From Blattabacterium cuenoti (GTDB lineage Bacteria > Bacteroidota > Bacteroidia > Flavobacteriales > Blattabacteriaceae), in contig NZ_CP059214.1 of assembly GCF_014252275.1 (NCBI RefSeq), forward strand, positions 1,906-65,905: 64,000 nt of DNA. Reading direction: 5' to 3'. The notes under the pieces were generated by a model. It did no database searches. It had not been told where the DNA came from and saw only the letters and a program-made list of their open reading frames with translations. Shown here piece by piece: positions 1 to 64,000 of this stretch; within the stretch, counting starts at the first letter, position 1, and each line of letters opens with the position of its first letter. A program made the position numbers and the translations under genes.

Positions 1-1976
1 AACGAAATAAAGGAAGAAATAATTTTCCAAAAAAAAATAAAAAAAAACAACATCATATTACAGAAGAAAAAGTAGATAGACAAATTAAAGAAACCTTAGA
101 AAGATTATCAAATAAAGGAGGAAAATCTAAACTGACAAAAGTTAAAAAAGAAAAGAAACAAATTAAAAAATCAAAAAACGAGATAAAAGAAAAAAATGAT
201 CATAAGAAAAATGGAAATTTAATAAAATTATCAGAATTTACAACCGTAAATGAATTAGCATCTATGATGAACGTAAATGCAACTGATGTAATCATGTCAT
301 GCATGTCCCTTGGAATTATGGTAACAATGAATCAAAGATTAGATGCTGAAGTTATCACATTAGTTGCAGATGAGTTAGGATTTAATGTTGAATTTGTTGG
401 ATTAGATATAGAAGAATTAATTCATGAGGATAAAGATTTGGAAAAAGACCTCAAACCAAGACCACCTATTATAACTGTAATGGGACATGTAGATCATGGA
501 AAAACTTCTTTACTAGATTACATAAGAAATACTAACGTAATTGCAGGAGAAAAAGGAGGAATTACTCAACACATAGCCGCTTACAGCGTAAAATATACTA
601 ATGATAAAAGTATTACATTCTTAGATACTCCAGGACATGAAGCTTTTACCGCTATGAGAGCTAGAGGTGCTCAAATAACGGATATTGCAATTATTGTTAT
701 TGCAGCTGATGATCACGTAATGCCACAAACTAAAGAAGCAATTAGTCATGCTCAAGCGGCAAATGTTCCAATGATTTTTGTTTTTAATAAAATGGACAAA
801 ACGAATGCAAATTCGGATAAAATTAGAGAACAGTTATCTGGATTAAATTTATTAGTAGAAGAATGGGGAGGTAAATATCCTTCTCAAGAAATCTCTGCAA
901 AATCAGGAAAAGGAATAGATCAATTATTAGAAAAAGTTATTCTTGTTTCTGAATTATTAGATTTAAAAGCAAATCCGAACAAACCTGCTATAGGTACTGT
1001 GATAGAAGCATCTTTAGATAAAGGAAGGGGATATATTACTACATTATTATTACAAGGAGGAACATTAAAAGTTGGAGATTATGTATTAGCTGGTGTTCAT
1101 CATGGAAAAGTTAAAATAATTCTCGATGAACGAGGAAATTCAATTCATATGTCTGGACCATCATGCCCAATTACTATATTAGGATTAAATGGTGCTCCTA
1201 CAGCTGGAGATAAATTTAAAGTATTTAAAGATGAAAAAGAAGCCAAACATTTAGCATCAAGAAGAGAACAACTCCAAAGGGAACAAAACATAAGAGCACA
1301 AAAACATCTGACACTTGATGAAGTAGGAAGAAGGATTGCTTTGGGAGATTTTAAAGAATTGAAAATTATTCTTAAAGGAGATGTTGATGGTTCGGTCGAA
1401 GCAATGGCAGATTCGATAGAACGTTTATCCACAAAAGTAATTGTAATGAATATCCTTTATAAAGGAGTAGGACAAATTACAGAATCTGATGTGTTATTAG
1501 CAAGTGCATCAGAAGCAATTATTATAGGATTTAATGTTCGACCTAATATTAGTGCAAAAAATTTAGCGAAAAAAAATAATATAGAAATACGTACATATTC
1601 CATTATTTACGATGTAGTGAATGATCTTAAAGAAGCTATGGAAGGAATGCTATCTCCTGAAGTAAGAGAAAAAATTTTAGGAAATGCAGAAGTTAGAGAA
1701 ATATTTAAAATTCCTAAAATAGGAACTATAGCAGGATGTATGGTGATAGAAGGAAAATTATTAAAAAAATCAAAAGTTCGATTAATACGTAAAGGAATTG
1801 TAATTCACAATAATGGAGAATTTAGTTCTTTAAAACGTTTTAAAGAAGATATCAAAGAAGTATCAAAAGGTTATGAATGTGGATTAGGGATTAGAGAATA
1901 CCATGATATACAATCAGGAGATATTATTGAAGTTTATGAAAAATTATATGAAACAAAAAAATTAAAAAAATCATGA
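1..1976 (+). CDS. infB: Translation initiation factor IF-2 (partial, 5' end outside window)
   Basis: IF-2 is the GTPase that places initiator tRNA on the small ribosomal subunit. The reading frame is open from the first bases (frame beginning at base 3), so the gene starts before the window. The visible part begins with a lysine-rich, low-complexity linker, then an IF2_N-like segment (from about base 230), then the G domain with GHVDHGKT at base 480, DTPGHE, NKMD and SAKSG motifs, followed by domain 2 and the C-terminal domains. An internal ATG at 264 exists, but in-frame coding upstream of it shows it is not the start. The stop overlaps the start of aspS as ATGA, which implies translational coupling. 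Confidence 0.97.
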   Translation, partial: RNKGRNNFPKKNKKKQHHITEEKVDRQIKETLERLSNKGGKSKLTKVKKEKKQIKKSKNEIKEKNDHKKNGNLIKLSEFTTVNELASMMNVNATDVIMSCMSLGIMVTMNQRLDAEVITLVADELGFNVEFVGLDIEELIHEDKDLEKDLKPRPPIITVMGHVDHGKTSLLDYIRNTNVIAGEKGGITQHIAAYSVKYTNDKSITFLDTPGHEAFTAMRARGAQITDIAIIVIAADDHVMPQTKEAISHAQAANVPMIFVFNKMDKTNANSDKIREQLSGLNLLVEEWGGKYPSQEISAKSGKGIDQLLEKVILVSELLDLKANPNKPAIGTVIEASLDKGRGYITTLLLQGGTLKVGDYVLAGVHHGKVKIILDERGNSIHMSGPSCPITILGLNGAPTAGDKFKVFKDEKEAKHLASRREQLQREQNIRAQKHLTLDEVGRRIALGDFKELKIILKGDVDGSVEAMADSIERLSTKVIVMNILYKGVGQITESDVLLASASEAIIIGFNVRPNISAKNLAKKNNIEIRTYSIIYDVVNDLKEAMEGMLSPEVREKILGNAEVREIFKIPKIGTIAGCMVIEGKLLKKSKVRLIRKGIVIHNNGEFSSLKRFKEDIKEVSKGYECGLGIREYHDIQSGDIIEVYEKLYETKKLKKS

Positions 1977-3694
1977 AACAGTATGTGTATCGAACACATA
2001 ATTGTGGAGAATTAAATATCAAAGATCTTGGAAAAAATGTCATTCTTTCCGGATGGATACATCAAATAAGAAATTTTGGATCTTTATCTTTTTTAGATCT
2101 TAGAGATTATTTCGGAATTACACAATTAATTATTCTTAAAAAATTTAAAAAAAAAAATCTTTTTTTAGGAAAAGAGGCTTTAATTAGAATTAAAGGAGAA
2201 GTAAGGGAAAGGTCCTCTAAAAATAAAAAGATTTCTACAGGAGAAATAGAAATTTTAGTAAACGAAATAAAAATTTTAAATAAATCCATTCCTATTCCTT
2301 TTTTAATAGAAGATCATACAGATGGAAAAGAAGAAGATAGAATGATTTATCGATATCTTGATATAAGGAGAAATATTATAAAAAATAATTTAATTTTACG
2401 TCATAAAATATCACTGGATATTAGAAATTTTCTATCTAAAAAAGGGTTTCTAGAAATAGAAACACCAATGTTAATCAATTCCACTCCTGAAGGAGCAAGA
2501 AATTTTGTAGTTCCTTCTAGGAAACAAAAAGGAAAATTTTATTCATTACCACAATCTCCTCAAATATTCAAGCAATTATTAATGATAGGAGGAATTGATA
2601 AGTATTTTCAAATAGTAAAATGTTTTAGAGATGAGGATGCAAGATCTGATCGACAAATTGAATTTACACAAATAGATTGCGAAATGTCTTTTGTAAAAAA
2701 AGAAGATGTTTTATTATTTTTCGAAATCTTCATCAAGTATATATTCAGTAATTTTAATAAAAATAAACTAGATACTCCTTTTCCTCGTTTATCATACTGT
2801 GATGCAATTAAAATGTATGGGACCGATTCTCCAGATATCCGTTTTGGAATGAAATTTTTTGAGATTGATCGATCAATTATTAAAAAGAATATAAAAGAAC
2901 TTATTGATAATAAATTAATAATAGGAATAAAAACAGATGTATGTGATTATATTCATGATCATCAAATTGATAAACTGTTAAAAATAAAAGATACAACAAA
3001 TTTCTTTTGGATTAAATATTTATCAGATGGAAATATAATACATTCAAAAAAAGGTTTTTTATATAAAAAAAAATTCATAAAAAACTTTGTTGATTATTTA
3101 AATATTAAAAGAAATGATTTATTGATTGTTTCTTATGGGGAAGAAATAATTGCAAGAAAGATACTATCTCAAATTCGAACAAAAATTTTAAAAAAATTTT
3201 GTTTAAAAAAACATTATCAATCATTTCAACCTGTATGGATCCTCGATTTTCCTCTTTTAGAATGGGAAAAAAAAGAAAAAAAATTTAAATCTTTACATCA
3301 TCCGTTCACAAGTCCAAAAGAAGAAGATATTCACTTATTGAACTATCATCCAAATAAAGTAAGATCTCAATCATATGATTTAATTATAAATGGAATAGAG
3401 ATTGGTAGTGGATCAATCCGTATTCATAACAAGGAAATACAAAATATCATTTTCAAACATATAGGATTATCATCACAAGAAATAAAATCTAATTTTGGAT
3501 TTTTTCTTAAAGCTTTTGAATATGGAACCCCTCCTCATGGAGGGATTGCATTTGGATTAGATCGTTTAATATCATTATTAAAAAACGATGAGAACATAAA
3601 AAATTTTATTGCTTTTCCAAAAAACAATGAAGGAAAAGATCTCATGACTAATTCTCCATCTTATTTAAAAACAATCAATTCAAAGAATTATTGA
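1973..3694 (+). CDS. aspS: Aspartyl-tRNA synthetase
   Basis: Class IIb synthetase that charges tRNA-Asp (573 aa, close to the usual bacterial length). An N-terminal OB-fold anticodon-binding domain is followed by the catalytic core. Class II motif 2 (FRDEDARSDRQIEFTQID) is near residues 219-236, the bacterial GAD insertion follows, and motif 3 (GIAFGLDR) ends near residue 531. The ATG overlaps the infB stop by 4 nt, so the two genes are probably co-transcribed. The stop codon overlaps the convergent ppa gene by 7 nt. Whether the enzyme is discriminating or also charges tRNA-Asn cannot be told from the sequence alone. Confidence 0.97.
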   Translation: MKQYVYRTHNCGELNIKDLGKNVILSGWIHQIRNFGSLSFLDLRDYFGITQLIILKKFKKKNLFLGKEALIRIKGEVRERSSKNKKISTGEIEILVNEIKILNKSIPIPFLIEDHTDGKEEDRMIYRYLDIRRNIIKNNLILRHKISLDIRNFLSKKGFLEIETPMLINSTPEGARNFVVPSRKQKGKFYSLPQSPQIFKQLLMIGGIDKYFQIVKCFRDEDARSDRQIEFTQIDCEMSFVKKEDVLLFFEIFIKYIFSNFNKNKLDTPFPRLSYCDAIKMYGTDSPDIRFGMKFFEIDRSIIKKNIKELIDNKLIIGIKTDVCDYIHDHQIDKLLKIKDTTNFFWIKYLSDGNIIHSKKGFLYKKKFIKNFVDYLNIKRNDLLIVSYGEEIIARKILSQIRTKILKKFCLKKHYQSFQPVWILDFPLLEWEKKEKKFKSLHHPFTSPKEEDIHLLNYHPNKVRSQSYDLIINGIEIGSGSIRIHNKEIQNIIFKHIGLSSQEIKSNFGFFLKAFEYGTPPHGGIAFGLDRLISLLKNDENIKNFIAFPKNNEGKDLMTNSPSYLKTINSKNY

Positions 3695-4185
3695 GATGAT
3701 TGTTTCTTTTTATATCGAAAACAAGAAGATTTATACACATGAATGGCTTGTTCTTTGTTTTTCCATTCTCCTATTTTTACTTTTTTATTTTCTAAATACT
3801 TGTATTCTGAAAAAAAATGTTCTATTTCTTTTTTTATATGTGAAGAAATTTCATTTATATTATCAATTGTTTGATAATTTGGATCAGAAATTGGTACACA
3901 TATGATTTTTTCATCTTGTTCGTAGTTATCTTCCATAAAAAAAATTCCAATAGGTTTTACTTTTACTAAACAACCAGGAACAGTGGGATTTGTTAAAAAT
4001 ACTAAAACATCTAATGGATCTCCATCCATAGCAAGTGTTTTAGGAATAAAACCATAATCTGTTGGATACATCATCGATGAATGTAAAACTCTATCTAAAC
4101 GAATAAGATTATTCTTTTTATCAAATTCATATTTATTTCTACTTCCTTTCGGAATTTCAATTAATACATCAAAATTTATTTCCAT
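3688..4185 (-). CDS. ppa: Inorganic pyrophosphatase, family I
   Basis: Soluble enzyme that hydrolyses pyrophosphate and so drives biosynthetic reactions such as tRNA charging. It has 165 aa, typical of family I. The signature DGDPLDVLV lies near residues 54-62 with its metal-binding aspartates intact. The N-terminal ...EIPKGSRNKYEFD segment and the YPTDYGFIP segment are characteristic. It is transcribed toward aspS and shares 7 nt with it at the 3' ends. It begins 4 nt after the stop of the E2 gene upstream on the same strand, so the two probably form one transcript. Confidence 0.96.
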   Translation of the reverse strand: MEINFDVLIEIPKGSRNKYEFDKKNNLIRLDRVLHSSMMYPTDYGFIPKTLAMDGDPLDVLVFLTNPTVPGCLVKVKPIGIFFMEDNYEQDEKIICVPISDPNYQTIDNINEISSHIKKEIEHFFSEYKYLENKKVKIGEWKNKEQAIHVYKSSCFRYKKKQSSQ

Positions 4186-4189
4186 ATTT

Positions 4190-5386
4190 TTATATTTTTT
4201 TATAACAATTAAATTTTTCTAGATATAAAGCTACTTTTTTTGCAAATGTTCCTCCTAACATTCCATCTATTACGCGATGATCATACGTATGAGATAAATA
4301 AATTTTATATCTTTTTTCAAAAAAATCTCCTTTTTGTGTTTCAATTACAGATAATTTTTTTTGTATTAATCCAAGAGCCATAATTGCAACTTGTGGTTGA
4401 TGAATAATGGGAGTTCCAAAAAGGTTTCCAAAACTTCCTATATTACTAATAGTGTATGTACCACCTTGAGTTTCTTCAGGATTTAATTGATTAGATCTTG
4501 CCCGTTTAACCAAATCATTAATAATTTTTATTAATCCTTTTAAATTATAAGAATCTGCTTGTTTTATAACAGGAACGATTAAATTACCATTTGGTAATGC
4601 AGTGGCTATTCCTATATTAATATTTTTTTTTTTTATAATGTTTGTCCCGTTTACAGATATATTTATCATTGGTAAATCCTTTATAGCTTTTGCTACACAT
4701 TCTACAAAAATAGACATAATTGTAAGTTTTTCTCCTGTTTCTTTTTGAAATTCGTATTTCATTTTTTCTCTCCAATTGACAATGTTAGTAACATCTGCTT
4801 CTACAAAAGAAGTAACATGAGCAGAGATATTTTTACTATACATCATATGTTTTGCAGTTATCTTTCGTATACGATCCATTTCTAATATTTCTTCATTTCT
4901 TTTATTATGAAATAAAAAATTATTGTTATGATTAATAAAAAAAGTATTTTTTTTTTCTTTTATATATCTCAATATATCTTGTTTTGTAACTCGTTTTCTA
5001 TTTCCTGTTCCTTCTATTGATTCCAATTCATAAAAACTAATTCCTTCTTTTTTTGCGATGGTACGTACAAGAGGTGAATAAAAGTGATTATTTTTTTCTT
5101 TTATTACAAATTCTTTTTTTATAAAATATTCATTTTTTAATTTTTCTCTTATTTCTAATACAGCAATAGTTGTCCCGACCTTGGCTATTTCATTGGAATG
5201 AAACAGTTTTTTTTTTAATATTCCATTGAATGGAGAAGAAATTTCCGAATCTACCTTATCCGTTGCTATTTCTACTAGAATATCATCTTTTTTTATGAGA
5301 TCTCCTTCTTCTTTTAACCAACGAATAATTGTAGCTTCTGCAACACTCTCACCTATTGATGGAAGGGTTAAATTATAATCGGACAT
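4190..5386 (-). CDS. 2-oxoacid dehydrogenase complex E2 (dihydrolipoamide acyltransferase)
   Basis: Acyltransferase core of a 2-oxoacid dehydrogenase complex (398 aa). It has one N-terminal lipoyl domain with the lipoylated lysine at K44 (EIATDKVDSEI), a peripheral subunit-binding domain around residues 100-147, and a C-terminal catalytic domain with the SHTYDHRVIDG active-site motif. The GESVAEATI...ATDKVDSE lipoyl signature is the type seen in branched-chain/pyruvate-type E2 proteins of Flavobacteria. It differs from the sucB gene at 37.8 kb, so the organism has two E2 enzymes. The substrate (pyruvate or branched-chain 2-oxoacids) cannot be settled here because no E1 gene is adjacent. Confidence 0.9.
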   Translation of the reverse strand: MSDYNLTLPSIGESVAEATIIRWLKEEGDLIKKDDILVEIATDKVDSEISSPFNGILKKKLFHSNEIAKVGTTIAVLEIREKLKNEYFIKKEFVIKEKNNHFYSPLVRTIAKKEGISFYELESIEGTGNRKRVTKQDILRYIKEKKNTFFINHNNNFLFHNKRNEEILEMDRIRKITAKHMMYSKNISAHVTSFVEADVTNIVNWREKMKYEFQKETGEKLTIMSIFVECVAKAIKDLPMINISVNGTNIIKKKNINIGIATALPNGNLIVPVIKQADSYNLKGLIKIINDLVKRARSNQLNPEETQGGTYTISNIGSFGNLFGTPIIHQPQVAIMALGLIQKKLSVIETQKGDFFEKRYKIYLSHTYDHRVIDGMLGGTFAKKVALYLEKFNCYKKI

Positions 5387-5486
5387 CTAAATTTATCGTT
5401 TTATATTTGCAGATACAATAAAATCATGAGATTTCAGAATCAAAAGAAAATTTACAAAATCAAAAATAATAAATTCATTTTAAAAA

Positions 5487-7007
5487 ATGAAAATTCTTTC
5501 ATTGAATCAAATTAAACAAGCAGAAAAATATTGTATTGATCAAAAACAAATTTCTTCATTAGAATTGATGGATCGAGCAGCAGAAAATTGTTTTAAATGG
5601 ATTATTAAACATTATCAAATAAAAAATAAATCATTTATTATTTTTTCTGGAAATGGAAATAATGGAGGTGATGGCCTTTCTTTAGCACGTTTTCTTTATA
5701 CATATGGGGTTCAAGTTTCCGTTTATATTTTAAATATTTCTAACCATTTTTCTGATGAATTTTTAATTCAAAAAAATAGAATAATTAAAAATAACATTAA
5801 TCTTCATCATCTTTATGAAGGAGAAAAAATTCCTAATTTTGATAAAAAAAATTATATTATTGACGCAATATTTGGAATAGGATTGAATCGTGAAATTGGA
5901 AACTTTTGGAAAAATTTTATTGATATTTTAAATAAAAAAAAATTTTCATTAGTAATATCCATTGATATTCCATCAGGAATGTTTATAGAAACAAATAATA
6001 ATCATAAATCAAAAAAAATTATTAAAGCAACACATACACTTACCTTTTATACACCAAAAATTCCTTTTTTTTTACCTGATTATGAAGAATATGTAGGAAA
6101 ATGGTGGGTAATAAATCTTGGAGTTCATAAAGATTATTTTCAAAAAATTTATACAAAGAATTATTTTGTAGACTGTGAATATATTCGTTCAATTAAAAAA
6201 AGAAGAAAAAAATTTTCTCATAAAGGAAATTATGGTCATGGATTAATTATAGGTGGTAGCTATGGAATGATTGGCTCTATGGTTCTTGCAGGTAAAGCAT
6301 GTCTAAGAAGTGGAATAGGAAAACTTACCATATATACTCCTCATTGTGGATATTCCATTTTACAAAATGGAATTCCTGAAGCAATTATAAAAACAGATAA
6401 AAAAAAATTTTTTATAAGTAAAATAGATGATCTTCCTAAGATAACGTCGGTTGGAATAGGAATGGGATTAGGAATGCATCCTAAAACACAATATGCATTA
6501 GAATCATTTTTATTAAAAATATCAAAAAGAAAAAAAACAAATCTAATCCTAGATGCAGATGCTATTAATATAATAGCAAATAAATTAGATATGTTAAGAA
6601 TTCTTCCGAAGAATACAATACTTACTCCACATCCTAAAGAATTGTTCCGTCTTTTTGGAACATGGAAAAATGATTATGAAAAATTAAACTTATTGAAAGA
6701 AATGTCCAACAAATATCATATATTTTTTGTATTGAAAGGATTTTATTCAATTATTTCTACTCCTAGTGGAGAATTATATTTCAATAGTACAGGTAATCCT
6801 GGGATGTCTACTGCAGGTAGTGGAGATGTTCTTTCAGGAATGATAGTAAGTTTTTTATCTCAAGGATATTCCGAAAAAGATGCATGCATCTTTTCTGTTT
6901 ACTTACATGGTTTATCAGGAGATATAGCTAAAAATGAATTATGTGAAGAATCAATTATATCTTCAGATATCGTTGATTGTATCGCAAAATCTTTTCAAAA
7001 AATTTGA
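5487..7007 (+). CDS. nnr: Bifunctional NAD(P)H-hydrate repair enzyme (epimerase/dehydratase)
   Basis: Repairs hydrated, inactive NADH and NADPH. The 506-aa protein is the usual fusion. An N-terminal YjeF_N epimerase domain carries FSGNGNNGGDGL near residues 52-63. A C-terminal ADP-dependent dehydratase domain of the ribokinase-like fold carries NSTGNPGMSTAGSGDVLSG near its end. A TATATTTG element at 5402-5409 could be a -7 box, but no convincing -33 element accompanies it. The last 53 nt overlap the 3' end of lnt on the other strand, so both C-termini are encoded by the same DNA. Confidence 0.94.
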   Translation: MKILSLNQIKQAEKYCIDQKQISSLELMDRAAENCFKWIIKHYQIKNKSFIIFSGNGNNGGDGLSLARFLYTYGVQVSVYILNISNHFSDEFLIQKNRIIKNNINLHHLYEGEKIPNFDKKNYIIDAIFGIGLNREIGNFWKNFIDILNKKKFSLVISIDIPSGMFIETNNNHKSKKIIKATHTLTFYTPKIPFFLPDYEEYVGKWWVINLGVHKDYFQKIYTKNYFVDCEYIRSIKKRRKKFSHKGNYGHGLIIGGSYGMIGSMVLAGKACLRSGIGKLTIYTPHCGYSILQNGIPEAIIKTDKKKFFISKIDDLPKITSVGIGMGLGMHPKTQYALESFLLKISKRKKTNLILDADAINIIANKLDMLRILPKNTILTPHPKELFRLFGTWKNDYEKLNLLKEMSNKYHIFFVLKGFYSIISTPSGELYFNSTGNPGMSTAGSGDVLSGMIVSFLSQGYSEKDACIFSVYLHGLSGDIAKNELCEESIISSDIVDCIAKSFQKI

Positions 7008-8676
7008 ATATATTATTTACAACAACATAAGAAAAAATGTTGATTACGAATAATAAACTGATTTTTGCAATATAATCTCCATGTTGAATATAAAACGTTT
7101 TTTTCTTATTCAATGCGACTTGTTCTCTTATTACTCCTTTTTTTCCATAAGGAACATAAGAGATAATATCTCCTCTTTCATTAATAAAACAAGAAATTCC
7201 CGTATTTGCAGATCTTGCAATCCATTTTCTATTTTCAATAGCACGTAAACGTGAATAATAACAGTGTTGTTTATGTCCTTGTGTATTCCCCCACCATCCA
7301 TCATTAGTTATAATAACCATTAATTCTGCATTTTTTTTAAAAAATTTAGAAACATATTCTCCAAAAACAGATTCATAACAAATAATTGGTGCTATTTTAA
7401 CCTTGCAATAAGGATGTTGAAAAACAGAAATATTATTAGCCTTTCCCAATTCCATTACTTCTCCACCAAAGTCAAGTAAAATGTTTCCCAATATGGGATA
7501 AAATATCTTTTTATAAGGAAAAGTTTCTACAGCAGGAACTAATTTAGATTTATGATGATAATTATTCATTGGACTTTCAGAAGCTATTTGAACAATTGAA
7601 TTAAAAAGATCTATCCATTTTTCACTTTCATTAAGTCCAAAAAAAAACTTTGTTGAAGTATCACTTTTATCTTTTCTATCATATATTTCAAATAATTCTA
7701 AACCTGTCAGAAATACTGTTTTTGGAGATTTTTTTCGTAGATATTCTCTAAAAAAATGAATTAATCTATCTCCTTCTAAATCTTTTGTAGGAATTTTGTA
7801 TCCATATCCAGGAAATGCTGTTTCTGGAGCTACAATAATCATTGATTTTTTAGAGATGTTTTGATCCATTAAATTTTGAAAATCATAAACACATTGTTCT
7901 GTAGAAGTTTGATATTTTTGATGATATGGATCTATATTGGGTTGAAGTACCAATACCTCTATATATTTATTCGATTGTTGTGTTCCATATTTCATGTATA
8001 GGATACTCGATATCAAAATCAATGAAAAAATGATCATCAAACTTGTAAAAATTTTTTTGTAAAAAACAATTATATTTCTATTCTCATCATATTCAATAAT
8101 GGCAACTGATAAAATAATATTGACTATCCATATCCATAAAGTTCCTCCTAATGTTCCAGTATATTCATACCATTGAATCCATTCAATACGATTAGCAAAT
8201 CCATTTCCCAAATTCAACCAAGGCCATGATAATTCCCATTCCAAATGGATTTTTTCTAAGACTATCCAAAAAAAAATAAAAAATGCATATCCAATTTTTC
8301 TACACTCTGAATATTTTTTTATCCATGAAGAAAAAGAAAATACAATGGACATAAAAAAGGCATTAAAAAAAATAGGAATACAATATGCTTCTAAAGCAAA
8401 CGATCCGTTTGAATGTTGAGAGTAATATAGCCACCATGTGGCTATTCCATTCCAAGTTAAAAAGGAAAAATAAGAAAATACAAAAACCGATAGAAAAGAT
8501 CCTTCTAAAAAATTTTCCAAATATAATAAAGGAACAAAAGATACAAACAAATAAAGAGGATTACCATTGGTTGGCCATCCACAACCTAACAATACTCCCG
8601 AAAGCATACTTAACAAAAAACTCAATAAAACAAATTTTTTTTGTTTTCTTTTTAAGAGATTGTATGTATTCATCAT
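6955..8676 (-). CDS. lnt: Apolipoprotein N-acyltransferase
   Basis: Inner-membrane enzyme that adds the third acyl chain to lipoproteins. The N-terminal part is strongly hydrophobic with several membrane segments, followed by a periplasmic nitrilase-like domain. The catalytic triad is visible as E285 (APETAFPG), K376 (HHKSKLVP) and C433 (IICYESVFG). I start the gene at the ATG at 8676. The frame stays open further upstream, but that part reads through the 3' end of the tmRNA gene and is not lnt. This gives 573 aa; a second ATG follows at 8673. The 3' end overlaps nnr by 53 nt. Confidence 0.93.
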   Translation of the reverse strand: MMNTYNLLKRKQKKFVLLSFLLSMLSGVLLGCGWPTNGNPLYLFVSFVPLLYLENFLEGSFLSVFVFSYFSFLTWNGIATWWLYYSQHSNGSFALEAYCIPIFFNAFFMSIVFSFSSWIKKYSECRKIGYAFFIFFWIVLEKIHLEWELSWPWLNLGNGFANRIEWIQWYEYTGTLGGTLWIWIVNIILSVAIIEYDENRNIIVFYKKIFTSLMIIFSLILISSILYMKYGTQQSNKYIEVLVLQPNIDPYHQKYQTSTEQCVYDFQNLMDQNISKKSMIIVAPETAFPGYGYKIPTKDLEGDRLIHFFREYLRKKSPKTVFLTGLELFEIYDRKDKSDTSTKFFFGLNESEKWIDLFNSIVQIASESPMNNYHHKSKLVPAVETFPYKKIFYPILGNILLDFGGEVMELGKANNISVFQHPYCKVKIAPIICYESVFGEYVSKFFKKNAELMVIITNDGWWGNTQGHKQHCYYSRLRAIENRKWIARSANTGISCFINERGDIISYVPYGKKGVIREQVALNKKKTFYIQHGDYIAKISLLFVINIFSYVVVNNIFKFFEKILRYNQRYLKI

Positions 8677-8708
8677 TTTTGAAATAATGTTCTTTCCGAA
8701 AAGAAAAA

Positions 8709-9111
8709 TGGAGCTGGCGGGATTCGAACCCGCGTCCATACAAAAAGTATAAAAGACTTCTACATACTTATCCAAAAAATTGATTTAAGTTCTTATTAAG
8801 AATTTTGGATTTCTTATAAGAACCGAGATTCAAAAAAACATTTCAGAAAATGTTTAAGAATCATACATTTTCCTATCCTTAATAAATTCTAGTATTTCTA
8901 TATCAGAAACTATAAGGAATAATTTCTGAGAAATATTTTGCTTCTACATATAAGTAGATATAGCTTAAAAAAAATTTTTAAGCAGCAAAAGCGTATTGTT
9001 GTTTTTCGCCATTTATAAATATCGTAACGTTTTTTTTTCGTGTAAATCCTTACGTAACACGGTATGCTTTCTTTTGTTACTTTAATGTTGTCAATGCCAA
9101 AATACAGCCCC
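8709..9111 (-). ncRNA. ssrA: tmRNA (ribosome rescue), tag AGEKQQYAFAA
   Basis: The 5' end GGGGCTG (9111 down to 9105) pairs with CAGCTCC near the 3' end, which carries a GGTTCGAATCC T-arm; the discriminator A is at 8709. CCA is not encoded. The tag reading frame runs from GGC (9008-9010) to TAA (8978-8980) and encodes GEKQQYAFAA, to which the alanine carried by tmRNA is added. A T-rich stretch follows the 3' end and may terminate transcription. The length is about 403 nt, normal for a one-piece tmRNA. It lies between rodA and lnt on the same strand. Confidence 0.95.
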
Positions 9112-9201
9112 TTAACTAACTAATTGTAAATAATATAATAATTTTTATTATTACTTATCAATAAATTTTACTATAAAATTAAGAATTTTTTTATTATTAT
9201 A

Positions 9202-10458
9202 TCAAACTAAACTTATACGATTTGAAACATTTATTCTCATAAACAAAAAAACTAGTATAGTAAAAGACAATAGAGAAGAACCTCCATAACTAAAAAAAGG
9301 TAAAACAATTCCTATTGTTGGAAAAATTCCCATTACCATTCCTAAATTAATAAAAAAATGAATAAACAATATATTTCCTACTGAATATCCAAAAGTACGA
9401 CAAAATATATCTTTTTGTTGATCAGATAAAAAATAAATACGACTTATGAACAATAGGTATAGGATCACTAATATAGAACATCCCAAAAATCCCCATTCTT
9501 CCCCTAATGCACAGAAAATATAATCAGTATGTTGTTCCGGAACAAATTTACCTTTCGTAATTGTTCCTTGCTGATATCCTTTTCCAAAAAGTTTTCCAGA
9601 ACCAATAGCTGTTTTAGAATATAAAAGATTATAACCAATATCTCCACGATATTGTTTTTTAAATTCATTCTGAAAAAGAATGTTAATCCTATCTTTATGA
9701 TGTTTTTTAAAAAAATTTTTAAAAAAAAATGGAGATCCTATAGATATTAATGAACATATGATAACAAAAAATGAATAAAAAATAAAATTATTCCATGACA
9801 AATTTTTTTTATTATAAATAATAAAAGAAAAAAAAATTATAAATAATGGAAAAACTATCCTCCATGGAGAAATAACAATAGATATTAAAAATATAATAGT
9901 GGATAATAACAAATAAAATATAAAAAAAATAGATAATCCTTCCCGGTATAATGTAAAAATAAAGGAAGAAAATACTACAGAAGATCCTGGATCTGGTTGA
10001 ATACATATTAATATAGCAGGAATCAAAAATGATAAAAAAGCATACAAAAAAAATTTGTTTTGATTTTTTATTAGATCTTTTCTACTTAAAATATGTGATA
10101 TCATTAAAGAAGTAGATATCTTTGCTAATTCAGAAGGTTGAAAACTAATAGGACCTAATACATACCATGATTTTGAACCATTTATATTTTTACCTAAAAA
10201 AAACAATCCTATTAAAAGAATTAATGTAAATAAAAAGAAGAATGGGGTAATATTTTTATAATGAATAGGTTTAAATAAAAAAATAATAAGAATAGAAATA
10301 AAACTAAATAAAATCCAAAGCAATTGTTTTTCTGCTTTTTCATGAGAAACAGAGTATAAGTTTATATAACCAAATAAAACCATAAAGATATAAAGGATAA
10401 AGCCTATTTTATCGATATTACGTAATAAAAAAAATTTATGTTTTTTTATGATTTTCAT
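9202..10458 (-). CDS. rodA: Rod shape-determining peptidoglycan glycosyltransferase RodA (SEDS family)
   Basis: Polymerises glycan strands in the elongation machinery together with the class B PBP2 encoded just upstream. The 418-aa protein is almost entirely hydrophobic, with about ten membrane segments. SEDS landmarks are visible, including WYVLGPISFQPSELAK, QPDPGSSVV and the EEWGFLG...GIVLPFFSYGGSS region near the C-terminus. It overlaps the PBP2 gene by 23 nt and is the last gene of the mreB-mreC-mreD-PBP2-rodA cluster. The cluster context favours RodA over FtsW. Confidence 0.93.
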   Translation of the reverse strand: MKIIKKHKFFLLRNIDKIGFILYIFMVLFGYINLYSVSHEKAEKQLLWILFSFISILIIFLFKPIHYKNITPFFFLFTLILLIGLFFLGKNINGSKSWYVLGPISFQPSELAKISTSLMISHILSRKDLIKNQNKFFLYAFLSFLIPAILICIQPDPGSSVVFSSFIFTLYREGLSIFFIFYLLLSTIIFLISIVISPWRIVFPLFIIFFSFIIYNKKNLSWNNFIFYSFFVIICSLISIGSPFFFKNFFKKHHKDRINILFQNEFKKQYRGDIGYNLLYSKTAIGSGKLFGKGYQQGTITKGKFVPEQHTDYIFCALGEEWGFLGCSILVILYLLFISRIYFLSDQQKDIFCRTFGYSVGNILFIHFFINLGMVMGIFPTIGIVLPFFSYGGSSLLSFTILVFLFMRINVSNRISLV

Positions 10459-12367
10459 AGAAACTTTTTAATTTTTTCATCTTTTCTATATTAGAATAAA
10501 CTTTTTCTAATCCTGAATTAATCATTTTTTCCTCCAAATTTTTTCTTCTTATGATTTTTTTTATATATTTTTCTGCAATTAAACTAGCAATAGGACCAGC
10601 CCAATTAGAACCAAATCCTCCATTTTCTATAATAACAGAAACAGCAATTTTAGGATTTTTTACAGGAGCAAACAATACGAAAATTGAATGATCAGGAAGA
10701 GAAACCATTTTTTTATGATTGATTCGTATAAAATTTTGAGATGTTCCTGTTTTCCCTGCCATTTGTATTTCATACGATTTAAAATGTTTGCCAGTTCCAA
10801 TAAAAAATACTTTTTCCATTGCATGAATAATAAAATCAAAATATTTTTTTTTTACTTTCGTATAGTTTGGATTATTATAATATTCTACGATTTTATGATT
10901 AATTCGTTTTACAAGATGCGGAGTGTAAAAAAAACCTTTGTTAGCTATTGCACATACCATATTAGCCAATTGTATTGGAGTTACAATAATTTCTCCTTGT
11001 CCAATACTATTAGAAATAATAGTAATTGCATTCCATTTTTTTTTTCCATATTTCTTATTATAGTAATCTCCAGATGGAATTACACCATTTTCCTTTGTTG
11101 ATAAATCACTAGAAAAATGATTTCCAAAACCAAAACTTTTTACAATATCACACCATTCATTTGCACCTTTTGTTAAATTTTTTGGATATTTTTCAATTAT
11201 TCTTTTATAAACTTGTGCGAAATAATTATTACAAGAAACGGAAATAGCCGTTCCTAATCCGATAGGAATTCCATGAATACCTGAATGACAACGTATTCGT
11301 CTTTTTCCATGATATCTAAATCCGTGATAACATGTAAATGTTGTATCATTTTGTACCACGCCCATTTGAAGTCCAGCAAGCTCTATTAATAATTTAAAAG
11401 AAGAAGCTGGTGGATATCTAGCTTGTGTTGTACGATCAAGTAAAGGATTATCGATTGTATTATTCATGAGTTTTTGAAACTCTTTAGATCTATTCGATCC
11501 TGAAAATAAATTAGGATCACTCATTGGACTGGATACTAAAGATAAAATTTCTCCATTTTTTGGATCAATTGCGACAATTCCACCTTTTTTTTGGTACATG
11601 AGTTGTTCTGCATATTTTTGTAAATTCCAGTCTATTGTTAAAGAAATATCATTACCACTAATAGCTTGTATATTATTTTTTTTGTTATTGTATTCTCCGA
11701 TAATACATCCCTTTCTATCTCTTATCCAATAATTGACACCTTTTTTACCTCTCAAGATTTTTTCACAAGATTTCTCAATACCGGCCAATCCCATAAAATC
11801 TCCCATTTGGTAATAATTAGATTCTCTTCTTATATCCTTTGTAGTAACTTCTCCTATATAACCTAATACGTTAATAGAACTATTAATTTTATAATCTCTA
11901 ATAGAACGTTTTGTCCAATCAAACCCTTTATATTTGTATAGTTTTTCTTGTATGTTTGCAAATTTTTCTTTTGAAATAAAAGAAGTAAAGACTGAAGGTA
12001 AATATTTTGAATATAATTTTGCTTTTTCTAAATTTTTAAAAAAATCATTCTTTTCCATTCCTATTAAAGAACAAAATTCTATAACATTCAAGTTTTCGTC
12101 TACTAAAATAGGGATAACATTCAATTCATATATTGGCTTATTAAAAACTAATAATTTTTCATTTCGATCAAAAATCGCCCCTCTTTCAGGAATAACAATT
12201 TCTTGTTTTATAGAGGTATTAAAAGCATTTAAGATATATTTATCGGTATATATTTGTAGATAGTACAACCTTAACAAAAAAAGAATACCTATCGAAAATA
12301 ATAAAACGTAAAATTTATATAATTTTTTCAAATTTTCATTCCTCTGAAAAAGAAATATATCATGCAT
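10436..12367 (-). CDS. mrdA: Penicillin-binding protein 2 (elongasome transpeptidase)
   Basis: Class B transpeptidase that crosslinks peptidoglycan during elongation, partner of RodA. It has a single N-terminal membrane anchor (about residues 18-40), a dimerisation domain, and a transpeptidase domain with the catalytic SSFK box at S322-K325, an SCN motif, and KTGTSQN near the C-terminus. The ATG at 12367 gives 643 aa but overlaps mreD by 40 nt. A TTG at 12331, overlapping the mreD stop as TTGA, gives a start (LKKLYKFYVLL) more like other PBP2 proteins and may be the real one. Confidence 0.94.
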   Translation of the reverse strand: MHDIFLFQRNENLKKLYKFYVLLFSIGILFLLRLYYLQIYTDKYILNAFNTSIKQEIVIPERGAIFDRNEKLLVFNKPIYELNVIPILVDENLNVIEFCSLIGMEKNDFFKNLEKAKLYSKYLPSVFTSFISKEKFANIQEKLYKYKGFDWTKRSIRDYKINSSINVLGYIGEVTTKDIRRESNYYQMGDFMGLAGIEKSCEKILRGKKGVNYWIRDRKGCIIGEYNNKKNNIQAISGNDISLTIDWNLQKYAEQLMYQKKGGIVAIDPKNGEILSLVSSPMSDPNLFSGSNRSKEFQKLMNNTIDNPLLDRTTQARYPPASSFKLLIELAGLQMGVVQNDTTFTCYHGFRYHGKRRIRCHSGIHGIPIGLGTAISVSCNNYFAQVYKRIIEKYPKNLTKGANEWCDIVKSFGFGNHFSSDLSTKENGVIPSGDYYNKKYGKKKWNAITIISNSIGQGEIIVTPIQLANMVCAIANKGFFYTPHLVKRINHKIVEYYNNPNYTKVKKKYFDFIIHAMEKVFFIGTGKHFKSYEIQMAGKTGTSQNFIRINHKKMVSLPDHSIFVLFAPVKNPKIAVSVIIENGGFGSNWAGPIASLIAEKYIKKIIRRKNLEEKMINSGLEKVYSNIEKMKKLKSFYENHKKT

Positions 12368-12840
12368 AAAACGGTTGTAAATATAATATTAAATATTGTT
12401 TTTAATAAAATGTATTGATTAAAATAATCATTGTTTTTTATGATTTTAAGGATTAATAAAGAAATATTATGTATTGATAATAAGAAAAATACGTATAACA
12501 ATTGTTTATTTATAGGCAAATGATAGATAGATACATTACTTCTATTTGTCATAAAACGATTCCTATAAAAAAATTGAATAAAGTGTAGATTAAAAAATGA
12601 TAAAAGTGTAGTAGAAAAAGCATGAATTCCTCCGGAATTTAAACAATAATCCATTATCCATCCAATAAGAAAAGAAAAAAATAAAAATAGATATCGATTC
12701 CATTTTTTTGGATATATTAATACAGTTATTACATATATATAATAATATCCCGAAAAAAATGGATTGATTATGGATATTTGAATTATAAAAAGAAAAAGAA
12801 TATAGAATATATAAATAATAATATTTTTTATAAAATTCAT
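12328..12840 (-). CDS. mreD: Rod shape-determining protein MreD
   Basis: Small membrane protein of the elongation complex. The 170 aa are very hydrophobic with about five predicted membrane segments. Sequence similarity to MreD is weak, as usual for the family. The assignment rests on its size, topology and position between mreC and PBP2. Its ATG overlaps the mreC stop by 1 nt and its stop lies inside the start region of PBP2, so the genes are translationally linked. Confidence 0.8.
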   Translation of the reverse strand: MNFIKNIIIYIFYILFLFIIQISIINPFFSGYYYIYVITVLIYPKKWNRYLFLFFSFLIGWIMDYCLNSGGIHAFSTTLLSFFNLHFIQFFYRNRFMTNRSNVSIYHLPINKQLLYVFFLLSIHNISLLILKIIKNNDYFNQYILLKTIFNIIFTTVLCMIYFFFRGMKI

Positions 12841-13664
12841 TATTTTCTTTCAATTTTTTGTAAATCGTCCCATTCTTTTTTAAAAAAATTCTTTACTACA
12901 TATGCATGTTCTATGATTGAGAAGTTAGATAAAAGTTTTACTTTTATAACATAATTAGATTTTTCTTTATCTAATTGATAAGAATGCACTTTTCCTATTT
13001 CGATTCCTTCAGGGAAAGTAGAAGACTTTCCATCTGTTTCTATAATATCTCCATTATGGAGAGAGCAATGTTTTGGAATGTCATATAAAACCACATATTT
13101 ATAATCTAATCCATCCCAACTAATCGTTCCAAAATATTTGCTTCTTTTTAATCTCGCATTTACCTTAATTTTTGTATTTAAAAGAGAAATCGCTGTACTA
13201 AAGTTTGGTGTAGTTTTTATAATTATTCCTGCTATTCCATCTGATAATATAACCCCCATATCTGTATGGATTCCATCCAAACTTCCTTTATTTATCGTTA
13301 GGTAATTTTCTTGCTCATTTATACTATTATTTATAATTTTTACTGGAGTAAATGTATATTGTTGTAAATAATTAATATCTTCTTTTTTAAAATCTTTATG
13401 TATTTTTTCTATTTTTGAATAACGATTTTTTTTACGTAATTCTTTATTTTCATTTAAAAGCTTTTGATTTTCTATATCTAGTAAAAAATAACTCTTTCCA
13501 TATGATATGAAATCATACATTTTTCCAATTATAAATTGATACGATCCAGAATAAATATTTATTTTCAATTTTTCATTCGAAAATGTAAAAAATATAGCAA
13601 TACATTCTAAAAATAAAAAAAATATAAAAAAACAATATTTTGAAAAAAAATTACAATTTTTCAT
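12840..13664 (-). CDS. mreC: Rod shape-determining protein MreC
   Basis: Periplasmic scaffold that links MreB to PBP2 and RodA. The 274-aa protein has an N-terminal membrane anchor (about residues 8-28), a lysine/glutamate-rich coiled-coil stretch (about 65-95), and a beta-rich C-terminal domain with the MreC pattern VIxNSxxxxxNYLTIN...GSLDGIHTDMGVI...GIAGII. It lies 12 nt after mreB and abuts mreD. Confidence 0.92.
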   Translation of the reverse strand: MKNCNFFSKYCFFIFFLFLECIAIFFTFSNEKLKINIYSGSYQFIIGKMYDFISYGKSYFLLDIENQKLLNENKELRKKNRYSKIEKIHKDFKKEDINYLQQYTFTPVKIINNSINEQENYLTINKGSLDGIHTDMGVILSDGIAGIIIKTTPNFSTAISLLNTKIKVNARLKRSKYFGTISWDGLDYKYVVLYDIPKHCSLHNGDIIETDGKSSTFPEGIEIGKVHSYQLDKEKSNYVIKVKLLSNFSIIEHAYVVKNFFKKEWDDLQKIERK

Positions 13665-13676
13665 GCATGTTTATCC

Positions 13677-14717
13677 TCATTTCATTAAAAAAGTAAATTT
13701 ATCAATATTTTTTAACGCTACTCCAGTTCCTTTTACAACTGCTCTTAATGGATCATCTACCAAAAAAACAGAAAGACCAGTTTTTTTAGAAATTCTTTGA
13801 TCTAATCCTCTTAATAAAGATCCTCCTCCTGCCATGTAAATTCCTGTTTTATATATATCTGCAGCTAATTCTGGAGGAGTTCTTGAAAGAGTTTCCATTA
13901 CAGCATCTTCTATTCTAAGAATTGACTTGTCAAGAGCAGGAATGGTCTCTTTATAAGAAAGATTCATTTCTTTAGGTTTTCCCGTTGTTAGATCTCTTCC
14001 CTGTATATGTATATCTTCAGGTGGTGATTCAATTGAATCTATTACGGCACCTATGTCTATTTTGATTTTTTCTGCGGTTCTTTCTCCAATGTATAAATTG
14101 TATTTTGAACGAAGAAAATATGAAATATCATTTGTAAAAACATCGCCTGCAATTTTTATTGATTTTTGACAAACAATTCCCCCCAAAGCAATAACACCAC
14201 ATTCTGTCGTTCCACCTCCTATGTCAATCATCATATTTCCTTCTGCTTTTGTAACAGAAATTCCTGAACCAATTGCAGCTGCCATGGGCTCTTCTATCAA
14301 ATAAACTTCTTTTGCATTTAAATGTTGAGCGGAATCTCGAACAGCTCTTTTTTCTACTTCTGTAATTCCAGATGGAATGCAGATAACCATAGTTAATGAT
14401 GGCGTAAAAAATTTACTGTTTATTCCAGGTACTTGTTGAATAAATTCTTTTATCATAAGTTCTGCTACTTGGTAATCTGCAATCACACCATCTTTTAAAG
14501 GTTTGTATATTTTGATGCTTTCATGTGTTTTACCCTGCATTTGTTTTGCTTCTTCACCGACTGCTAAAACTTTCTTATTTCTTATATCTATAGCAATGAT
14601 TGAAGGTAAATCAACAATTACTTTATCATCATGCATAATAAGAGTATTTGCCGTTCCTAAATCAATAGCAATTCCTTGATTGAAAAGACCTTTCATAAAA
14701 TTTACGACTAATCCCAT
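13677..14717 (-). CDS. mreB: Rod shape-determining actin homologue MreB
   Basis: Cytoskeletal ATPase that directs cell-wall elongation. The actin-fold motifs are intact: phosphate-1 IAIDLGTANT, phosphate-2 MIDIGGGTTECGV, and the adenosine loop MAGGGSLLRGLD. I place the start at the ATG at 14717 (MGLVVNFMKGLF..., 346 aa). The upstream in-frame ATG at 14756 adds 13 residues unlike other MreB N-termini. It heads the mreBCD-PBP2-rodA cluster. Retaining it suggests the symbiont is still rod-shaped. The divergent region to folK (14718-14800) should hold both promoters, but no clear consensus is seen there. Confidence 0.96.
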   Translation of the reverse strand: MGLVVNFMKGLFNQGIAIDLGTANTLIMHDDKVIVDLPSIIAIDIRNKKVLAVGEEAKQMQGKTHESIKIYKPLKDGVIADYQVAELMIKEFIQQVPGINSKFFTPSLTMVICIPSGITEVEKRAVRDSAQHLNAKEVYLIEEPMAAAIGSGISVTKAEGNMMIDIGGGTTECGVIALGGIVCQKSIKIAGDVFTNDISYFLRSKYNLYIGERTAEKIKIDIGAVIDSIESPPEDIHIQGRDLTTGKPKEMNLSYKETIPALDKSILRIEDAVMETLSRTPPELAADIYKTGIYMAGGGSLLRGLDQRISKKTGLSVFLVDDPLRAVVKGTGVALKNIDKFTFLMK

Positions 14718-14800
14718 GAATGTTATCTTGTAAAAATGTTTACCTAATTTAAACAAAAATTAGAGTTTTTTAGTATATTAAAAAGTAGATTATAAATCTT

Positions 14801-15319
14801 TTGATTTTGAAAAAACACTGTGTTTTTTTGTCACAAGGTAGCAATGAAGGGAATCGTAAGAAAAATTTAGATTGTTCTTACAATTTGATATCTAAAAAGA
14901 TTGGAAATATCATAAAGAAATCTTCTTTTTTCAAAAGTGAAGGATGGAATATGGAACAAAAAAGTCCTCATTTTTACAACAGAGTTTTATATATGGAAAC
15001 CATTGATTCTCCATTTATTCTTTTAGAAAAAATTTTTAAAATAGAAGGATATATAGGAAAAATCAATAATAAAAACAACAAAAAAAAATCGTATAGAAAT
15101 AGAAAAATAGATATAGACATTTTATTTTATGATAACATTATTATGAATAGTCCATCTCTTATTATTCCTCATCCTATGTTACATTTACGTAAATTTGTTT
15201 TGATCCCTATGATTGAAATCGATTCTAACATGGAACATCCTATTTTTCACAAAAATATGATTGAAATTTTAGGGGTATGTTCAGATCCATTAAATATTAT
15301 AAAATTAAAATTTGAATAA
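14801..15319 (+). CDS. folK: 2-amino-4-hydroxy-6-hydroxymethyldihydropteridine diphosphokinase
   Basis: HPPK transfers pyrophosphate from ATP to the pterin in folate synthesis. The 172-aa protein shows the family start LSQGSNEGNRKKNL and the signature around YRNRKIDIDILFYDN, followed by IPHPMLHLRKFVLIPM. The signature is slightly unusual: the common GPR is replaced by RNR, while both catalytic aspartates of DIDIL remain. The start is a TTG codon at 14801. It is followed 24 nt later by the ridA-like gene. Confidence 0.92.
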   Translation: MILKKHCVFLSQGSNEGNRKKNLDCSYNLISKKIGNIIKKSSFFKSEGWNMEQKSPHFYNRVLYMETIDSPFILLEKIFKIEGYIGKINNKNNKKKSYRNRKIDIDILFYDNIIMNSPSLIIPHPMLHLRKFVLIPMIEIDSNMEHPIFHKNMIEILGVCSDPLNIIKLKFE

Positions 15320-15343
15320 AATTAATAAAATCATCATATTATT

Positions 15344-15733
15344 ATGAAACCTGAAAAAGTTACTATCAAAGAAATTCCATTTTATGGTCCTTATAGTACC
15401 TATGTTTTTATCAATCATTTTGTTTTTATATCCGGACAAATAGGGATAGATTTAAAAACTGGACAACTCATATATGAATCTATTTCGAAAGAAACCAAAC
15501 AAGTAATGGAAAATTTAAAATTCATTCTTTCAAAAAGAAAATTAGATTTTAAATCGGTTATAAAGTCTTCAATCTTTATTAAGAATATGAATGATTTTAG
15601 TAAAATTAACGAGATATATTCTAGTTTTTTTGAAAAAAATCAATATCCTGCAAGAGAAACAATACAAGTTTGTGGATTACCAAAAAATGCTAATATAGAA
15701 ATATCTATGATAGCATATGAAAATATTCCATAA
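15344..15733 (+). CDS. ridA: RidA-family enamine/imine deaminase
   Basis: Small trimeric protein (129 aa) of the YjgF/YER057c/UK114 family, which hydrolyses reactive 2-aminoacrylate and related enamines formed by PLP enzymes. The landmarks are FISGQIGIDLKTG near the N-terminus and PARETIQVCGLPKNANIEISMIAY at the end, with the substrate-binding arginine in PARE. It is complete and of normal length. It may share a transcript with folK and truA. Confidence 0.92.
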   Translation: MKPEKVTIKEIPFYGPYSTYVFINHFVFISGQIGIDLKTGQLIYESISKETKQVMENLKFILSKRKLDFKSVIKSSIFIKNMNDFSKINEIYSSFFEKNQYPARETIQVCGLPKNANIEISMIAYENIP

Positions 15734-15807
15734 AATTCAACATATTAAAAAATAAATAAAAAAACCATATTACATGTTATTAATTTAATTTTACAACAAA
15801 ATTAAGA

Positions 15808-16575
15808 TTGAGATTTTTTATCAAATTGTCTTATAACGGAAAAAACTTTTTTGGATGGCAAAAACAAAAGTATGTACGTACAATAGAAAATGAAGTTGAA
15901 TATTGCTTATCTAAATTACTCAAAAAATCAATCAATATCATAGGAGCTGGAAGAACAGATAGAGGAGTCCATGCAAAACAAATGGTTGCTCATTTTGATT
16001 ATGAAAAAGAAATATCAAATCATCTTGTAAAAAGATTAAATATTTTTTTACCAAAATCAATTCGTATTCACGATATTTTTTGTGTAAAAAATAATATTCA
16101 TGCAAGATTTGATGCGATAAAAAGAACATATAAATATTATATTACATCTTCTAAGGATCCATTTTATCATGATTTTTCATGGCATTGTTTTTATTCATTA
16201 GACATACATAAAATGAATGATGTCGCTAAAGAGCTATTAAAGTATAATGATTTTAGTTCTTTTTGTAAAAAAAAAAATGAAAAAAAAAATGAAAAAAAGA
16301 AATGTATCATTTATTTTGCTTCTTGGAAAAAAGAAAAAAATATTTTATGTTTTACAATCACAGCTAATCGATTTCTTAGATCTATGGTAAGATTAATAGT
16401 TGGATCTTTTATTTCTATAGGGAGAGGTAAAATGAAAAAAGAAGAATTTTTTAAAATTTTAGAATCAAAAAACTCTTTTCCTTTTGGTTTTACAGTTCCT
16501 GCATGTGGATTATTTCTACACAAAATTGTCTATCCAAGCAATATAATGTTAAAAAAAATGAAAAAAATCTATTAA
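15808..16575 (+). CDS. truA: tRNA pseudouridine(38-40) synthase
   Basis: Isomerises uridines in the anticodon arm of many tRNAs. It has 255 aa with the catalytic aspartate in GAGRTDRGVHA (about residues 48-58) and the NRFLRSMVRLIVG motif in the second half. The start is a TTG at 15808. An oddity is a lysine/asparagine/glutamate insertion encoded by consecutive A-runs of 11 and 10 nt (16267-16289) in a loop after DFSSFC. These runs are prone to slippage, but the reading frame is intact. Confidence 0.94.
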   Translation: MRFFIKLSYNGKNFFGWQKQKYVRTIENEVEYCLSKLLKKSINIIGAGRTDRGVHAKQMVAHFDYEKEISNHLVKRLNIFLPKSIRIHDIFCVKNNIHARFDAIKRTYKYYITSSKDPFYHDFSWHCFYSLDIHKMNDVAKELLKYNDFSSFCKKKNEKKNEKKKCIIYFASWKKEKNILCFTITANRFLRSMVRLIVGSFISIGRGKMKKEEFFKILESKNSFPFGFTVPACGLFLHKIVYPSNIMLKKMKKIY

Positions 16576-16580
16576 ATTTT

Positions 16581-16602
16581 TATTAAAAATATATTTTTAA
16601 TA
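16581..16602. terminator. Perfect 22-nt AT palindrome after truA
   Basis: Bases 16581-16602 form a perfect palindrome (two 11-nt arms, TATTAAAAATA and its complement) starting 5 nt after the truA stop. It could fold into a hairpin ending the folK-ridA-truA transcript. There is no GC core, so its strength as an intrinsic terminator is doubtful. Confidence 0.35.
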
Positions 16603-16847
16603 TATTTGTAAAATATTCTTTGATCTGAGATTTGTTTATAAAAATTGTTATCACAACACAATAGGGCATCTACAAATAAAGAAAAAATCCTTATAAAATA
16701 ACAAAAATAATCTGCAGAGTTAAGAACATTTTATGTATATAATATAATACAAGATAAAATAGACATTATTTATAAAAAGTCCATGGAGTACATAATTTTA
16801 AATATGGATATTCTTTTTAGTAGATTGCCCTTTTTTTTCATGTTTTC
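16603..16847. other. Intergenic region truA-thiN, nothing recognised
   Basis: About 245 nt of AT-rich sequence without an open frame of meaningful length, tRNA or riboswitch fold that I can recognise. It presumably contains the thiN promoter, but no full consensus is visible. Confidence 0.5.
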
Positions 16848-17501
16848 ATGATGAAAATATTTGATTTTCACGTTTACAATGAACCTATAGTTGATTTATT
16901 TCTCAACGGAGATCCACCTTTGTTTATGAAAACAAATTTTTTTGGAAAAGTTTTCTCCGTAGATGGTTCTTACAATTATTTAAGAAATTTCAATGCATCT
17001 ATTGATTCTATTATTGGTGATTTTGATTCTTTTCCAAAGCAACTAAAATATCCTAGAAATAGTAATATTTATAAGGTTGTTGAACAAGAAAATACAGATT
17101 TCGATAAAGCATTAAATATTTTACATCAAAAAGGATTTAAAAATGTTAATGTTTGGGGGGGTAGTGGAAAAGAGCAGGATCATTTTTTAGGAAATTTATC
17201 TACTGCACTAAAATACAAAAATAAATTATCAATTATTTTTTACGATAAATATCATTTATACTTTTTTTCTAAAAAAAAAAATACTTTTTTCATAGGAAAA
17301 AATAAAAAAGTCTCCCTTTTTCCATTTCCAAAAATCACAGGATTGAAAACTATAGGTTTATCATATCCTGTTGATAACGAATCTTTTGAAATAGGAAAAA
17401 AAATAGGAATAAGAAATATTTCTTGCGAAAAAAAAATACATATTAATTATGAAAAAGGAGAAATGTTAATTTTTATAGAAAGAAAATGTTTTCCTTTATA
17501 A
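16848..17501 (+). CDS. thiN: Thiamine pyrophosphokinase
   Basis: Converts thiamine to thiamine diphosphate, the cofactor of the 2-oxoglutarate dehydrogenase E1 encoded at 35 kb. The 217-aa protein shows the family pattern VDGSYNYL, a DSIIGDFDS loop and the EQENTDFDKAL motif, then WGGSGKEQDHFLGNL. These acidic residues form the metal and ATP site. Two adjacent ATG codons (16848, 16851) are possible starts. The stop overlaps convergent mdh by 6 nt. No other thiamine genes lie in the window, so thiamine could come from elsewhere in the genome or from the host. Confidence 0.88.
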   Translation: MMKIFDFHVYNEPIVDLFLNGDPPLFMKTNFFGKVFSVDGSYNYLRNFNASIDSIIGDFDSFPKQLKYPRNSNIYKVVEQENTDFDKALNILHQKGFKNVNVWGGSGKEQDHFLGNLSTALKYKNKLSIIFYDKYHLYFFSKKKNTFFIGKNKKVSLFPFPKITGLKTIGLSYPVDNESFEIGKKIGIRNISCEKKIHINYEKGEMLIFIERKCFPL

Positions 17502-18413
17502 TTTTCTAATTATACTTTTAATATAATTTGAAGATTTTTTTAAAAGGATTTTTTCGTTTTCATTCAATTCTAATTCTATAATTTTTTCAATTCCATGTTT
17601 TCCCAAAATCACGGGTACCCCCATATAGACGTTTTCTATGTTATATTCACCTTTTAATAATGCAGAACATGAGAATATTCTTCGAGAATTCTTTAATATA
17701 GATTCTACCATTTCTACAATTGAAGCAGCCGGTGCCATCCATGCAGATGTGCCCAAATAATTGACAATCTCTTCCCCTCCTTTTTTAGTTTTTTTGATAA
17801 TAATATCATGATCTTTTTCGGATAGAAAATTATGAATTGGGATCCCTGATATGGATGTATATCTATATAGAGGAATCATGGTTTCTCCATGTCCTCCTAA
17901 CAATATAGAACGAATATCATAGGATGAAATATTTAATTTCTTTGATAAAAAATATCGATATCTTGCAGTATCTAATATTCCTGCCATTCCTATTACATGA
18001 GAAGAATTCACTTTTGCAGTGATATAACTAACATAAGACATGATATCTAATGGATTCGAAACAATAATAAATTTGGCTTCTGGAGATAAAGAAATAGATT
18101 GTTTGGTTACAGAACGTATAATATCTGCATTAATATGAACAAGATCTTCTCGGTTCATTCCAGGTTTTCTTGTTACTCCACAAGTAATTATAATTACATC
18201 GGAATTTTTTGATTTTGAAAAATCATTGGTAGATCCTGTCAAAATAGTATTTGAACATGATATTGCATTCATTTGAGATATATCTAAACTTTTTCCTTCA
18301 GATATTTTGTCTTTGATATCAAGTAAAACAATTTCCCTTACAAGGTCTTTCTGGGATAAAAGACTAGCACAAGTAGAACCAACATTTCCTGCTCCAATAA
18401 TCGTTACTTTCAT
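17496..18413 (-). CDS. mdh: Malate dehydrogenase
   Basis: NAD-dependent oxidation of malate to oxaloacetate in the TCA cycle (305 aa). It has the Rossmann GAGNVGSTCA motif at the N-terminus, the malate-selective TRKPGMNREDL loop, and the catalytic histidine in GGHGETMIPL. The loop arginine distinguishes it from lactate dehydrogenase of the same fold (LDH-like MDH type). Together with sucAB and sucC it forms part of the window's TCA capacity. Confidence 0.94.
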   Translation of the reverse strand: MKVTIIGAGNVGSTCASLLSQKDLVREIVLLDIKDKISEGKSLDISQMNAISCSNTILTGSTNDFSKSKNSDVIIITCGVTRKPGMNREDLVHINADIIRSVTKQSISLSPEAKFIIVSNPLDIMSYVSYITAKVNSSHVIGMAGILDTARYRYFLSKKLNISSYDIRSILLGGHGETMIPLYRYTSISGIPIHNFLSEKDHDIIIKKTKKGGEEIVNYLGTSAWMAPAASIVEMVESILKNSRRIFSCSALLKGEYNIENVYMGVPVILGKHGIEKIIELELNENEKILLKKSSNYIKSIIRKL

Positions 18414-18442
18414 GGTATATTTTAAAGCTTAAATATTATGTC

Positions 18443-18450
18443 TAAATTTG
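18443..18450 (+). promoter_or_regulatory. Candidate -7 promoter element for gcvP
   Basis: TAAATTTG matches the Bacteroidetes -7 consensus TAnnTTTG exactly and lies 31 nt before the gcvP start. No clear -33 TTG is placed upstream, and such 8-mers occur by chance in AT-rich DNA. Confidence 0.35.
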
Positions 18451-18481
18451 TAATTCTTAAAGATAAGATAATTTCTATAAC

Positions 18482-21379
18482 ATGAAAGAGGATTGCGTTA
18501 AAAACATACAATTTTTTCATAGACATATTGGTCCATCTTCCAAGGAAAGAAAAGAAATGCTGAAAGTATTAAAATGTTCTTCTATAAAAAACTTTGTAAA
18601 AAAATCAATTCCTAATGATGTACTGATTAATAAAAAATTAAATATCCCAAATGCTATTTCTGAATATCATTATCTCAATCATATCCACAAAATAGGTAAA
18701 AGAAACAAAATTTTTTATTCCTATATAGGTTTAGGATATAAAAATACCATTACTCCTAGTGTAATTCAGAGAAATATATTGGAAAATCCTGGATGGTACA
18801 CTTCATATACTCCTTATCAATCGGAAATATCTCAAGGTCGTTTAGAAGCATTAATCAATTTTCAAACTATGATATCTGATCTTACTGGAATGAAAATAAG
18901 CAATGCCTCTATGTTAGATGAATCTTCTTCAGCGGCAGATGCAATGTTTATGATTTATTGCGAAAAAAAAATAAATAAGAAACAAAACAATAATGAATTT
19001 TATTTTTTTGTTTCAGATGAAGTATTTTTATATACTTTTTTTTCTATTCAAACAAGATGTGATGGTCTTGGAATTAAGGTAATAAGAGATTCATATCATA
19101 ATTTAAAAAATTATGAACATATTAAAATATTTGGATTGTTATTATCCTATCCTTCTTGTTATGGAGAAGTCCATGATTATTACGATATCATTCAATATTC
19201 GAAAAAAAAACATATATCCATCATAGTCACTACAGAACTTTTTTCATTATGTTTATTAACCCCCCCTGGAGAATGGGGCGCAGATGTTGTAGTTGGTTCC
19301 AGTCAATCTTTTGGAATCCCGATGGGATATGGGGGCCCATATGCAGGATTTTTTTCAACAATTGAAAAATACAAAAGATTTCTTCCAGGAAGAATTATTG
19401 GAATTTCTAAGGATAGAATGAACAAAACTGCATTCCGCATGTCTTTGCAAACCAGAGAGCAGCATATAAAAAGAAACAAAGCAACTTCTAATATTTGTAC
19501 ATCACAAGTATTACCCGCTATTATGGCCTCGATGTATGCAGTATATCATGGAAAAAAAGGATTATTAAAAATAGCGAAAAATATTCATTATTGGACAAAA
19601 AAATTAGATTTAGAATTAAAAAATAAGATTCAATGTGTTAATCAAATAAACCAATATTATTTTGATACTTTACAAATTAAAACCAATTTTTCTAATTCCA
19701 TCATCAGATATTTTTCAGAAAAAAAAAAGATAAATTTTCAATATATCGATAAAAATCATCTTACCATTACATTAGATGAAACAACTTCTTATTCTGATAT
19801 CAAACGTATTTTGTCTATTTTTAAAAAAGTTGATGAAAAAAAATATAATAACTCTTTATTTCAAAAAAAAATAATATATGATAAAAAAATATATGAAAAA
19901 ATTCCAAATTCCCTAAAAAGAACATCAAATTTTTTATCTCATAAAATCTTTAATCAATATCATTCAGAAAATGAACTGACACGTTATATAAAGAGACTAG
20001 AAAATAAAGATCTTTCATTAAATCATTCAATGATTCCATTAGGATCTTGTACTATGAAATTAAATTCTCCGACAGAATTATTTTCTTTAAGTCAACGTGA
20101 ATGGAGAGATATTCATCCATTTTCACCTAAAAATCAGTCTCTTGGATATTCTTTCATTATTAATAATTTATCAAAATATTTAAAAAATATTACAGGATTA
20201 TCGGGAATTTCCTTTCAACCAAAATCAGGAGCTCAAGGAGAATATACTGGATTAATGGTTATAAAAAATTATCAAAAATCCTTAGGAGAAATGAAAAGAA
20301 ACGTTGTTTTAATTCCTTCTTCATCTCACGGTACCAATCCCGCTTCAGCTATCATGGCAGGAATGAAAGTAATTTTTATTAATACAAAAACAGATGGAAC
20401 CATTGATATGAACGATTTTATCCAAAAGGTAAAAGAATATAAAAACTCCTTATCATCACTTATGATTACCTATCCATCGACTTATGGTATATACGAACCT
20501 GATATTAAAAATATAATAGAAATTATTCATGAATATAAAGGTCAAGTATATATGGATGGAGCGAACATGAATGCTCAAATTGGATTAATTAAACCTTCAA
20601 CTTTAGGAATTGATGTATGTCACCTAAATCTTCACAAAACGTTTGCTATTCCACATGGAGGAGGAGGACCGGGAATGGGGCCTATTTGTGTAGATTCACA
20701 TTTAATTCCATTCCTACCTATTCATCCATTTCAAAAGAAAAAAATCAACAAAAAAGAGCAAATATTATCCGTATCCTCTTCTCCATATGGATCCCCAATG
20801 ATATTAACTATTTCTTATGCTTACATTCGTTTATTAGGATCTTATGGAATGAAAAAATGTACAGAAATATCTCTATTAAATGCTAACTATATAAAAGAAA
20901 AATTGAAAAATGATTATGAAATTTTATATACAGGAAAAAATCATATGGTTGCTCATGAACTAGTGATTAATTGTCAAGAGTTTAAAAAAATAGGGATAGA
21001 TGTTACAGATATTGCTAAAAGAATGATAGATTATGGATTTCATGCACCTACGGTATCTTTTCCTAAAGTAGGATGCATGATGATAGAACCTACTGAAAGC
21101 GAATCTAAAGAAGAAATCGATCGTTTTATTGAAACTCTTATAAATATAAGAAAAGAAATAAAAGAAGTAGAAGAAGGAATCTTTTCTGAGAAAGAAAACG
21201 TATTAAAAAATGCTCCTCACAGTATTGATACTTTAACAAAAGATCATTGGAATTATCCTTATAGTAGAAAAAAAGCGGCTTATCCATTAAATTGGATTAA
21301 AAATAGAAAATTTTGGACGAAAGTTGATCGGATCAATGATGCCTATGGAGATAGAAATTTGATATGTTGTTGTAACTAA
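18482..21379 (+). CDS. gcvP: Glycine dehydrogenase (decarboxylating), P-protein
   Basis: PLP-dependent P-protein of the glycine cleavage system, which decarboxylates glycine and passes the aminomethyl group to the H-protein. It is a single 965-aa chain containing both the N-terminal and C-terminal halves. The start HRHIGPSSKE is typical, and the PLP lysine lies in NLHKTFAIPHGGGGPGMGP in the second half. Its 3' end overlaps tsaD by 4 nt. The other glycine cleavage genes (gcvT, gcvH) are not in this window. Confidence 0.96.
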   Translation: MKEDCVKNIQFFHRHIGPSSKERKEMLKVLKCSSIKNFVKKSIPNDVLINKKLNIPNAISEYHYLNHIHKIGKRNKIFYSYIGLGYKNTITPSVIQRNILENPGWYTSYTPYQSEISQGRLEALINFQTMISDLTGMKISNASMLDESSSAADAMFMIYCEKKINKKQNNNEFYFFVSDEVFLYTFFSIQTRCDGLGIKVIRDSYHNLKNYEHIKIFGLLLSYPSCYGEVHDYYDIIQYSKKKHISIIVTTELFSLCLLTPPGEWGADVVVGSSQSFGIPMGYGGPYAGFFSTIEKYKRFLPGRIIGISKDRMNKTAFRMSLQTREQHIKRNKATSNICTSQVLPAIMASMYAVYHGKKGLLKIAKNIHYWTKKLDLELKNKIQCVNQINQYYFDTLQIKTNFSNSIIRYFSEKKKINFQYIDKNHLTITLDETTSYSDIKRILSIFKKVDEKKYNNSLFQKKIIYDKKIYEKIPNSLKRTSNFLSHKIFNQYHSENELTRYIKRLENKDLSLNHSMIPLGSCTMKLNSPTELFSLSQREWRDIHPFSPKNQSLGYSFIINNLSKYLKNITGLSGISFQPKSGAQGEYTGLMVIKNYQKSLGEMKRNVVLIPSSSHGTNPASAIMAGMKVIFINTKTDGTIDMNDFIQKVKEYKNSLSSLMITYPSTYGIYEPDIKNIIEIIHEYKGQVYMDGANMNAQIGLIKPSTLGIDVCHLNLHKTFAIPHGGGGPGMGPICVDSHLIPFLPIHPFQKKKINKKEQILSVSSSPYGSPMILTISYAYIRLLGSYGMKKCTEISLLNANYIKEKLKNDYEILYTGKNHMVAHELVINCQEFKKIGIDVTDIAKRMIDYGFHAPTVSFPKVGCMMIEPTESESKEEIDRFIETLINIRKEIKEVEEGIFSEKENVLKNAPHSIDTLTKDHWNYPYSRKKAAYPLNWIKNRKFWTKVDRINDAYGDRNLICCCN

Positions 21380-22440
21380 AATTTTTTGAATTTAGAAAAA
21401 GGTAAATAATTTTTTATATCCAAATCAGAATCAAATAATCTTTTTTCATATTTAATAACACCTGCAATTGCGATCATCGCACCATTATCAGTTGTATATT
21501 CTTTTTTTGGTAAAAATAATCTCCAACAACAATATTTTTTAGAAAATGATGTAAATGTTCTCCTAATTTCATTATTAGATGAAACACCTCCTGATAATAC
21601 AACTCTAAAAATTTTAGTAGATAAAGTTGCTTTATGAACTTTTTCTAAAAGAATTTCTGCTATAATTTTTTGTATTGAAGCGCATAGATCATGAATATTT
21701 CTTTTTATAAAAAGTGAATCTTTTTTTAATTCCTTTTTTATATATTGAGAAATATTGCTTATTAAACCACTAAAACTAAAATTTAGTCCTTTTACTAATG
21801 GTTTAACAAATGTAAATTTTTTTTTATCTCCTCCTTTTGCAAACAATTCAATCATAGGACCACCAGGATAATAAAATCCCAACATTTTTGCAATTTTATC
21901 AAATGTATTTCCTACCGATTCATCTAACGATGATCCCAATATTTTCATTTGAAAATAATCGTTTACTTCTATAATTTGGGTATGTCCTCCGCTAATTACC
22001 AAACCTAAAAATGGGAATTTAGGATATAAATTATTCATGTTTGAATTTTTTATAAAATGAACAAGTAAATGTGCTTGTATATGGTTAATCTTTAAAAGAG
22101 GAACTCCTAATCCTAAAGATAAAGATCTAGCAAAAGCTGTACCTACCAATAAAGATCCTATTAATCCGGGACCTAACGTAAAAGAAATAGCATGGATATA
22201 ATTCATATTTATTTTTGCTTTTTTTATTGCTTTTTTGAAAGCTAATGGTAAGTTTTTTTCATGGTGTCTTGCGGCTAATTCAGGAACTACTCCACCATAT
22301 TTTTTATGAATTTTCTGTGAAAGCACAATATTGGATAATATAATTCTTCCTTTAGCTACAGAAATTCCCGTATCATCACATGATGATTCAATTCCTATAA
22401 TAATAGGATTTTCATTAAAATTTTTTTTACAAATCAACAT
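21376..22440 (-). CDS. tsaD: tRNA N6-threonylcarbamoyladenosine synthase subunit TsaD
   Basis: Catalytic subunit that transfers the threonylcarbamoyl group to A37 of ANN-decoding tRNAs. The 354-aa protein has the ASKHA fold signatures IGIESSCDDTGISV, the metal-binding HIQAH pair, FLGLVISGGHTQI, the GNTFDKIAKMLG region and VLSGGVSSNNEIR. Its partner TsaB is encoded at 60.3 kb in this window; TsaE and TsaC are not seen here. Confidence 0.96.
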   Translation of the reverse strand: MLICKKNFNENPIIIGIESSCDDTGISVAKGRIILSNIVLSQKIHKKYGGVVPELAARHHEKNLPLAFKKAIKKAKINMNYIHAISFTLGPGLIGSLLVGTAFARSLSLGLGVPLLKINHIQAHLLVHFIKNSNMNNLYPKFPFLGLVISGGHTQIIEVNDYFQMKILGSSLDESVGNTFDKIAKMLGFYYPGGPMIELFAKGGDKKKFTFVKPLVKGLNFSFSGLISNISQYIKKELKKDSLFIKRNIHDLCASIQKIIAEILLEKVHKATLSTKIFRVVLSGGVSSNNEIRRTFTSFSKKYCCWRLFLPKKEYTTDNGAMIAIAGVIKYEKRLFDSDLDIKNYLPFSKFKKF

Positions 22441-22765
22441 ACTTAAAACAAGTCATTGAAAACATCGAATATGTGAAAATACATTTGAATAAAACGACGC
22501 ATACAAATAAAAAGATCAACAACAAAATTATTATGGATGAAAATAGGATTCTAAAATTGATGATTGTACCTTTAATATTAGAACAAATAATAATTAAATA
22601 AATGAATCTTAAAAAAGATCAATGTTCATTATTTTCTTTTTTTTATAAAGAAAATTGAAACTTTATAAAGTTTTTAAAAATTTATTCATATTTTTCAATT
22701 CGATATTTATAATATACAAAAACTACAAGAATTTTTTTATTAAATTTATACTTTTGATTTTTTAA
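22441..22765. other. Divergent intergenic region tsaD-tRNA cluster
   Basis: About 325 nt without a credible gene; the longest ATG frame noticed is a 22-codon one at 22533-22601. It holds a perfect 16-nt palindrome AAACTTTATAAAGTTT at 22658-22673 and presumably the promoters for tsaD (leftward) and the tRNAs (rightward). Confidence 0.5.
22749..22756 (+). promoter_or_regulatory. Candidate -7 promoter element for the tRNA cluster
   Basis: TACTTTTG fits the Bacteroidetes -7 consensus TAnnTTTG and ends 9 nt before the 5' end of tRNA-Ser, an ideal distance for transcription to start at or near the tRNA. A clear -33 element is not seen. Confidence 0.45.
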
Positions 22766-22850
22766 GGAGAGTTGCCGGAGTGGTTAACGGAACAGTTTGC
22801 TAAACTGTCGGCATAATAATGCCGCGTGGGTTCGAATCCCACATTCTCCG
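22766..22850 (+). tRNA. tRNA-Ser (GCU)
   Basis: An 85-nt class II tRNA with a long variable arm. The acceptor GGAGAGT pairs with ATTCTCC, the anticodon loop holds GCT within a CAGTT/AACTG stem, and the T-arm reads GGGTTCGAATCCC. CCA is not encoded. It reads AGC/AGU serine codons and is first of three tRNAs spaced 8 nt apart. Confidence 0.97.
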
Positions 22851-22858
22851 CATTATTA

Positions 22859-22933
22859 CGGGGTATAGCGTAGTTTGGTTATCGCGCCTGGTTTGGGACC
22901 AGGAGATCGTAGGTTCAAATCCTGCTACCCCGA
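22859..22933 (+). tRNA. tRNA-Pro (UGG)
   Basis: A 75-nt tRNA. The acceptor CGGGGTA pairs with TACCCCG, with discriminator A. The anticodon stem is CCTGG/CCAGG with TGG in the loop, and the T-arm carries GGTTCAAATCC. CCA is not encoded. Confidence 0.97.
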
Positions 22934-22941
22934 TATATAAA

Positions 22942-23015
22942 GGTCACGTAGCTCAAATGGATAGAGCAACTGCCTTCTAAGCAGTAGGTTACAGGTTCAA
23001 ATCCTGTCGTGATCA
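22942..23015 (+). tRNA. tRNA-Arg (UCU)
   Basis: A 74-nt tRNA. The acceptor GGTCACG pairs with CGTGATC (one G-U pair). The anticodon stem is ACTGC/GCAGT with TCT in the loop, and the T-arm carries GGTTCAAATCC. CCA is not encoded. Its last 19 nt (T-arm 3' side and acceptor) also encode the end of clpP on the opposite strand. Confidence 0.97.
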
Positions 23016-23689
23016 TTTCTCTTTCTACTTTTTAATACATCATCAATCATTCCATATTCTTTAGCTTCTTCAGAAGTCATCCAACAATCTCTATCTGCAT
23101 CTTTTGAAATTTGTTCGAAAGAAACTCCTGAATGATAAGAAAGAATATTATAAAGTTCTTTTTTCAACTTTAAAATTTCTCGAACTGTAATTTCCATATC
23201 TGTCGCTTGTCCTTCTATTCTTCCTAATGGTTGATGGATCATAACTCGAGAATGCTGTAATGCAGACCTCTTATGTTTAACACCCGCACATAACAATATA
23301 GCTGCCATTGATCCTGCCATACCGGTGCAGATGGTAATTACATCGGGTTCTACCATTTGCATGGTATCATATATTCCCAATCCTGAATAAACATCTCCTC
23401 CAGGAGAATTAATATAGATTTGTATATCTTTTTCGGAATCTGTAGATTGCAAAAACAATAATTGAGCTTGTATAATATTTGCTATTTGATCATTGATTGG
23501 GGTTCCTAAAAAAATTATACGATCCATCATAAGACGAGAAAAAACATCCATTTGTGCAACATTTAATTTTCTTTCTTCAACAATATATGGCGTCATAAGT
23601 TTTATATAATCGCTTATATTTAAGCTATTTATATTTTTATGTTTAGTAGCATATTGTATGAATTCTTTCGATTCTTTATTACAATTCAT
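22997..23689 (-). CDS. clpP: ATP-dependent Clp protease proteolytic subunit
   Basis: Serine protease that forms the degradation chamber used by Clp ATPases. The catalytic triad is S127 (GMAGSMAA), H152 (MIHQPLG) and D201 (ADRDCWMT). At 230 aa it is slightly longer than average because of an N-terminal extension. The last five residues and the stop are encoded inside the convergent tRNA-Arg gene. A natural partner is the ClpC encoded at 42.5 kb, and tmRNA-tagged proteins are expected substrates. Confidence 0.96.
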   Translation of the reverse strand: MNCNKESKEFIQYATKHKNINSLNISDYIKLMTPYIVEERKLNVAQMDVFSRLMMDRIIFLGTPINDQIANIIQAQLLFLQSTDSEKDIQIYINSPGGDVYSGLGIYDTMQMVEPDVITICTGMAGSMAAILLCAGVKHKRSALQHSRVMIHQPLGRIEGQATDMEITVREILKLKKELYNILSYHSGVSFEQISKDADRDCWMTSEEAKEYGMIDDVLKSRKRNDHDRI

Positions 23690-23749
23690 TTTATATATTA
23701 GTATTTATCAGGTTAAAGTTACTTAAGTTATATGAAATAAATTTTGGAT

Positions 23750-25249
23750 ATGCATAAAGAATTGAAAAAGAAAAAAAAAAAAGAAGATCTCGTATACAAA
23801 AAATTAGCAATACAAACTATCATTTATACCATAGGATCTTTTCTTCCAAAAATTATGAATTATGCACTCTTAAAATTTTTTACTATTTCTTTGAAACAAT
23901 ACGAATTTTCTTTGTATTCAGATATGTATTCTCTTTCTTTTCTGCTTATAGGATTTCTCTCTTTTGGATTAGAAAATACTTATTTTAGATTTCTTTATAA
24001 AAGAAGTTATAAAAAAAAAATCGTTTTTTCAACAAGTATCATTGTTCAATTATTAATTAACCTTTTTTTTCTATTCATTGCTATAAATTCTATTGAATAT
24101 TTAACGAATTTATTAGGATATTCTCATCATAAAGAATATTTTTTAATGTTTTTTCTTATAATATTTTTTGATACAAGTTGTATTGTTCCTATGGCATGGT
24201 TTCGCATCAATGAAAAACCCTTTTTTCATACATCTGTCAATGTAATTATCACATTAGTGCAATCAATTGTAATTACATATATGTTTGTCTGTCATAAAAA
24301 TAATATTTTACATGAAAAAAGTTGTTTTTTTTTTCTTTATAATTTAGTCAATTCTTTTACAGATCAAACAGGATATATTTTTTTTTCAAATGTAGTTTCT
24401 TCTTTATGCAATTTTTTACTTATTCTTCCTATTATTATCAATGAGGTTTCCTTGACTAAATTTAACAAATTCATTGCATTAGAAATGTTAAGATATGGTT
24501 TTCCTATTATGCTTGGAACTATTGCATTTTCTGTAAATGAAAATTTAGATAAAATATTGATCAAAAGATGGGTTTCAGATGAGGTAAATGGATCTTATTC
24601 TGCTTGTTATAAAATAGCGGCTTTTATGAGTTTATATATAAGAATTTTTCGTTTAGGAATTGAACCATTTCTTTTTAAAAAATCTGGTGATACTAATGCA
24701 AAACATTATTATGAAGAAGTAATATATTTTTTTATATTGTTCGGATTAATTTTCTATGTCTTAATATGTGGAAATATTTCTTTTGTTACGGAATTTTTAA
24801 TAGACAAAAAGTATCATTTTGCTATATCTATTATTCCAATTATCATGATGGGGAATTTATTTTTAGGAATTTATACCAATTTATCGATTTTATATAAAAC
24901 TATGGATAAACCCATTATAGGAACTTATATATCCATGATAGGAGTGATTGTTACATTATTTTTCAATATAATTTTTATTATCATTCCCAATAGAAGTTTC
25001 ATGATTCCTGCATGGGGGACTTTAGTATCCTATGGATGTATGCTTTTAGTTTTATTTTTTTGGATAAAAAGAAATGTTATTCAATTTTTTAGTGAAATAA
25101 AGAGTATTATTCTGCATTTTATTTTTGCAATTTTTATAGTATATGTTTCATATAGGAGTGATTGTATGTATTTTAGATTTTTTTTACAATGTTTATATTT
25201 AATCACTATTTTTTCTATTGAAAAGAAAAGGTTTTTAAATTTATTATAA
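23750..25249 (+). CDS. Polysaccharide/lipid-linked oligosaccharide flippase-like membrane protein
   Basis: Integral membrane protein (about 499 aa) with roughly 12-14 hydrophobic segments, resembling the Wzx/MATE (MVF) superfamily that flips lipid-linked saccharides. The start is the ATG at 23750 or a TTG six bases earlier. Right after the start a run of 12 A (23771-23782) encodes a lysine stretch. In Flavobacteria a protein of this family precedes dut and a nucleotidyltransferase, as here, which supports the assignment. Substrate unknown. Confidence 0.8.
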   Translation: MHKELKKKKKKEDLVYKKLAIQTIIYTIGSFLPKIMNYALLKFFTISLKQYEFSLYSDMYSLSFLLIGFLSFGLENTYFRFLYKRSYKKKIVFSTSIIVQLLINLFFLFIAINSIEYLTNLLGYSHHKEYFLMFFLIIFFDTSCIVPMAWFRINEKPFFHTSVNVIITLVQSIVITYMFVCHKNNILHEKSCFFFLYNLVNSFTDQTGYIFFSNVVSSLCNFLLILPIIINEVSLTKFNKFIALEMLRYGFPIMLGTIAFSVNENLDKILIKRWVSDEVNGSYSACYKIAAFMSLYIRIFRLGIEPFLFKKSGDTNAKHYYEEVIYFFILFGLIFYVLICGNISFVTEFLIDKKYHFAISIIPIIMMGNLFLGIYTNLSILYKTMDKPIIGTYISMIGVIVTLFFNIIFIIIPNRSFMIPAWGTLVSYGCMLLVLFFWIKRNVIQFFSEIKSIILHFIFAIFIVYVSYRSDCMYFRFFLQCLYLITIFSIEKKRFLNLL

Positions 25250-25256
25250 AATTTTC

Positions 25257-25616
25257 ATGACTGTTTCGCATCTTAAAAAAAAAGATCAATTAATTTTAAT
25301 TGCACATATTGATCAATCTATCGTAATTCAACATTTAGAAAGAATAAAAATATCAACAAAATTTTTCATTGATCCTCATTATTTTTTCTTTTTAAAAAAA
25401 GTTTTTATCAATACATTATGTGTTATGCATATTGATAATAAAAATCAAATTCAAGTTATAGTAATAAACGTTTATTCTAAAAAAATTATTATCAATCCTT
25501 TTGATCAATTAGTAATCATAGATTGTAGAATTCCTAAAAAAATTAAATGTAAAGAAAGTTCTCTATTGAGTCATAGTAAAAGAGGGAACCATTGCTTTGG
25601 AAGTACTGGAATATGA
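25257..25616 (+). CDS. dut: Decayed dUTPase-like protein
   Basis: A 119-aa protein, shorter than the usual 140-150 aa of trimeric dUTPases. The C-terminal arm SKRGNHCFGSTGI matches motif V (RGxGGFGSTG), and the segment from CVMHIDNKNQIQVIVIN to INPFDQLVIID aligns with motifs III and IV. In motif III the catalytic aspartate of the usual G-[VI]-I-D-x-D-Y is replaced (V-M-H-I-D-N), and the PRSGLA motif II is not recognisable. Position between flippase and nucleotidyltransferase matches dut in Flavobacteria. It is probably inactive or repurposed, although the frame is open. Confidence 0.7.
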   Translation: MTVSHLKKKDQLILIAHIDQSIVIQHLERIKISTKFFIDPHYFFFLKKVFINTLCVMHIDNKNQIQVIVINVYSKKIIINPFDQLVIIDCRIPKKIKCKESSLLSHSKRGNHCFGSTGI

Positions 25617-25646
25617 AATATTTATCTATTAACATTAAAAATCAAC

Positions 25647-26681
25647 ATGAAAATCATTATCCCTATGGCTGGAAATGCCGTTCGTTTGTATCCTCATACA
25701 TTAAATACAATCAAACCATTGGTTTCTATTGCAGGAAAAACGATTTTGAAAAGATTGATGGAAAATTTAAATAAACTTATAAACACTTTTTCAATAAAAG
25801 AAATTATATTTATCATTCCTCCTTGTAAAGAACAAATCAAAAAAGATTTAATAAAGTTTTCAAAAAATATCGGATTAGTTCCTATTATATATTATCAAAA
25901 AGTACCCATTGGTACTGCGGATGCATTATTAAAAGCTCATAAATCCTTAATAGGCCCTATTATTATTGCTTTTTCTGATACGTTATTTTATCATTTTTCT
26001 TTGGAAAAAGAGATTCAACAACAAGAAAAACAATGTGATGGTATTGTTTGGACCAAAAAAGTAAAAAATCCTCATTCTTTTGGAGTAGTGCAGTGTCATA
26101 CATCAGGAATAATTTCTCATTTTGTAGAAAAACCAAAAAATTTTCAATCTAATTTGGCTATTATTGGTCTTTATTATTTCAAAAACAGTTGTTTACTTAA
26201 AAGAGAATTACAATTATTACAAGATACTTTTAAATGGATTGAAAAAAAAGAATATCAATTAACATACGTTTTAGAAAGCATGAGAAAGAAAGGAATTATT
26301 TTTATCAATCATCAAGTAAGTTTATGGTTAGATTTTGGTAACAAGGAAAGAACGATTTCCTCAAATTCTAAAATACTTTCTATTGAATCTAAAAGATCAG
26401 AATTGATTCATAAAGACGTAAGCATTGTAAATAGTTTAATCATTAAACCATGTTATATTGGAAAAAAAACAATTATTGAAAATAGCATAATTGGTCCTTA
26501 TGTCTCTATTGGAAAATATACAATAATAAAAAAAAGTAACATTAGAAGATCTATTATTCAAGATTATACAAATATATCTAACGTAATTTTAGATGATAGT
26601 ATAATTGGAAATTCTTCTATCGTTAAAGATGTGGTAAAAAAAATTAATATAGGAGATTATTCAAATATTAATATAATATAA
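25647..26681 (+). CDS. Sugar-phosphate nucleotidyltransferase with left-handed beta-helix tail
   Basis: A 344-aa protein with an N-terminal nucleotidyltransferase domain (residues 1 to about 235) and a C-terminal hexapeptide-repeat part (isoleucine-rich turns such as IGKKTIIENSIIGPYVSIGKYTIIKKS). The nucleotide-binding loop reads MAGNAVRLYPHT, whereas the family consensus is close to MAGxGSRLRPHT, so the second glycine and second arginine are lost; KPLVSIAGK that follows is normal. The sugar substrate cannot be deduced. It starts 30 nt after the dut-like gene and is likely co-transcribed. Confidence 0.82.
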   Translation: MKIIIPMAGNAVRLYPHTLNTIKPLVSIAGKTILKRLMENLNKLINTFSIKEIIFIIPPCKEQIKKDLIKFSKNIGLVPIIYYQKVPIGTADALLKAHKSLIGPIIIAFSDTLFYHFSLEKEIQQQEKQCDGIVWTKKVKNPHSFGVVQCHTSGIISHFVEKPKNFQSNLAIIGLYYFKNSCLLKRELQLLQDTFKWIEKKEYQLTYVLESMRKKGIIFINHQVSLWLDFGNKERTISSNSKILSIESKRSELIHKDVSIVNSLIIKPCYIGKKTIIENSIIGPYVSIGKYTIIKKSNIRRSIIQDYTNISNVILDDSIIGNSSIVKDVVKKINIGDYSNINII

Positions 26682-26702
26682 AAAAATCGTAATTTTTTTG
26701 AT

Positions 26703-26710
26703 TATATTTG
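26703..26710 (+). promoter_or_regulatory. Candidate -7 promoter element for tatA
   Basis: TATATTTG, an exact TAnnTTTG match, lies 19 nt before the tatA start. No clear -33 element is seen, so chance occurrence is possible. Confidence 0.3.
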
Positions 26711-26729
26711 ATATAAAAATTCCATATAC

Positions 26730-26921
26730 ATGGTTTTTATTATTACCCTACTTGGAACTTTCGGAACTTCGGAAATTGTTGTTATTGTTATTCTTGCACT
26801 TTTACTTTTTGGTGGAAAAAAGATACCAGAATTAATGAGAGGATTAGGAACAGGTTTAAAAGAATTTAGAAAGGCTTCTGAGGAAAAAAGTCCTGATTCT
26901 TCTGAATCGGACGAAAAATAA
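26730..26921 (+). CDS. tatA: Sec-independent translocase subunit TatA/TatE
   Basis: A 63-aa protein with the classic TatA layout: a short N-terminal membrane helix (about residues 13-28), a [14 protein letters not shown] hinge with an amphipathic helix (GLKEFRKA), and an acidic polar tail. It would help export folded proteins with twin-arginine signals; ActB at 51 kb carries such a signal (SRRDFLKW). TatC is not in this window. A longer frame on the opposite strand is its antisense shadow. Confidence 0.9.
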
Positions 26922-26926
26922 ATAGT

Positions 26927-26950
26927 ATTATTTTCAAATTTGAAAATAAT
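26927..26950. terminator. Perfect 24-nt palindrome after tatA
   Basis: Bases 26927-26950 are a perfect palindrome (12-nt arms, ATTATTTTCAAA and its complement) starting 5 nt after the tatA stop. It is the best candidate 3' hairpin for the tatA transcript, although it is AT-rich and lacks a following T-run. Confidence 0.45.
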
Positions 26951-27207
26951 GAAATTAAGAACAACATAAACATTTATCAAACTTATTTTTTAGGATTTAT
27001 AAATAAAATATAGAAAATCGATTTTATTTGGTTCTTATTCCATCATGAACATTAAATAGGAAATTGATATTAACATGTTCAAATAAAATAGTTTTATTCA
27101 AGAAATATTTTGAAAAACAATTGCTTTAAAAAGAACGTTAAATCATATAAAATATTCATAGCGATGGACTTTTCATTTCATGAAAAATTTTGTAAATATT
27201 CAAAACT
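26951..27207. other. Intergenic region tatA-recA
   Basis: About 257 nt without recognisable genes. It should hold the recA promoter. I see neither a full Bacteroidetes promoter nor a LexA-like operator. Confidence 0.4.
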
Positions 27208-28206
27208 ATGAATGATAAAATTGAACAAAAAAAAAAATCATTAAGATCCGTTTTGGATAAAATGGATAAAATTTATGGAAAAGGAACGATTATGCGTATG
27301 GGAGATTATAATCTTGCAAAACAATTAGAAATCGTTTCATCTGGATCAATAAGTTTAGATATTGCTCTAGGAATTAAAGGATTTCCAAAAGGAAGAATTA
27401 TTGAGATTTTTGGTCCAGAATCTTCTGGAAAAACCACTTTAGCATTACACGCAATTACCCAATCGCAAAAATCAGGAGGATATGCTAGTTTTATTGATGC
27501 AGAACATGCTTTTGACTGTTTTTACGCAGAAAAAATCGGAGTAAACATTAAAGAATTGATTATATCTCAACCAGATAATGGAGAACAAGCCTTAGATATC
27601 GTATACCGTCTTATACAATCAGGAGTAATAGATATTATAGTAGTAGATTCAGTCGCCGCTTTAACACCAAAAAGCGAAATAGAAGGAGAAATAGGTGAAT
27701 CAAAAATTGGATTACAAGCTAGATTAATGTCTCAAGCATTAAGGAAACTAACATCCAGTATAGGAAAATCAAAAAGCATTTTGATCTTTATTAATCAATT
27801 ACGTGAAAAAATCGGAGCATATGGAAATCCAGAGGTAACTACGGGAGGACATGCTTTAAAATTTTATGCTTCAATTAGATTGGATATAAGAAAAGGATCT
27901 CCTATTAAGAATGGTGATAAAATATTAGGAAATAGAACAAAAGTAAAAGTAGTCAAAAATAAATTATCTCCTCCATTTAAAATAGCTGAGTTTGATATTT
28001 TATATGGAGAAGGAATTTCAAAAATAGGAGAAATTCTAGATTTAGGAGTAGACATTGGGATTATTAAAAAAAATGGATCATGGTTTAGTTATAAAAATTA
28101 CAACTTAGGACAAGGAAGAGATTCTGTAAAAGAATTTTTGAAAGAGAAAAAAAATCTATTGAATGAAATTCAAAGAACCATCATAAACCAATGTTTAAAG
28201 ATATGA
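27208..28206 (+). CDS. recA: Recombinase RecA
   Basis: Strand-exchange ATPase of homologous recombination. The 332-aa protein carries Walker A GPESSGKT at residues 69-76, the Walker B strand [12 protein letters not shown], and the [20 protein letters not shown] region. It is slightly short at the C-terminus, where the acidic tail typical of many RecA proteins is missing. The stop overlaps the next gene's likely start as ATGA. The catalytic motifs look intact. Confidence 0.97.
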
Positions 28207-28979
28207 AAATTACTTTTTTAGGAACTGGTAATTCTCAAGGTATTCCTATTATTGGGTCTAATCATCCAGTATGCCTATCTCAAAATCCAAAAGATAAACG
28301 ATTAAGGAGTTCAATTTTTATTGAAAAAGGAAACCAATGCTTTTTGATCGATTGTAGTCCAGATTTTCGTTTTCAAATGCTTGACAATAATTATGAAAAA
28401 ATAGATGCTATTTTTATTACACATGAACATTATGATCATATTGGAGGATTAGAAGATATACGACCAATAAATGTGAAAAAGAAACAGATTATTCCTGTTT
28501 ATGGATTAAAAAGAGTTTTAGAAAATATAAGAAAGAGATGTTTTCATCTTTTTTATGAAACTTCAAAAGAAATAAAAACAAACATTTCGCAAATATCTTT
28601 ACATGAATTAAATTTTCATAAAAAATACTCATTCAAATCGGAGAAATGTATTATAATTTATCCATTGTTTATATGGCATGGAAATCTTCCTATTTTAGGA
28701 TTTCGATTAGAAAATTTTGCATATATCACAGATGCTAGTGAAATTCCTATACAAACGATGAAAAAATTGAAAGGATTAGACACATTGGTAATTAATGTAT
28801 TAAGAAAAAAAATGGACAATGCGTTATTACACACTTTACATATTATTCAAACTATTCATCCAAAAAGAACGTTTCTAACACATATTAGTCACTTATTAGG
28901 ATTTCATGATAAAATACAAAAACAACTACCGAACAATGTGTATGTCGCTTACGACGGATTAAAAATCATCATAAAATGA
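28203..28979 (+). CDS. Metallo-beta-lactamase-fold phosphohydrolase (PhnP-like)
   Basis: A 258-aa metal-dependent hydrolase. The start [14 protein letters not shown] and the metal-binding motif [13 protein letters not shown] (HxHxDH) are clear, with further ligands in ITDAS and HISHLLG. The closest named family is PhnP/cyclic phosphodiesterase-like, but no phosphonate genes are nearby, so the substrate is unknown. I prefer the ATG at 28203, overlapping the recA stop, over the ATG at 28191. It overlaps the downstream cytochrome c synthetase gene by 4 nt. Confidence 0.85.
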
Positions 28980-31900
28980 TAAAAAAATACATAAAAAATA
29001 TTATTAAATTAATTTTTTCCACAAAACTTACATTAAGTTTATTTATAGTATATTCATTATCTTTGATGATTGCTACCTTTTTAGAAAAAAGGTATTCTAC
29101 TTCTTTTTCAAAAATTTTTATTTATGAATCTACATGGTTAGAAATTGTTATGTTTCTAATGTTCATTAATTTGATAGGAAATATATGCAAATATCGTTTA
29201 TGGAGAAAAACAAAGTTTCCTGTTTTTATTTTTCATTTATCATTCATATTCCTATTTATTGGAGGATTTTGTTCAAGATATTTAAGCTTTGAAGGAATTA
29301 TGTCTATAAGAGAAGGAGAAATTAAACGAAATATTTCTTCTCAAAAAAGTTATATGAAAATAAAGATTAAACATGGTTCTTCTAGTAAAATATACTATGA
29401 TCCTTATGTTTTGTCTTTTCATCATGATCAATATAAAAAAAAATTTTATTTTGAAGGAGATCCAATTATAATGAAGGTTACTCGTTATATTCCTTGTTCA
29501 GAAGTATTTATATCACGTTCCAATCATAAAGATAAATTCGTTAAAATTGTTTCTTCCACTCGTCAAGGACGAGTAGAATTTTTTATTAAAGATGGAGAAA
29601 AAATGAATATCAATGGATTATTATTTTCTCTGAATAGAGAGATTCCCATAGGAGTGAATGTGTTTGAAAAAAACAAAAAACTTTATATAAAATCTTCTTT
29701 TCCAATAAAATGTATGAACATGAAAAATAGGAAAGTATCTTTTTTATCTAAAGGAACAGTGAATGAATTACATATTCGAAATTTGTATCAAATTCAAATA
29801 CAAAAAAATTTGTTATTGTATTGGGTCATCCCAGAAGGACTGATTTATGGAGAACGAAAATATGTTCCATCGGGTAATAATAACAATGAAAATTGTCCTT
29901 TAAATGCGATCACTGCTATGATTTCTTTTCATAAAAAAGAGAAAATACGAACTTTTTTAGGAGGAAAAAATTCATTAAAAATGAGTGATCCATTTTTTAT
30001 TGACAATTATCAAATATCCATTGGATATGGTTCAATATTAAGGAGTCTACCATTTTATTTGCGATTAAATAAGTTTGATATGAAAAATTATCCTGGATCT
30101 AACTTTCCTTCTTCTTTTAAAAGTTATGTTACGATAATAGATAAAAAAAGAAATTATAAAAAAAATGATTCAGTTTATATGAATAATGTATTAGACTATA
30201 AGGGATATCGTTTTTTTCAGTCTGGATATGATCCTGATCAAAAAGGAACGCATTTTACTGTAAATAACGATTATTTAGGTACATATTTTTCTTATACTGG
30301 TTATTTTTTAATGGTTGTAGGGATGTTTGTTACTTTCTTTTGGAAAGGGACCAGATTTCATCTTTTAAAAAGAAAATTAAAAAATATAACTTATAAAAAA
30401 AAGATGTTATTTTTCATTTTTTTTTTCTTCATTCTTATCAATCAAAATCTTGCATATTCACACAACAATGCCCAATCAAATAAAATATCTTTAGAAAATC
30501 TTTCTGATGTCATCCATATTCCTAAAAGACATTCTGATCGATTTTCTCGATTATTGGTTCAGGATTATCAAGGAAGAATAAAACCAATTAATACTATGGC
30601 CATTGACCTTTTAAGGAAAATACATAAAAAAAATACTATAGGAAATCTTGATGCCAATCAATGGTATATTTCTATTCATCAGGATAATTTTTTTTGGAGT
30701 AAAGTCCCTTTTATAAAAGTAGATAAAAAAGGAGGACCTGATTTTATAAAAAAAGTAAAAGCAAATAAAAATTATTATGTATCTATGATGGATCTTTATC
30801 AGATTCATCCTAAAACATCAGAAATTACATTTATTCTTCAAGAAGATTATCAAAAATCTTTTTCCAAAGATCCTATGGAACGAAACGAATATGACAAAGC
30901 AGTAATTAATCTTAGCGAACGTTTGGGGATCATTCACGAAATTTTTCAAGGGAAGTACATTTGTATGTTTCCTATTCCTAATGATCACAATCATACATGG
31001 TCTAGTTGGATTATCCCAGAATCAGGAAAATTAAATTATGTAGGAATATCAATGTTAAATGATTATCTAAAATCGTTATTTCGTTCACAATATGAAAAAA
31101 ATTGGAACATATCTGATAACGAAATAAAAAAAATTCAATTATATCAAATAAAATATGGTAAATCAATTATTCCAAGTGATGAAAAAATCTCCGCTGAGAT
31201 AATTTATAATAAATTAAATATTTTTTATTATTTATGTTTCTTTTATTCTATTATTGGAATTATAATAACCATTAATTCGTTTTTTCATATTTTTTTTGAA
31301 AAAAGAAATATATCATTGATTATTTATAAAATTTTTTTTTCTATTTTATTACTCCTTTTTACTATTGATATACTTGCATTGATCACTAGATGGTACATCT
31401 CGGGTCATGCTCCATGGACTAATGGATATGAATCTTCTATATTTATTAGTTGTCTTGTCATTTGCATAGGACTTTTTTTTTCTAAAAAAAATCAATTTGT
31501 TTTAGGAATTACTCCATTAATTTCTTCTATGTTATTAATGATATCTCATGGAAGTATGATGGATCCGGAAATAAATAATTTAGTACCAGTGTTGAAGTCC
31601 CATTGGTTGATCATCCATGTGGCAACTATTGCTTCAAGTTATGGATTTTTTTTTACCGGATCTTTATTAGGATTTTTAGTATTAATATTATATATATTGA
31701 GAAACTATTTTTATCATAATTTTTATGAAAAAATACAAGAAAATATAGAAAAATTAACGATTATTAACGAATTATGTATTACAATAGGAATTTTTTTATT
31801 AACTACAGGAACGTTTTTTGGTTCAATTTGGGCGAATAATAGTTGGGGACGTTATTGGAGCTGGGATCCAAAAGAAACATGGGCACTTATTAGTATTTTA

Positions 31901-32164
31901 ATTTATGCTTTTATTTTACACATGAGAATGATTCCCGTTCTTCACAATGCATTTCTATTTAATTTTTGTAGTACGATAGCCATTTCCTCTATTATCATGA
32001 CGTATTTTGGAGTGAATTATTATTTGTCTGGAATGCATTCTTATGCAAAGGGAGATCCGTTTTCCATTCCAAAATGGGTATATTATAGTACAACTATTTT
32101 TTTTATTGTTGCAGTTTTTTCTTATTATTCTTATCGTAAACAAGAATCATTAATAAAAAAATAA
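28976..32164 (+). CDS. ccsA: Fused cytochrome c haem lyase CcsB-CcsA (system II)
   Basis: Membrane protein of 1062 aa that exports haem and attaches it to CxxCH apocytochromes. The N-terminal part is ResB/CcsB-like with several membrane segments and a large periplasmic region. A second signal-like segment lies near residue 480. The C-terminal CcsA part has the WWD haem-handling signature WGRYWSWDPKETWALI and flanking histidines in membrane helices. The fusion is typical of Bacteroidetes. Its clients in this window are ActA (six CxxCH) and ActE (one). It may be co-transcribed with the hydrolase and recA. Confidence 0.94.
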   Translation: MIKKYIKNIIKLIFSTKLTLSLFIVYSLSLMIATFLEKRYSTSFSKIFIYESTWLEIVMFLMFINLIGNICKYRLWRKTKFPVFIFHLSFIFLFIGGFCSRYLSFEGIMSIREGEIKRNISSQKSYMKIKIKHGSSSKIYYDPYVLSFHHDQYKKKFYFEGDPIIMKVTRYIPCSEVFISRSNHKDKFVKIVSSTRQGRVEFFIKDGEKMNINGLLFSLNREIPIGVNVFEKNKKLYIKSSFPIKCMNMKNRKVSFLSKGTVNELHIRNLYQIQIQKNLLLYWVIPEGLIYGERKYVPSGNNNNENCPLNAITAMISFHKKEKIRTFLGGKNSLKMSDPFFIDNYQISIGYGSILRSLPFYLRLNKFDMKNYPGSNFPSSFKSYVTIIDKKRNYKKNDSVYMNNVLDYKGYRFFQSGYDPDQKGTHFTVNNDYLGTYFSYTGYFLMVVGMFVTFFWKGTRFHLLKRKLKNITYKKKMLFFIFFFFILINQNLAYSHNNAQSNKISLENLSDVIHIPKRHSDRFSRLLVQDYQGRIKPINTMAIDLLRKIHKKNTIGNLDANQWYISIHQDNFFWSKVPFIKVDKKGGPDFIKKVKANKNYYVSMMDLYQIHPKTSEITFILQEDYQKSFSKDPMERNEYDKAVINLSERLGIIHEIFQGKYICMFPIPNDHNHTWSSWIIPESGKLNYVGISMLNDYLKSLFRSQYEKNWNISDNEIKKIQLYQIKYGKSIIPSDEKISAEIIYNKLNIFYYLCFFYSIIGIIITINSFFHIFFEKRNISLIIYKIFFSILLLLFTIDILALITRWYISGHAPWTNGYESSIFISCLVICIGLFFSKKNQFVLGITPLISSMLLMISHGSMMDPEINNLVPVLKSHWLIIHVATIASSYGFFFTGSLLGFLVLILYILRNYFYHNFYEKIQENIEKLTIINELCITIGIFLLTTGTFFGSIWANNSWGRYWSWDPKETWALISILIYAFILHMRMIPVLHNAFLFNFCSTIAISSIIMTYFGVNYYLSGMHSYAKGDPFSIPKWVYYSTTIFFIVAVFSYYSYRKQESLIKK

Positions 32165-32266
32165 ATTATTTTTTTATAAAAATTTTTAAAATATACAAAT
32201 CCAATAAATATTTTATGTGGTAAAGAAAAATTATAAAATAAACAATCAAATCAATTTTCATCATAA

Positions 32267-34969
32267 ATGAAATATAATATTGTTAAAAGTATTTTTCTAG
32301 ATTTTTTCAAAAAAAGAAATCATAAAATTTTACCTTCTTATCCAATTCATTCCTACCACGATCCATCATTATTTTTTATTAATGCAGGGATGAATCCTTT
32401 CAAAGATATTTTTTTAGGAAACATTCAAGCAGATTATAAAAGAATTGCAAATGTTCAAAAGTGTCTTCGTATTACAGGAAAACATAATGACCTAAAAAAT
32501 GTAGGATATGATAATTATCATCATACTATGTTTGAAATGTTAGGAAATTGGTCGTTTGGAGATTATTCAAGAGAAAAAGCAATCACATGGGCTTGGGAAT
32601 TATTAATTAATGTTTATAATATCCCAAAAAACAATGTGTATGTTTCTGTTTTTTATGGAGATCAAAGAGACCAACTATCTTTTGATAAAGAAACTTTAAA
32701 ATATTGGAATTTTTTTTTAGATAAAGAACATATTTTATTCTTTGGAAAAAAAGAAAATTTTTGGGAAATGGGCGAATCCGGTCCTTGTGGTCCTTGTACA
32801 GAAATTCATATAGATCTTAGAAATGAAAAAGAAAAAAAAAATATCCATGGAAAATACCTGATCAATAAAAATCATCCTAAAGTCATAGAAATATGGAATA
32901 TCGTATTCATAGAATATTTTCGAAAATCCAATGGAACGTTAAAAAAACTTTCAACTAAACATGTAGATACAGGAATGGGGATAGAAAGACTTTGTATGGT
33001 ACTTCAAGAAAAAACATCTAGTTACGATACAGATATATTTTCTCCAATGATTGAAAATATACAAAAATCTTTAGGAAATTTTTATGATCATAAAAATTTC
33101 CATCAACAGTCCTCTATTCGAATTGTTACTGATCATTTAAGATCAGTGATCTGTTCTATCTATGATGGACAATCCCCATCGAATAATGGAGCTGGATATA
33201 TTATAAGAAAAATTTTAAGGAGAGCTATCATTCACGTTTATTTTTTTTTATGTAAAAAAGATCCTTTTATTTATCATCTTGTGAATTCTTTTATTCCATT
33301 AATAAAGAATTTTCTTCCAAATATTGAACAAAATATAGGTTATATAACTAATCTTATCAAAGAAGAAGAAATTTCTTTTTTAAGAATTATAGAAAAAGGT
33401 GAAAAAAAAATTTTACATATTATTGATAATATTAAAAAAAATAATAATCAAATTATTGATGGAAAAACATTGTTTAAATTGCATGATACTTATGGATATC
33501 CTTTCGAACTATCTAAAAATATCGCTGAAAAAAATAACATATCAATTGATGAACATTCGTTTTATAAAGAATTACTAAAACAAAAAGAAAGAGCGAAAAA
33601 AAATTTTTTTAAAAATGAGAAAAATGATTGGATTCAAATATATAAATATGATCCTTTCCCTTCCCATGAAGATTCTTTTGTAGGTTATAAACAAATTGAA
33701 TGTGATAATGTATTTATTACAAAATATAGAAAAATAATAAATAAAAAGGACGATGCCATTCATCATTACGAATTAGTTTTTAACAGAACTCCATTTTATC
33801 CTAAAAGTGGAGGACAAATAGGAGATACCGGATATATACAAAATGATTTTTTTAAAAAAATTTTTATATTTGATACGAGAAAAGAGCATTCTGTCATTAT
33901 TCATTCGGTAAAGGATTTTCCTTTACAATTTGTTTCACATAAATTCAAAACGATTGTAGATATATCAAGAAGAAATAATATAGAAATTAATCATACATCA
34001 ACTCATCTTCTACATTTTTCATTAAAAAAAATTTTAGGAAATCATATTCATCAAAAAGGATCCTATATAGGCGATGATTATATCAGATTTGATTTTTCTC
34101 ACTATCAAAAAATTTCTGAAGAAAAATTAATTCAAATAGAAAATTTAGTTCAAAAACTCATATTTGATCACATCCCTTTCAAAGAAGAAATTTTTTCTTC
34201 CATAGAAGAAGCAAAAAAACATATTCCTCATTATCAAGAAACATTTGAAAATATCTATAGAAAAAAAAATAAAATACGTTTAGTATCTTTTGGAAAATCT
34301 AATGAATTATGCATTGGAACTCATGTAAAAAATACTGGAGATATTCATATTTTTAAAATTTTATCGGAAAATTCAATTTCTCATGGAATACGAAGAATAA
34401 AGGCAATAACATACAAAAATGCAATGATTTATTTAAAAAATATTTGCATAAAATATCATGCATTTATGAAAAATTTAAATTCCTCTATATCTCCTATAAA
34501 GGAGGTTCAAAATTTAAAAAAGGATAATAAAACAATGAAAGAAAAAATAAAAAAAATGTGTTTATATAATGTAAAGGAATTACAAAAAAATTATGAAAAA
34601 AAATCTATTCAATTTAATTCTATCAATTACATCTGCGATTTTAATATAAAGAATGAAACGGAATTTGAAATTAAAGTAATAAGAAAAATTATATTGAATA
34701 TGAGAGAGAATATTAATAATTTATTTGTAATAATAGGGGTTATAAAGAATAAAAAATTGATGATTTTTCTTGCAATATCTGATGATATTATTAATAAAAA
34801 AAATATTCACGCTGATAAAATTATGAATAAAATGATTCCTTATATTAAAGGAACATGTTGGGGAACATCCTTTTTTTCTACAGCAGTAGGAAATAAAATC
34901 AGTGGATTTCAATTCATTTTAAATGATATCATGATGTTTATAAAAAAAACATTTTCAAATAATAATTAA
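32267..34969 (+). CDS. alaS: Alanyl-tRNA synthetase
   Basis: Class II synthetase with editing activity (900 aa, normal length). The N-terminal catalytic domain begins FLDFFKKRNHKILPSYP and contains FINAGMNPFKDIFLG. The editing domain keeps both zinc half-motifs, HTSTH and CIGTH, plus the GGQIGDTG segment. A C-terminal oligomerisation region with a coiled-coil stretch follows. All key motifs look intact. Confidence 0.96.
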   Translation: MKYNIVKSIFLDFFKKRNHKILPSYPIHSYHDPSLFFINAGMNPFKDIFLGNIQADYKRIANVQKCLRITGKHNDLKNVGYDNYHHTMFEMLGNWSFGDYSREKAITWAWELLINVYNIPKNNVYVSVFYGDQRDQLSFDKETLKYWNFFLDKEHILFFGKKENFWEMGESGPCGPCTEIHIDLRNEKEKKNIHGKYLINKNHPKVIEIWNIVFIEYFRKSNGTLKKLSTKHVDTGMGIERLCMVLQEKTSSYDTDIFSPMIENIQKSLGNFYDHKNFHQQSSIRIVTDHLRSVICSIYDGQSPSNNGAGYIIRKILRRAIIHVYFFLCKKDPFIYHLVNSFIPLIKNFLPNIEQNIGYITNLIKEEEISFLRIIEKGEKKILHIIDNIKKNNNQIIDGKTLFKLHDTYGYPFELSKNIAEKNNISIDEHSFYKELLKQKERAKKNFFKNEKNDWIQIYKYDPFPSHEDSFVGYKQIECDNVFITKYRKIINKKDDAIHHYELVFNRTPFYPKSGGQIGDTGYIQNDFFKKIFIFDTRKEHSVIIHSVKDFPLQFVSHKFKTIVDISRRNNIEINHTSTHLLHFSLKKILGNHIHQKGSYIGDDYIRFDFSHYQKISEEKLIQIENLVQKLIFDHIPFKEEIFSSIEEAKKHIPHYQETFENIYRKKNKIRLVSFGKSNELCIGTHVKNTGDIHIFKILSENSISHGIRRIKAITYKNAMIYLKNICIKYHAFMKNLNSSISPIKEVQNLKKDNKTMKEKIKKMCLYNVKELQKNYEKKSIQFNSINYICDFNIKNETEFEIKVIRKIILNMRENINNLFVIIGVIKNKKLMIFLAISDDIINKKNIHADKIMNKMIPYIKGTCWGTSFFSTAVGNKISGFQFILNDIMMFIKKTFSNNN

Positions 34970-34978
34970 AATAATTCA

Positions 34979-35009
34979 TTTTGATACATTTTGAAAATGT
35001 TTAAATTTG
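34979..35009 (+). promoter_or_regulatory. Bacteroidetes-type promoter of sucA with palindromic spacer
   Basis: TTTTG (34979-34983), an 18-nt spacer and TAAATTTG (35002-35009) reproduce the Bacteroidetes -33/-7 consensus (TTTG, about 19 nt, TAnnTTTG), 15 nt before the sucA ATG. Inside the spacer lies ACATTTTGAAAATGT (34986-35000), two 7-nt inverted arms around a single G, a possible operator. Confidence 0.6.
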
Positions 35010-35023
35010 AAAAAAAATAGTGT

Positions 35024-37774
35024 ATGAAAGATAGATATTCTTTTCTAAATGCTATTCATTTTAAAGATATAGAATCTCTGTATGAAGAATATAAAAAAGA
35101 TCCTCATTCATTAGAATCAAGTTGGAGAAATTTTTTTTGCGGATTTGATTTTGGTCAAAAAAATGGTTTAGAAAATCCAATTATTAAAAATAATAATGAA
35201 AAAAAAACGGATTTTCATGGAAAAATGAATAAGGAATTTATTGTTTATAATTTAATCCAATATTATAGAAAAAAAGGACATCTTTTTGCTTATATCAATC
35301 CAATTATTAAAAATCAAAGAATTTTTCCTTCTTTGGAATCCTTTGGTCTGTCTAAAAAAGAACTAAATGAACCATTCCAAGCAGGAAAATTATCAGGTAT
35401 TTGTGATGAGATCACTTCATTAAAAAATATTATTCATTCCCTAGAAAATATTTATTGCAAATCTATAGGAATAGAATATATGTATATTCTAGATTCTGAA
35501 AAAATTAATTGGATTGAAAAATGGTTTTTGAAAAATTCAATGCTATTTTCTAGTAAAGAAAAATTTTTTTTCTTAAAAAAACTCCATGAATCAGTTTGTT
35601 TCGAAAATTTTATACACAAAAAATTTGTAGGACAAAAAAGATTTTCAATAGAAGGAAACGAATCAATTTTACCTGCATTAGAATCTATAATTGAATATGC
35701 TTCCAAAAAATATTTGACTAAAAATTTTATTATGGGAATGTCTCATAGAGGAAGATTAAATGTTCTTTCCAATTTTCTTAAAAAAGATTTTTCACAAATA
35801 TTTAGTGAATTTCATGGAAAAGAATATAAAGAAAAGAATTTTTCTGGAGATGTAAAATATCATTTGGGATTTTTTAAGAATAGAAAAACTTTTGGAGGAA
35901 TCGATGTTGAAATTTATTTAGTTCCTAACCCTTCTCATTTAGAAACGGTGACAAGTGTAGTCGAAGGAATGTCTAAAGCAATAGTAGATTTATATCATAA
36001 CAATGATCAAAAGAAATATCAAAAAGTGATTCCTATTCTTATTCATGGAGATGCATCATTATCTGGTCAGGGAGTGGTATATGAAGTATTACAGTTATCT
36101 AAACTTGATGGATATCAAACAGGTGGAACCCTTCATATTGTAATTAATAATCAAATAGGATTTACTACAAGCCCTGAAGAAGGAAGATCCAGTATGTATT
36201 GTACAGATGTGGCTAAAGTAATGATGTCCCCTGTTATACACGTAAATGCGTATGATATTGAATCTGTTATGAAATCTATATTTTTTGCAATAGATTTTAG
36301 AATGCGATATCATGAGGATGTTTTTATTGATTTAATAGGATATAGGAAGTATGGACATAATGAAGGGGATGAACCAAGGTTTACACAACCTATTTTATAT
36401 AAGATGATTTCTAAGTATCCTAGTATATATGATGTATATAAGAAAAAATTGAAAAAAGAAGGAATTCTTAATCAAAATGATATTGAAAATATGGAGAAGG
36501 AGTATGAACAAATTCTTGATAAAAAATATCAATATGGAAAAAATGTTAAATGGAATACATTAAATTATTTTTTAATTAAAAATTGGGAAAATTATCCTAT
36601 CGTTTTTGATCATTCTTATATTTTTAAAAAAGTAAATACAAAATTTTCGAAAGACAAAATTATAGAAATTTCTAAAAAAATTTTTACTCTTCCTAAAAAG
36701 AAAAAATTCTTTAAAAAAACAAAGAATCTTTTCCAAAAAAGATTACATATGGTCAATCATGAAAAATGTGTAGATTGGAGTATAGCAGAACTTTTAGCAT
36801 ATGCAACAATTTTATACGAAGGAAGGAATATTCGTTTATCAGGAGAAGATGTAGTAAGAGGGACTTTTTCTCATAGACATGCCATGATTAAAACAGAGAA
36901 TGAAGAAAATATTTTTCTTCTTAACCATATAGGAAATGGAAAAATGCAAGTTGTAAATTCCCCTCTTTCAGAATATGGAGTTTTGGGATTTGATTATGGA
37001 TATTCTATGGTTTCCCCTAACGTATTAACTTTATGGGAAGCTCAATTTGGAGATTTTGGAAATGGAGGACAAATCATCATAGATCAATATATTTCTTCTG
37101 GAGAAAGTAAATGGAAAATAAGAAACGGAATTGTTTTATTGTTGCCTCATGGGTATGAAGGTCAAGGACCAGAACATTCTTCAGCAAGAATAGAAAGGTA
37201 CTTACAACTTTGTGCAAAAAATAATATTTTTGCCGTCAATTGTACTTCTCCTTCAAATTTTTATCATGTATTAAGAAGACAAGTAAAATTACCTTATCGA
37301 AAACCTCTTATTATTTTTACTCCAAAAAGTTTACTTAGAAATAAAAAATGTTTGTCATCGATTAATGATCTTTCAGAAGGGTCTTTCCAAGAAGTAATAG
37401 ACGATTTAACGATCATAGATAAAAATAAGATACAACGAATTATTTTATGTTCTGGTAAAATTTATTATGATTTGTTAAATAAAAGAGAATTCATGGAAAA
37501 TACTAAAATTGCATTAATTCGTATAGAGCAAATATATCCTCTTAATATAAAAAAGTTACATCAAACAATTTTTAATTATAAAAAAATAAATGAAATTTTT
37601 TGGGTTCAAGAAGAACCAAAAAATATGGGATTGTGGAGTTATATTTTCATGAATTTAGGTAATTCAATTCCCATTCGTGTTATTGCTCCTTCAGAAAATT
37701 GTAGTCCCGCTACAGGATCATATGAAAATTTTTTGAAAATTCATAATAATATTTTAGAACAAGCATTTATATAA
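35024..37774 (+). CDS. sucA: 2-oxoglutarate dehydrogenase E1 component
   Basis: Thiamine-diphosphate E1 that decarboxylates 2-oxoglutarate (916 aa, typical). The N-terminal binding segment SLYEEYKKDPHSLESSWRNFF matches the E2/E3-binding region of SucA. Further landmarks are GMSHRGRLNVL, HGDASLSGQG...NNQIGFTT (ThDP and Mg binding), and EAQFGDFGNGGQ...SSGESKW in the second half. It precedes sucB by 23 nt in a sucAB operon behind a well-matched promoter. Its cofactor is made by ThiN. Confidence 0.96.
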   Translation: MKDRYSFLNAIHFKDIESLYEEYKKDPHSLESSWRNFFCGFDFGQKNGLENPIIKNNNEKKTDFHGKMNKEFIVYNLIQYYRKKGHLFAYINPIIKNQRIFPSLESFGLSKKELNEPFQAGKLSGICDEITSLKNIIHSLENIYCKSIGIEYMYILDSEKINWIEKWFLKNSMLFSSKEKFFFLKKLHESVCFENFIHKKFVGQKRFSIEGNESILPALESIIEYASKKYLTKNFIMGMSHRGRLNVLSNFLKKDFSQIFSEFHGKEYKEKNFSGDVKYHLGFFKNRKTFGGIDVEIYLVPNPSHLETVTSVVEGMSKAIVDLYHNNDQKKYQKVIPILIHGDASLSGQGVVYEVLQLSKLDGYQTGGTLHIVINNQIGFTTSPEEGRSSMYCTDVAKVMMSPVIHVNAYDIESVMKSIFFAIDFRMRYHEDVFIDLIGYRKYGHNEGDEPRFTQPILYKMISKYPSIYDVYKKKLKKEGILNQNDIENMEKEYEQILDKKYQYGKNVKWNTLNYFLIKNWENYPIVFDHSYIFKKVNTKFSKDKIIEISKKIFTLPKKKKFFKKTKNLFQKRLHMVNHEKCVDWSIAELLAYATILYEGRNIRLSGEDVVRGTFSHRHAMIKTENEENIFLLNHIGNGKMQVVNSPLSEYGVLGFDYGYSMVSPNVLTLWEAQFGDFGNGGQIIIDQYISSGESKWKIRNGIVLLLPHGYEGQGPEHSSARIERYLQLCAKNNIFAVNCTSPSNFYHVLRRQVKLPYRKPLIIFTPKSLLRNKKCLSSINDLSEGSFQEVIDDLTIIDKNKIQRIILCSGKIYYDLLNKREFMENTKIALIRIEQIYPLNIKKLHQTIFNYKKINEIFWVQEEPKNMGLWSYIFMNLGNSIPIRVIAPSENCSPATGSYENFLKIHNNILEQAFI

Positions 37775-37797
37775 TTGAAATTCCACATAAATACATT

Positions 37798-38997
37798 ATG
37801 ATAATAAAAATAAAAGTTCCATCTCCAGGAGAGTCGATTGAAGAAGTTGAAGTTTCTTCATTCCTTGTTAGAGATGGAGAATCTGTTAAAAAAGGACAGA
37901 TTATTGCCGAAATTGATTCGGATAAAGCAACACTTGAAATTGTTGCAGAAGAAAATGGGATCATTAAGTTGATGACCAAAAAAGGAAATAAATTAAAGGT
38001 TGGAGATACTTTATGCTTAATCGACACTAATACAAATCATAAAAATGAAAAAAGAAAAGAAGATCTTCAATTAAGAAAAAATAATAAAAAAACAGAAAAA
38101 AAAGCATCTCCTTCATCTATCTCCTTTTTAAAAGAAAAAAATATTTCATTAGAATCGATTGAAGGAACTGGAAAACGTGGAATGATTACGAAAAAAGATT
38201 GTATTAATTTTTTGAAAACACATGAAATTGAATCTAATGAAAATGAAACTTTTCAAAAAGTTCATCGTAAAGAAAAAATCACCCATCTATCATCCTTGAG
38301 AAGAAAAATTGCAGAAAGATTAGTATCTGTACAAAATCAAACGGCGACTTTAACAACGTTTAATGAAATTGATATGAAAGAAATTTTTCTTATAAGAAAA
38401 AAATATAAAAAACGTTTTAAAGAAAAACATGGAGTAAATTTAGGATTTATGTCTTTTTTTACAATGGCTTGTGTAAGATCTCTGAAGCTTTATCCGGATG
38501 TAAATGCTATGATTGATGGAAATGAAAAAATTAATTTTGATTATTTTGATATTAGTATTGCCATAGCAGGACCAAGAGGATTAATGGTTCCAATCATAAG
38601 AAATGCAGATACTTTATCTTTCTATGAAATTGAAAAAAAAATTAATGAATTATCACATCGAGTTCGAAATAATAAAATTTCTATAGATGAAATGACCGGT
38701 GGAACATTTACTATTACAAATGGTGGAGTTTTTGGATCCATGTTATCTACTCCAATCATTAATCCTCCACAAAGTGCAATATTAGGAATGCACAAAATTA
38801 CGGAAAGAGTTGTTGCAATTAATCAATCTATTCATATACGTCCTATTATGTATGTAGCTTTATCTTATGATCATAGATTAATTGATGGAAAAGATTCTGT
38901 TAATTTTTTAATTTCTATTAAAGAATCTATAGAAAATCCGATAAAATTTTTTATGGATGGAAAAGAAGAATACATCCATAAAAAATTAGATTTATAA
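37798..38997 (+). CDS. sucB: 2-oxoglutarate dehydrogenase E2 (dihydrolipoamide succinyltransferase)
   Basis: A 399-aa E2 with one lipoyl domain (lipoyl lysine in EIDSDKATLEI near residue 43), a subunit-binding domain around residues 105-140 (SISFLKEKNISLESIEGTGKRGMITKKD), and a catalytic domain ending with SYDHRLIDGKDSVNFL. Pairing with sucA fixes its role as the succinyltransferase. The last 6 nt overlap the convergent TPR gene. Confidence 0.95.
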   Translation: MIIKIKVPSPGESIEEVEVSSFLVRDGESVKKGQIIAEIDSDKATLEIVAEENGIIKLMTKKGNKLKVGDTLCLIDTNTNHKNEKRKEDLQLRKNNKKTEKKASPSSISFLKEKNISLESIEGTGKRGMITKKDCINFLKTHEIESNENETFQKVHRKEKITHLSSLRRKIAERLVSVQNQTATLTTFNEIDMKEIFLIRKKYKKRFKEKHGVNLGFMSFFTMACVRSLKLYPDVNAMIDGNEKINFDYFDISIAIAGPRGLMVPIIRNADTLSFYEIEKKINELSHRVRNNKISIDEMTGGTFTITNGGVFGSMLSTPIINPPQSAILGMHKITERVVAINQSIHIRPIMYVALSYDHRLIDGKDSVNFLISIKESIENPIKFFMDGKEEYIHKKLDL

Positions 38998-39546
38998 CGA
39001 TCTCTTTATAAATGGATTCATCATACAATTTTCATTCATTTTTTTCATTTTTATATAAATAAATTGAATATGTTCACGTAACATTCCAGATGCATCCATT
39101 TTTTTTGCTTCTAACAAAAAATTTTTTGCATTTTTTTTATCTCCTCTTGATAAATGAGCAATTGCTATATTCAGTTTGGCAATTGCTATATTTTCATTTA
39201 ATCTTAATCCAAGATCCAATGATTTTTTCATGTAATATTCTGATTTCAATAAGTTTTTATTTGAATATAGGATTCCATTTAAAAAATAATAATAAGATAT
39301 TTGTTCTTTTGTTAATTGTGATTCAGGATCTTTAATACATTTTAAATATTTTTCTAATCCATTAAAATCTTTTCTTATTATTTTGAAAAGAGATAAAATA
39401 AGAAATTCATTTCTAAAAATGAAGAAAATAGGAATAAAACTTAATAGGATAAAAAACAATCCTATAATATATTTTTCTTTAAAAAAGAAAAAAGTAGATA
39501 TCAAAAATATAAATAGGAAAGATATTATTTTCGTATTTTTTTTCAT
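38992..39546 (-). CDS. Membrane-anchored TPR-like protein, function unknown
   Basis: A 184-aa protein I do not recognise as a named family. The N-terminus has two hydrophobic segments (about residues 8-22 and 27-49). The rest is helical with TPR-like pairs: SYYYFLNGILYSNKNLLKSEYYMKKSLDLG and IAIAKLNIAIAHLSRGDKKNAKNFLLEAKKMD. Such proteins usually mediate protein contacts. It is transcribed toward sucB, whose end it overlaps, and follows the esterase gene by 3 nt. Confidence 0.7.
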   Translation of the reverse strand: MKKNTKIISFLFIFLISTFFFFKEKYIIGLFFILLSFIPIFFIFRNEFLILSLFKIIRKDFNGLEKYLKCIKDPESQLTKEQISYYYFLNGILYSNKNLLKSEYYMKKSLDLGLRLNENIAIAKLNIAIAHLSRGDKKNAKNFLLEAKKMDASGMLREHIQFIYIKMKKMNENCMMNPFIKRSL

Positions 39547-39549
39547 TTT

Positions 39550-40230
39550 TTAAATACATTTTTTTTTTATCCAATTTATGAGATCTTTATAATTTAAATC
39601 ATCTAATGTATGTCCAGATTCATATTCTTTATAATATAAAGAGGATTTTGATATTTTTTTTTCTTTAAGAAATTCTATGCTATCTCTAGCTAAATTAAGA
39701 GGAATAATTGTATCATATTTTCCATGAGAAATAAAAAATTCTATTCTTGAATATTGATAATCATGTTGATTTCTATCATTAGAATGCAATACTCCAGTTT
39801 CAATATTTCCACTTAAAGCTATTACTTTTCTTATTCTCTGTGGATGACTTAAAGCAATGGCATAACTTAAAATTGCTCCTTGACTGAACCCACATAACCA
39901 TACATTATTACATTGATATTTTTTTGTGACTTTATCTAAAAAATTTGATATTTTTTTGATTGTATTTTTCATTTGTACTACATCAAAAATCTTTTTACCA
40001 TAAGAAAAATCTATATCATACCAATAATATTTATCAAATTCTTTCGTATAAATTCCTTGCAAACTAATCACAAAAAAATTCTTTGGTAGATCTTTTTCAA
40101 GAAGAAAAAATAAATCTTTTTCATTACTTCCATATCCGTGAATCATTAGAAAAATAGGAGATGATTTAAAATTTTCCACGTATGGCTTTTTTATTAGATG
40201 TTTAATTGAACAATTCTCTTTAAAAATCAT
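39550..40230 (-). CDS. Carboxylesterase/phospholipase-like alpha/beta hydrolase
   Basis: A 226-aa cytosolic hydrolase of the phospholipase/carboxylesterase family (YpfH-like). It has the nucleophile elbow GFSQG in CGFSQGAILSYAIAL, an acid residue in SHGKYDTIIPLN and the histidine in ESGHTLDD, together a complete catalytic triad. No signal peptide is seen. The substrate is unknown. It probably shares a transcript with the TPR protein downstream. Confidence 0.85.
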   Translation of the reverse strand: MIFKENCSIKHLIKKPYVENFKSSPIFLMIHGYGSNEKDLFFLLEKDLPKNFFVISLQGIYTKEFDKYYWYDIDFSYGKKIFDVVQMKNTIKKISNFLDKVTKKYQCNNVWLCGFSQGAILSYAIALSHPQRIRKVIALSGNIETGVLHSNDRNQHDYQYSRIEFFISHGKYDTIIPLNLARDSIEFLKEKKISKSSLYYKEYESGHTLDDLNYKDLINWIKKKCI

Positions 40231-40479
40231 TTTAATTGTATATTTTTTAATTCTTTATGAATAAATGAGGATAAACATATTTCCATGCATTTTTTCTACA
40301 GAAGTAGTTTGCTATTTTTTTTCATATTTACTATTATTTTTAATAATACATAATACTTGATAAAGTATAATATTTTTTAAAAAAAATTATTATAATAATA
40401 TTATAAAAAAATATCATTCAAATTAACGATTTTTATTTTTAAAAATTTTAAATTTACTTTTATTTACAAAGTAAACTCG
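40231..40479. other. Divergent intergenic region esterase-sucC
   Basis: About 249 nt, extremely AT-rich, without genes. It contains a short inverted repeat ATACTT-GATA-AAGTAT at 40353-40368 and the sucC leader hairpin listed separately. Confidence 0.4.
40453..40475 (+). promoter_or_regulatory. Leader hairpin directly before sucC
   Basis: TTTACTTT (40453-40460) and AAAGTAAA (40468-40475) form an 8-bp stem with a 7-nt loop, ending 4 nt before the sucC start codon. Folding would partly hide the ribosome landing site, so a translational role is possible; chance in AT-rich DNA is also possible. Confidence 0.35.
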
Positions 40480-41697
40480 ATGAATTTATATGAATATCAA
40501 GGTAGAGAATTATTAAAATACTTTTCTATTCATGTTCCATTTGGAATGGTAGCTTCTTCTCCAGAAGAAGCTGTAAAAATTGCTGAAATTATATTCAAAA
40601 AGACGAAAAAAAAATCTTTTGTTATTAAAGCTCAAATTCATGCAGGAGGACGTGGAAAAGCAGGAGGAATAAAAAAGGTACAAACATTAGATGATGTCTA
40701 TAAAGAATCTAAAAATATGTTAGGTAAATTTTTAAAAACTCATCAAACGAATAAAAAAGGATTTTTAGTAAAGAAAATTTTATTATCGGAAGACATATAT
40801 ATATCAGAACCTAGTTATCCTAAGGAACATTACTTATCAATTCTAGTAAATCGAGAAAAAGAAAAAAATATCATTTTATATTCTAAAAAAGGAGGAATCA
40901 ATATTGAATCATCATCCAATGATAAGAAAACTTATCAAGAATCAATTGATCCATTGATAGGTTTGCAAATGTTCCAAATTAGAAAAATAGGGTATAATCT
41001 AGGAATCATTAATAATAATGAATCATTAAAAAATTTTCAAATTTTTATGAAATTATTTTATAAAGCTTATTGTTGTAGTGATGCTTTATTATTAGAAATA
41101 AATCCTTTGATAAAAACTTTGAATAATAAAATTATTCCATTAGATGTAAAATGTATCCTAGATGATAATGCTGTATTTCGTTACAAAAAAAAATATTATA
41201 ATTTTCTATATAATAATAAAGAAGATGATGATACATATGAAAACATTCCTTTTAATTTTTTAAGATTAGAAGGGAATATAGGATGTATGGTAAATGGTGC
41301 AGGATTAGCTATGGCTACTATGGATATGATTAAATCCTGTGGAGGATTACCAGCTAACTTTTTAGATATCGGTGGATCAGCTGATAAAATACGTGTAGAA
41401 CAAGCTTTTTCTATTCTTTTGCAAGAAAAATCAATAAAAGCTATTTTAATTAATATATTTGGAGGAATTGTACGATGTGATACAGTTGCTTTAGGTATTA
41501 TCAGTTCATATCAAAAAAATATAAAGAAATATTTTTTTCGAAATAAAATGCCATTAATCGTACGATTAAAAGGAACAAACGAAAATAAAGCAAAAAAAAT
41601 TCTAGAGAATAGTTCATTATCTATTTATTATACAAATTCGTTAGAAGAGTCAGCAAATAAAATAAAAGAAATTATGATAGAACAAAAAGATGATTAA
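40480..41697 (+). CDS. sucC: Succinyl-CoA synthetase, beta subunit
   Basis: ADP- or GDP-forming subunit that makes nucleotide triphosphate from succinyl-CoA. The 405-aa protein has an N-terminal ATP-grasp domain (MNLYEYQGRELLKYF, IKAQIHAGGRGKAGG) and the C-terminal CoA-ligase part with GANFLDIGG-like LPANFLDIGGSAD and NIFGGIVRCD. It is slightly longer than E. coli SucC (388 aa). The alpha subunit sucD, usually adjacent, does not follow; instead there is a 780-nt gene-free stretch. Confidence 0.95.
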   Translation: MNLYEYQGRELLKYFSIHVPFGMVASSPEEAVKIAEIIFKKTKKKSFVIKAQIHAGGRGKAGGIKKVQTLDDVYKESKNMLGKFLKTHQTNKKGFLVKKILLSEDIYISEPSYPKEHYLSILVNREKEKNIILYSKKGGINIESSSNDKKTYQESIDPLIGLQMFQIRKIGYNLGIINNNESLKNFQIFMKLFYKAYCCSDALLLEINPLIKTLNNKIIPLDVKCILDDNAVFRYKKKYYNFLYNNKEDDDTYENIPFNFLRLEGNIGCMVNGAGLAMATMDMIKSCGGLPANFLDIGGSADKIRVEQAFSILLQEKSIKAILINIFGGIVRCDTVALGIISSYQKNIKKYFFRNKMPLIVRLKGTNENKAKKILENSSLSIYYTNSLEESANKIKEIMIEQKDD

Positions 41698-41770
41698 ACA
41701 TCTTCTATTAAATCAAAAAATTTAAATGTATCTATTCTTTGTGAAATGTATATGTTCAAAATGATCAATA

Positions 41771-41792
41771 ATAAAACTTTGCAAAGTTTTAT
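41771..41792. repeat. Perfect 22-nt palindrome downstream of sucC
   Basis: ATAAAACTTTG and its exact complement form an uninterrupted 22-nt palindrome, 73 nt after the sucC stop. It may be a 3' hairpin of sucC. A similar shorter palindrome sits at 22658-22673. It lacks a trailing T-run on the plus strand. Confidence 0.45.
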
Positions 41793-42260
41793 AAAAAAAA
41801 AGAAAGACATCATATCGTCCTTATCCTATTCATTGAAGATAACACACGATATTATCTATCAAATTTTTGAATTTTAAAAATTTTTCTTTTATTTCATAGT
41901 AATTATTGAAAAGAATATTCATTGATCCTTATGATTTTTTTTATTACAAAATGAAATTCATAAATAAATCTTGATATGAAGATAAATAGATAATAATATA
42001 TTAATACGTTAAAAAAACCATAAAAATTCCAATAATTTTTTTCATCAACGAATTATAATATATTTTAAAAAATATTCATCTTTTTAAATGAAAATTTATA
42101 AAAAACATATTTTATTTTTTTCTTACATAAAAATATTTTTGATGTTTGTTTTCATCATTCTATATAATATTGATTTTTTTAAAAAAATAGTATTTATAGT
42201 AATGAAAATATTTGTTCATTATTTTAATAAATAATATAAAAATAATTTTCAAAAAAAGAT

Positions 42261-42316
42261 ATTCTTATTATTTCAAAAAATGTGAAAATTTTAAAAAATT
42301 ATTAAATAATAAGAAT
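42261..42316. repeat. Inverted repeat, 13-bp arms
   Basis: ATTCTTATTATTT (42261-42273) and AAATAATAAGAAT (42304-42316) are exact inverted copies separated by 30 nt. It is the first of several inverted repeats leading up to clpC. Confidence 0.55.
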
Positions 42317-42375
42317 TTCTTTCGTTATATTAAAATAATTAGAAAATCTTTTTTTAAAGATTATTTAAATGTTTC

Positions 42376-42396
42376 TATCTTATAAAAAATAAGATA
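42376..42396. repeat. Small hairpin before clpC
   Basis: TATCTTAT, a 5-nt A loop, and ATAAGATA. A further 7-bp hairpin (AATCTTT-TTTT-AAAGATT) lies at 42345-42362. Both are immediately upstream of the large hairpin at 42399. Confidence 0.45.
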
Positions 42397-42398
42397 TA

Positions 42399-42444
42399 TT
42401 TAGAACTCATTTTTTAACGATTCATCTAAAAAATGAGTTCTAAA
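42399..42444. promoter_or_regulatory. Perfect 18-bp hairpin upstream of clpC
   Basis: TTTAGAACTCATTTTTTA (42399-42416) is exactly complementary to 42427-42444, with a 10-nt loop. It ends 34 nt before the clpC ATG. Neither side has a T-run, so it does not look like a plain terminator; a leader regulatory structure or protein-binding operator is possible. Confidence 0.6.
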
Positions 42445-42478
42445 AATCGTTCCTTTGATTAATTAATTTTTCTTACAA

Positions 42479-44629
42479 ATGATTGAAATTGAAAAATTAT
42501 CATTTTTTTTAAATGAAAAAAGACCTTATTCTTGTTCGGACTCAAATGAAAATGATGATGAAAAATCTTCATCTTATGAATATGAATCTGAAAAAAATAA
42601 TACAGGATATGATGGTTATTATAAACCACATTCTAGAAAAAGTAAAACACCTGTATTAGATAATTTTGGAAAAAATTTAAATTCCATGGCGATTGAAGGA
42701 ACATTGGATCCTATCGTAGGAAGAGATATGGAAGTTGAACGTATTTCTCAGATTCTAAGCAGAAGAAAAAAAAATAATCCTTTATTAATAGGTGAACCCG
42801 GTGTCGGTAAGTCTGCTATAATCGAGGGTTTAGCATTACGTATTGTACAAAAAAAAGTATCAAGAGTTTTATATAATAAACAAGTTATCGTATTAGACTT
42901 GGCAAGTCTAGTTGCAGGGACGAAATATAGAGGACAATTTGAAGAAAGAATGAGAGACATTATTAAGGAATCAGAAAAAAGTTCTGAATTAATTCTTTTT
43001 ATTGATGAAATTCATACTATAATTGGGGCTGGAGGTAGTATTGGATCTTTAGATGCATCAAACATATTTAAACCTGCATTAACAATGGGAAATATTCAAT
43101 GTATAGGAGCGACCACTCTTAATGAATACAGACAATATATAGAAAAAGACGGTGCTTTAGAAAGAAGATTCCAGAAAATTATAGTACATCCTTCTTCTGA
43201 AAAAGAAACTATTGAAATTTTAAAAAAAATTAAAGGAAAATATGAAAGTCACCATAATGTAATTTATACGGATGAAGCAATCATGTCTTGTGTAAAACTT
43301 ACCGTAAGATACATGATTGATCGTTTTCTTCCGGATAAAGCAATTGATGCTTTAGATGAAACTGGATCACGTGTTCATATTAAGAATATCAAAGTTCCTA
43401 AAGAAATCATTTTCTTAGAAAAAGAATTAGAGAATATTCGAAAAAAAAAATCGATAGCTGTAAAAAATCAAAAATATGAAAAAGCTGCACGTTTACGTGA
43501 TATAGAAAAAAATATAGAAAAAAAATTAATTGAAGTACAGGAAGAATGGAAAAAATATTCAAGAAAAAATAAAGAAATTGTACATAAAGAAAATGTTGAA
43601 GAAGTTGTTTCTATGATGAGTGGAATTCCAGTACAAAAAATCGCTGGAAAAGAAATGAGAAAATTAAATAATTTGATTAATGTTTTAAAAAAACAAATTA
43701 TTGGACAAGATGCAGCTGTAGAAAAAATAGTTAGATCCATACAGAAGAATAGAACTGGACTGAAAAATCAAAATACTCCTATAGGTTCCTTTATTTTTTT
43801 AGGTCCAACGGGAGTTGGAAAAACTTATTTGGCTAAAATTTTTGCTAAAGAATTATTTGATTTAGAAGATTCATTGATAAGAATAGACATGAGTGAATAT
43901 ATGGAAAAATTTTCCGTTTCTAGATTAATTGGTGCACCTCCAGGTTATGTAGGATATGAAGAAGGTGGACAATTAACAGAAATTATTCGAAGAAATCCAT
44001 ATTCTGTTATATTATTAGATGAAATTGAAAAGGCTCATCATGATGTATATAATATTTTATTACAAATATTAGATTATGGATGTATAACAGATAATTTTGG
44101 AAGAAAGATTGATTTTAAAAATACAGTAATCATTTTTACATCAAATTCGGGAACTCAAAAAATAAAAGAATTTCCAAGCGAAATAGGATTTCCTATCATT
44201 CAAAAAAATCAATACCATAAAAAATATATAAAAGATGTATTAAAAAAATCTATTATAAAAAATTTTTCATCTGAATTTATCAATAGAATTGATGACATTA
44301 TTGTTTTTAATTCTTTAAGTAAAAAAAATATATCAGATATAACTTCTATAGAAATAAGAAAAGTTATATCTCATGTTTTTAGTATAGGTTACCATCTTGT
44401 AATTTCAAGAGAAGTAAGAAAATTAATTAAAAGAAAAGGATTTCATAAAGAATATGGAGTACGTTTTTTAAAAAGGACTATAGAAAAATTTATAAAAGAT
44501 CCTATATCAGAAAATATTATTAATGGAAAATTAAAAAAAGGAGATAAGATTACTTTATTTATCAAAAATTATAAGAGAAATGAAATTCAAGTTTTCATTG
44601 AAAATAAAGAAAAAAATCAACATCATTGA
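42479..44629 (+). CDS. clpC: Clp protease ATPase ClpC lacking the N-terminal domain
   Basis: AAA+ unfoldase that feeds ClpP. Both ATPase modules are intact: Walker A GEPGVGKSA and Walker B LILFIDEIHT in the first, a coiled-coil/UVR middle region, then GPTGVGKTY and VILLDEIEKAH in the second. At 716 aa it is about 130 residues shorter than typical Bacteroidetes ClpC. It begins with an acidic Ser/Asn/Glu-rich linker just before KTPVLDNFGKNLNS. An in-frame stop a few codons upstream of the ATG rules out a longer product. The adaptor-binding Clp_N domain is therefore absent. The end overlaps nth by 50 nt. Confidence 0.92.
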   Translation: MIEIEKLSFFLNEKRPYSCSDSNENDDEKSSSYEYESEKNNTGYDGYYKPHSRKSKTPVLDNFGKNLNSMAIEGTLDPIVGRDMEVERISQILSRRKKNNPLLIGEPGVGKSAIIEGLALRIVQKKVSRVLYNKQVIVLDLASLVAGTKYRGQFEERMRDIIKESEKSSELILFIDEIHTIIGAGGSIGSLDASNIFKPALTMGNIQCIGATTLNEYRQYIEKDGALERRFQKIIVHPSSEKETIEILKKIKGKYESHHNVIYTDEAIMSCVKLTVRYMIDRFLPDKAIDALDETGSRVHIKNIKVPKEIIFLEKELENIRKKKSIAVKNQKYEKAARLRDIEKNIEKKLIEVQEEWKKYSRKNKEIVHKENVEEVVSMMSGIPVQKIAGKEMRKLNNLINVLKKQIIGQDAAVEKIVRSIQKNRTGLKNQNTPIGSFIFLGPTGVGKTYLAKIFAKELFDLEDSLIRIDMSEYMEKFSVSRLIGAPPGYVGYEEGGQLTEIIRRNPYSVILLDEIEKAHHDVYNILLQILDYGCITDNFGRKIDFKNTVIIFTSNSGTQKIKEFPSEIGFPIIQKNQYHKKYIKDVLKKSIIKNFSSEFINRIDDIIVFNSLSKKNISDITSIEIRKVISHVFSIGYHLVISREVRKLIKRKGFHKEYGVRFLKRTIEKFIKDPISENIINGKLKKGDKITLFIKNYKRNEIQVFIENKEKNQHH

Positions 44630-45233
44630 AAATATACTAGATGATTTATATCCTAATCCATCCAATAATTTATATTTTATAAACGAATATACTTTATTAA
44701 TAGCTATTATACTAACTGCAAAAAGTAAAGAACAAAAAGTAAATGAAATAACAAAAATTTTTTTTAAAAAATTTTCTTCTCCTAAAGAATTAATAGGTTT
44801 ATCAATAAATGAAATAGAAAATAATATTAAAGAGATAGGATTATATAAAAAAAAATCTCATTATATACATAAACTATCCAATGATTTAATCAAAAAATAT
44901 AAAGGAGTTATACCAAAAAATATTTGTTTGTTAAAAAAACTACCGGGAGTTGGTCAAAAAACTGCATCAGTATTTTTGTCTTATATGAATCGTAATTATT
45001 CAGTATTTCCTATAGATACTCATATCAAAAGACTTATGAAAAGATGGAAATTAAGTCATGGAAGAAGCTTTAAACAAACGGAAAAAGATGCAAAAAAATT
45101 GTTTAAAGAAAAACATTGGAAAAAATTACATTTACAATTAATTTCATATGGAAGAGAATATTCTCCAAGTAGAAATTGGAATATAGAAAAAGATATTATA
45201 TATAATAAATTAAAAAAATACAATTTATTGTAA
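44580..45233 (+). CDS. nth: Endonuclease III-like DNA glycosylase lacking the iron-sulphur loop
   Basis: Base-excision repair glycosylase/AP lyase for oxidised pyrimidines (217 aa). The helix-hairpin-helix LPGVGQKTA contains the catalytic lysine K127, and the catalytic aspartate D146 lies in FPIDTHIKRL. The C-terminal four-cysteine [4Fe-4S] cluster loop of E. coli Nth is absent; the protein ends YGREYSPSRNWNIEKDI without cysteines. Its start lies within clpC (50-nt overlap), which implies coupled expression. Confidence 0.9.
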   Translation: MKFKFSLKIKKKINIIENILDDLYPNPSNNLYFINEYTLLIAIILTAKSKEQKVNEITKIFFKKFSSPKELIGLSINEIENNIKEIGLYKKKSHYIHKLSNDLIKKYKGVIPKNICLLKKLPGVGQKTASVFLSYMNRNYSVFPIDTHIKRLMKRWKLSHGRSFKQTEKDAKKLFKEKHWKKLHLQLISYGREYSPSRNWNIEKDIIYNKLKKYNLL

Positions 45234-45239
45234 AATATT

Positions 45240-45581
45240 TTAAAATGGAAGATCGTCGAAATCTTCAGAAGATAAAGAAGAAGAAATTGAGGAATTTTTC
45301 TTATTTTCAGAAAATTCTTCAATTTTCCAACCTTGTATAGAATTAAAATACTTTATAACTCCTTCGGGATTAGTCCATTCTCTTCCACGTATATTTATAA
45401 ATATTTTAACTTTATCTTTTGGTTTTATATTTTCTAATAATTCAATTTTTTCCTGAACAAATTCTATAATAATATCTTGTGGATAAGGTTCCTCAGTAGT
45501 AATCACTACTTCTCTTTTTTTAAATCCACTTTCAAACTTTTGTATATTAAATATTTTTTTTATCCTTCCTATTATTTCCAT
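45240..45581 (-). CDS. DUF3127 protein, predicted OB-fold
   Basis: A 113-aa Bacteroidetes protein of the DUF3127 type. The core (IGRIKKIF...REVVITTEEPYPQDIIIEFVQEK...KVKIFINIRGREWTNPEG...FNSIQGWKIE) reads like a single-strand-DNA-binding-type OB fold. The C-terminus is a serine-rich tail ending DFDDLPF, strikingly like the acidic aromatic tips of SSB proteins (DDDIPF) that recruit partners. The role is not known. It ends 6 nt from the nth stop on the other strand. Confidence 0.8.
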   Translation of the reverse strand: MEIIGRIKKIFNIQKFESGFKKREVVITTEEPYPQDIIIEFVQEKIELLENIKPKDKVKIFINIRGREWTNPEGVIKYFNSIQGWKIEEFSENKKNSSISSSLSSEDFDDLPF

Positions 45582-45588
45582 GATAATT

Positions 45589-46524
45589 TTAATTTGTTTT
45601 TTTATTTTTAGATTTTTTTATAGATGATCCAATTTTATTGGATAAATGAAAAGATGTAATCATATCATTTAACATCTCTTTAGATGATGTAGGATGATTA
45701 GGTATCAATACAACACTTGTATTTCCATGATCTCCAATAGCCTGTAGAGTATCATAATGTTGAGTAACAATAATTAAAGATGAAGCTTCTTTTAAATTCA
45801 ATCCTACATTATTTAATATTTTAATTGATTCTAAAGTACCTTTAGCTATTTCTTTTCTTTGATCAGCTGTACCTTTTCCTCGTAACCTAATACTTTCTGC
45901 TTCTGCTTTAGCTTTCATAATTATTTGTATTTTATCAGCTTCTGCTTTATATTCGGCCGCTACTTTTTCTCTTTCAGCCGTATTAATTCGATTCATAGCT
46001 TTTTTTACTTGTTCATCGGGATCTAAATCTGTAACTAAAGCATTAATAATAGAATATCCATAATTCAACATTGCATCTTTTAATTCACTTTTTACAACAA
46101 GTGCAATATGATCCTTTCTTTCGAAAAGATCATCTAATCGCATTTTTGGAACTTCTGCTCTTACCACATCAAAAATGTATGATTTAATTTGATTGTTAGG
46201 ATGATCTAATCTATAAAAAGCATCATAAACTTTATTTGGAAGAACTCGATACTGTACAGAAACTTTTACTTTTACAAAAACATTATCTTTTGTTTTTGTA
46301 TCCACTAATACATCTAACTGTTGAATTTTCAAAGTTAACTTTCCTTTCAAATGATCTATAAATGGAATTTTAAAATTTAACCCAGATTTTCTAATACTAT
46401 GATATTTTCCCATTCTTTCAACAATTATTGCTGTTTCCTGATGAACTATAAAGAAAAAATTAGAAAATAAAGAAAAAACAAAAAACGATAACGTTCCATA
46501 AAATAATAAACTAAAAATACTCAT
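45589..46524 (-). CDS. SPFH/band 7 membrane protein (stomatin-like)
   Basis: A 311-aa protein with an N-terminal membrane anchor (about residues 6-28), an SPFH domain beginning VHQETAIIVERMGKYHSIRKSGLNFKIPFID, and a long alpha-helical/coiled-coil part (RINTAEREKVAAEYKAEADKIQ) typical of QmcA/stomatin-like proteins that scaffold membrane complexes or proteases. It is followed 7 nt later by the DUF3127 gene. No NfeD partner is visible. Confidence 0.88.
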   Translation of the reverse strand: MSIFSLLFYGTLSFFVFSLFSNFFFIVHQETAIIVERMGKYHSIRKSGLNFKIPFIDHLKGKLTLKIQQLDVLVDTKTKDNVFVKVKVSVQYRVLPNKVYDAFYRLDHPNNQIKSYIFDVVRAEVPKMRLDDLFERKDHIALVVKSELKDAMLNYGYSIINALVTDLDPDEQVKKAMNRINTAEREKVAAEYKAEADKIQIIMKAKAEAESIRLRGKGTADQRKEIAKGTLESIKILNNVGLNLKEASSLIIVTQHYDTLQAIGDHGNTSVVLIPNHPTSSKEMLNDMITSFHLSNKIGSSIKKSKNKKTN

Positions 46525-46553
46525 CTATTTTATTAATAATTATATTTTATATC

Positions 46554-46874
46554 TTATAACAATCCTAATTCTAAACGAGCTTCTTCACTCATAAACTCTC
46601 TACTCCATGGAGGATCAAATGTTAAAATAACATCTACCTGTTCTACATTTTTTATATTTTTAATTCTTTTTTTTACTTCTAAAGGTAAACTTTCTATAAC
46701 TGGACAATTAGGAGTAGTTAACGTCATTACTATTTTTACACAATTTTTTTCATTAATTTTTATATCATAAATCAGTCCCAATTCATAGATATCTACTGGA
46801 ATTTCCGGATCATAAATGTTTTTTAATTCAGAAATAATTTTATTTTCAATATGACATTTTTCAGAATTAACCAT
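46554..46874 (-). CDS. MIP18/DUF59 family protein (iron-sulphur assembly, SufT-like)
   Basis: A 106-aa protein with the family pattern LKNIYDPEIPVDIYELGLIYDI and MTLTTPNCPVIESLP (conserved cysteine), ending DPPWSREFMSEEARLELGLL. Members assist Fe-S cluster delivery or maturation. In Bacteroidetes such genes often accompany the suf operon, but no suf gene lies in this window. Its ATG shares one base with the stop of the upstream M16 gene, so they are linked. Confidence 0.88.
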   Translation of the reverse strand: MVNSEKCHIENKIISELKNIYDPEIPVDIYELGLIYDIKINEKNCVKIVMTLTTPNCPVIESLPLEVKKRIKNIKNVEQVDVILTFDPPWSREFMSEEARLELGLL

Positions 46875-48268
46875 TAGAATTTTTTATCTGTTAAAAATCC
46901 ATTTCTATCAAAAAAACGAATAGGATATCCTAATTCATTTAGAGAAGAAAATATCTCCTTTCCATTTCCTACAACCAAAATCCTTTCATTTTCCATATGG
47001 AAAAATTTCCTACATGATTCATTAACTTCATCAAAAGTTACTGCATTAATATTTTTTATATAATTTTTATGAAATTCCATTGGAGCTTCTTCTTTCGATT
47101 CAGAAATAAAACAATCACAAGTTTTATATAAATCTTCTAAACTTAGAATGAATTGTCCAATCATTTCCTGTTTTTTAATTTCTAATTCTTCAAGATTTAT
47201 TCCATGGTTTACAATTTGATTTATTTCATTTAATATCTCCTTAATTGTATTTCCTGTTTTTTTGTTTTTTACCTGTGTATCTATAGAAAAAAAACCAATA
47301 TATTCGTCTGCCATTAGAGTCGAAGAAATTCCATAAGTATATGCTTTTTTCTCTCTGATATTCAAAAATAATCTACTTTGTGGACCACTACCAAGAATAC
47401 CATTTGATAATATAGAAGGAATATACAATGGATCTTCTTTCCTTAAAAAAATAGGATTTCCAATACATATATGAGATTGTGTTAAATAAGGAAGATCAAT
47501 TAAATCTATTTCTATTCCACGTGGAATAAAATGTTTTTTACTTAATAATAAATCCTCTTTTTCATCATTTGTATCATCAAATGGTTTTTCTTTCCAATCA
47601 GAAAAATATATGTCGCAAAAATCTTTTACTTCTTCTTTGGAAATATCTCCTACAAAATGGAGATAAAATTTATTTGGTGCGTAATATTCATTGTATAAAT
47701 CTTGTATATCTTTAATGGTGATTCTTCGAAGGCTTTTAGAACTTTCATATTCTCCATAAGGATGTTTTCTACCGAAAAAAATAATGTTTTTAACTTTTTC
47801 TAAAATCTCACTGGGATCCTTTTCTGAAATTTTAATAGTAATGATTTTTTGATTGACAATCCTTTTCAATTCTTCTTGATTGTCTAATCTAGAATGCATT
47901 ACAATCTCATGCATTAATTCCATAGATTTTTTGAGATATCTCTTCATAGTAGTCAATTCTATATCTTTAAAAGATGTATAGACAGTGACTCCCATATAAT
48001 CTAATAAATTCTCTAACTCTTCTTTTTTATATTTTTTTGTACCTGCAAGTAACATTTTTCCAAAAACTGCTTGTAAACCAGCTTTATTACCTTCTTGTAC
48101 AGGTTCCGTATCTAGAGACATTCCTATTCGAACAATTGGAATTCTATGATTTTCTACTAAAACTACTCTTAATCCATTTTCCATTTCAAAGAAAAAAGGA
48201 TCTTCTATTTTCGGAGAAATTTTTCTTTTTAATGGTTTTGGAGGTATATCGAAATTTTGACAATACAT
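46874..48268 (-). CDS. M16-family peptidase homologue, non-catalytic partner
   Basis: A 464-aa M16 (insulinase/processing peptidase) protein. The fold is evident (ENGLRVVLVENHRIPIVRIGMSLDTEPVQEGNKAGL...). At the place of the zinc motif HxxEH it reads AVFGKML, so it cannot bind zinc in the usual way. Such inactive halves pair with an active subunit, here encoded just upstream at 48.3-49.6 kb. No lipoprotein or signal peptide is obvious. Confidence 0.9.
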   Translation of the reverse strand: MYCQNFDIPPKPLKRKISPKIEDPFFFEMENGLRVVLVENHRIPIVRIGMSLDTEPVQEGNKAGLQAVFGKMLLAGTKKYKKEELENLLDYMGVTVYTSFKDIELTTMKRYLKKSMELMHEIVMHSRLDNQEELKRIVNQKIITIKISEKDPSEILEKVKNIIFFGRKHPYGEYESSKSLRRITIKDIQDLYNEYYAPNKFYLHFVGDISKEEVKDFCDIYFSDWKEKPFDDTNDEKEDLLLSKKHFIPRGIEIDLIDLPYLTQSHICIGNPIFLRKEDPLYIPSILSNGILGSGPQSRLFLNIREKKAYTYGISSTLMADEYIGFFSIDTQVKNKKTGNTIKEILNEINQIVNHGINLEELEIKKQEMIGQFILSLEDLYKTCDCFISESKEEAPMEFHKNYIKNINAVTFDEVNESCRKFFHMENERILVVGNGKEIFSSLNELGYPIRFFDRNGFLTDKKF

Positions 48269-48300
48269 AATGAAATAATTAAAAATAATATAAAAAAAAA

Positions 48301-49569
48301 CTAATAATCTTCTGGAAGATTATATAAACGAACTCTATTGTTTTTATTCAGATATTTATTCGCAACTTCTTGAATTTCTTTTTGAGAAACTTTTCGATAC
48401 GTATCGATTTCTTCATTAATTAAATTTGCATTTTTATAGTATGTTGCATAATAATTCAAGTTAGAAGAAATTCCTCCTATATAATAATTTTCGAAAGTAA
48501 AATACTTCTCAAACAAATTTTGTTGTTTTGTTAATTCATAGCTCGTTATTCCCTGTTCTTTAAATAAATCAATTTCTTCATCCATCGCTTCACATAAATT
48601 TTCTAAATGTACCCCAGTATTTAAAATTGCATAAAGGACAAATAAGCCATAATCTTCCATGGATTCTAAAAAGGATCCTGCATAAGCTGCAACTTGCTTT
48701 ACATTAACAATACTTTTTTTAAAAGGAGAAGATTTTCCTGAAGAAAAAATATCATCTATTATTCTCATAATATATGCATCTTTACTTGTCACATTAGGAA
48801 ATCGATAGGAAAAAAATACAGCAGGAATTTTAGAATTTTTATCGATAAACTGATAGAAAATTTCTTTTTCTATTGGTTTTTCTACAAAAATTTTTCTTTT
48901 TTCCAATTTTTTATTCTTTTTTTCTGAAGAAGATAAAAAATATTTTTTTACAAGATTTTTTGCTTCAAGAAGATTAAAATCCCCACTAATTGATAATATC
49001 GCATTATTTGGAATATAATATTTATGATAAAATTCGTTATAATCTTCTTCTTTTATATCATCTAAATCTTTAGATAATCCAATAATAGGATATTTGTAAG
49101 GATGTGTTTGAAATAATAAAGAAGGAATAATTTCAGTCATTGATTCTACATATGGGTGATTTTCAGTTCTACTTTTTTTCTCCTCTTTCACGATTTTTTT
49201 TTGAATATCAAGACATTTTTTATCAACATTTGAATAAAACATTCTTTCCGATTCTAACCATAAAATTAATGGTAATTTACTGGATGGAAGAGTTCCATAA
49301 TAACAAGTTTCGTCATGGTTTGTATATGCATTATTGTACCCTCCATTAGAAGCAATATATTTAAAATATTCTCCTTGTTTCAGGTTTTTTGATCCTTCGA
49401 ACATAAGATGTTCAAAAAAATGAGCAAGTCCGGTTTTATTAACTGGTTCATCTTTGCTACCTACATGATATAATACTGAAACTGATATTATAGGTTGAGT
49501 ATGTTCTTGATGGTAAATGACATGTAATCCATTGGACAAATTCTCTTCTATAAAATTAATCTTTCTCAA
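48301..49569 (-). CDS. Zinc-dependent M16-family peptidase, catalytic subunit
   Basis: A 422-aa M16 peptidase with the inverted zinc motif intact, HFFEH in GLAHFFEHLMFEG, and a downstream acidic ligand region (KKIVKEEKKSR). It probably forms a heterodimer with the inactive M16 homologue 32 nt downstream and degrades small or unfolded peptides. No export signal is visible at the N-terminus. It is divergent from actA. Confidence 0.93.
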   Translation of the reverse strand: MRKINFIEENLSNGLHVIYHQEHTQPIISVSVLYHVGSKDEPVNKTGLAHFFEHLMFEGSKNLKQGEYFKYIASNGGYNNAYTNHDETCYYGTLPSSKLPLILWLESERMFYSNVDKKCLDIQKKIVKEEKKSRTENHPYVESMTEIIPSLLFQTHPYKYPIIGLSKDLDDIKEEDYNEFYHKYYIPNNAILSISGDFNLLEAKNLVKKYFLSSSEKKNKKLEKRKIFVEKPIEKEIFYQFIDKNSKIPAVFFSYRFPNVTSKDAYIMRIIDDIFSSGKSSPFKKSIVNVKQVAAYAGSFLESMEDYGLFVLYAILNTGVHLENLCEAMDEEIDLFKEQGITSYELTKQQNLFEKYFTFENYYIGGISSNLNYYATYYKNANLINEEIDTYRKVSQKEIQEVANKYLNKNNRVRLYNLPEDY

Positions 49570-49728
49570 AATTATTTGGTATTTAAATGATTGGATCTAA
49601 TGAAAAAAAATGTTCTATTCATTAACAAAATAAATTTAATACTAATTATGATAAAAAATTTACAAATTTTTTTCATAATAAATGATATTTTTTTCTTTTA
49701 TTTTGTGAAATAATTATGAACATGATAT

Positions 49729-51054
49729 ATGCGTATGAAAAAACTTTCTTTACTTTTCTTTCTTTTTCATTTTTTGATCACTGTATTAACATCAATAAAA
49801 ACTGAGAATATATCTGGTAATTCAGAAAATGGAAAATCCCTATTCAAAAAGAATTGTACATCATGTCATTCCATTGATTTAGAGAAAAAAATGATTGGTC
49901 CTGCTTTATCTAAAGTGACTGAAAAAAGAAGTAAAGAATGGTTGCATAAATGGATAAAAGATAATAAATCGTTAAGAAAAAGTGGAGATAAAGATGCATT
50001 AGCAATATACAAGGAATATGGAAATATAGAAATGAATGCATTTCCTCAATTTTCTGATCAAGAGATAGATGATATCTTATCATTTATAAAAAATCCCCCA
50101 AAAAAAATACAAAAAACAATAAATAAAGAAGAAATTATTAATGATGATGAAATAAAAGAAGAAAAAAAATTTTTAATAAAACTTATTCTTTTTTTTATAG
50201 GAATTTTATTTATTTTTCTTCTTTGGACTTTTTATAGAATACAAGTATTAATATACCTCATTAACAATAAAAAATATATTCCTTCATTTAAAAAATGGGA
50301 TTTTTTGTCTCATTGGTTTTATAAAAAATTTTTAACAAAAAATAAATATACATGGTATCTTATTTCTTCTTTTTTAGGAATTATTTTATTAATAAATATT
50401 TATATCTTTTGGTATTTTTTGATGAAAATAGATGTCAATAATGAATATCAACCGGAACAACCCATTTATTTTTCTCATAAAATTCATTCTGGAATTAACA
50501 AAATAGATTGTCAATATTGTCATTCCTCTGCAAAATATGGAAAAGTTTCTGGAATTCCTTCTGTTAATGTTTGTATGAATTGTCATATGACTATTAATGA
50601 ATATCAAGGAAATTATATAGAAAAAGGAAAAAGTAGAGAAGAATATAATGAAGAAATAAAAAAAATATACTATGCATCTGGATGGAATCCAGAAAAAAGA
50701 ACATATTCAAGAAAAAGTCATCCTATTAAATGGATAAAAATTCATAATATGCCTGATTTTGTTTATTTTAATCATTCTCAGCATATTATAAATGGAAACA
50801 AAACAATTCGAGAATTTAAAAAAACGGAAATCATCTGTAATGCTTGCCATGGAGAAGTACAAAACATGGATCAAGTAAAAATGTCTGGAGATTTTACGAT
50901 GGAATGGTGTATTTCTTGTCATAAAAATACCGAGATTAATAAAAATAGTAAATATTATAAAGAATATTTTTTAAAAAATCGTCCATTTAAAAGAAAAGAG
51001 AAAATTACAATAGATAAGATTGGAGGAAAAGAATGTGCTAAATGCCATTACTAA
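49729..51054 (+). CDS. actA: Alternative complex III subunit A, six-haem cytochrome c
   Basis: Electron-exit subunit of the quinol:cytochrome c/oxidase oxidoreductase. It has 441 aa with a hydrophobic N-terminal segment, a mono-haem domain (CTSCH at residue 43), two membrane helices (about residues 147-170 and 209-233), and a pentahaem domain with CxxCH at residues 261, 282, 370, 394 and 436. The N-terminal cytochrome domain fusion is typical of flavobacterial ActA. It starts the actA-F operon; a second ATG is at 49735. All haems need the CcsBA enzyme encoded at 29 kb. Confidence 0.94.
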   Translation: MRMKKLSLLFFLFHFLITVLTSIKTENISGNSENGKSLFKKNCTSCHSIDLEKKMIGPALSKVTEKRSKEWLHKWIKDNKSLRKSGDKDALAIYKEYGNIEMNAFPQFSDQEIDDILSFIKNPPKKIQKTINKEEIINDDEIKEEKKFLIKLILFFIGILFIFLLWTFYRIQVLIYLINNKKYIPSFKKWDFLSHWFYKKFLTKNKYTWYLISSFLGIILLINIYIFWYFLMKIDVNNEYQPEQPIYFSHKIHSGINKIDCQYCHSSAKYGKVSGIPSVNVCMNCHMTINEYQGNYIEKGKSREEYNEEIKKIYYASGWNPEKRTYSRKSHPIKWIKIHNMPDFVYFNHSQHIINGNKTIREFKKTEIICNACHGEVQNMDQVKMSGDFTMEWCISCHKNTEINKNSKYYKEYFLKNRPFKRKEKITIDKIGGKECAKCHY

Positions 51055-51068
51055 AATTAATTAGTATT

Positions 51069-53993
51069 ATGATTAAAAAAAAAGAAAATATTAATGAATC
51101 AATAAAAACATTATTAAATGTTGAAAGTTCAAGAAGAGACTTCCTAAAATGGATTGGATATAGTACAGCTTCAGTTACTTTATCTTCTTGTAAAGGGCCC
51201 GTTATCAAGTCTATTCCTTACATTGTGAAACCAGAAGAAATTACTCCAGGAGTTCCTACATACTATGCCTCTACTATGATGGATGCTTTTGATATGAGCT
51301 CTGTTTTAGTAAAAACAAGAGAGGGAAGACCCATAAAAATAGAACCTAATCTTCTTTCCAAAAATTGGAATACAACTTCAGCGAGAATTCAATCATCATT
51401 ATTACTTCTTTATAATGAAGAAAAATTCAAGCATCCTTACATTAACGGAAAAAAAACTAATTGGAAAAAAGTTGATAATTATATTATTAAACAATTAAAT
51501 ATTCTTAACAAAAGAAAAAAAGAGATTGTTTTTCTTTCTCATTCATTGCCAAGTTTTACAACAAAAAAATTATTTAAAGATTTTCAGAAAGTTTATCCAT
51601 ATTCAAAATGGATTGTATATGACTCAATTTCATATTCTAATGCATTAGATGCATCAAAGAAGGTTTTTGATATTCGTGCTTTTCCTAGTTTTGATTTACA
51701 AGACATTGAATTGATAATTTCATTCGATGCGGATTTTTTAGGAGACTGGAGTCCAGAAAATATGGGAAAAAATTATGTCAAAAATAAAACTCCAGAAAAA
51801 TCAATGATTCGACACATTCAAATCGAAAGTAATATGACAATTACGGGAGCTAATTCAGACATACGAATTGTTAAAAAACCTTCATATATAAAAAAAATGT
51901 TAATAGAGTTGTATAATTCTATTTTTTTTAATGTAAATACTGAAGATCAAGAAGTTAATAAAATTCTATCTCTTATTAAAGAAAAAAAATCAAAAAGTGT
52001 AATTTTTGCCGATGGGGATCAAGAATCATACGAAATTTCTTTTCTAATTAATAAAAAAATTAATAGCAATTCTTTAAAACATGATAATTTTATTTTTTTA
52101 AAAGAGAGTAATGATTTAGAATGTAAAGAATTTATAAATAGTTTAAAAGAAGGAAAAATTGGAGGAATTTTTTTGAATGATATAAATCCTGTCTATAGCT
52201 TACCCTTATCCATGGATATTAAAAAATATTTAAAAAATATACCTCTGAACGTATCTTTTTCTATAACAAAAAATGAAACAAATCAATACAGTAAGATCAT
52301 TGCACCTATTCCACATTGGTTAGAATCATGGGGTGACACACATCCTTCATCAAATTACTATACATTAATGCAACCCGCTATTCAACAAATTTTTGATACT
52401 CGACAAATGCAAGATTCATTGATTATTTGGGGAAAAATGAATATAAAAAACTATTATGAATATCTTAAAAAAAATTGGACAAAATATATAATTCCTAATT
52501 CTAATGTTTCTTCTTTTAACCAAGCTTTATTTTATGGATTTTTATTAAAAAATAAATCAAAAAAAAAGGATAATAAAAAAGATAAAAAGAACAACAATCA
52601 GCAATATATCTTACATAAGAAAAACAATAAAAATAATAATGCATTTGAATTAAAATTATATACAAAAATAAGTATGGGAGATGGATATCAATGGAATAAT
52701 CCTTGGCTACAGGAATTACCAGATCCTATTACTCGTACAACATGGGAAAATTATTTAACCATATCGTTTTTCGATGCTAAAAGAAAAAACATAAAAAATT
52801 GGCAAACGACAGATGGGTCCTTACATGGAAATTGTGTAAATTTATTTTTAGACAGAAAATTAATTTTTAGAAATATTCCAGTTCTTATTCAACCTGGTCA
52901 AGCAGAAGGATGTATTGGATTAGCATTTGGATATGGACAAAAAATAGGAAAGTTATCTCATGTATGTTCGGGATTCAATGCATATAAAATATATGAAAAT
53001 TTCTGTATTGTACAGAAAAATATAGAAATAGAAAAAACAAAAAAGGAATATCAATTTTCATGTATTCAATTACAAAATGATTTGATAGGAAGAAATATTG
53101 TTAAAGAAGTAAATTTAAAACATTTCTTAACAAATCGTAAAGAAATTTGCAATGAAAATGAAGAACATCAAGATTTATTAAATGAACTAAAGAAACTCTC
53201 TATTTGGGGAGAAAAAAAAGAAAAGAAAACAGGACATCATTTTAATCTTTCCATAGATTTAAATGCATGTATTGGATGTGGATCTTGTATCATTTCTTGT
53301 CATTCGGAAAATAATGTTCCGATCGTAGGAAAAGAAGAAATTACAAAATCTAGAGACATGCATTGGGTACGTGTCGATAGATATTATTCAGTTAATCATA
53401 ATAAAAAGAAAAATTTAAAAGAAATAGATTCATTTTATAGAAATCCAAAAGTATCTTTTCAACCTATAATGTGTCAACATTGTGAATATGCTCCTTGTGA
53501 AACTGTTTGTCCAGTTGGTGCAACTTCACATTCAAAACAAGGTCAAAATATGATGACTTATAATCGATGTATTGGAACTCGATATTGTGCTAATAATTGT
53601 CCATATAAAGTAAGACGGTTCAATTGGTTTAATTATTCGAATAATAAAAAGTTTGATTTTAATATGAATAATTCTTTAGGAAAAATGGTTTTGAATCCTG
53701 ATGTAGTAATTAGAACTCGAGGAGTTATGGAAAAATGTTCTTTATGTATACAAAGAACTCAATATACAATAGTAAATGCTAAAAAAGAAAATAGAAAAGT
53801 AGAAGATCATGAATTTGAAACGGCTTGTAGTATTTCATGCCCAACTAAAGCAATAACTTTCGGAGATATCAACGATAAGAGTAGTGAAATATACGGAAAA
53901 ATTAACGATAAAAGATCTTATAAACTTCTTGATTTTCTTGGAATTAAACCTAACGTTTCTTATTTAATAAAAGTAAGAAATAACGATGAATAG
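51069..53993 (+). CDS. actB: Alternative complex III subunit B, Fe-S protein with twin-arginine signal
   Basis: Periplasmic subunit (974 aa) combining a molybdopterin-oxidoreductase-like domain, which carries no Mo cofactor in this family, with a C-terminal ferredoxin domain. The cysteine clusters are CIGCGSCIISC, CQHCEYAPCETVC, CIGTRYCANNC and CSLC...CSISC, for Fe-S clusters. An N-terminal SRRDFLKWIG motif marks Tat export, followed by LSSCKGP. I choose the ATG at 51069, 14 nt after actA; an upstream ATG at 51042 would overlap actA. Confidence 0.94.
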   Translation: MIKKKENINESIKTLLNVESSRRDFLKWIGYSTASVTLSSCKGPVIKSIPYIVKPEEITPGVPTYYASTMMDAFDMSSVLVKTREGRPIKIEPNLLSKNWNTTSARIQSSLLLLYNEEKFKHPYINGKKTNWKKVDNYIIKQLNILNKRKKEIVFLSHSLPSFTTKKLFKDFQKVYPYSKWIVYDSISYSNALDASKKVFDIRAFPSFDLQDIELIISFDADFLGDWSPENMGKNYVKNKTPEKSMIRHIQIESNMTITGANSDIRIVKKPSYIKKMLIELYNSIFFNVNTEDQEVNKILSLIKEKKSKSVIFADGDQESYEISFLINKKINSNSLKHDNFIFLKESNDLECKEFINSLKEGKIGGIFLNDINPVYSLPLSMDIKKYLKNIPLNVSFSITKNETNQYSKIIAPIPHWLESWGDTHPSSNYYTLMQPAIQQIFDTRQMQDSLIIWGKMNIKNYYEYLKKNWTKYIIPNSNVSSFNQALFYGFLLKNKSKKKDNKKDKKNNNQQYILHKKNNKNNNAFELKLYTKISMGDGYQWNNPWLQELPDPITRTTWENYLTISFFDAKRKNIKNWQTTDGSLHGNCVNLFLDRKLIFRNIPVLIQPGQAEGCIGLAFGYGQKIGKLSHVCSGFNAYKIYENFCIVQKNIEIEKTKKEYQFSCIQLQNDLIGRNIVKEVNLKHFLTNRKEICNENEEHQDLLNELKKLSIWGEKKEKKTGHHFNLSIDLNACIGCGSCIISCHSENNVPIVGKEEITKSRDMHWVRVDRYYSVNHNKKKNLKEIDSFYRNPKVSFQPIMCQHCEYAPCETVCPVGATSHSKQGQNMMTYNRCIGTRYCANNCPYKVRRFNWFNYSNNKKFDFNMNNSLGKMVLNPDVVIRTRGVMEKCSLCIQRTQYTIVNAKKENRKVEDHEFETACSISCPTKAITFGDINDKSSEIYGKINDKRSYKLLDFLGIKPNVSYLIKVRNNDE

Positions 53994-54009
53994 ATGAATT
54001 AAAGAATAT

Positions 54010-55383
54010 ATGTCACATCAATATGAATCTCCAATCAGAGAACCTTTAATTTTAAAAAAAAAAACACTAAAAAATGTTAGTGATGATATATTATATCCTA
54101 TAGAACACAAAGCAGGAAAATTATGGTGGATTTCATTTTTCATATCTGTTTTGGCTTTTTTATGGGGATTAGGATGTATCATGTATACAATTGGAACAGG
54201 AATAGGCGTATGGGGATTAAATAGAACTGTTAATTGGGCATGGGATATTACAAATTTTGTTTGGTGGGTTGGAATTGGACATGCTGGAACATTAATATCT
54301 GCGGTTTTGTTACTATTTCGTCAAAAATGGAGATTATCTATTAATCGTTCTGCTGAAGCTATGACTATTTTTGCTGTTATACAAGCAGGATTATTTCCTA
54401 TTATTCATATGGGAAGACCATGGAATGCTCATTGGGTACTTCCATTACCTAATCAATTTGGTAGTTTATGGCCTAATTTTAATTCTCCTTTATTATGGGA
54501 TGTTTTTGCCATTAGTACATATTTTTCTGTTTCTACTGTATTTTGGTTTGTAGGTTTAATACCAGATTTTGCTATGATACGAGATCGAGTTAAAAATCCA
54601 TTTCAAAAAAAAATATATAGTATTTTAAGTTTTGGATGGGGGGGGAGTTCCAGAGAATGGCAAAGATTTGAAGAAATATCTTTGATATTGGCTGGATTAT
54701 GTACCCCATTAGTCTTTTCTGTACATACAATCGTTTCTTTTGATTTTTCTACTTCCGTAATAAAAGGATGGCATAGTACAATATTTCCTCCTTATTTTGT
54801 AGCAGGTGCTATTTTTTCTGGATTCGCTATGGTACAAACTTTATTAGGAGTAGCGAGAAAAGTACTTTCTTTAGAAGACTATATTACAAGAAACCATATT
54901 GAATATATGAATCTTATCATCCTTTTTACAGGAGGAATTGTTGTATTAGCTTATTTATATGAATACATATTAGCTTGGTATTCAGGAAGTATTTTTGAAA
55001 AATATATTTATTTTTCTGAACAAGCTGCTAAGGGACCATTTTGGTGGGCTTTTTGGGCATTAATTATTTGTAATGTAGTTATCCCCCAATTTTTATGGAT
55101 TAAGTCCATAAGAAGAAGTTTTTTTTGGTCTTATATGATAGCTATCATGATCAATATTGGAATGTGGTTTGAAAGATTTGATATTATTGTATTGAATTTA
55201 AGCCATGATTATCTTCCTTCATCTTGGACAGGATTTGTTCCTTCTTTTGTAGATGTTGGAATTTTTATAGGAACTATTGGATTATTTTTTATTCTCTATT
55301 TGATTTATATAAGAGTGTTCCCAGTGATTTCTCAATCCGAATTAAAGACAATAATAAAAATATCTGATAAGCATGAGCAATAA
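54010..55383 (+). CDS. actC: Alternative complex III subunit C, NrfD/PsrC-like membrane quinol oxidase subunit
   Basis: A 457-aa integral membrane protein with about ten helices of the NrfD/PsrC family, thought to hold the quinol-binding site. Conserved segments include GVWGLNRTVNWAWDITNFVWWVGIGHAGTLISA and IHMGRPWNAHW. It lies 16 nt after actB and overlaps actD by 11 nt. Confidence 0.95.
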   Translation: MSHQYESPIREPLILKKKTLKNVSDDILYPIEHKAGKLWWISFFISVLAFLWGLGCIMYTIGTGIGVWGLNRTVNWAWDITNFVWWVGIGHAGTLISAVLLLFRQKWRLSINRSAEAMTIFAVIQAGLFPIIHMGRPWNAHWVLPLPNQFGSLWPNFNSPLLWDVFAISTYFSVSTVFWFVGLIPDFAMIRDRVKNPFQKKIYSILSFGWGGSSREWQRFEEISLILAGLCTPLVFSVHTIVSFDFSTSVIKGWHSTIFPPYFVAGAIFSGFAMVQTLLGVARKVLSLEDYITRNHIEYMNLIILFTGGIVVLAYLYEYILAWYSGSIFEKYIYFSEQAAKGPFWWAFWALIICNVVIPQFLWIKSIRRSFFWSYMIAIMINIGMWFERFDIIVLNLSHDYLPSSWTGFVPSFVDVGIFIGTIGLFFILYLIYIRVFPVISQSELKTIIKISDKHEQ

Positions 55384-55903
55384 TATTTTATACGTAAGAT
55401 ATGATAATGAAAGTGAATTATTAAAATCTGTTAATATTTTAACAAAAAAAAAAGGTAAAAATATAATACGTGAAATTTATTCTCCTTATCCAATTCATAA
55501 TATTGGAAAATTATTAGATTTGGAAAAGAATCAATTGTCTTTTTTTTCTTTTTTATATGGAGTTTTTGGATTTTTCATTTCCAATTTATTAGTATGGTAT
55601 ACTATGATCTTTGACTGGCCACAAAACATTGGAGGAAAACTTTCTTATTCATGGATCAAAAATTTTCCTTCTTTTATTCCGGTAATATTTGAATTATCCA
55701 TATTTTTTTCTGCACATCTTATGTGTATTACATATTTATTTCAATGTCAATTGTTTCCTGGAGCATCTGCAAAAAATCCAGATATAAGAACTACAGATAA
55801 TATGTTCCTTATTGAAATTAATTGCAAAAAAAATAATATAAAGGATTTAATTTTTTTATTAAACAATCATGGAGCAAAAGAAATAAAATTTAAAAAATCA
55901 TAA
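55373..55903 (+). CDS. actD: Alternative complex III subunit D (DUF3341)
   Basis: A 176-aa membrane protein with two helices (about residues 56-80 and 101-123) and the DUF3341 landmarks EIYSPYPIHNIG near residue 34 and QLFPGASAKNPDIRTTDNMFLI. It overlaps the end of actC and is followed 3 nt later by actE, consistent with tight operon expression. Confidence 0.93.
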   Translation: MSNNILYVRYDNESELLKSVNILTKKKGKNIIREIYSPYPIHNIGKLLDLEKNQLSFFSFLYGVFGFFISNLLVWYTMIFDWPQNIGGKLSYSWIKNFPSFIPVIFELSIFFSAHLMCITYLFQCQLFPGASAKNPDIRTTDNMFLIEINCKKNNIKDLIFLLNNHGAKEIKFKKS

Positions 55904-55906
55904 TTT

Positions 55907-56512
55907 ATGAAAGATATTTTTCAAATTATTATAATATTTTTTATGATTTTTTTTATGACTTCTTGTAATAAGAGTCCAAAAAGATATCCAAATAGAGTAT
56001 ATATGCCAGATATGTACTATTCAGATGCATATGAACCGTATTCGGATCCGTATTTTTCTTATAATAAAAAATACAAAAAAATTAATATTCCTATTTTTAA
56101 TAAAAATCAAACTTCTTCGTTATTACCAGCAAAAAATTCTATACCTAGAAAAGATTTTTATGAAAATATATCTTATGATGTAGAATATAATGGATTTGAT
56201 TATTCAAAAAAAATTCATAGATCACCGATTATGAATATTATAAAAAAGGATCAAATAATGAAAGATGGGAAAATATTATATCAAATAAATTGTGCCATAT
56301 GTCATGGAAATGAAGGAGATGGACAGGGAATTTTAGTAAAAAATGAAAAAATTTTAGGAGTACCTAGTTATAAAGAAAGAGACATTACTGTGGGTAGTGT
56401 ATATTATGTTATTACATTTGGAAAAAATAGTATGGGATCCTACTCTTCTCAACTCAACAAAATCGATAGATGGAAAGTTTCTGAATATGTGATTTCTTCA
56501 TTCAAAAAATAA
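55907..56512 (+). CDS. actE: Alternative complex III subunit E, lipoprotein cytochrome c
   Basis: A 201-aa protein with a hydrophobic signal ending in a lipobox (MTSC, lipid-attached cysteine near residue 21), a tyrosine/proline-rich linker (MPDMYYSDAYEPYSDPYFS), and a C-terminal mono-haem cytochrome domain with CAICHG. It is expected to be membrane-anchored and to be a client of Lnt, encoded at 7-8.7 kb. Confidence 0.93.
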   Translation: MKDIFQIIIIFFMIFFMTSCNKSPKRYPNRVYMPDMYYSDAYEPYSDPYFSYNKKYKKINIPIFNKNQTSSLLPAKNSIPRKDFYENISYDVEYNGFDYSKKIHRSPIMNIIKKDQIMKDGKILYQINCAICHGNEGDGQGILVKNEKILGVPSYKERDITVGSVYYVITFGKNSMGSYSSQLNKIDRWKVSEYVISSFKK

Positions 56513-56517
56513 ATAAA

Positions 56518-57741
56518 ATGTATTATTTTTCAAAAAAAGAAAAAAAAATTATTTATTCAATAATTATTTTTGGATCTATTCTATTATTATATTATGTATT
56601 TCGCAAATTATTAATAAAAAGAAATGATTTGTTCCTATTCAAGAATAATATATTCATATCATTCTATACAACGGGATTATATTTTACTTCTATTTCCATT
56701 GGATCGCTTGTTTTCTTATGTATACAACATGTATCAAAATCAGGATGGTCCGTCATTATGTATCCAATCATGGAAGAAATATCATCATTTATTCCTTATG
56801 GATTTACCTTTATATTTTTCATGATTTGCCTAAATTCTTTAGGAATCGTTCCTTCTATATTTTATTGGATGAATCCGAATCTATACAATCCTAAATCATT
56901 AGATTATGATCCTCTGATTGCAAAGAAAAAATTATTTTTAAATATTCCTTTTTTTATTATAAGAAACCTAATTTATATGTTAGGATATAGTTTTTTTGAA
57001 TTCCTATTTAAAAAATATTCCAATAATCTTAATATAAAAAAAACAATAAAAAATTACAATGCATTGTATAAAAAATCCGTTATCTTTCTTATCTTCTTTT
57101 TAATTTCTTCTACATTTATCTCATGGGATTGGATTATGTCTATCAATCCATATTGGATGAGTAGTTTATTTGGATGGTATGTATTAAGTGGAATGTTAAC
57201 AAATGGAATTGGAATGATTACAATTATATCTCTTTTTCTTAAGAAAAAAGGTTGTTTCTCTTTTTTTAATAAAAATCATTTACATGATTTAAGTAAATAT
57301 TTGTTTTCTAGCAGTTTATTATGGAGTTATTTTTGGTTTTGTCAATTTTTACTTTACTGGTATGGAAATATACCAGAAGAAATTTCTTATTTTATAAGGA
57401 GAGAATCATTATATCATTCTATTCATTTTTGGATTTTAATTCCAAATTTTTTAATTCCTTTTTTATTGTTAATGAATACAAAAAATAAAACTAATCCATC
57501 TATCGTTTTTATTGTTTCTATTATTATTCTGATCGGACATTATGCTGATACATATAATATGATATATCCTGATATACATAATCTATCAGAAAAATTTGGA
57601 ATATGCGAAATCAGTGTTCTATTAATAGTAGGTGGAATTTTTTTATATACTTTATTAAACAACATAAACAAAAAAAATTTACAACATACAGGAAACCCCT
57701 TTTTTCAAGAAAGTAAACATTATAAAAATCCTCATATATAA
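56518..57741 (+). CDS. actF: Alternative complex III subunit F, membrane subunit
   Basis: A 407-aa hydrophobic protein with about ten membrane helices, distantly related to ActC. The SWDWIMSINPYWMSSLFGWYV segment is characteristic of ActF. It is the last gene of the act operon. In many Bacteroidetes coxB/coxA follow directly; here the convergent trkA follows after 17 nt, so the terminal oxidase genes must lie elsewhere or be missing. Confidence 0.92.
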   Translation: MYYFSKKEKKIIYSIIIFGSILLLYYVFRKLLIKRNDLFLFKNNIFISFYTTGLYFTSISIGSLVFLCIQHVSKSGWSVIMYPIMEEISSFIPYGFTFIFFMICLNSLGIVPSIFYWMNPNLYNPKSLDYDPLIAKKKLFLNIPFFIIRNLIYMLGYSFFEFLFKKYSNNLNIKKTIKNYNALYKKSVIFLIFFLISSTFISWDWIMSINPYWMSSLFGWYVLSGMLTNGIGMITIISLFLKKKGCFSFFNKNHLHDLSKYLFSSSLLWSYFWFCQFLLYWYGNIPEEISYFIRRESLYHSIHFWILIPNFLIPFLLLMNTKNKTNPSIVFIVSIIILIGHYADTYNMIYPDIHNLSEKFGICEISVLLIVGGIFLYTLLNNINKKNLQHTGNPFFQESKHYKNPHI

Positions 57742-57758
57742 TAACAAAATCGATATTT

Positions 57759-58445
57759 TTACGCTTGATCCTTTACGAAATGAAGAATAGAATTATTAGA
57801 ACCAAAAAGTGTCAAAATATCTCCTGATTTTAATACAGTATCTCCCGTTACTAATCCAATTACCCTTCTTTTAGAATTTTTCTTATGAAAAAAATAATTT
57901 TTGATATCCCTTAAAATGGTTACTAACGATACGGAATATTTTTGTGTTAACTTTAAACTCTTAACAGTTTTCCCATCGAAAGATGATGGAGAAAATACTT
58001 CCGCAATAGAATGATTATTATCTATTCTAAAATAATCTAATGCATAATTAAAAGTAATTTGTTTGGTTAATCTGAAAGCTGCATCTTGTTCTGGATGAAT
58101 AACATCCTTGATTCCCATGGCTTCTAATATAGTATCATGGATCTTTGAAATAGATCGACTTACTATTCTTAAATTTTTATATTTTTTTAATATTGCAGTA
58201 GTGACAATAGATGATCCTTCATTTTCTCCGATTGCAACAATTCCTAAATCAGCTTGTTGAATAGGTAAAACTTTGTATGCTGATTCATTATTTGCATCCA
58301 TACAAATTACGTTTGATATATGATCTTTCAATAAATCAACTTGTTCCATTTTATGATCTATTCCAAATACTTCATGCCCATTATCTGTTAAATTAAGAGC
58401 TAAAGATCTTCCAAAATTCCCCAAACCAACGATTATAATTTTCAT
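57759..58445 (-). CDS. trkA: Potassium uptake regulatory protein TrkA/KtrA
   Basis: A 228-aa cytosolic gating subunit. The N-terminal RCK domain has the nucleotide-binding GLGNFGRSLA motif and an acidic residue at the end of beta-2 (FGIDHK), and an RCK-C domain follows (about residues 140-228). It partners with the channel subunit encoded 7 nt upstream on the same strand. Confidence 0.93.
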   Translation of the reverse strand: MKIIIVGLGNFGRSLALNLTDNGHEVFGIDHKMEQVDLLKDHISNVICMDANNESAYKVLPIQQADLGIVAIGENEGSSIVTTAILKKYKNLRIVSRSISKIHDTILEAMGIKDVIHPEQDAAFRLTKQITFNYALDYFRIDNNHSIAEVFSPSSFDGKTVKSLKLTQKYSVSLVTILRDIKNYFFHKKNSKRRVIGLVTGDTVLKSGDILTLFGSNNSILHFVKDQA

Positions 58446-58452
58446 ATATTAA

Positions 58453-60201
58453 TTAAATAATAATGTTTGCTTTAGGAAATTTATAATAATGATGAAAATG
58501 ACCCTTATTATTTTTTAACAAACTAATCATCACGTTAAAAATTCCTATTCGACCTAATAACATTAAAAAAATCAAAACGAATTTACTACCAGTTGATAAA
58601 TGAGGTGTAATGCCTAAAGATAATCCAACAGTGGAAAAAGCTGAACATACTTCAAAAATAGTGGATAAAAAATCTTTTTTGGGATCTAAAAAAATAATAG
58701 TTAAAATACTGATATAAATTACCATTAAGGATAAAATAATAATAGCAAAAGATAGTTGAATAGTTTCTGAAGAAATTTCTCTTTTCTTTATTTCTATTCT
58801 ATTTATCCCTTTAGATAAAAAAAATACATTTATTAATGACAATGCAAAAGTACTTGTTTTAATCCCACCACCTGTAGATGCTGGAGAAGCGCCTATCCAC
58901 ATAAGAAAAATAGTAAATGAGATTGTTAAAGGAGTAAACAATTTTGTGTTTAATACATGAAATCCTGCAGTTCTAGATGTAGCAGAAGAAAAAAATGAAA
59001 CGACAATCCTACCAAATAAAGAAGGATGTTCTTTAAGAGAAGTATCGTATTCACTAAAATAATAAAAAATTGTTCCAAACAAAAGAAGTAAAAAAGTAGT
59101 AAATACAACAATTTTTGTATTTAAAGTCACTATATGTACAGGATTTCTAATATGTTCATCTTTAAAAATTTTATAAAAATATTTTTTCAATGTTAACCAA
59201 ATATATAAGGAAAAATTAAATAGAATATGAAATCCAAGACCACCTAAAATTAATAAAATAGAAATAATAATTTGTAAAAAATAATTAAATCTAACAGAAT
59301 AAGAATAAAGACCTTGATTGAGTGTTGAAAATCCTCCATTACAAAAAGCAGAAACAGAATGAAATACAGAAAAGAATAAAGAATCAAAGAATTTTAAAAA
59401 TTGAAAAGGTCCATTTTGAATAGAAAAAAAAATAAAAATAGCACCGATTATTTCAACTAACAAAGAAAAAAGAACCACTTTTACTGCAAATGGTAAAACA
59501 TTATTTGTTGTTTGTGCATTTAAAAAATTACCAATAAACTTTGCTTCTTTAAAAGAAAATCCATCTTGAAAAAAATAATTTAAAAAAGATGTGATAGTAA
59601 GAATTCCTAATCCACCTAATTCTATTAAAATCAATAAAATTACTTTTCCTATATAAGTAAAATCTTTTTCCGTATTTAGAACCGTTAATCCAGTTACGCA
59701 TACTGCACTAGTAGATGTAAATAATGCATCGATAAAGGAGATTTTTTTTACTGTGGAAAATGGTAATCTTAGTAAAACTGTTCCTAACAATGATAAAAAA
59801 ATAAAACTTGTGATAAAAATAATAATGGGATTATGCGTTTTTACATATACCCTTCTCATAAAATATGATAATCGAATCAATCCATATAAAATGAAGCTTA
59901 TGAAAAAAGAGGTGTTAACTACACTTGAAACAAAAAAATTTTTATAAAAAAAATGATTAAAAACGAATAGTAATATAGGAAAGGATAGTATAAAAACAGA
60001 AAAAAAAGTCATCGACTTGTACCTTTTTTCTTTTTTTTTATCAAAAAAGAATAACATATGTAAAAATATGACAAAAATTACCACAAAAAATAAAAAAAAA
60101 TCATTAGAAATAATGTAGAATATTTTATTCCATGTTGGAATCATAAAAGTATCAAAAAAATTTTTAATATTTATTACGTTGTTCAATTTAAAATCTTCCA
60201 T
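58453..60201 (-). CDS. trkH: Potassium transporter membrane subunit TrkH/KtrB
   Basis: A 582-aa membrane protein with repeated M1-P-M2 units. Filter-like segments are visible: TSTSAVCVTGLTVL, SVSAFCNGGFSTLN, SSATSRTAGFHVLNT and EVCSAFSTVGLSLG, each with the conserved glycine after the pore helix. The N-terminal extension before the first pore unit is long (about 140 residues), with extra hydrophobic helices. It forms an operon with trkA. Confidence 0.93.
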   Translation of the reverse strand: MEDFKLNNVINIKNFFDTFMIPTWNKIFYIISNDFFLFFVVIFVIFLHMLFFFDKKKEKRYKSMTFFSVFILSFPILLFVFNHFFYKNFFVSSVVNTSFFISFILYGLIRLSYFMRRVYVKTHNPIIIFITSFIFLSLLGTVLLRLPFSTVKKISFIDALFTSTSAVCVTGLTVLNTEKDFTYIGKVILLILIELGGLGILTITSFLNYFFQDGFSFKEAKFIGNFLNAQTTNNVLPFAVKVVLFSLLVEIIGAIFIFFSIQNGPFQFLKFFDSLFFSVFHSVSAFCNGGFSTLNQGLYSYSVRFNYFLQIIISILLILGGLGFHILFNFSLYIWLTLKKYFYKIFKDEHIRNPVHIVTLNTKIVVFTTFLLLLFGTIFYYFSEYDTSLKEHPSLFGRIVVSFFSSATSRTAGFHVLNTKLFTPLTISFTIFLMWIGASPASTGGGIKTSTFALSLINVFFLSKGINRIEIKKREISSETIQLSFAIIILSLMVIYISILTIIFLDPKKDFLSTIFEVCSAFSTVGLSLGITPHLSTGSKFVLIFLMLLGRIGIFNVMISLLKNNKGHFHHYYKFPKANIII

Positions 60202-60287
60202 TCCTTTTTAATAAGAAATTAAGTATCCCATTTTTATTAAAATGGAAAATATATATATATGATGTTATATTACTATTTCTTATCAAA

Positions 60288-60929
60288 TTACAAGTAAAAC
60301 GGAGAAAATGTATCAATATTCTCGAATTTTTTTTCACAAAATTTTTGATAAGATAGAAATGACATATTTTTTGCCGATGGATAAACATTTGATAAATATT
60401 TTTTCTTCTTTGTAAGAACTTTTTTTTCAAAAGAAAGAAAATTAATGTTCCCTATAAAATAATTTTTGTTTCTTTCGTCTATTTTTTTTAAAAGATTATC
60501 AAAATTTAGAATATCAACTTTGGACAGTTGATTTCCTACACCATCAAATAATGCAGTATAAAACAAATGTTGACGTGCATAGATCATTGGAATTAACATC
60601 CCATTTTTTATATTAATATTTTGAATAAGGACTTTTAAGGAATCGATAGACAATAAAGGAATTCCTAATGAAATACATAGTCCTTTTGCAGTAGATGACC
60701 CAATCCTTAAAGAAGAATAGGATCCTGGACCTTTACTCACACAAATAGATTGCAATTCTTTAAATGATATTTTCAAGGATTTCATTATGTATTCAATAAA
60801 ATTGTGTAATTTTTCCATGTGTAAGTATTCTATTGAGCATTCATCTATATATGCCATACATTTTCCATATTTAGATATACTCACGGAACAATTTTTAGTA
60901 GAAGTTTCTAAATTTAGAATTAATGTCAT
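60288..60929 (-). CDS. tsaB: tRNA threonylcarbamoyladenosine biosynthesis protein TsaB
   Basis: Non-catalytic partner of TsaD in t6A formation. The start is set at the ATG at 60929 (MTLILNLETSTKNCSVSI, 213 aa), because the ASKHA-fold proteins begin here; upstream in-frame codons add an unrelated 25 residues. The motif SICVSKGPGSYSSLRIGSSTAKGLC is characteristic. TsaD is encoded at 21.4 kb, so both subunits are in this window. Confidence 0.93.
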   Translation of the reverse strand: MTLILNLETSTKNCSVSISKYGKCMAYIDECSIEYLHMEKLHNFIEYIMKSLKISFKELQSICVSKGPGSYSSLRIGSSTAKGLCISLGIPLLSIDSLKVLIQNINIKNGMLIPMIYARQHLFYTALFDGVGNQLSKVDILNFDNLLKKIDERNKNYFIGNINFLSFEKKVLTKKKKYLSNVYPSAKNMSFLSYQKFCEKKFENIDTFSPFYL

Positions 60930-61004
60930 ATAAATATTTATTATGTTTTCTATAAACTTAATCAAGTGATGAAAGAAATAAAAATTATTCCATACATTGT
61001 TCAT

Positions 61005-61231
61005 TATATAAAAAAATATATTAAAATTTTTGTTTTCAATAGATGTTTTTTAAATAATCTTTAGGAATAGATTTATTTGTTACAAATAACATAACATCTA
61101 TAATTTATGATCCTAATTTATTTGTTTTTTAAAAAAAATATATAGTGAATCAATTTACCTGAAAAACATGAAAAAATGTTATTATCAGATTATAAAAATA
61201 TTTATAAAATAGTTAATCGATAATCATCCAT
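61005..61231. other. Intergenic region upstream of tsaB
   Basis: About 230 nt without an intact gene. A short minus-strand stretch reading IDVMLFVTNKSIPKDYLKNIY before a stop looks protein-like but is too short to identify. Confidence 0.35.
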
Positions 61232-61598
61232 ATGAAATCTATTAATCATGAAGAAAAATTTTATGTATTGCAACGATTCAATCAATCATGCGGATAATTC
61301 ATAAATAATAAAATTTCACGTTTTTCTTGGATAATCAATGGAAATATTTTGGATTATAGTAATATATATAAAAAATATGGAGATGGAAGATTGATAAATT
61401 CAACACATAGACAGTTTAAATAAAAGTAAAATACGATTCATTTATAGAAAAATCAAAAATTCGACAACAAAAATGAATTGATTCGTGCTATAAATAAAGA
61501 ATGAAAAGGGAATATCCTCCATTTATATAGGAACAAATATATTTAAAAATATCTAAGAAAAAATAAATGTTTTAAAACGATATATAAAGATTACATAA
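61232..61598 (+). pseudogene. Eroded gene remnant resembling the end of a methylmalonyl-CoA mutase small subunit
   Basis: In one frame (61398-61598) the translation reads IYRKIKNSTTKMN, stop, FVL, stop, IKNEKGISSIYIGTNIFKNI, stop, EKINVL. From memory this parallels the MutA/ScpA small-subunit C-terminus (IQRKIKESAxKEQ...LLGTNxxPNxxDKM). Upstream, in another frame from 61232, HEEKFYVLQRFNQSCG then stop then FINN resembles the HE...NPSDGAYYIE segment at roughly the expected distance. Several stops and at least one frame change show it is dead. The identity is tentative. Confidence 0.4.
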
Positions 61599-61739
61599 AA
61601 AAATCAACATAAGAATTTTCCTATTCCATTAGAAAACATACGTTTTTAAAAAAAATAGAATTAATTTTCATTAATCTTCTATCATTCCTTTTTAAATTAT
61701 AAAATTTTTTAATTAATCTTATAATGAATTATAAGAAAT

Positions 61740-63203
61740 ATGAATCATCATAGTAAAAATACTATAAAAAATAATTTAAAAATATATAATTCTTTAACCA
61801 AGAAAAAAGATATTTTTTATCCTATTTATCCCAATCATGTTGGAATGTATGTTTGTGGACCAACAGTATACAATCATATTCATTTAGGAAATTGTCGAAC
61901 TTTCATTTTTTTTGATATTGTTTATAGGTACTTGAAACATTTAGGATATCAAGTAAAATATGTAAGAAACATAACAGATATTGGTCATTTATTTTCAGAA
62001 AACAATGAATTAGAAGAAGATAAAATTATCAAACGTTCCCGTATAGAAGGTCTTGATCCCATGGAAATAGTTCAAAAATATACAATATATTTTCATGAAT
62101 CCTTAAATATTTTAAATGTACTTCGTCCCAATATAGAACCTATAGCAACTGGACATATTACGGAACAAATAGAATATGTCAAAAAAATTCTTTGTAATAA
62201 ATTTGCTTATGAAAAAAACGGATCTATATATTTTGATTTAAAAAATTATTCAAATCATTTTTTATATGGAAGGTTAAGCAATAATAATATAAAGGAACTT
62301 ATGGATAGAAATTTTCTTTTTTCTAAAGAAAAACGTGATATAAAAGATTTTTGCCTATGGAAAAAGGCAAAAAAAAATCATATTATGAATTGGAATTCTC
62401 CATGGGGAAAGGGATTTCCTGGTTGGCACATAGAATGTTCCGTTATGAGTACAAAATATTTAGGAGGATATTTCGATATTCATGGAGGAGGAATAGATTT
62501 AAAATTTCCTCATCATGAATGTGAGTTAGCTCAATCCACAAGTTTTTTTAACAAAAAAAACGATTTATCTCGTTATTGGATGCATGTAAATATGTTAAAT
62601 ATAAATGGAGAAAAAATGAGTAAATCAAAAAAAAATTTCATGTATCCTTCTCATATATACGAGAATTTTAAAATATCTTCTAATATTCTTCGATTTTTTA
62701 TGTTACAAACACATTATAGAAGTATTTTAATTTTTTCGAATAAAAATCTTTTAGATGCAAAAAAAAATTACAATTTTATTATAAATTCTATCAATAAATT
62801 AAATAATGTAAAATTCCATAAAGATATTATTTCATACGACTTTATTCACCAATGGATTGATGATTGTTATAATGCAATAAATGATGACTTTAATACTCCT
62901 TTATTAATTTCTTATTTATTAAAAGGTTCTCGAATAATTAATGATATTATTATCAATAATAAAAAGAATTCTCTTTATTTATTAAAAAAATATATAAACT
63001 ATTTTATGTTTGAAATATTGGGATTCAAGAAGAATAAAGAAGAAACAAATAACTATAAAAAAAAATTAGAAATTTTAGTTCAAAGATTAATCAATCTTCG
63101 AAAAGAATATAGAATTCAAAAGAATTGGGAAGTATCTGATAAAATACGAAAAGAATTAAATCATATTGGAATATTAATAAATGATCATAAATTATTGAAA
63201 TAA
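61740..63203 (+). CDS. cysS: Cysteinyl-tRNA synthetase
   Basis: Class I synthetase (487 aa). It has the zinc-site cysteine and HIGH-like motif in YVCGPTVYNHIHLGNCRTF, further zinc ligands in GWHIECS and HHECELAQS, and the KMSKS motif in NGEKMSKSKKNF. The length is normal. The last 12 nt overlap the convergent trans-sulfuration gene. It lies about 140 nt downstream of a decayed coding remnant. Confidence 0.97.
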   Translation: MNHHSKNTIKNNLKIYNSLTKKKDIFYPIYPNHVGMYVCGPTVYNHIHLGNCRTFIFFDIVYRYLKHLGYQVKYVRNITDIGHLFSENNELEEDKIIKRSRIEGLDPMEIVQKYTIYFHESLNILNVLRPNIEPIATGHITEQIEYVKKILCNKFAYEKNGSIYFDLKNYSNHFLYGRLSNNNIKELMDRNFLFSKEKRDIKDFCLWKKAKKNHIMNWNSPWGKGFPGWHIECSVMSTKYLGGYFDIHGGGIDLKFPHHECELAQSTSFFNKKNDLSRYWMHVNMLNINGEKMSKSKKNFMYPSHIYENFKISSNILRFFMLQTHYRSILIFSNKNLLDAKKNYNFIINSINKLNNVKFHKDIISYDFIHQWIDDCYNAINDDFNTPLLISYLLKGSRIINDIIINNKKNSLYLLKKYINYFMFEILGFKKNKEETNNYKKKLEILVQRLINLRKEYRIQKNWEVSDKIRKELNHIGILINDHKLLK

Positions 63204-64000
63204 TAATGATTGATGTAAATCTTTTATCAAATCATCCACATGTTCTATTCCTACCGATAAACGAATAAGAGAGTTTTGTATTCCAGAAGCAATTCTTCTT
63301 GATTCAGGGGTTGATTTATGAGTCATAGTTGACGGATGACAAATCAAACTTTTTGTACCACCTAAACTTTCCGCTAGTTTAAATAATTTCGTAGAAGAAA
63401 CAATTTTTTTAGCATGTTCTTCAGTATCTTCTTTCATGCTGAAAGAAATTATTCCTCCAAAATATTTTTGTTGTTTAGAGGCAATTAAATGATTTTTATG
63501 ATGAGAAAATCCAGGATAATAAATTTTATCAATCCCAAACTGTTCTTTTTTTTCATGTAAAAAATAAGCAATTTTTGAAGCACTTTCTGATTGTGTTTTG
63601 ACTCTTAAATGAAGAGTTTGAATTCCTCGTATGGTTAACCAAGAATCGATAGGAGATAGTACCCCACCAGTAGAGTTCTGAATATATTTTAGTTTATCAT
63701 ATAAATCTTTGTTTTTTACTGTAAGTACTCCTGATAAAACATCGGAATGTCCTGATAAATATTTAGTTGCACTATGTATAACAATATCTGCCCCCAATTT
63801 AATAGGATTTTGAATAATAGGAGATGCAAATGTATTATCTACAACAACAATAATATCTTCATTAATTTCCTTTGATTTTTTACTTATATATTCAATATCA
63901 GATATTTTTAATGTAGGATTTGTAGGAGTTTCTAACCAAATCAACTTTGTAGTTTTAGAAATATGTGAAATTGTATTTTTTTCATTGGTTGTATCAATAA
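63192..64000 (-). CDS. metB: Trans-sulfuration PLP enzyme (cystathionine gamma-synthase/lyase type), partial
   Basis: Cys/Met-metabolism PLP enzyme. The frame remains open to the window edge, so the N-terminal part is missing. The visible part includes LIWLETPTNPTLKISDIE, the VDNTFASP segment, and the PLP lysine in VIHSATKYLSGHSDVLSG. The C-terminus LIRLSVGIEHVDDLIKDL is typical. Cystathionine gamma-synthase, gamma-lyase and beta-lyase cannot be separated from this part alone. The 3' end overlaps cysS by 12 nt. Confidence 0.9.
   Translation of the reverse strand, partial: IDTTNEKNTISHISKTTKLIWLETPTNPTLKISDIEYISKKSKEINEDIIVVVDNTFASPIIQNPIKLGADIVIHSATKYLSGHSDVLSGVLTVKNKDLYDKLKYIQNSTGGVLSPIDSWLTIRGIQTLHLRVKTQSESASKIAYFLHEKKEQFGIDKIYYPGFSHHKNHLIASKQQKYFGGIISFSMKEDTEEHAKKIVSSTKLFKLAESLGGTKSLICHPSTMTHKSTPESRRIASGIQNSLIRLSVGIEHVDDLIKDLHQSLLFQ

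Follow-up and report, generated by a model that had tools for sequence, protein, structure and literature searches.

The window analyzed here (a 64,000-nucleotide stretch of the chromosome of the cockroach endosymbiont Blattabacterium cuenoti) contains a dUTPase-like gene, which we call dutC, whose product has the strand framework of the enzyme and an intact motif V and is without motifs I to IV. A second dut, borne by small plasmids of the genus, encodes motifs I to IV and stops short of motif V. Both genes are conserved, and their motifs are complementary. We consider it likely that dutC and the plasmid dut are the two halves of one split enzyme, a trimeric dUTPase that is heteromeric. It also seems reasonably likely that this is a natural obligate heterotrimeric dUTPase encoded across two replicons, which would make the plasmid indispensable and, together with the plasmid-borne nrdB, account for its retention in an endosymbiont whose genome is strongly reduced.

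The dutC frame (25257..25616, + strand) opens with ATG and encodes 119 amino acids and a stop codon, with no internal stops. The profile PF00692 scored 19.2 bits against the window protein, below the gathering cut-off of 22, and covered profile positions 58-129 only; TIGR00576 gave 27.6 bits, below its NCBIfam cut-off of 102.55, and the NCBIfam dut models matched at the motif V end only. Taken alone, the window's dutC does not qualify as a dUTPase. Motif I (SAGxD; SAGMD) is missing, as it is in the orthologs, and an FFLKKxF-like sequence stands in the place of the motif II RPRSGLA. Motif III (GTIDADYRGE) is lost, with His58 (codon 25428..25430, +) aligned with the catalytic Asp and Asn61 at the position of the selectivity Tyr. 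Motif IV (GDRIAQ) is also lost, the window protein reading PFDQLVI. Motif V (RGxxGFGSTG), the P-loop-like C-terminal arm, is kept as RGNHCFGSTG (residues 109-118; 25581..25610, +). The protein is short compared to the dUTPases of most free-living relatives (119 aa versus 143-153 aa). An earlier note on this DNA was therefore right in reading an open dUTPase-derived frame, about 25 residues short, in which motif V is kept and the motif III catalytic Asp and the PRSGLA motif II are gone. Its claim that the motif III/IV scaffold remains holds for the strand framework but not for motif IV itself, which is gone along with motif I.

Is this frame a true descendant of dut or a stray domain? The upstream neighbor in the window is a polysaccharide flippase gene (PF01943; 23744..25249, +), and the downstream neighbor encodes a sugar nucleotidyltransferase of the NTP_transferase family (PF00483; 25647..26681, +). 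In a free-living Flavobacteriales locus (L128), genes for a flippase and a nucleotidyltransferase flank a complete dut in the same order and on the same strand. This shared order indicates that the window ORF is the positional ortholog of dut. Structure prediction, one of the checks that the earlier note had proposed, also placed the fold closest to dUTPases. The AlphaFold2 model had a mean pLDDT of 82 and a beta fold, with the motif V arm at low confidence; the alignment behind the model contained canonical dUTPases, which may bias it. All 50 of the 50 Foldseek matches listed were dUTPases, and the best PDB matches, also dUTPases, superposed with Z scores of 8-9 over ∼80 residues at an rmsd of ∼2 Å. 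The model thus predicts a beta jelly-roll fold for dutC.

We then asked how dutC fares across the genus, using the genome of the window (G000, 561 kb) and 48 Blattabacterium congeners. An ortholog was found in all 49 genomes, with TTG, GTG, or ATG as the start codon, and the frame was open in 45. Motifs I to III were missing in every ortholog read, and the motif losses of dutC are genus-wide, none being particular to G000. Recent decay in the window's strain was accordingly considered and rejected. Mean motif identities of the orthologs to canonical dut were 0.01 (I), 0.06 (II), 0.07 (III), 0.24 (IV), and 0.71 (V). Seven columns were invariant in a 36-sequence alignment, and the same seven in 44 sequences (N71, I79, R109, F114, G115, S116, and G118); five of them (R109, F114, G115, S116, and G118) are motif V residues. 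Entropy averaged 0.81 bits over residues 104-119 versus 1.48 bits elsewhere (p=0.003). Measured between the invariant Asn and the final Gly of motif V, the arm spans 48 residues in 28 of 28 canonical duts; it spans 48 residues in 33 dutC orthologs and 49-51 in 12. A scan of the genome collection returned mostly canonical dUTPases, with two named Blattabacterium chromosomes among the matches.

The dN/dS comparison across Blattabacterium strains, another check proposed earlier, gave values well below 1 for the closest pairs. These pairwise Nei-Gojobori values were mostly 0.26-0.48 for dutC, compared to 0.15-0.26 for the downstream nucleotidyltransferase. As judged from these substitution patterns, dutC is under purifying selection that is somewhat relaxed. 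Over the same nine genomes, mean identity was 56% for dutC versus 72% for the plasmid dut, so that dutC evolves faster.

The search for a second dut, likewise proposed in the earlier note, succeeded. PF00692 detected one with motifs I to IV in 12 of the 49 Blattabacterium genomes, located on a small second contig (3.1-4.1 kb) in nine and on the main contig, near 139-140 kb, in three. In PLSDB, 13 named Blattabacterium plasmids carry dut, annotated as dUTP diphosphatase. In the proteins read, motif I is SSGMD or AAGID, motif II is RPRSGLA or RSRSGLA, motif III is NNPGTIDSDYRGE or NDPGTIDSDYRGE, and motif IV is also intact. These proteins run on for 2-12 residues past a conserved Trp and end at the point where the motif V arm should begin. 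No motif V was found downstream of the plasmid dut in any frame, and a motif V hidden behind a frameshift was rejected on this account. On the circular contig of L050, the full-length protein is 130 aa. NCBIfam NF001862 scored 165 bits against the plasmid dut, above its cut-off, over positions 10-133 of 150, whereas the dCTP deaminase profile scored 38.7 bits, below its cut-off. In a phylogenetic tree of the plasmid duts and sampled Flavobacteriales duts, the plasmid copies grouped as a single clade (100/99) placed next to the others (92/85). Among 148 sampled Flavobacteriales genomes, the intact single-copy duts from outside Blattabacterium all had profile matches that reached position 128-129 and took in motif V; a gene split by a frame break in G074 and a weak second match in G157 departed from this pattern. 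The split dut is restricted to Blattabacterium among the sampled Flavobacteriales.

Several observations concern the plasmids themselves. The dut and nrdB genes of L057, L058, and L059 (G034, G064, and G005) lie inside the chromosome contig, near 139-142 kb, an arrangement that looks like plasmid integration. On annotated Blattabacterium plasmids, genes for VRR-NUC and DUF1599 proteins adjoin dut. The Dut of L048 (NC_017925, from the Blaberus giganteus symbiont) is identical to that of the Cryptocercus punctulatus and C. clevelandi symbiont plasmids; NC_017925 may be a contaminant or mislabelled, the hosts being of different families. Plasmid dut and nrdB have been listed previously (PMC6039017), in passages that do not remark on motifs.

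Does the window's strain carry the plasmid? A profile search of the contigs of G000 found no second dut beyond dutC, and there was no plasmid contig in its assembly. The second dut and nrdB occur in the same 12 genomes, and nrdB was not found in G000 or in the other genomes without a second dut. The partner gene nrdA is chromosomal in 41 of the 49 genomes, G000 included. Because G000 has a chromosomal nrdA without nrdB, its plasmid likely just went unassembled, and the window's strain presumably carries it. Two loci from genomes without an nrdA match contain runs of N, and the absence of nrdA in some genomes may reflect masked stretches. Where both genes were found in plasmid-bearing genomes, nrdA was on the chromosome and nrdB on the plasmid (L048-L056, L113-L115). 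In G004, nrdA (L143, G004:C1:346500-352500) lies in an exact tandem duplication with a period of 2,001 bp, and the nrdA matches of G011 and G024 show the same 2,001-bp spacing with equal scores; the doubling could be either a real duplication or an assembly artefact.

How could two incomplete proteins make one enzyme? Each active site of a trimeric dUTPase is built from motifs I, II, and IV of one subunit, motif III of a neighbor, and usually motif V of the third (PMC12524310). Deletion of motif V cuts kcat ∼720-fold, and engineered asymmetric human trimers from which one arm has been removed still turn over at their other sites, which are independent (PMC4827122). The Blattabacterium ancestor would have had two dut copies, duplicated or acquired, one at the ancestral site in the chromosome and the other carried by a small plasmid. 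The plasmid copy would then have lost its C-terminal arm, including motif V, and the chromosomal copy its N-terminal strand and motifs I to IV, retaining the arm. Because each site draws motifs from three subunits, a trimer of two plasmid subunits (P) and one chromosomal subunit (C) would have exactly one complete active site, with motifs I, II, and IV from P1, III from P2, and V from C, whereas P3, C3, and PC2 trimers would have none. We infer that the products of dutC and the plasmid dut assemble physically, that they do so in the P2C stoichiometry, and that the assembly is catalytically active.

One potential alternative is that the dutC product, though folded like a dUTPase, is not catalytic and serves a role of its own, such as nucleotide sensing or regulation, and that the plasmid dut works alone, slowly and without an arm. 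Arm-less members of the superfamily, the dCTP deaminase-dUTPases, do hydrolyze dUTP, less efficiently (PMC4827122), so the plasmid dut might suffice alone. In addition, regulatory functions have been described for some dUTPases (PMC12524310), and His58 occupies the former catalytic position in 95% of the dutC orthologs (44-sequence alignment). We nevertheless regard an independent role as unlikely, since it predicts neither the match of motifs nor the loss of motif V from the plasmid dut in every lineage seen. The sole motif that dutC retains is the one that the plasmid dut lacks, its core is invariant, and the length of its arm is preserved. The earlier note had suggested that the gene might be kept for another role; this came close to the data, but it missed the plasmid partner that probably gives the gene its meaning.

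Could dutC instead be a slowly decaying relic, left with residual conservation after the plasmid dut took over? Its mean identity to dUTPases is 26%, the protein is short, and 4 of the 49 copies are frame-disrupted (G002, G060, G066, and G071), mostly near poly(A) runs. Three of these copies carry one frameshift each, located within or next to a loop between strands that is rich in poly(A), and that of G071 carries at least two lesions. The single poly(A)-loop frameshifts could reflect slippage or sequencing error; in other endosymbionts of insects, RNA polymerase is known to slip at poly(A). In all four disrupted copies, an open frame of 66-92 codons still encodes an intact motif V end. Two of the genomes, G060 and G071, demonstrably also carry the arm-less plasmid dut, and the disrupted copies speak against dutC being strictly necessary everywhere. 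However, a relic would have had to stay open in 45 of 49 genomes despite a strong AT bias, with close-pair dN/dS values of 0.26-0.48 and with no variation at seven columns, five of which belong to motif V. Moreover, a simple takeover by the plasmid is impossible if every plasmid dut seen is without motif V. We find slow decay still less probable than an independent role, and the suggestion that the gene is on its way to becoming a pseudogene is not supported by its presence in every genome and its invariant motif V residues.

An artefact, in which the plasmid motif V was lost by misassembly or dutC was mis-framed, is extremely improbable: small-plasmid assemblies can be wrong and the Blaberus giganteus plasmid record looks suspicious, but the same truncation occurs in plasmids from a wide range of hosts as well as in the three copies that lie in the chromosome, inside single long contigs, and dutC was read in 49 assemblies.

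A dUTPase divided between dutC and the plasmid dut would act in cells where dUTP should matter. Loss of dut is lethal in Escherichia coli and is rescued by loss of ung (PMC5519681). ThyA is present in all 49 Blattabacterium genomes, and the search for ung, also proposed earlier, found uracil-DNA glycosylase (UDG) in 37 of the 49, G000 included. Because ThyA and UDG are kept, control of dUTP should matter, and uncontrolled dUTP should be harmful where UDG is present. In a sizeable minority of the genomes UDG looks fragmented or absent: it seems fragmented in G008, G012, G013, G015, G025, G026, G028, and G068, and there was no match in G060, G004, G007, G027, and others, some of which may be explained by masked stretches. 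No dCTP deaminase (TIGR02274) scored above the cut-off in the Blattabacterium genomes, and the weak matches in the genus were, with a single exception, the plasmid dut itself. One relative has a ComEB-like dCMP deaminase gene, so the supply of dUMP need not rest on dUTPase. The earlier note had proposed that loss of dUTPase would raise uracil incorporation; such a rise is unlikely for the genus, in which the plasmid dut has motifs I to IV and UDG and ThyA are kept.

If the division is real, it offers a clean natural example of how a homo-oligomeric enzyme can become an obligate heteromer when two paralogs degenerate in complementary ways, one in which the division follows the inter-subunit make-up of the dUTPase active site. 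It would also give a testable reason why a 3-4 kb plasmid is retained in a Blattabacterium genome of ∼600 kb. Since the plasmid holds nrdB, whose partner nrdA is chromosomal, and the catalytic body of dUTPase, two enzymes of the dNTP pool would be split between replicons. For annotation, the plasmid dut should not be labeled a complete dUTP diphosphatase, nor should dutC be dismissed as a pseudogene. In the searchable, non-subscription literature, we came across no natural heteromeric dUTPase encoded by two genes and no paper treating Blattabacterium together with dUTPase.

The closest known system is the homotrimeric dUTPase (Dut; PF00692 / TIGR00576), with which dutC shares the predicted fold, the ancestral locus, and motif V. 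In homotrimeric Dut all motifs reside in one product, whereas in Blattabacterium the five motifs are divided over two genes and two replicons. The plasmid dut is set apart from dCTP deaminase and DCD-DUT by its motifs and scores (165 versus 38.7 bits), which are those of a dUTPase, and by its coexistence within one cell with a paralog that bears motif V. The monomeric dUTPases of herpesviruses are similar in having a duplicated domain, complementary loss of motifs, and a single active site (PMC12524310). Their copies, however, are fused in one chain, whereas those of Blattabacterium are separate proteins, divided as motifs I-IV versus V, in what would be a trimer. A trimer of non-identical subunits, as we propose here, is also found in the pseudo-heterotrimeric dUTPase of Drosophila virilis and in covalent human hybrids, one of which was engineered with one subunit lacking the motif V arm (PMC4827122, PMC12524310). 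The repeats of the Drosophila virilis enzyme each keep all five motifs, unlike the Blattabacterium halves, and compared to the engineered human hybrid, the division in Blattabacterium would be both natural and complete.
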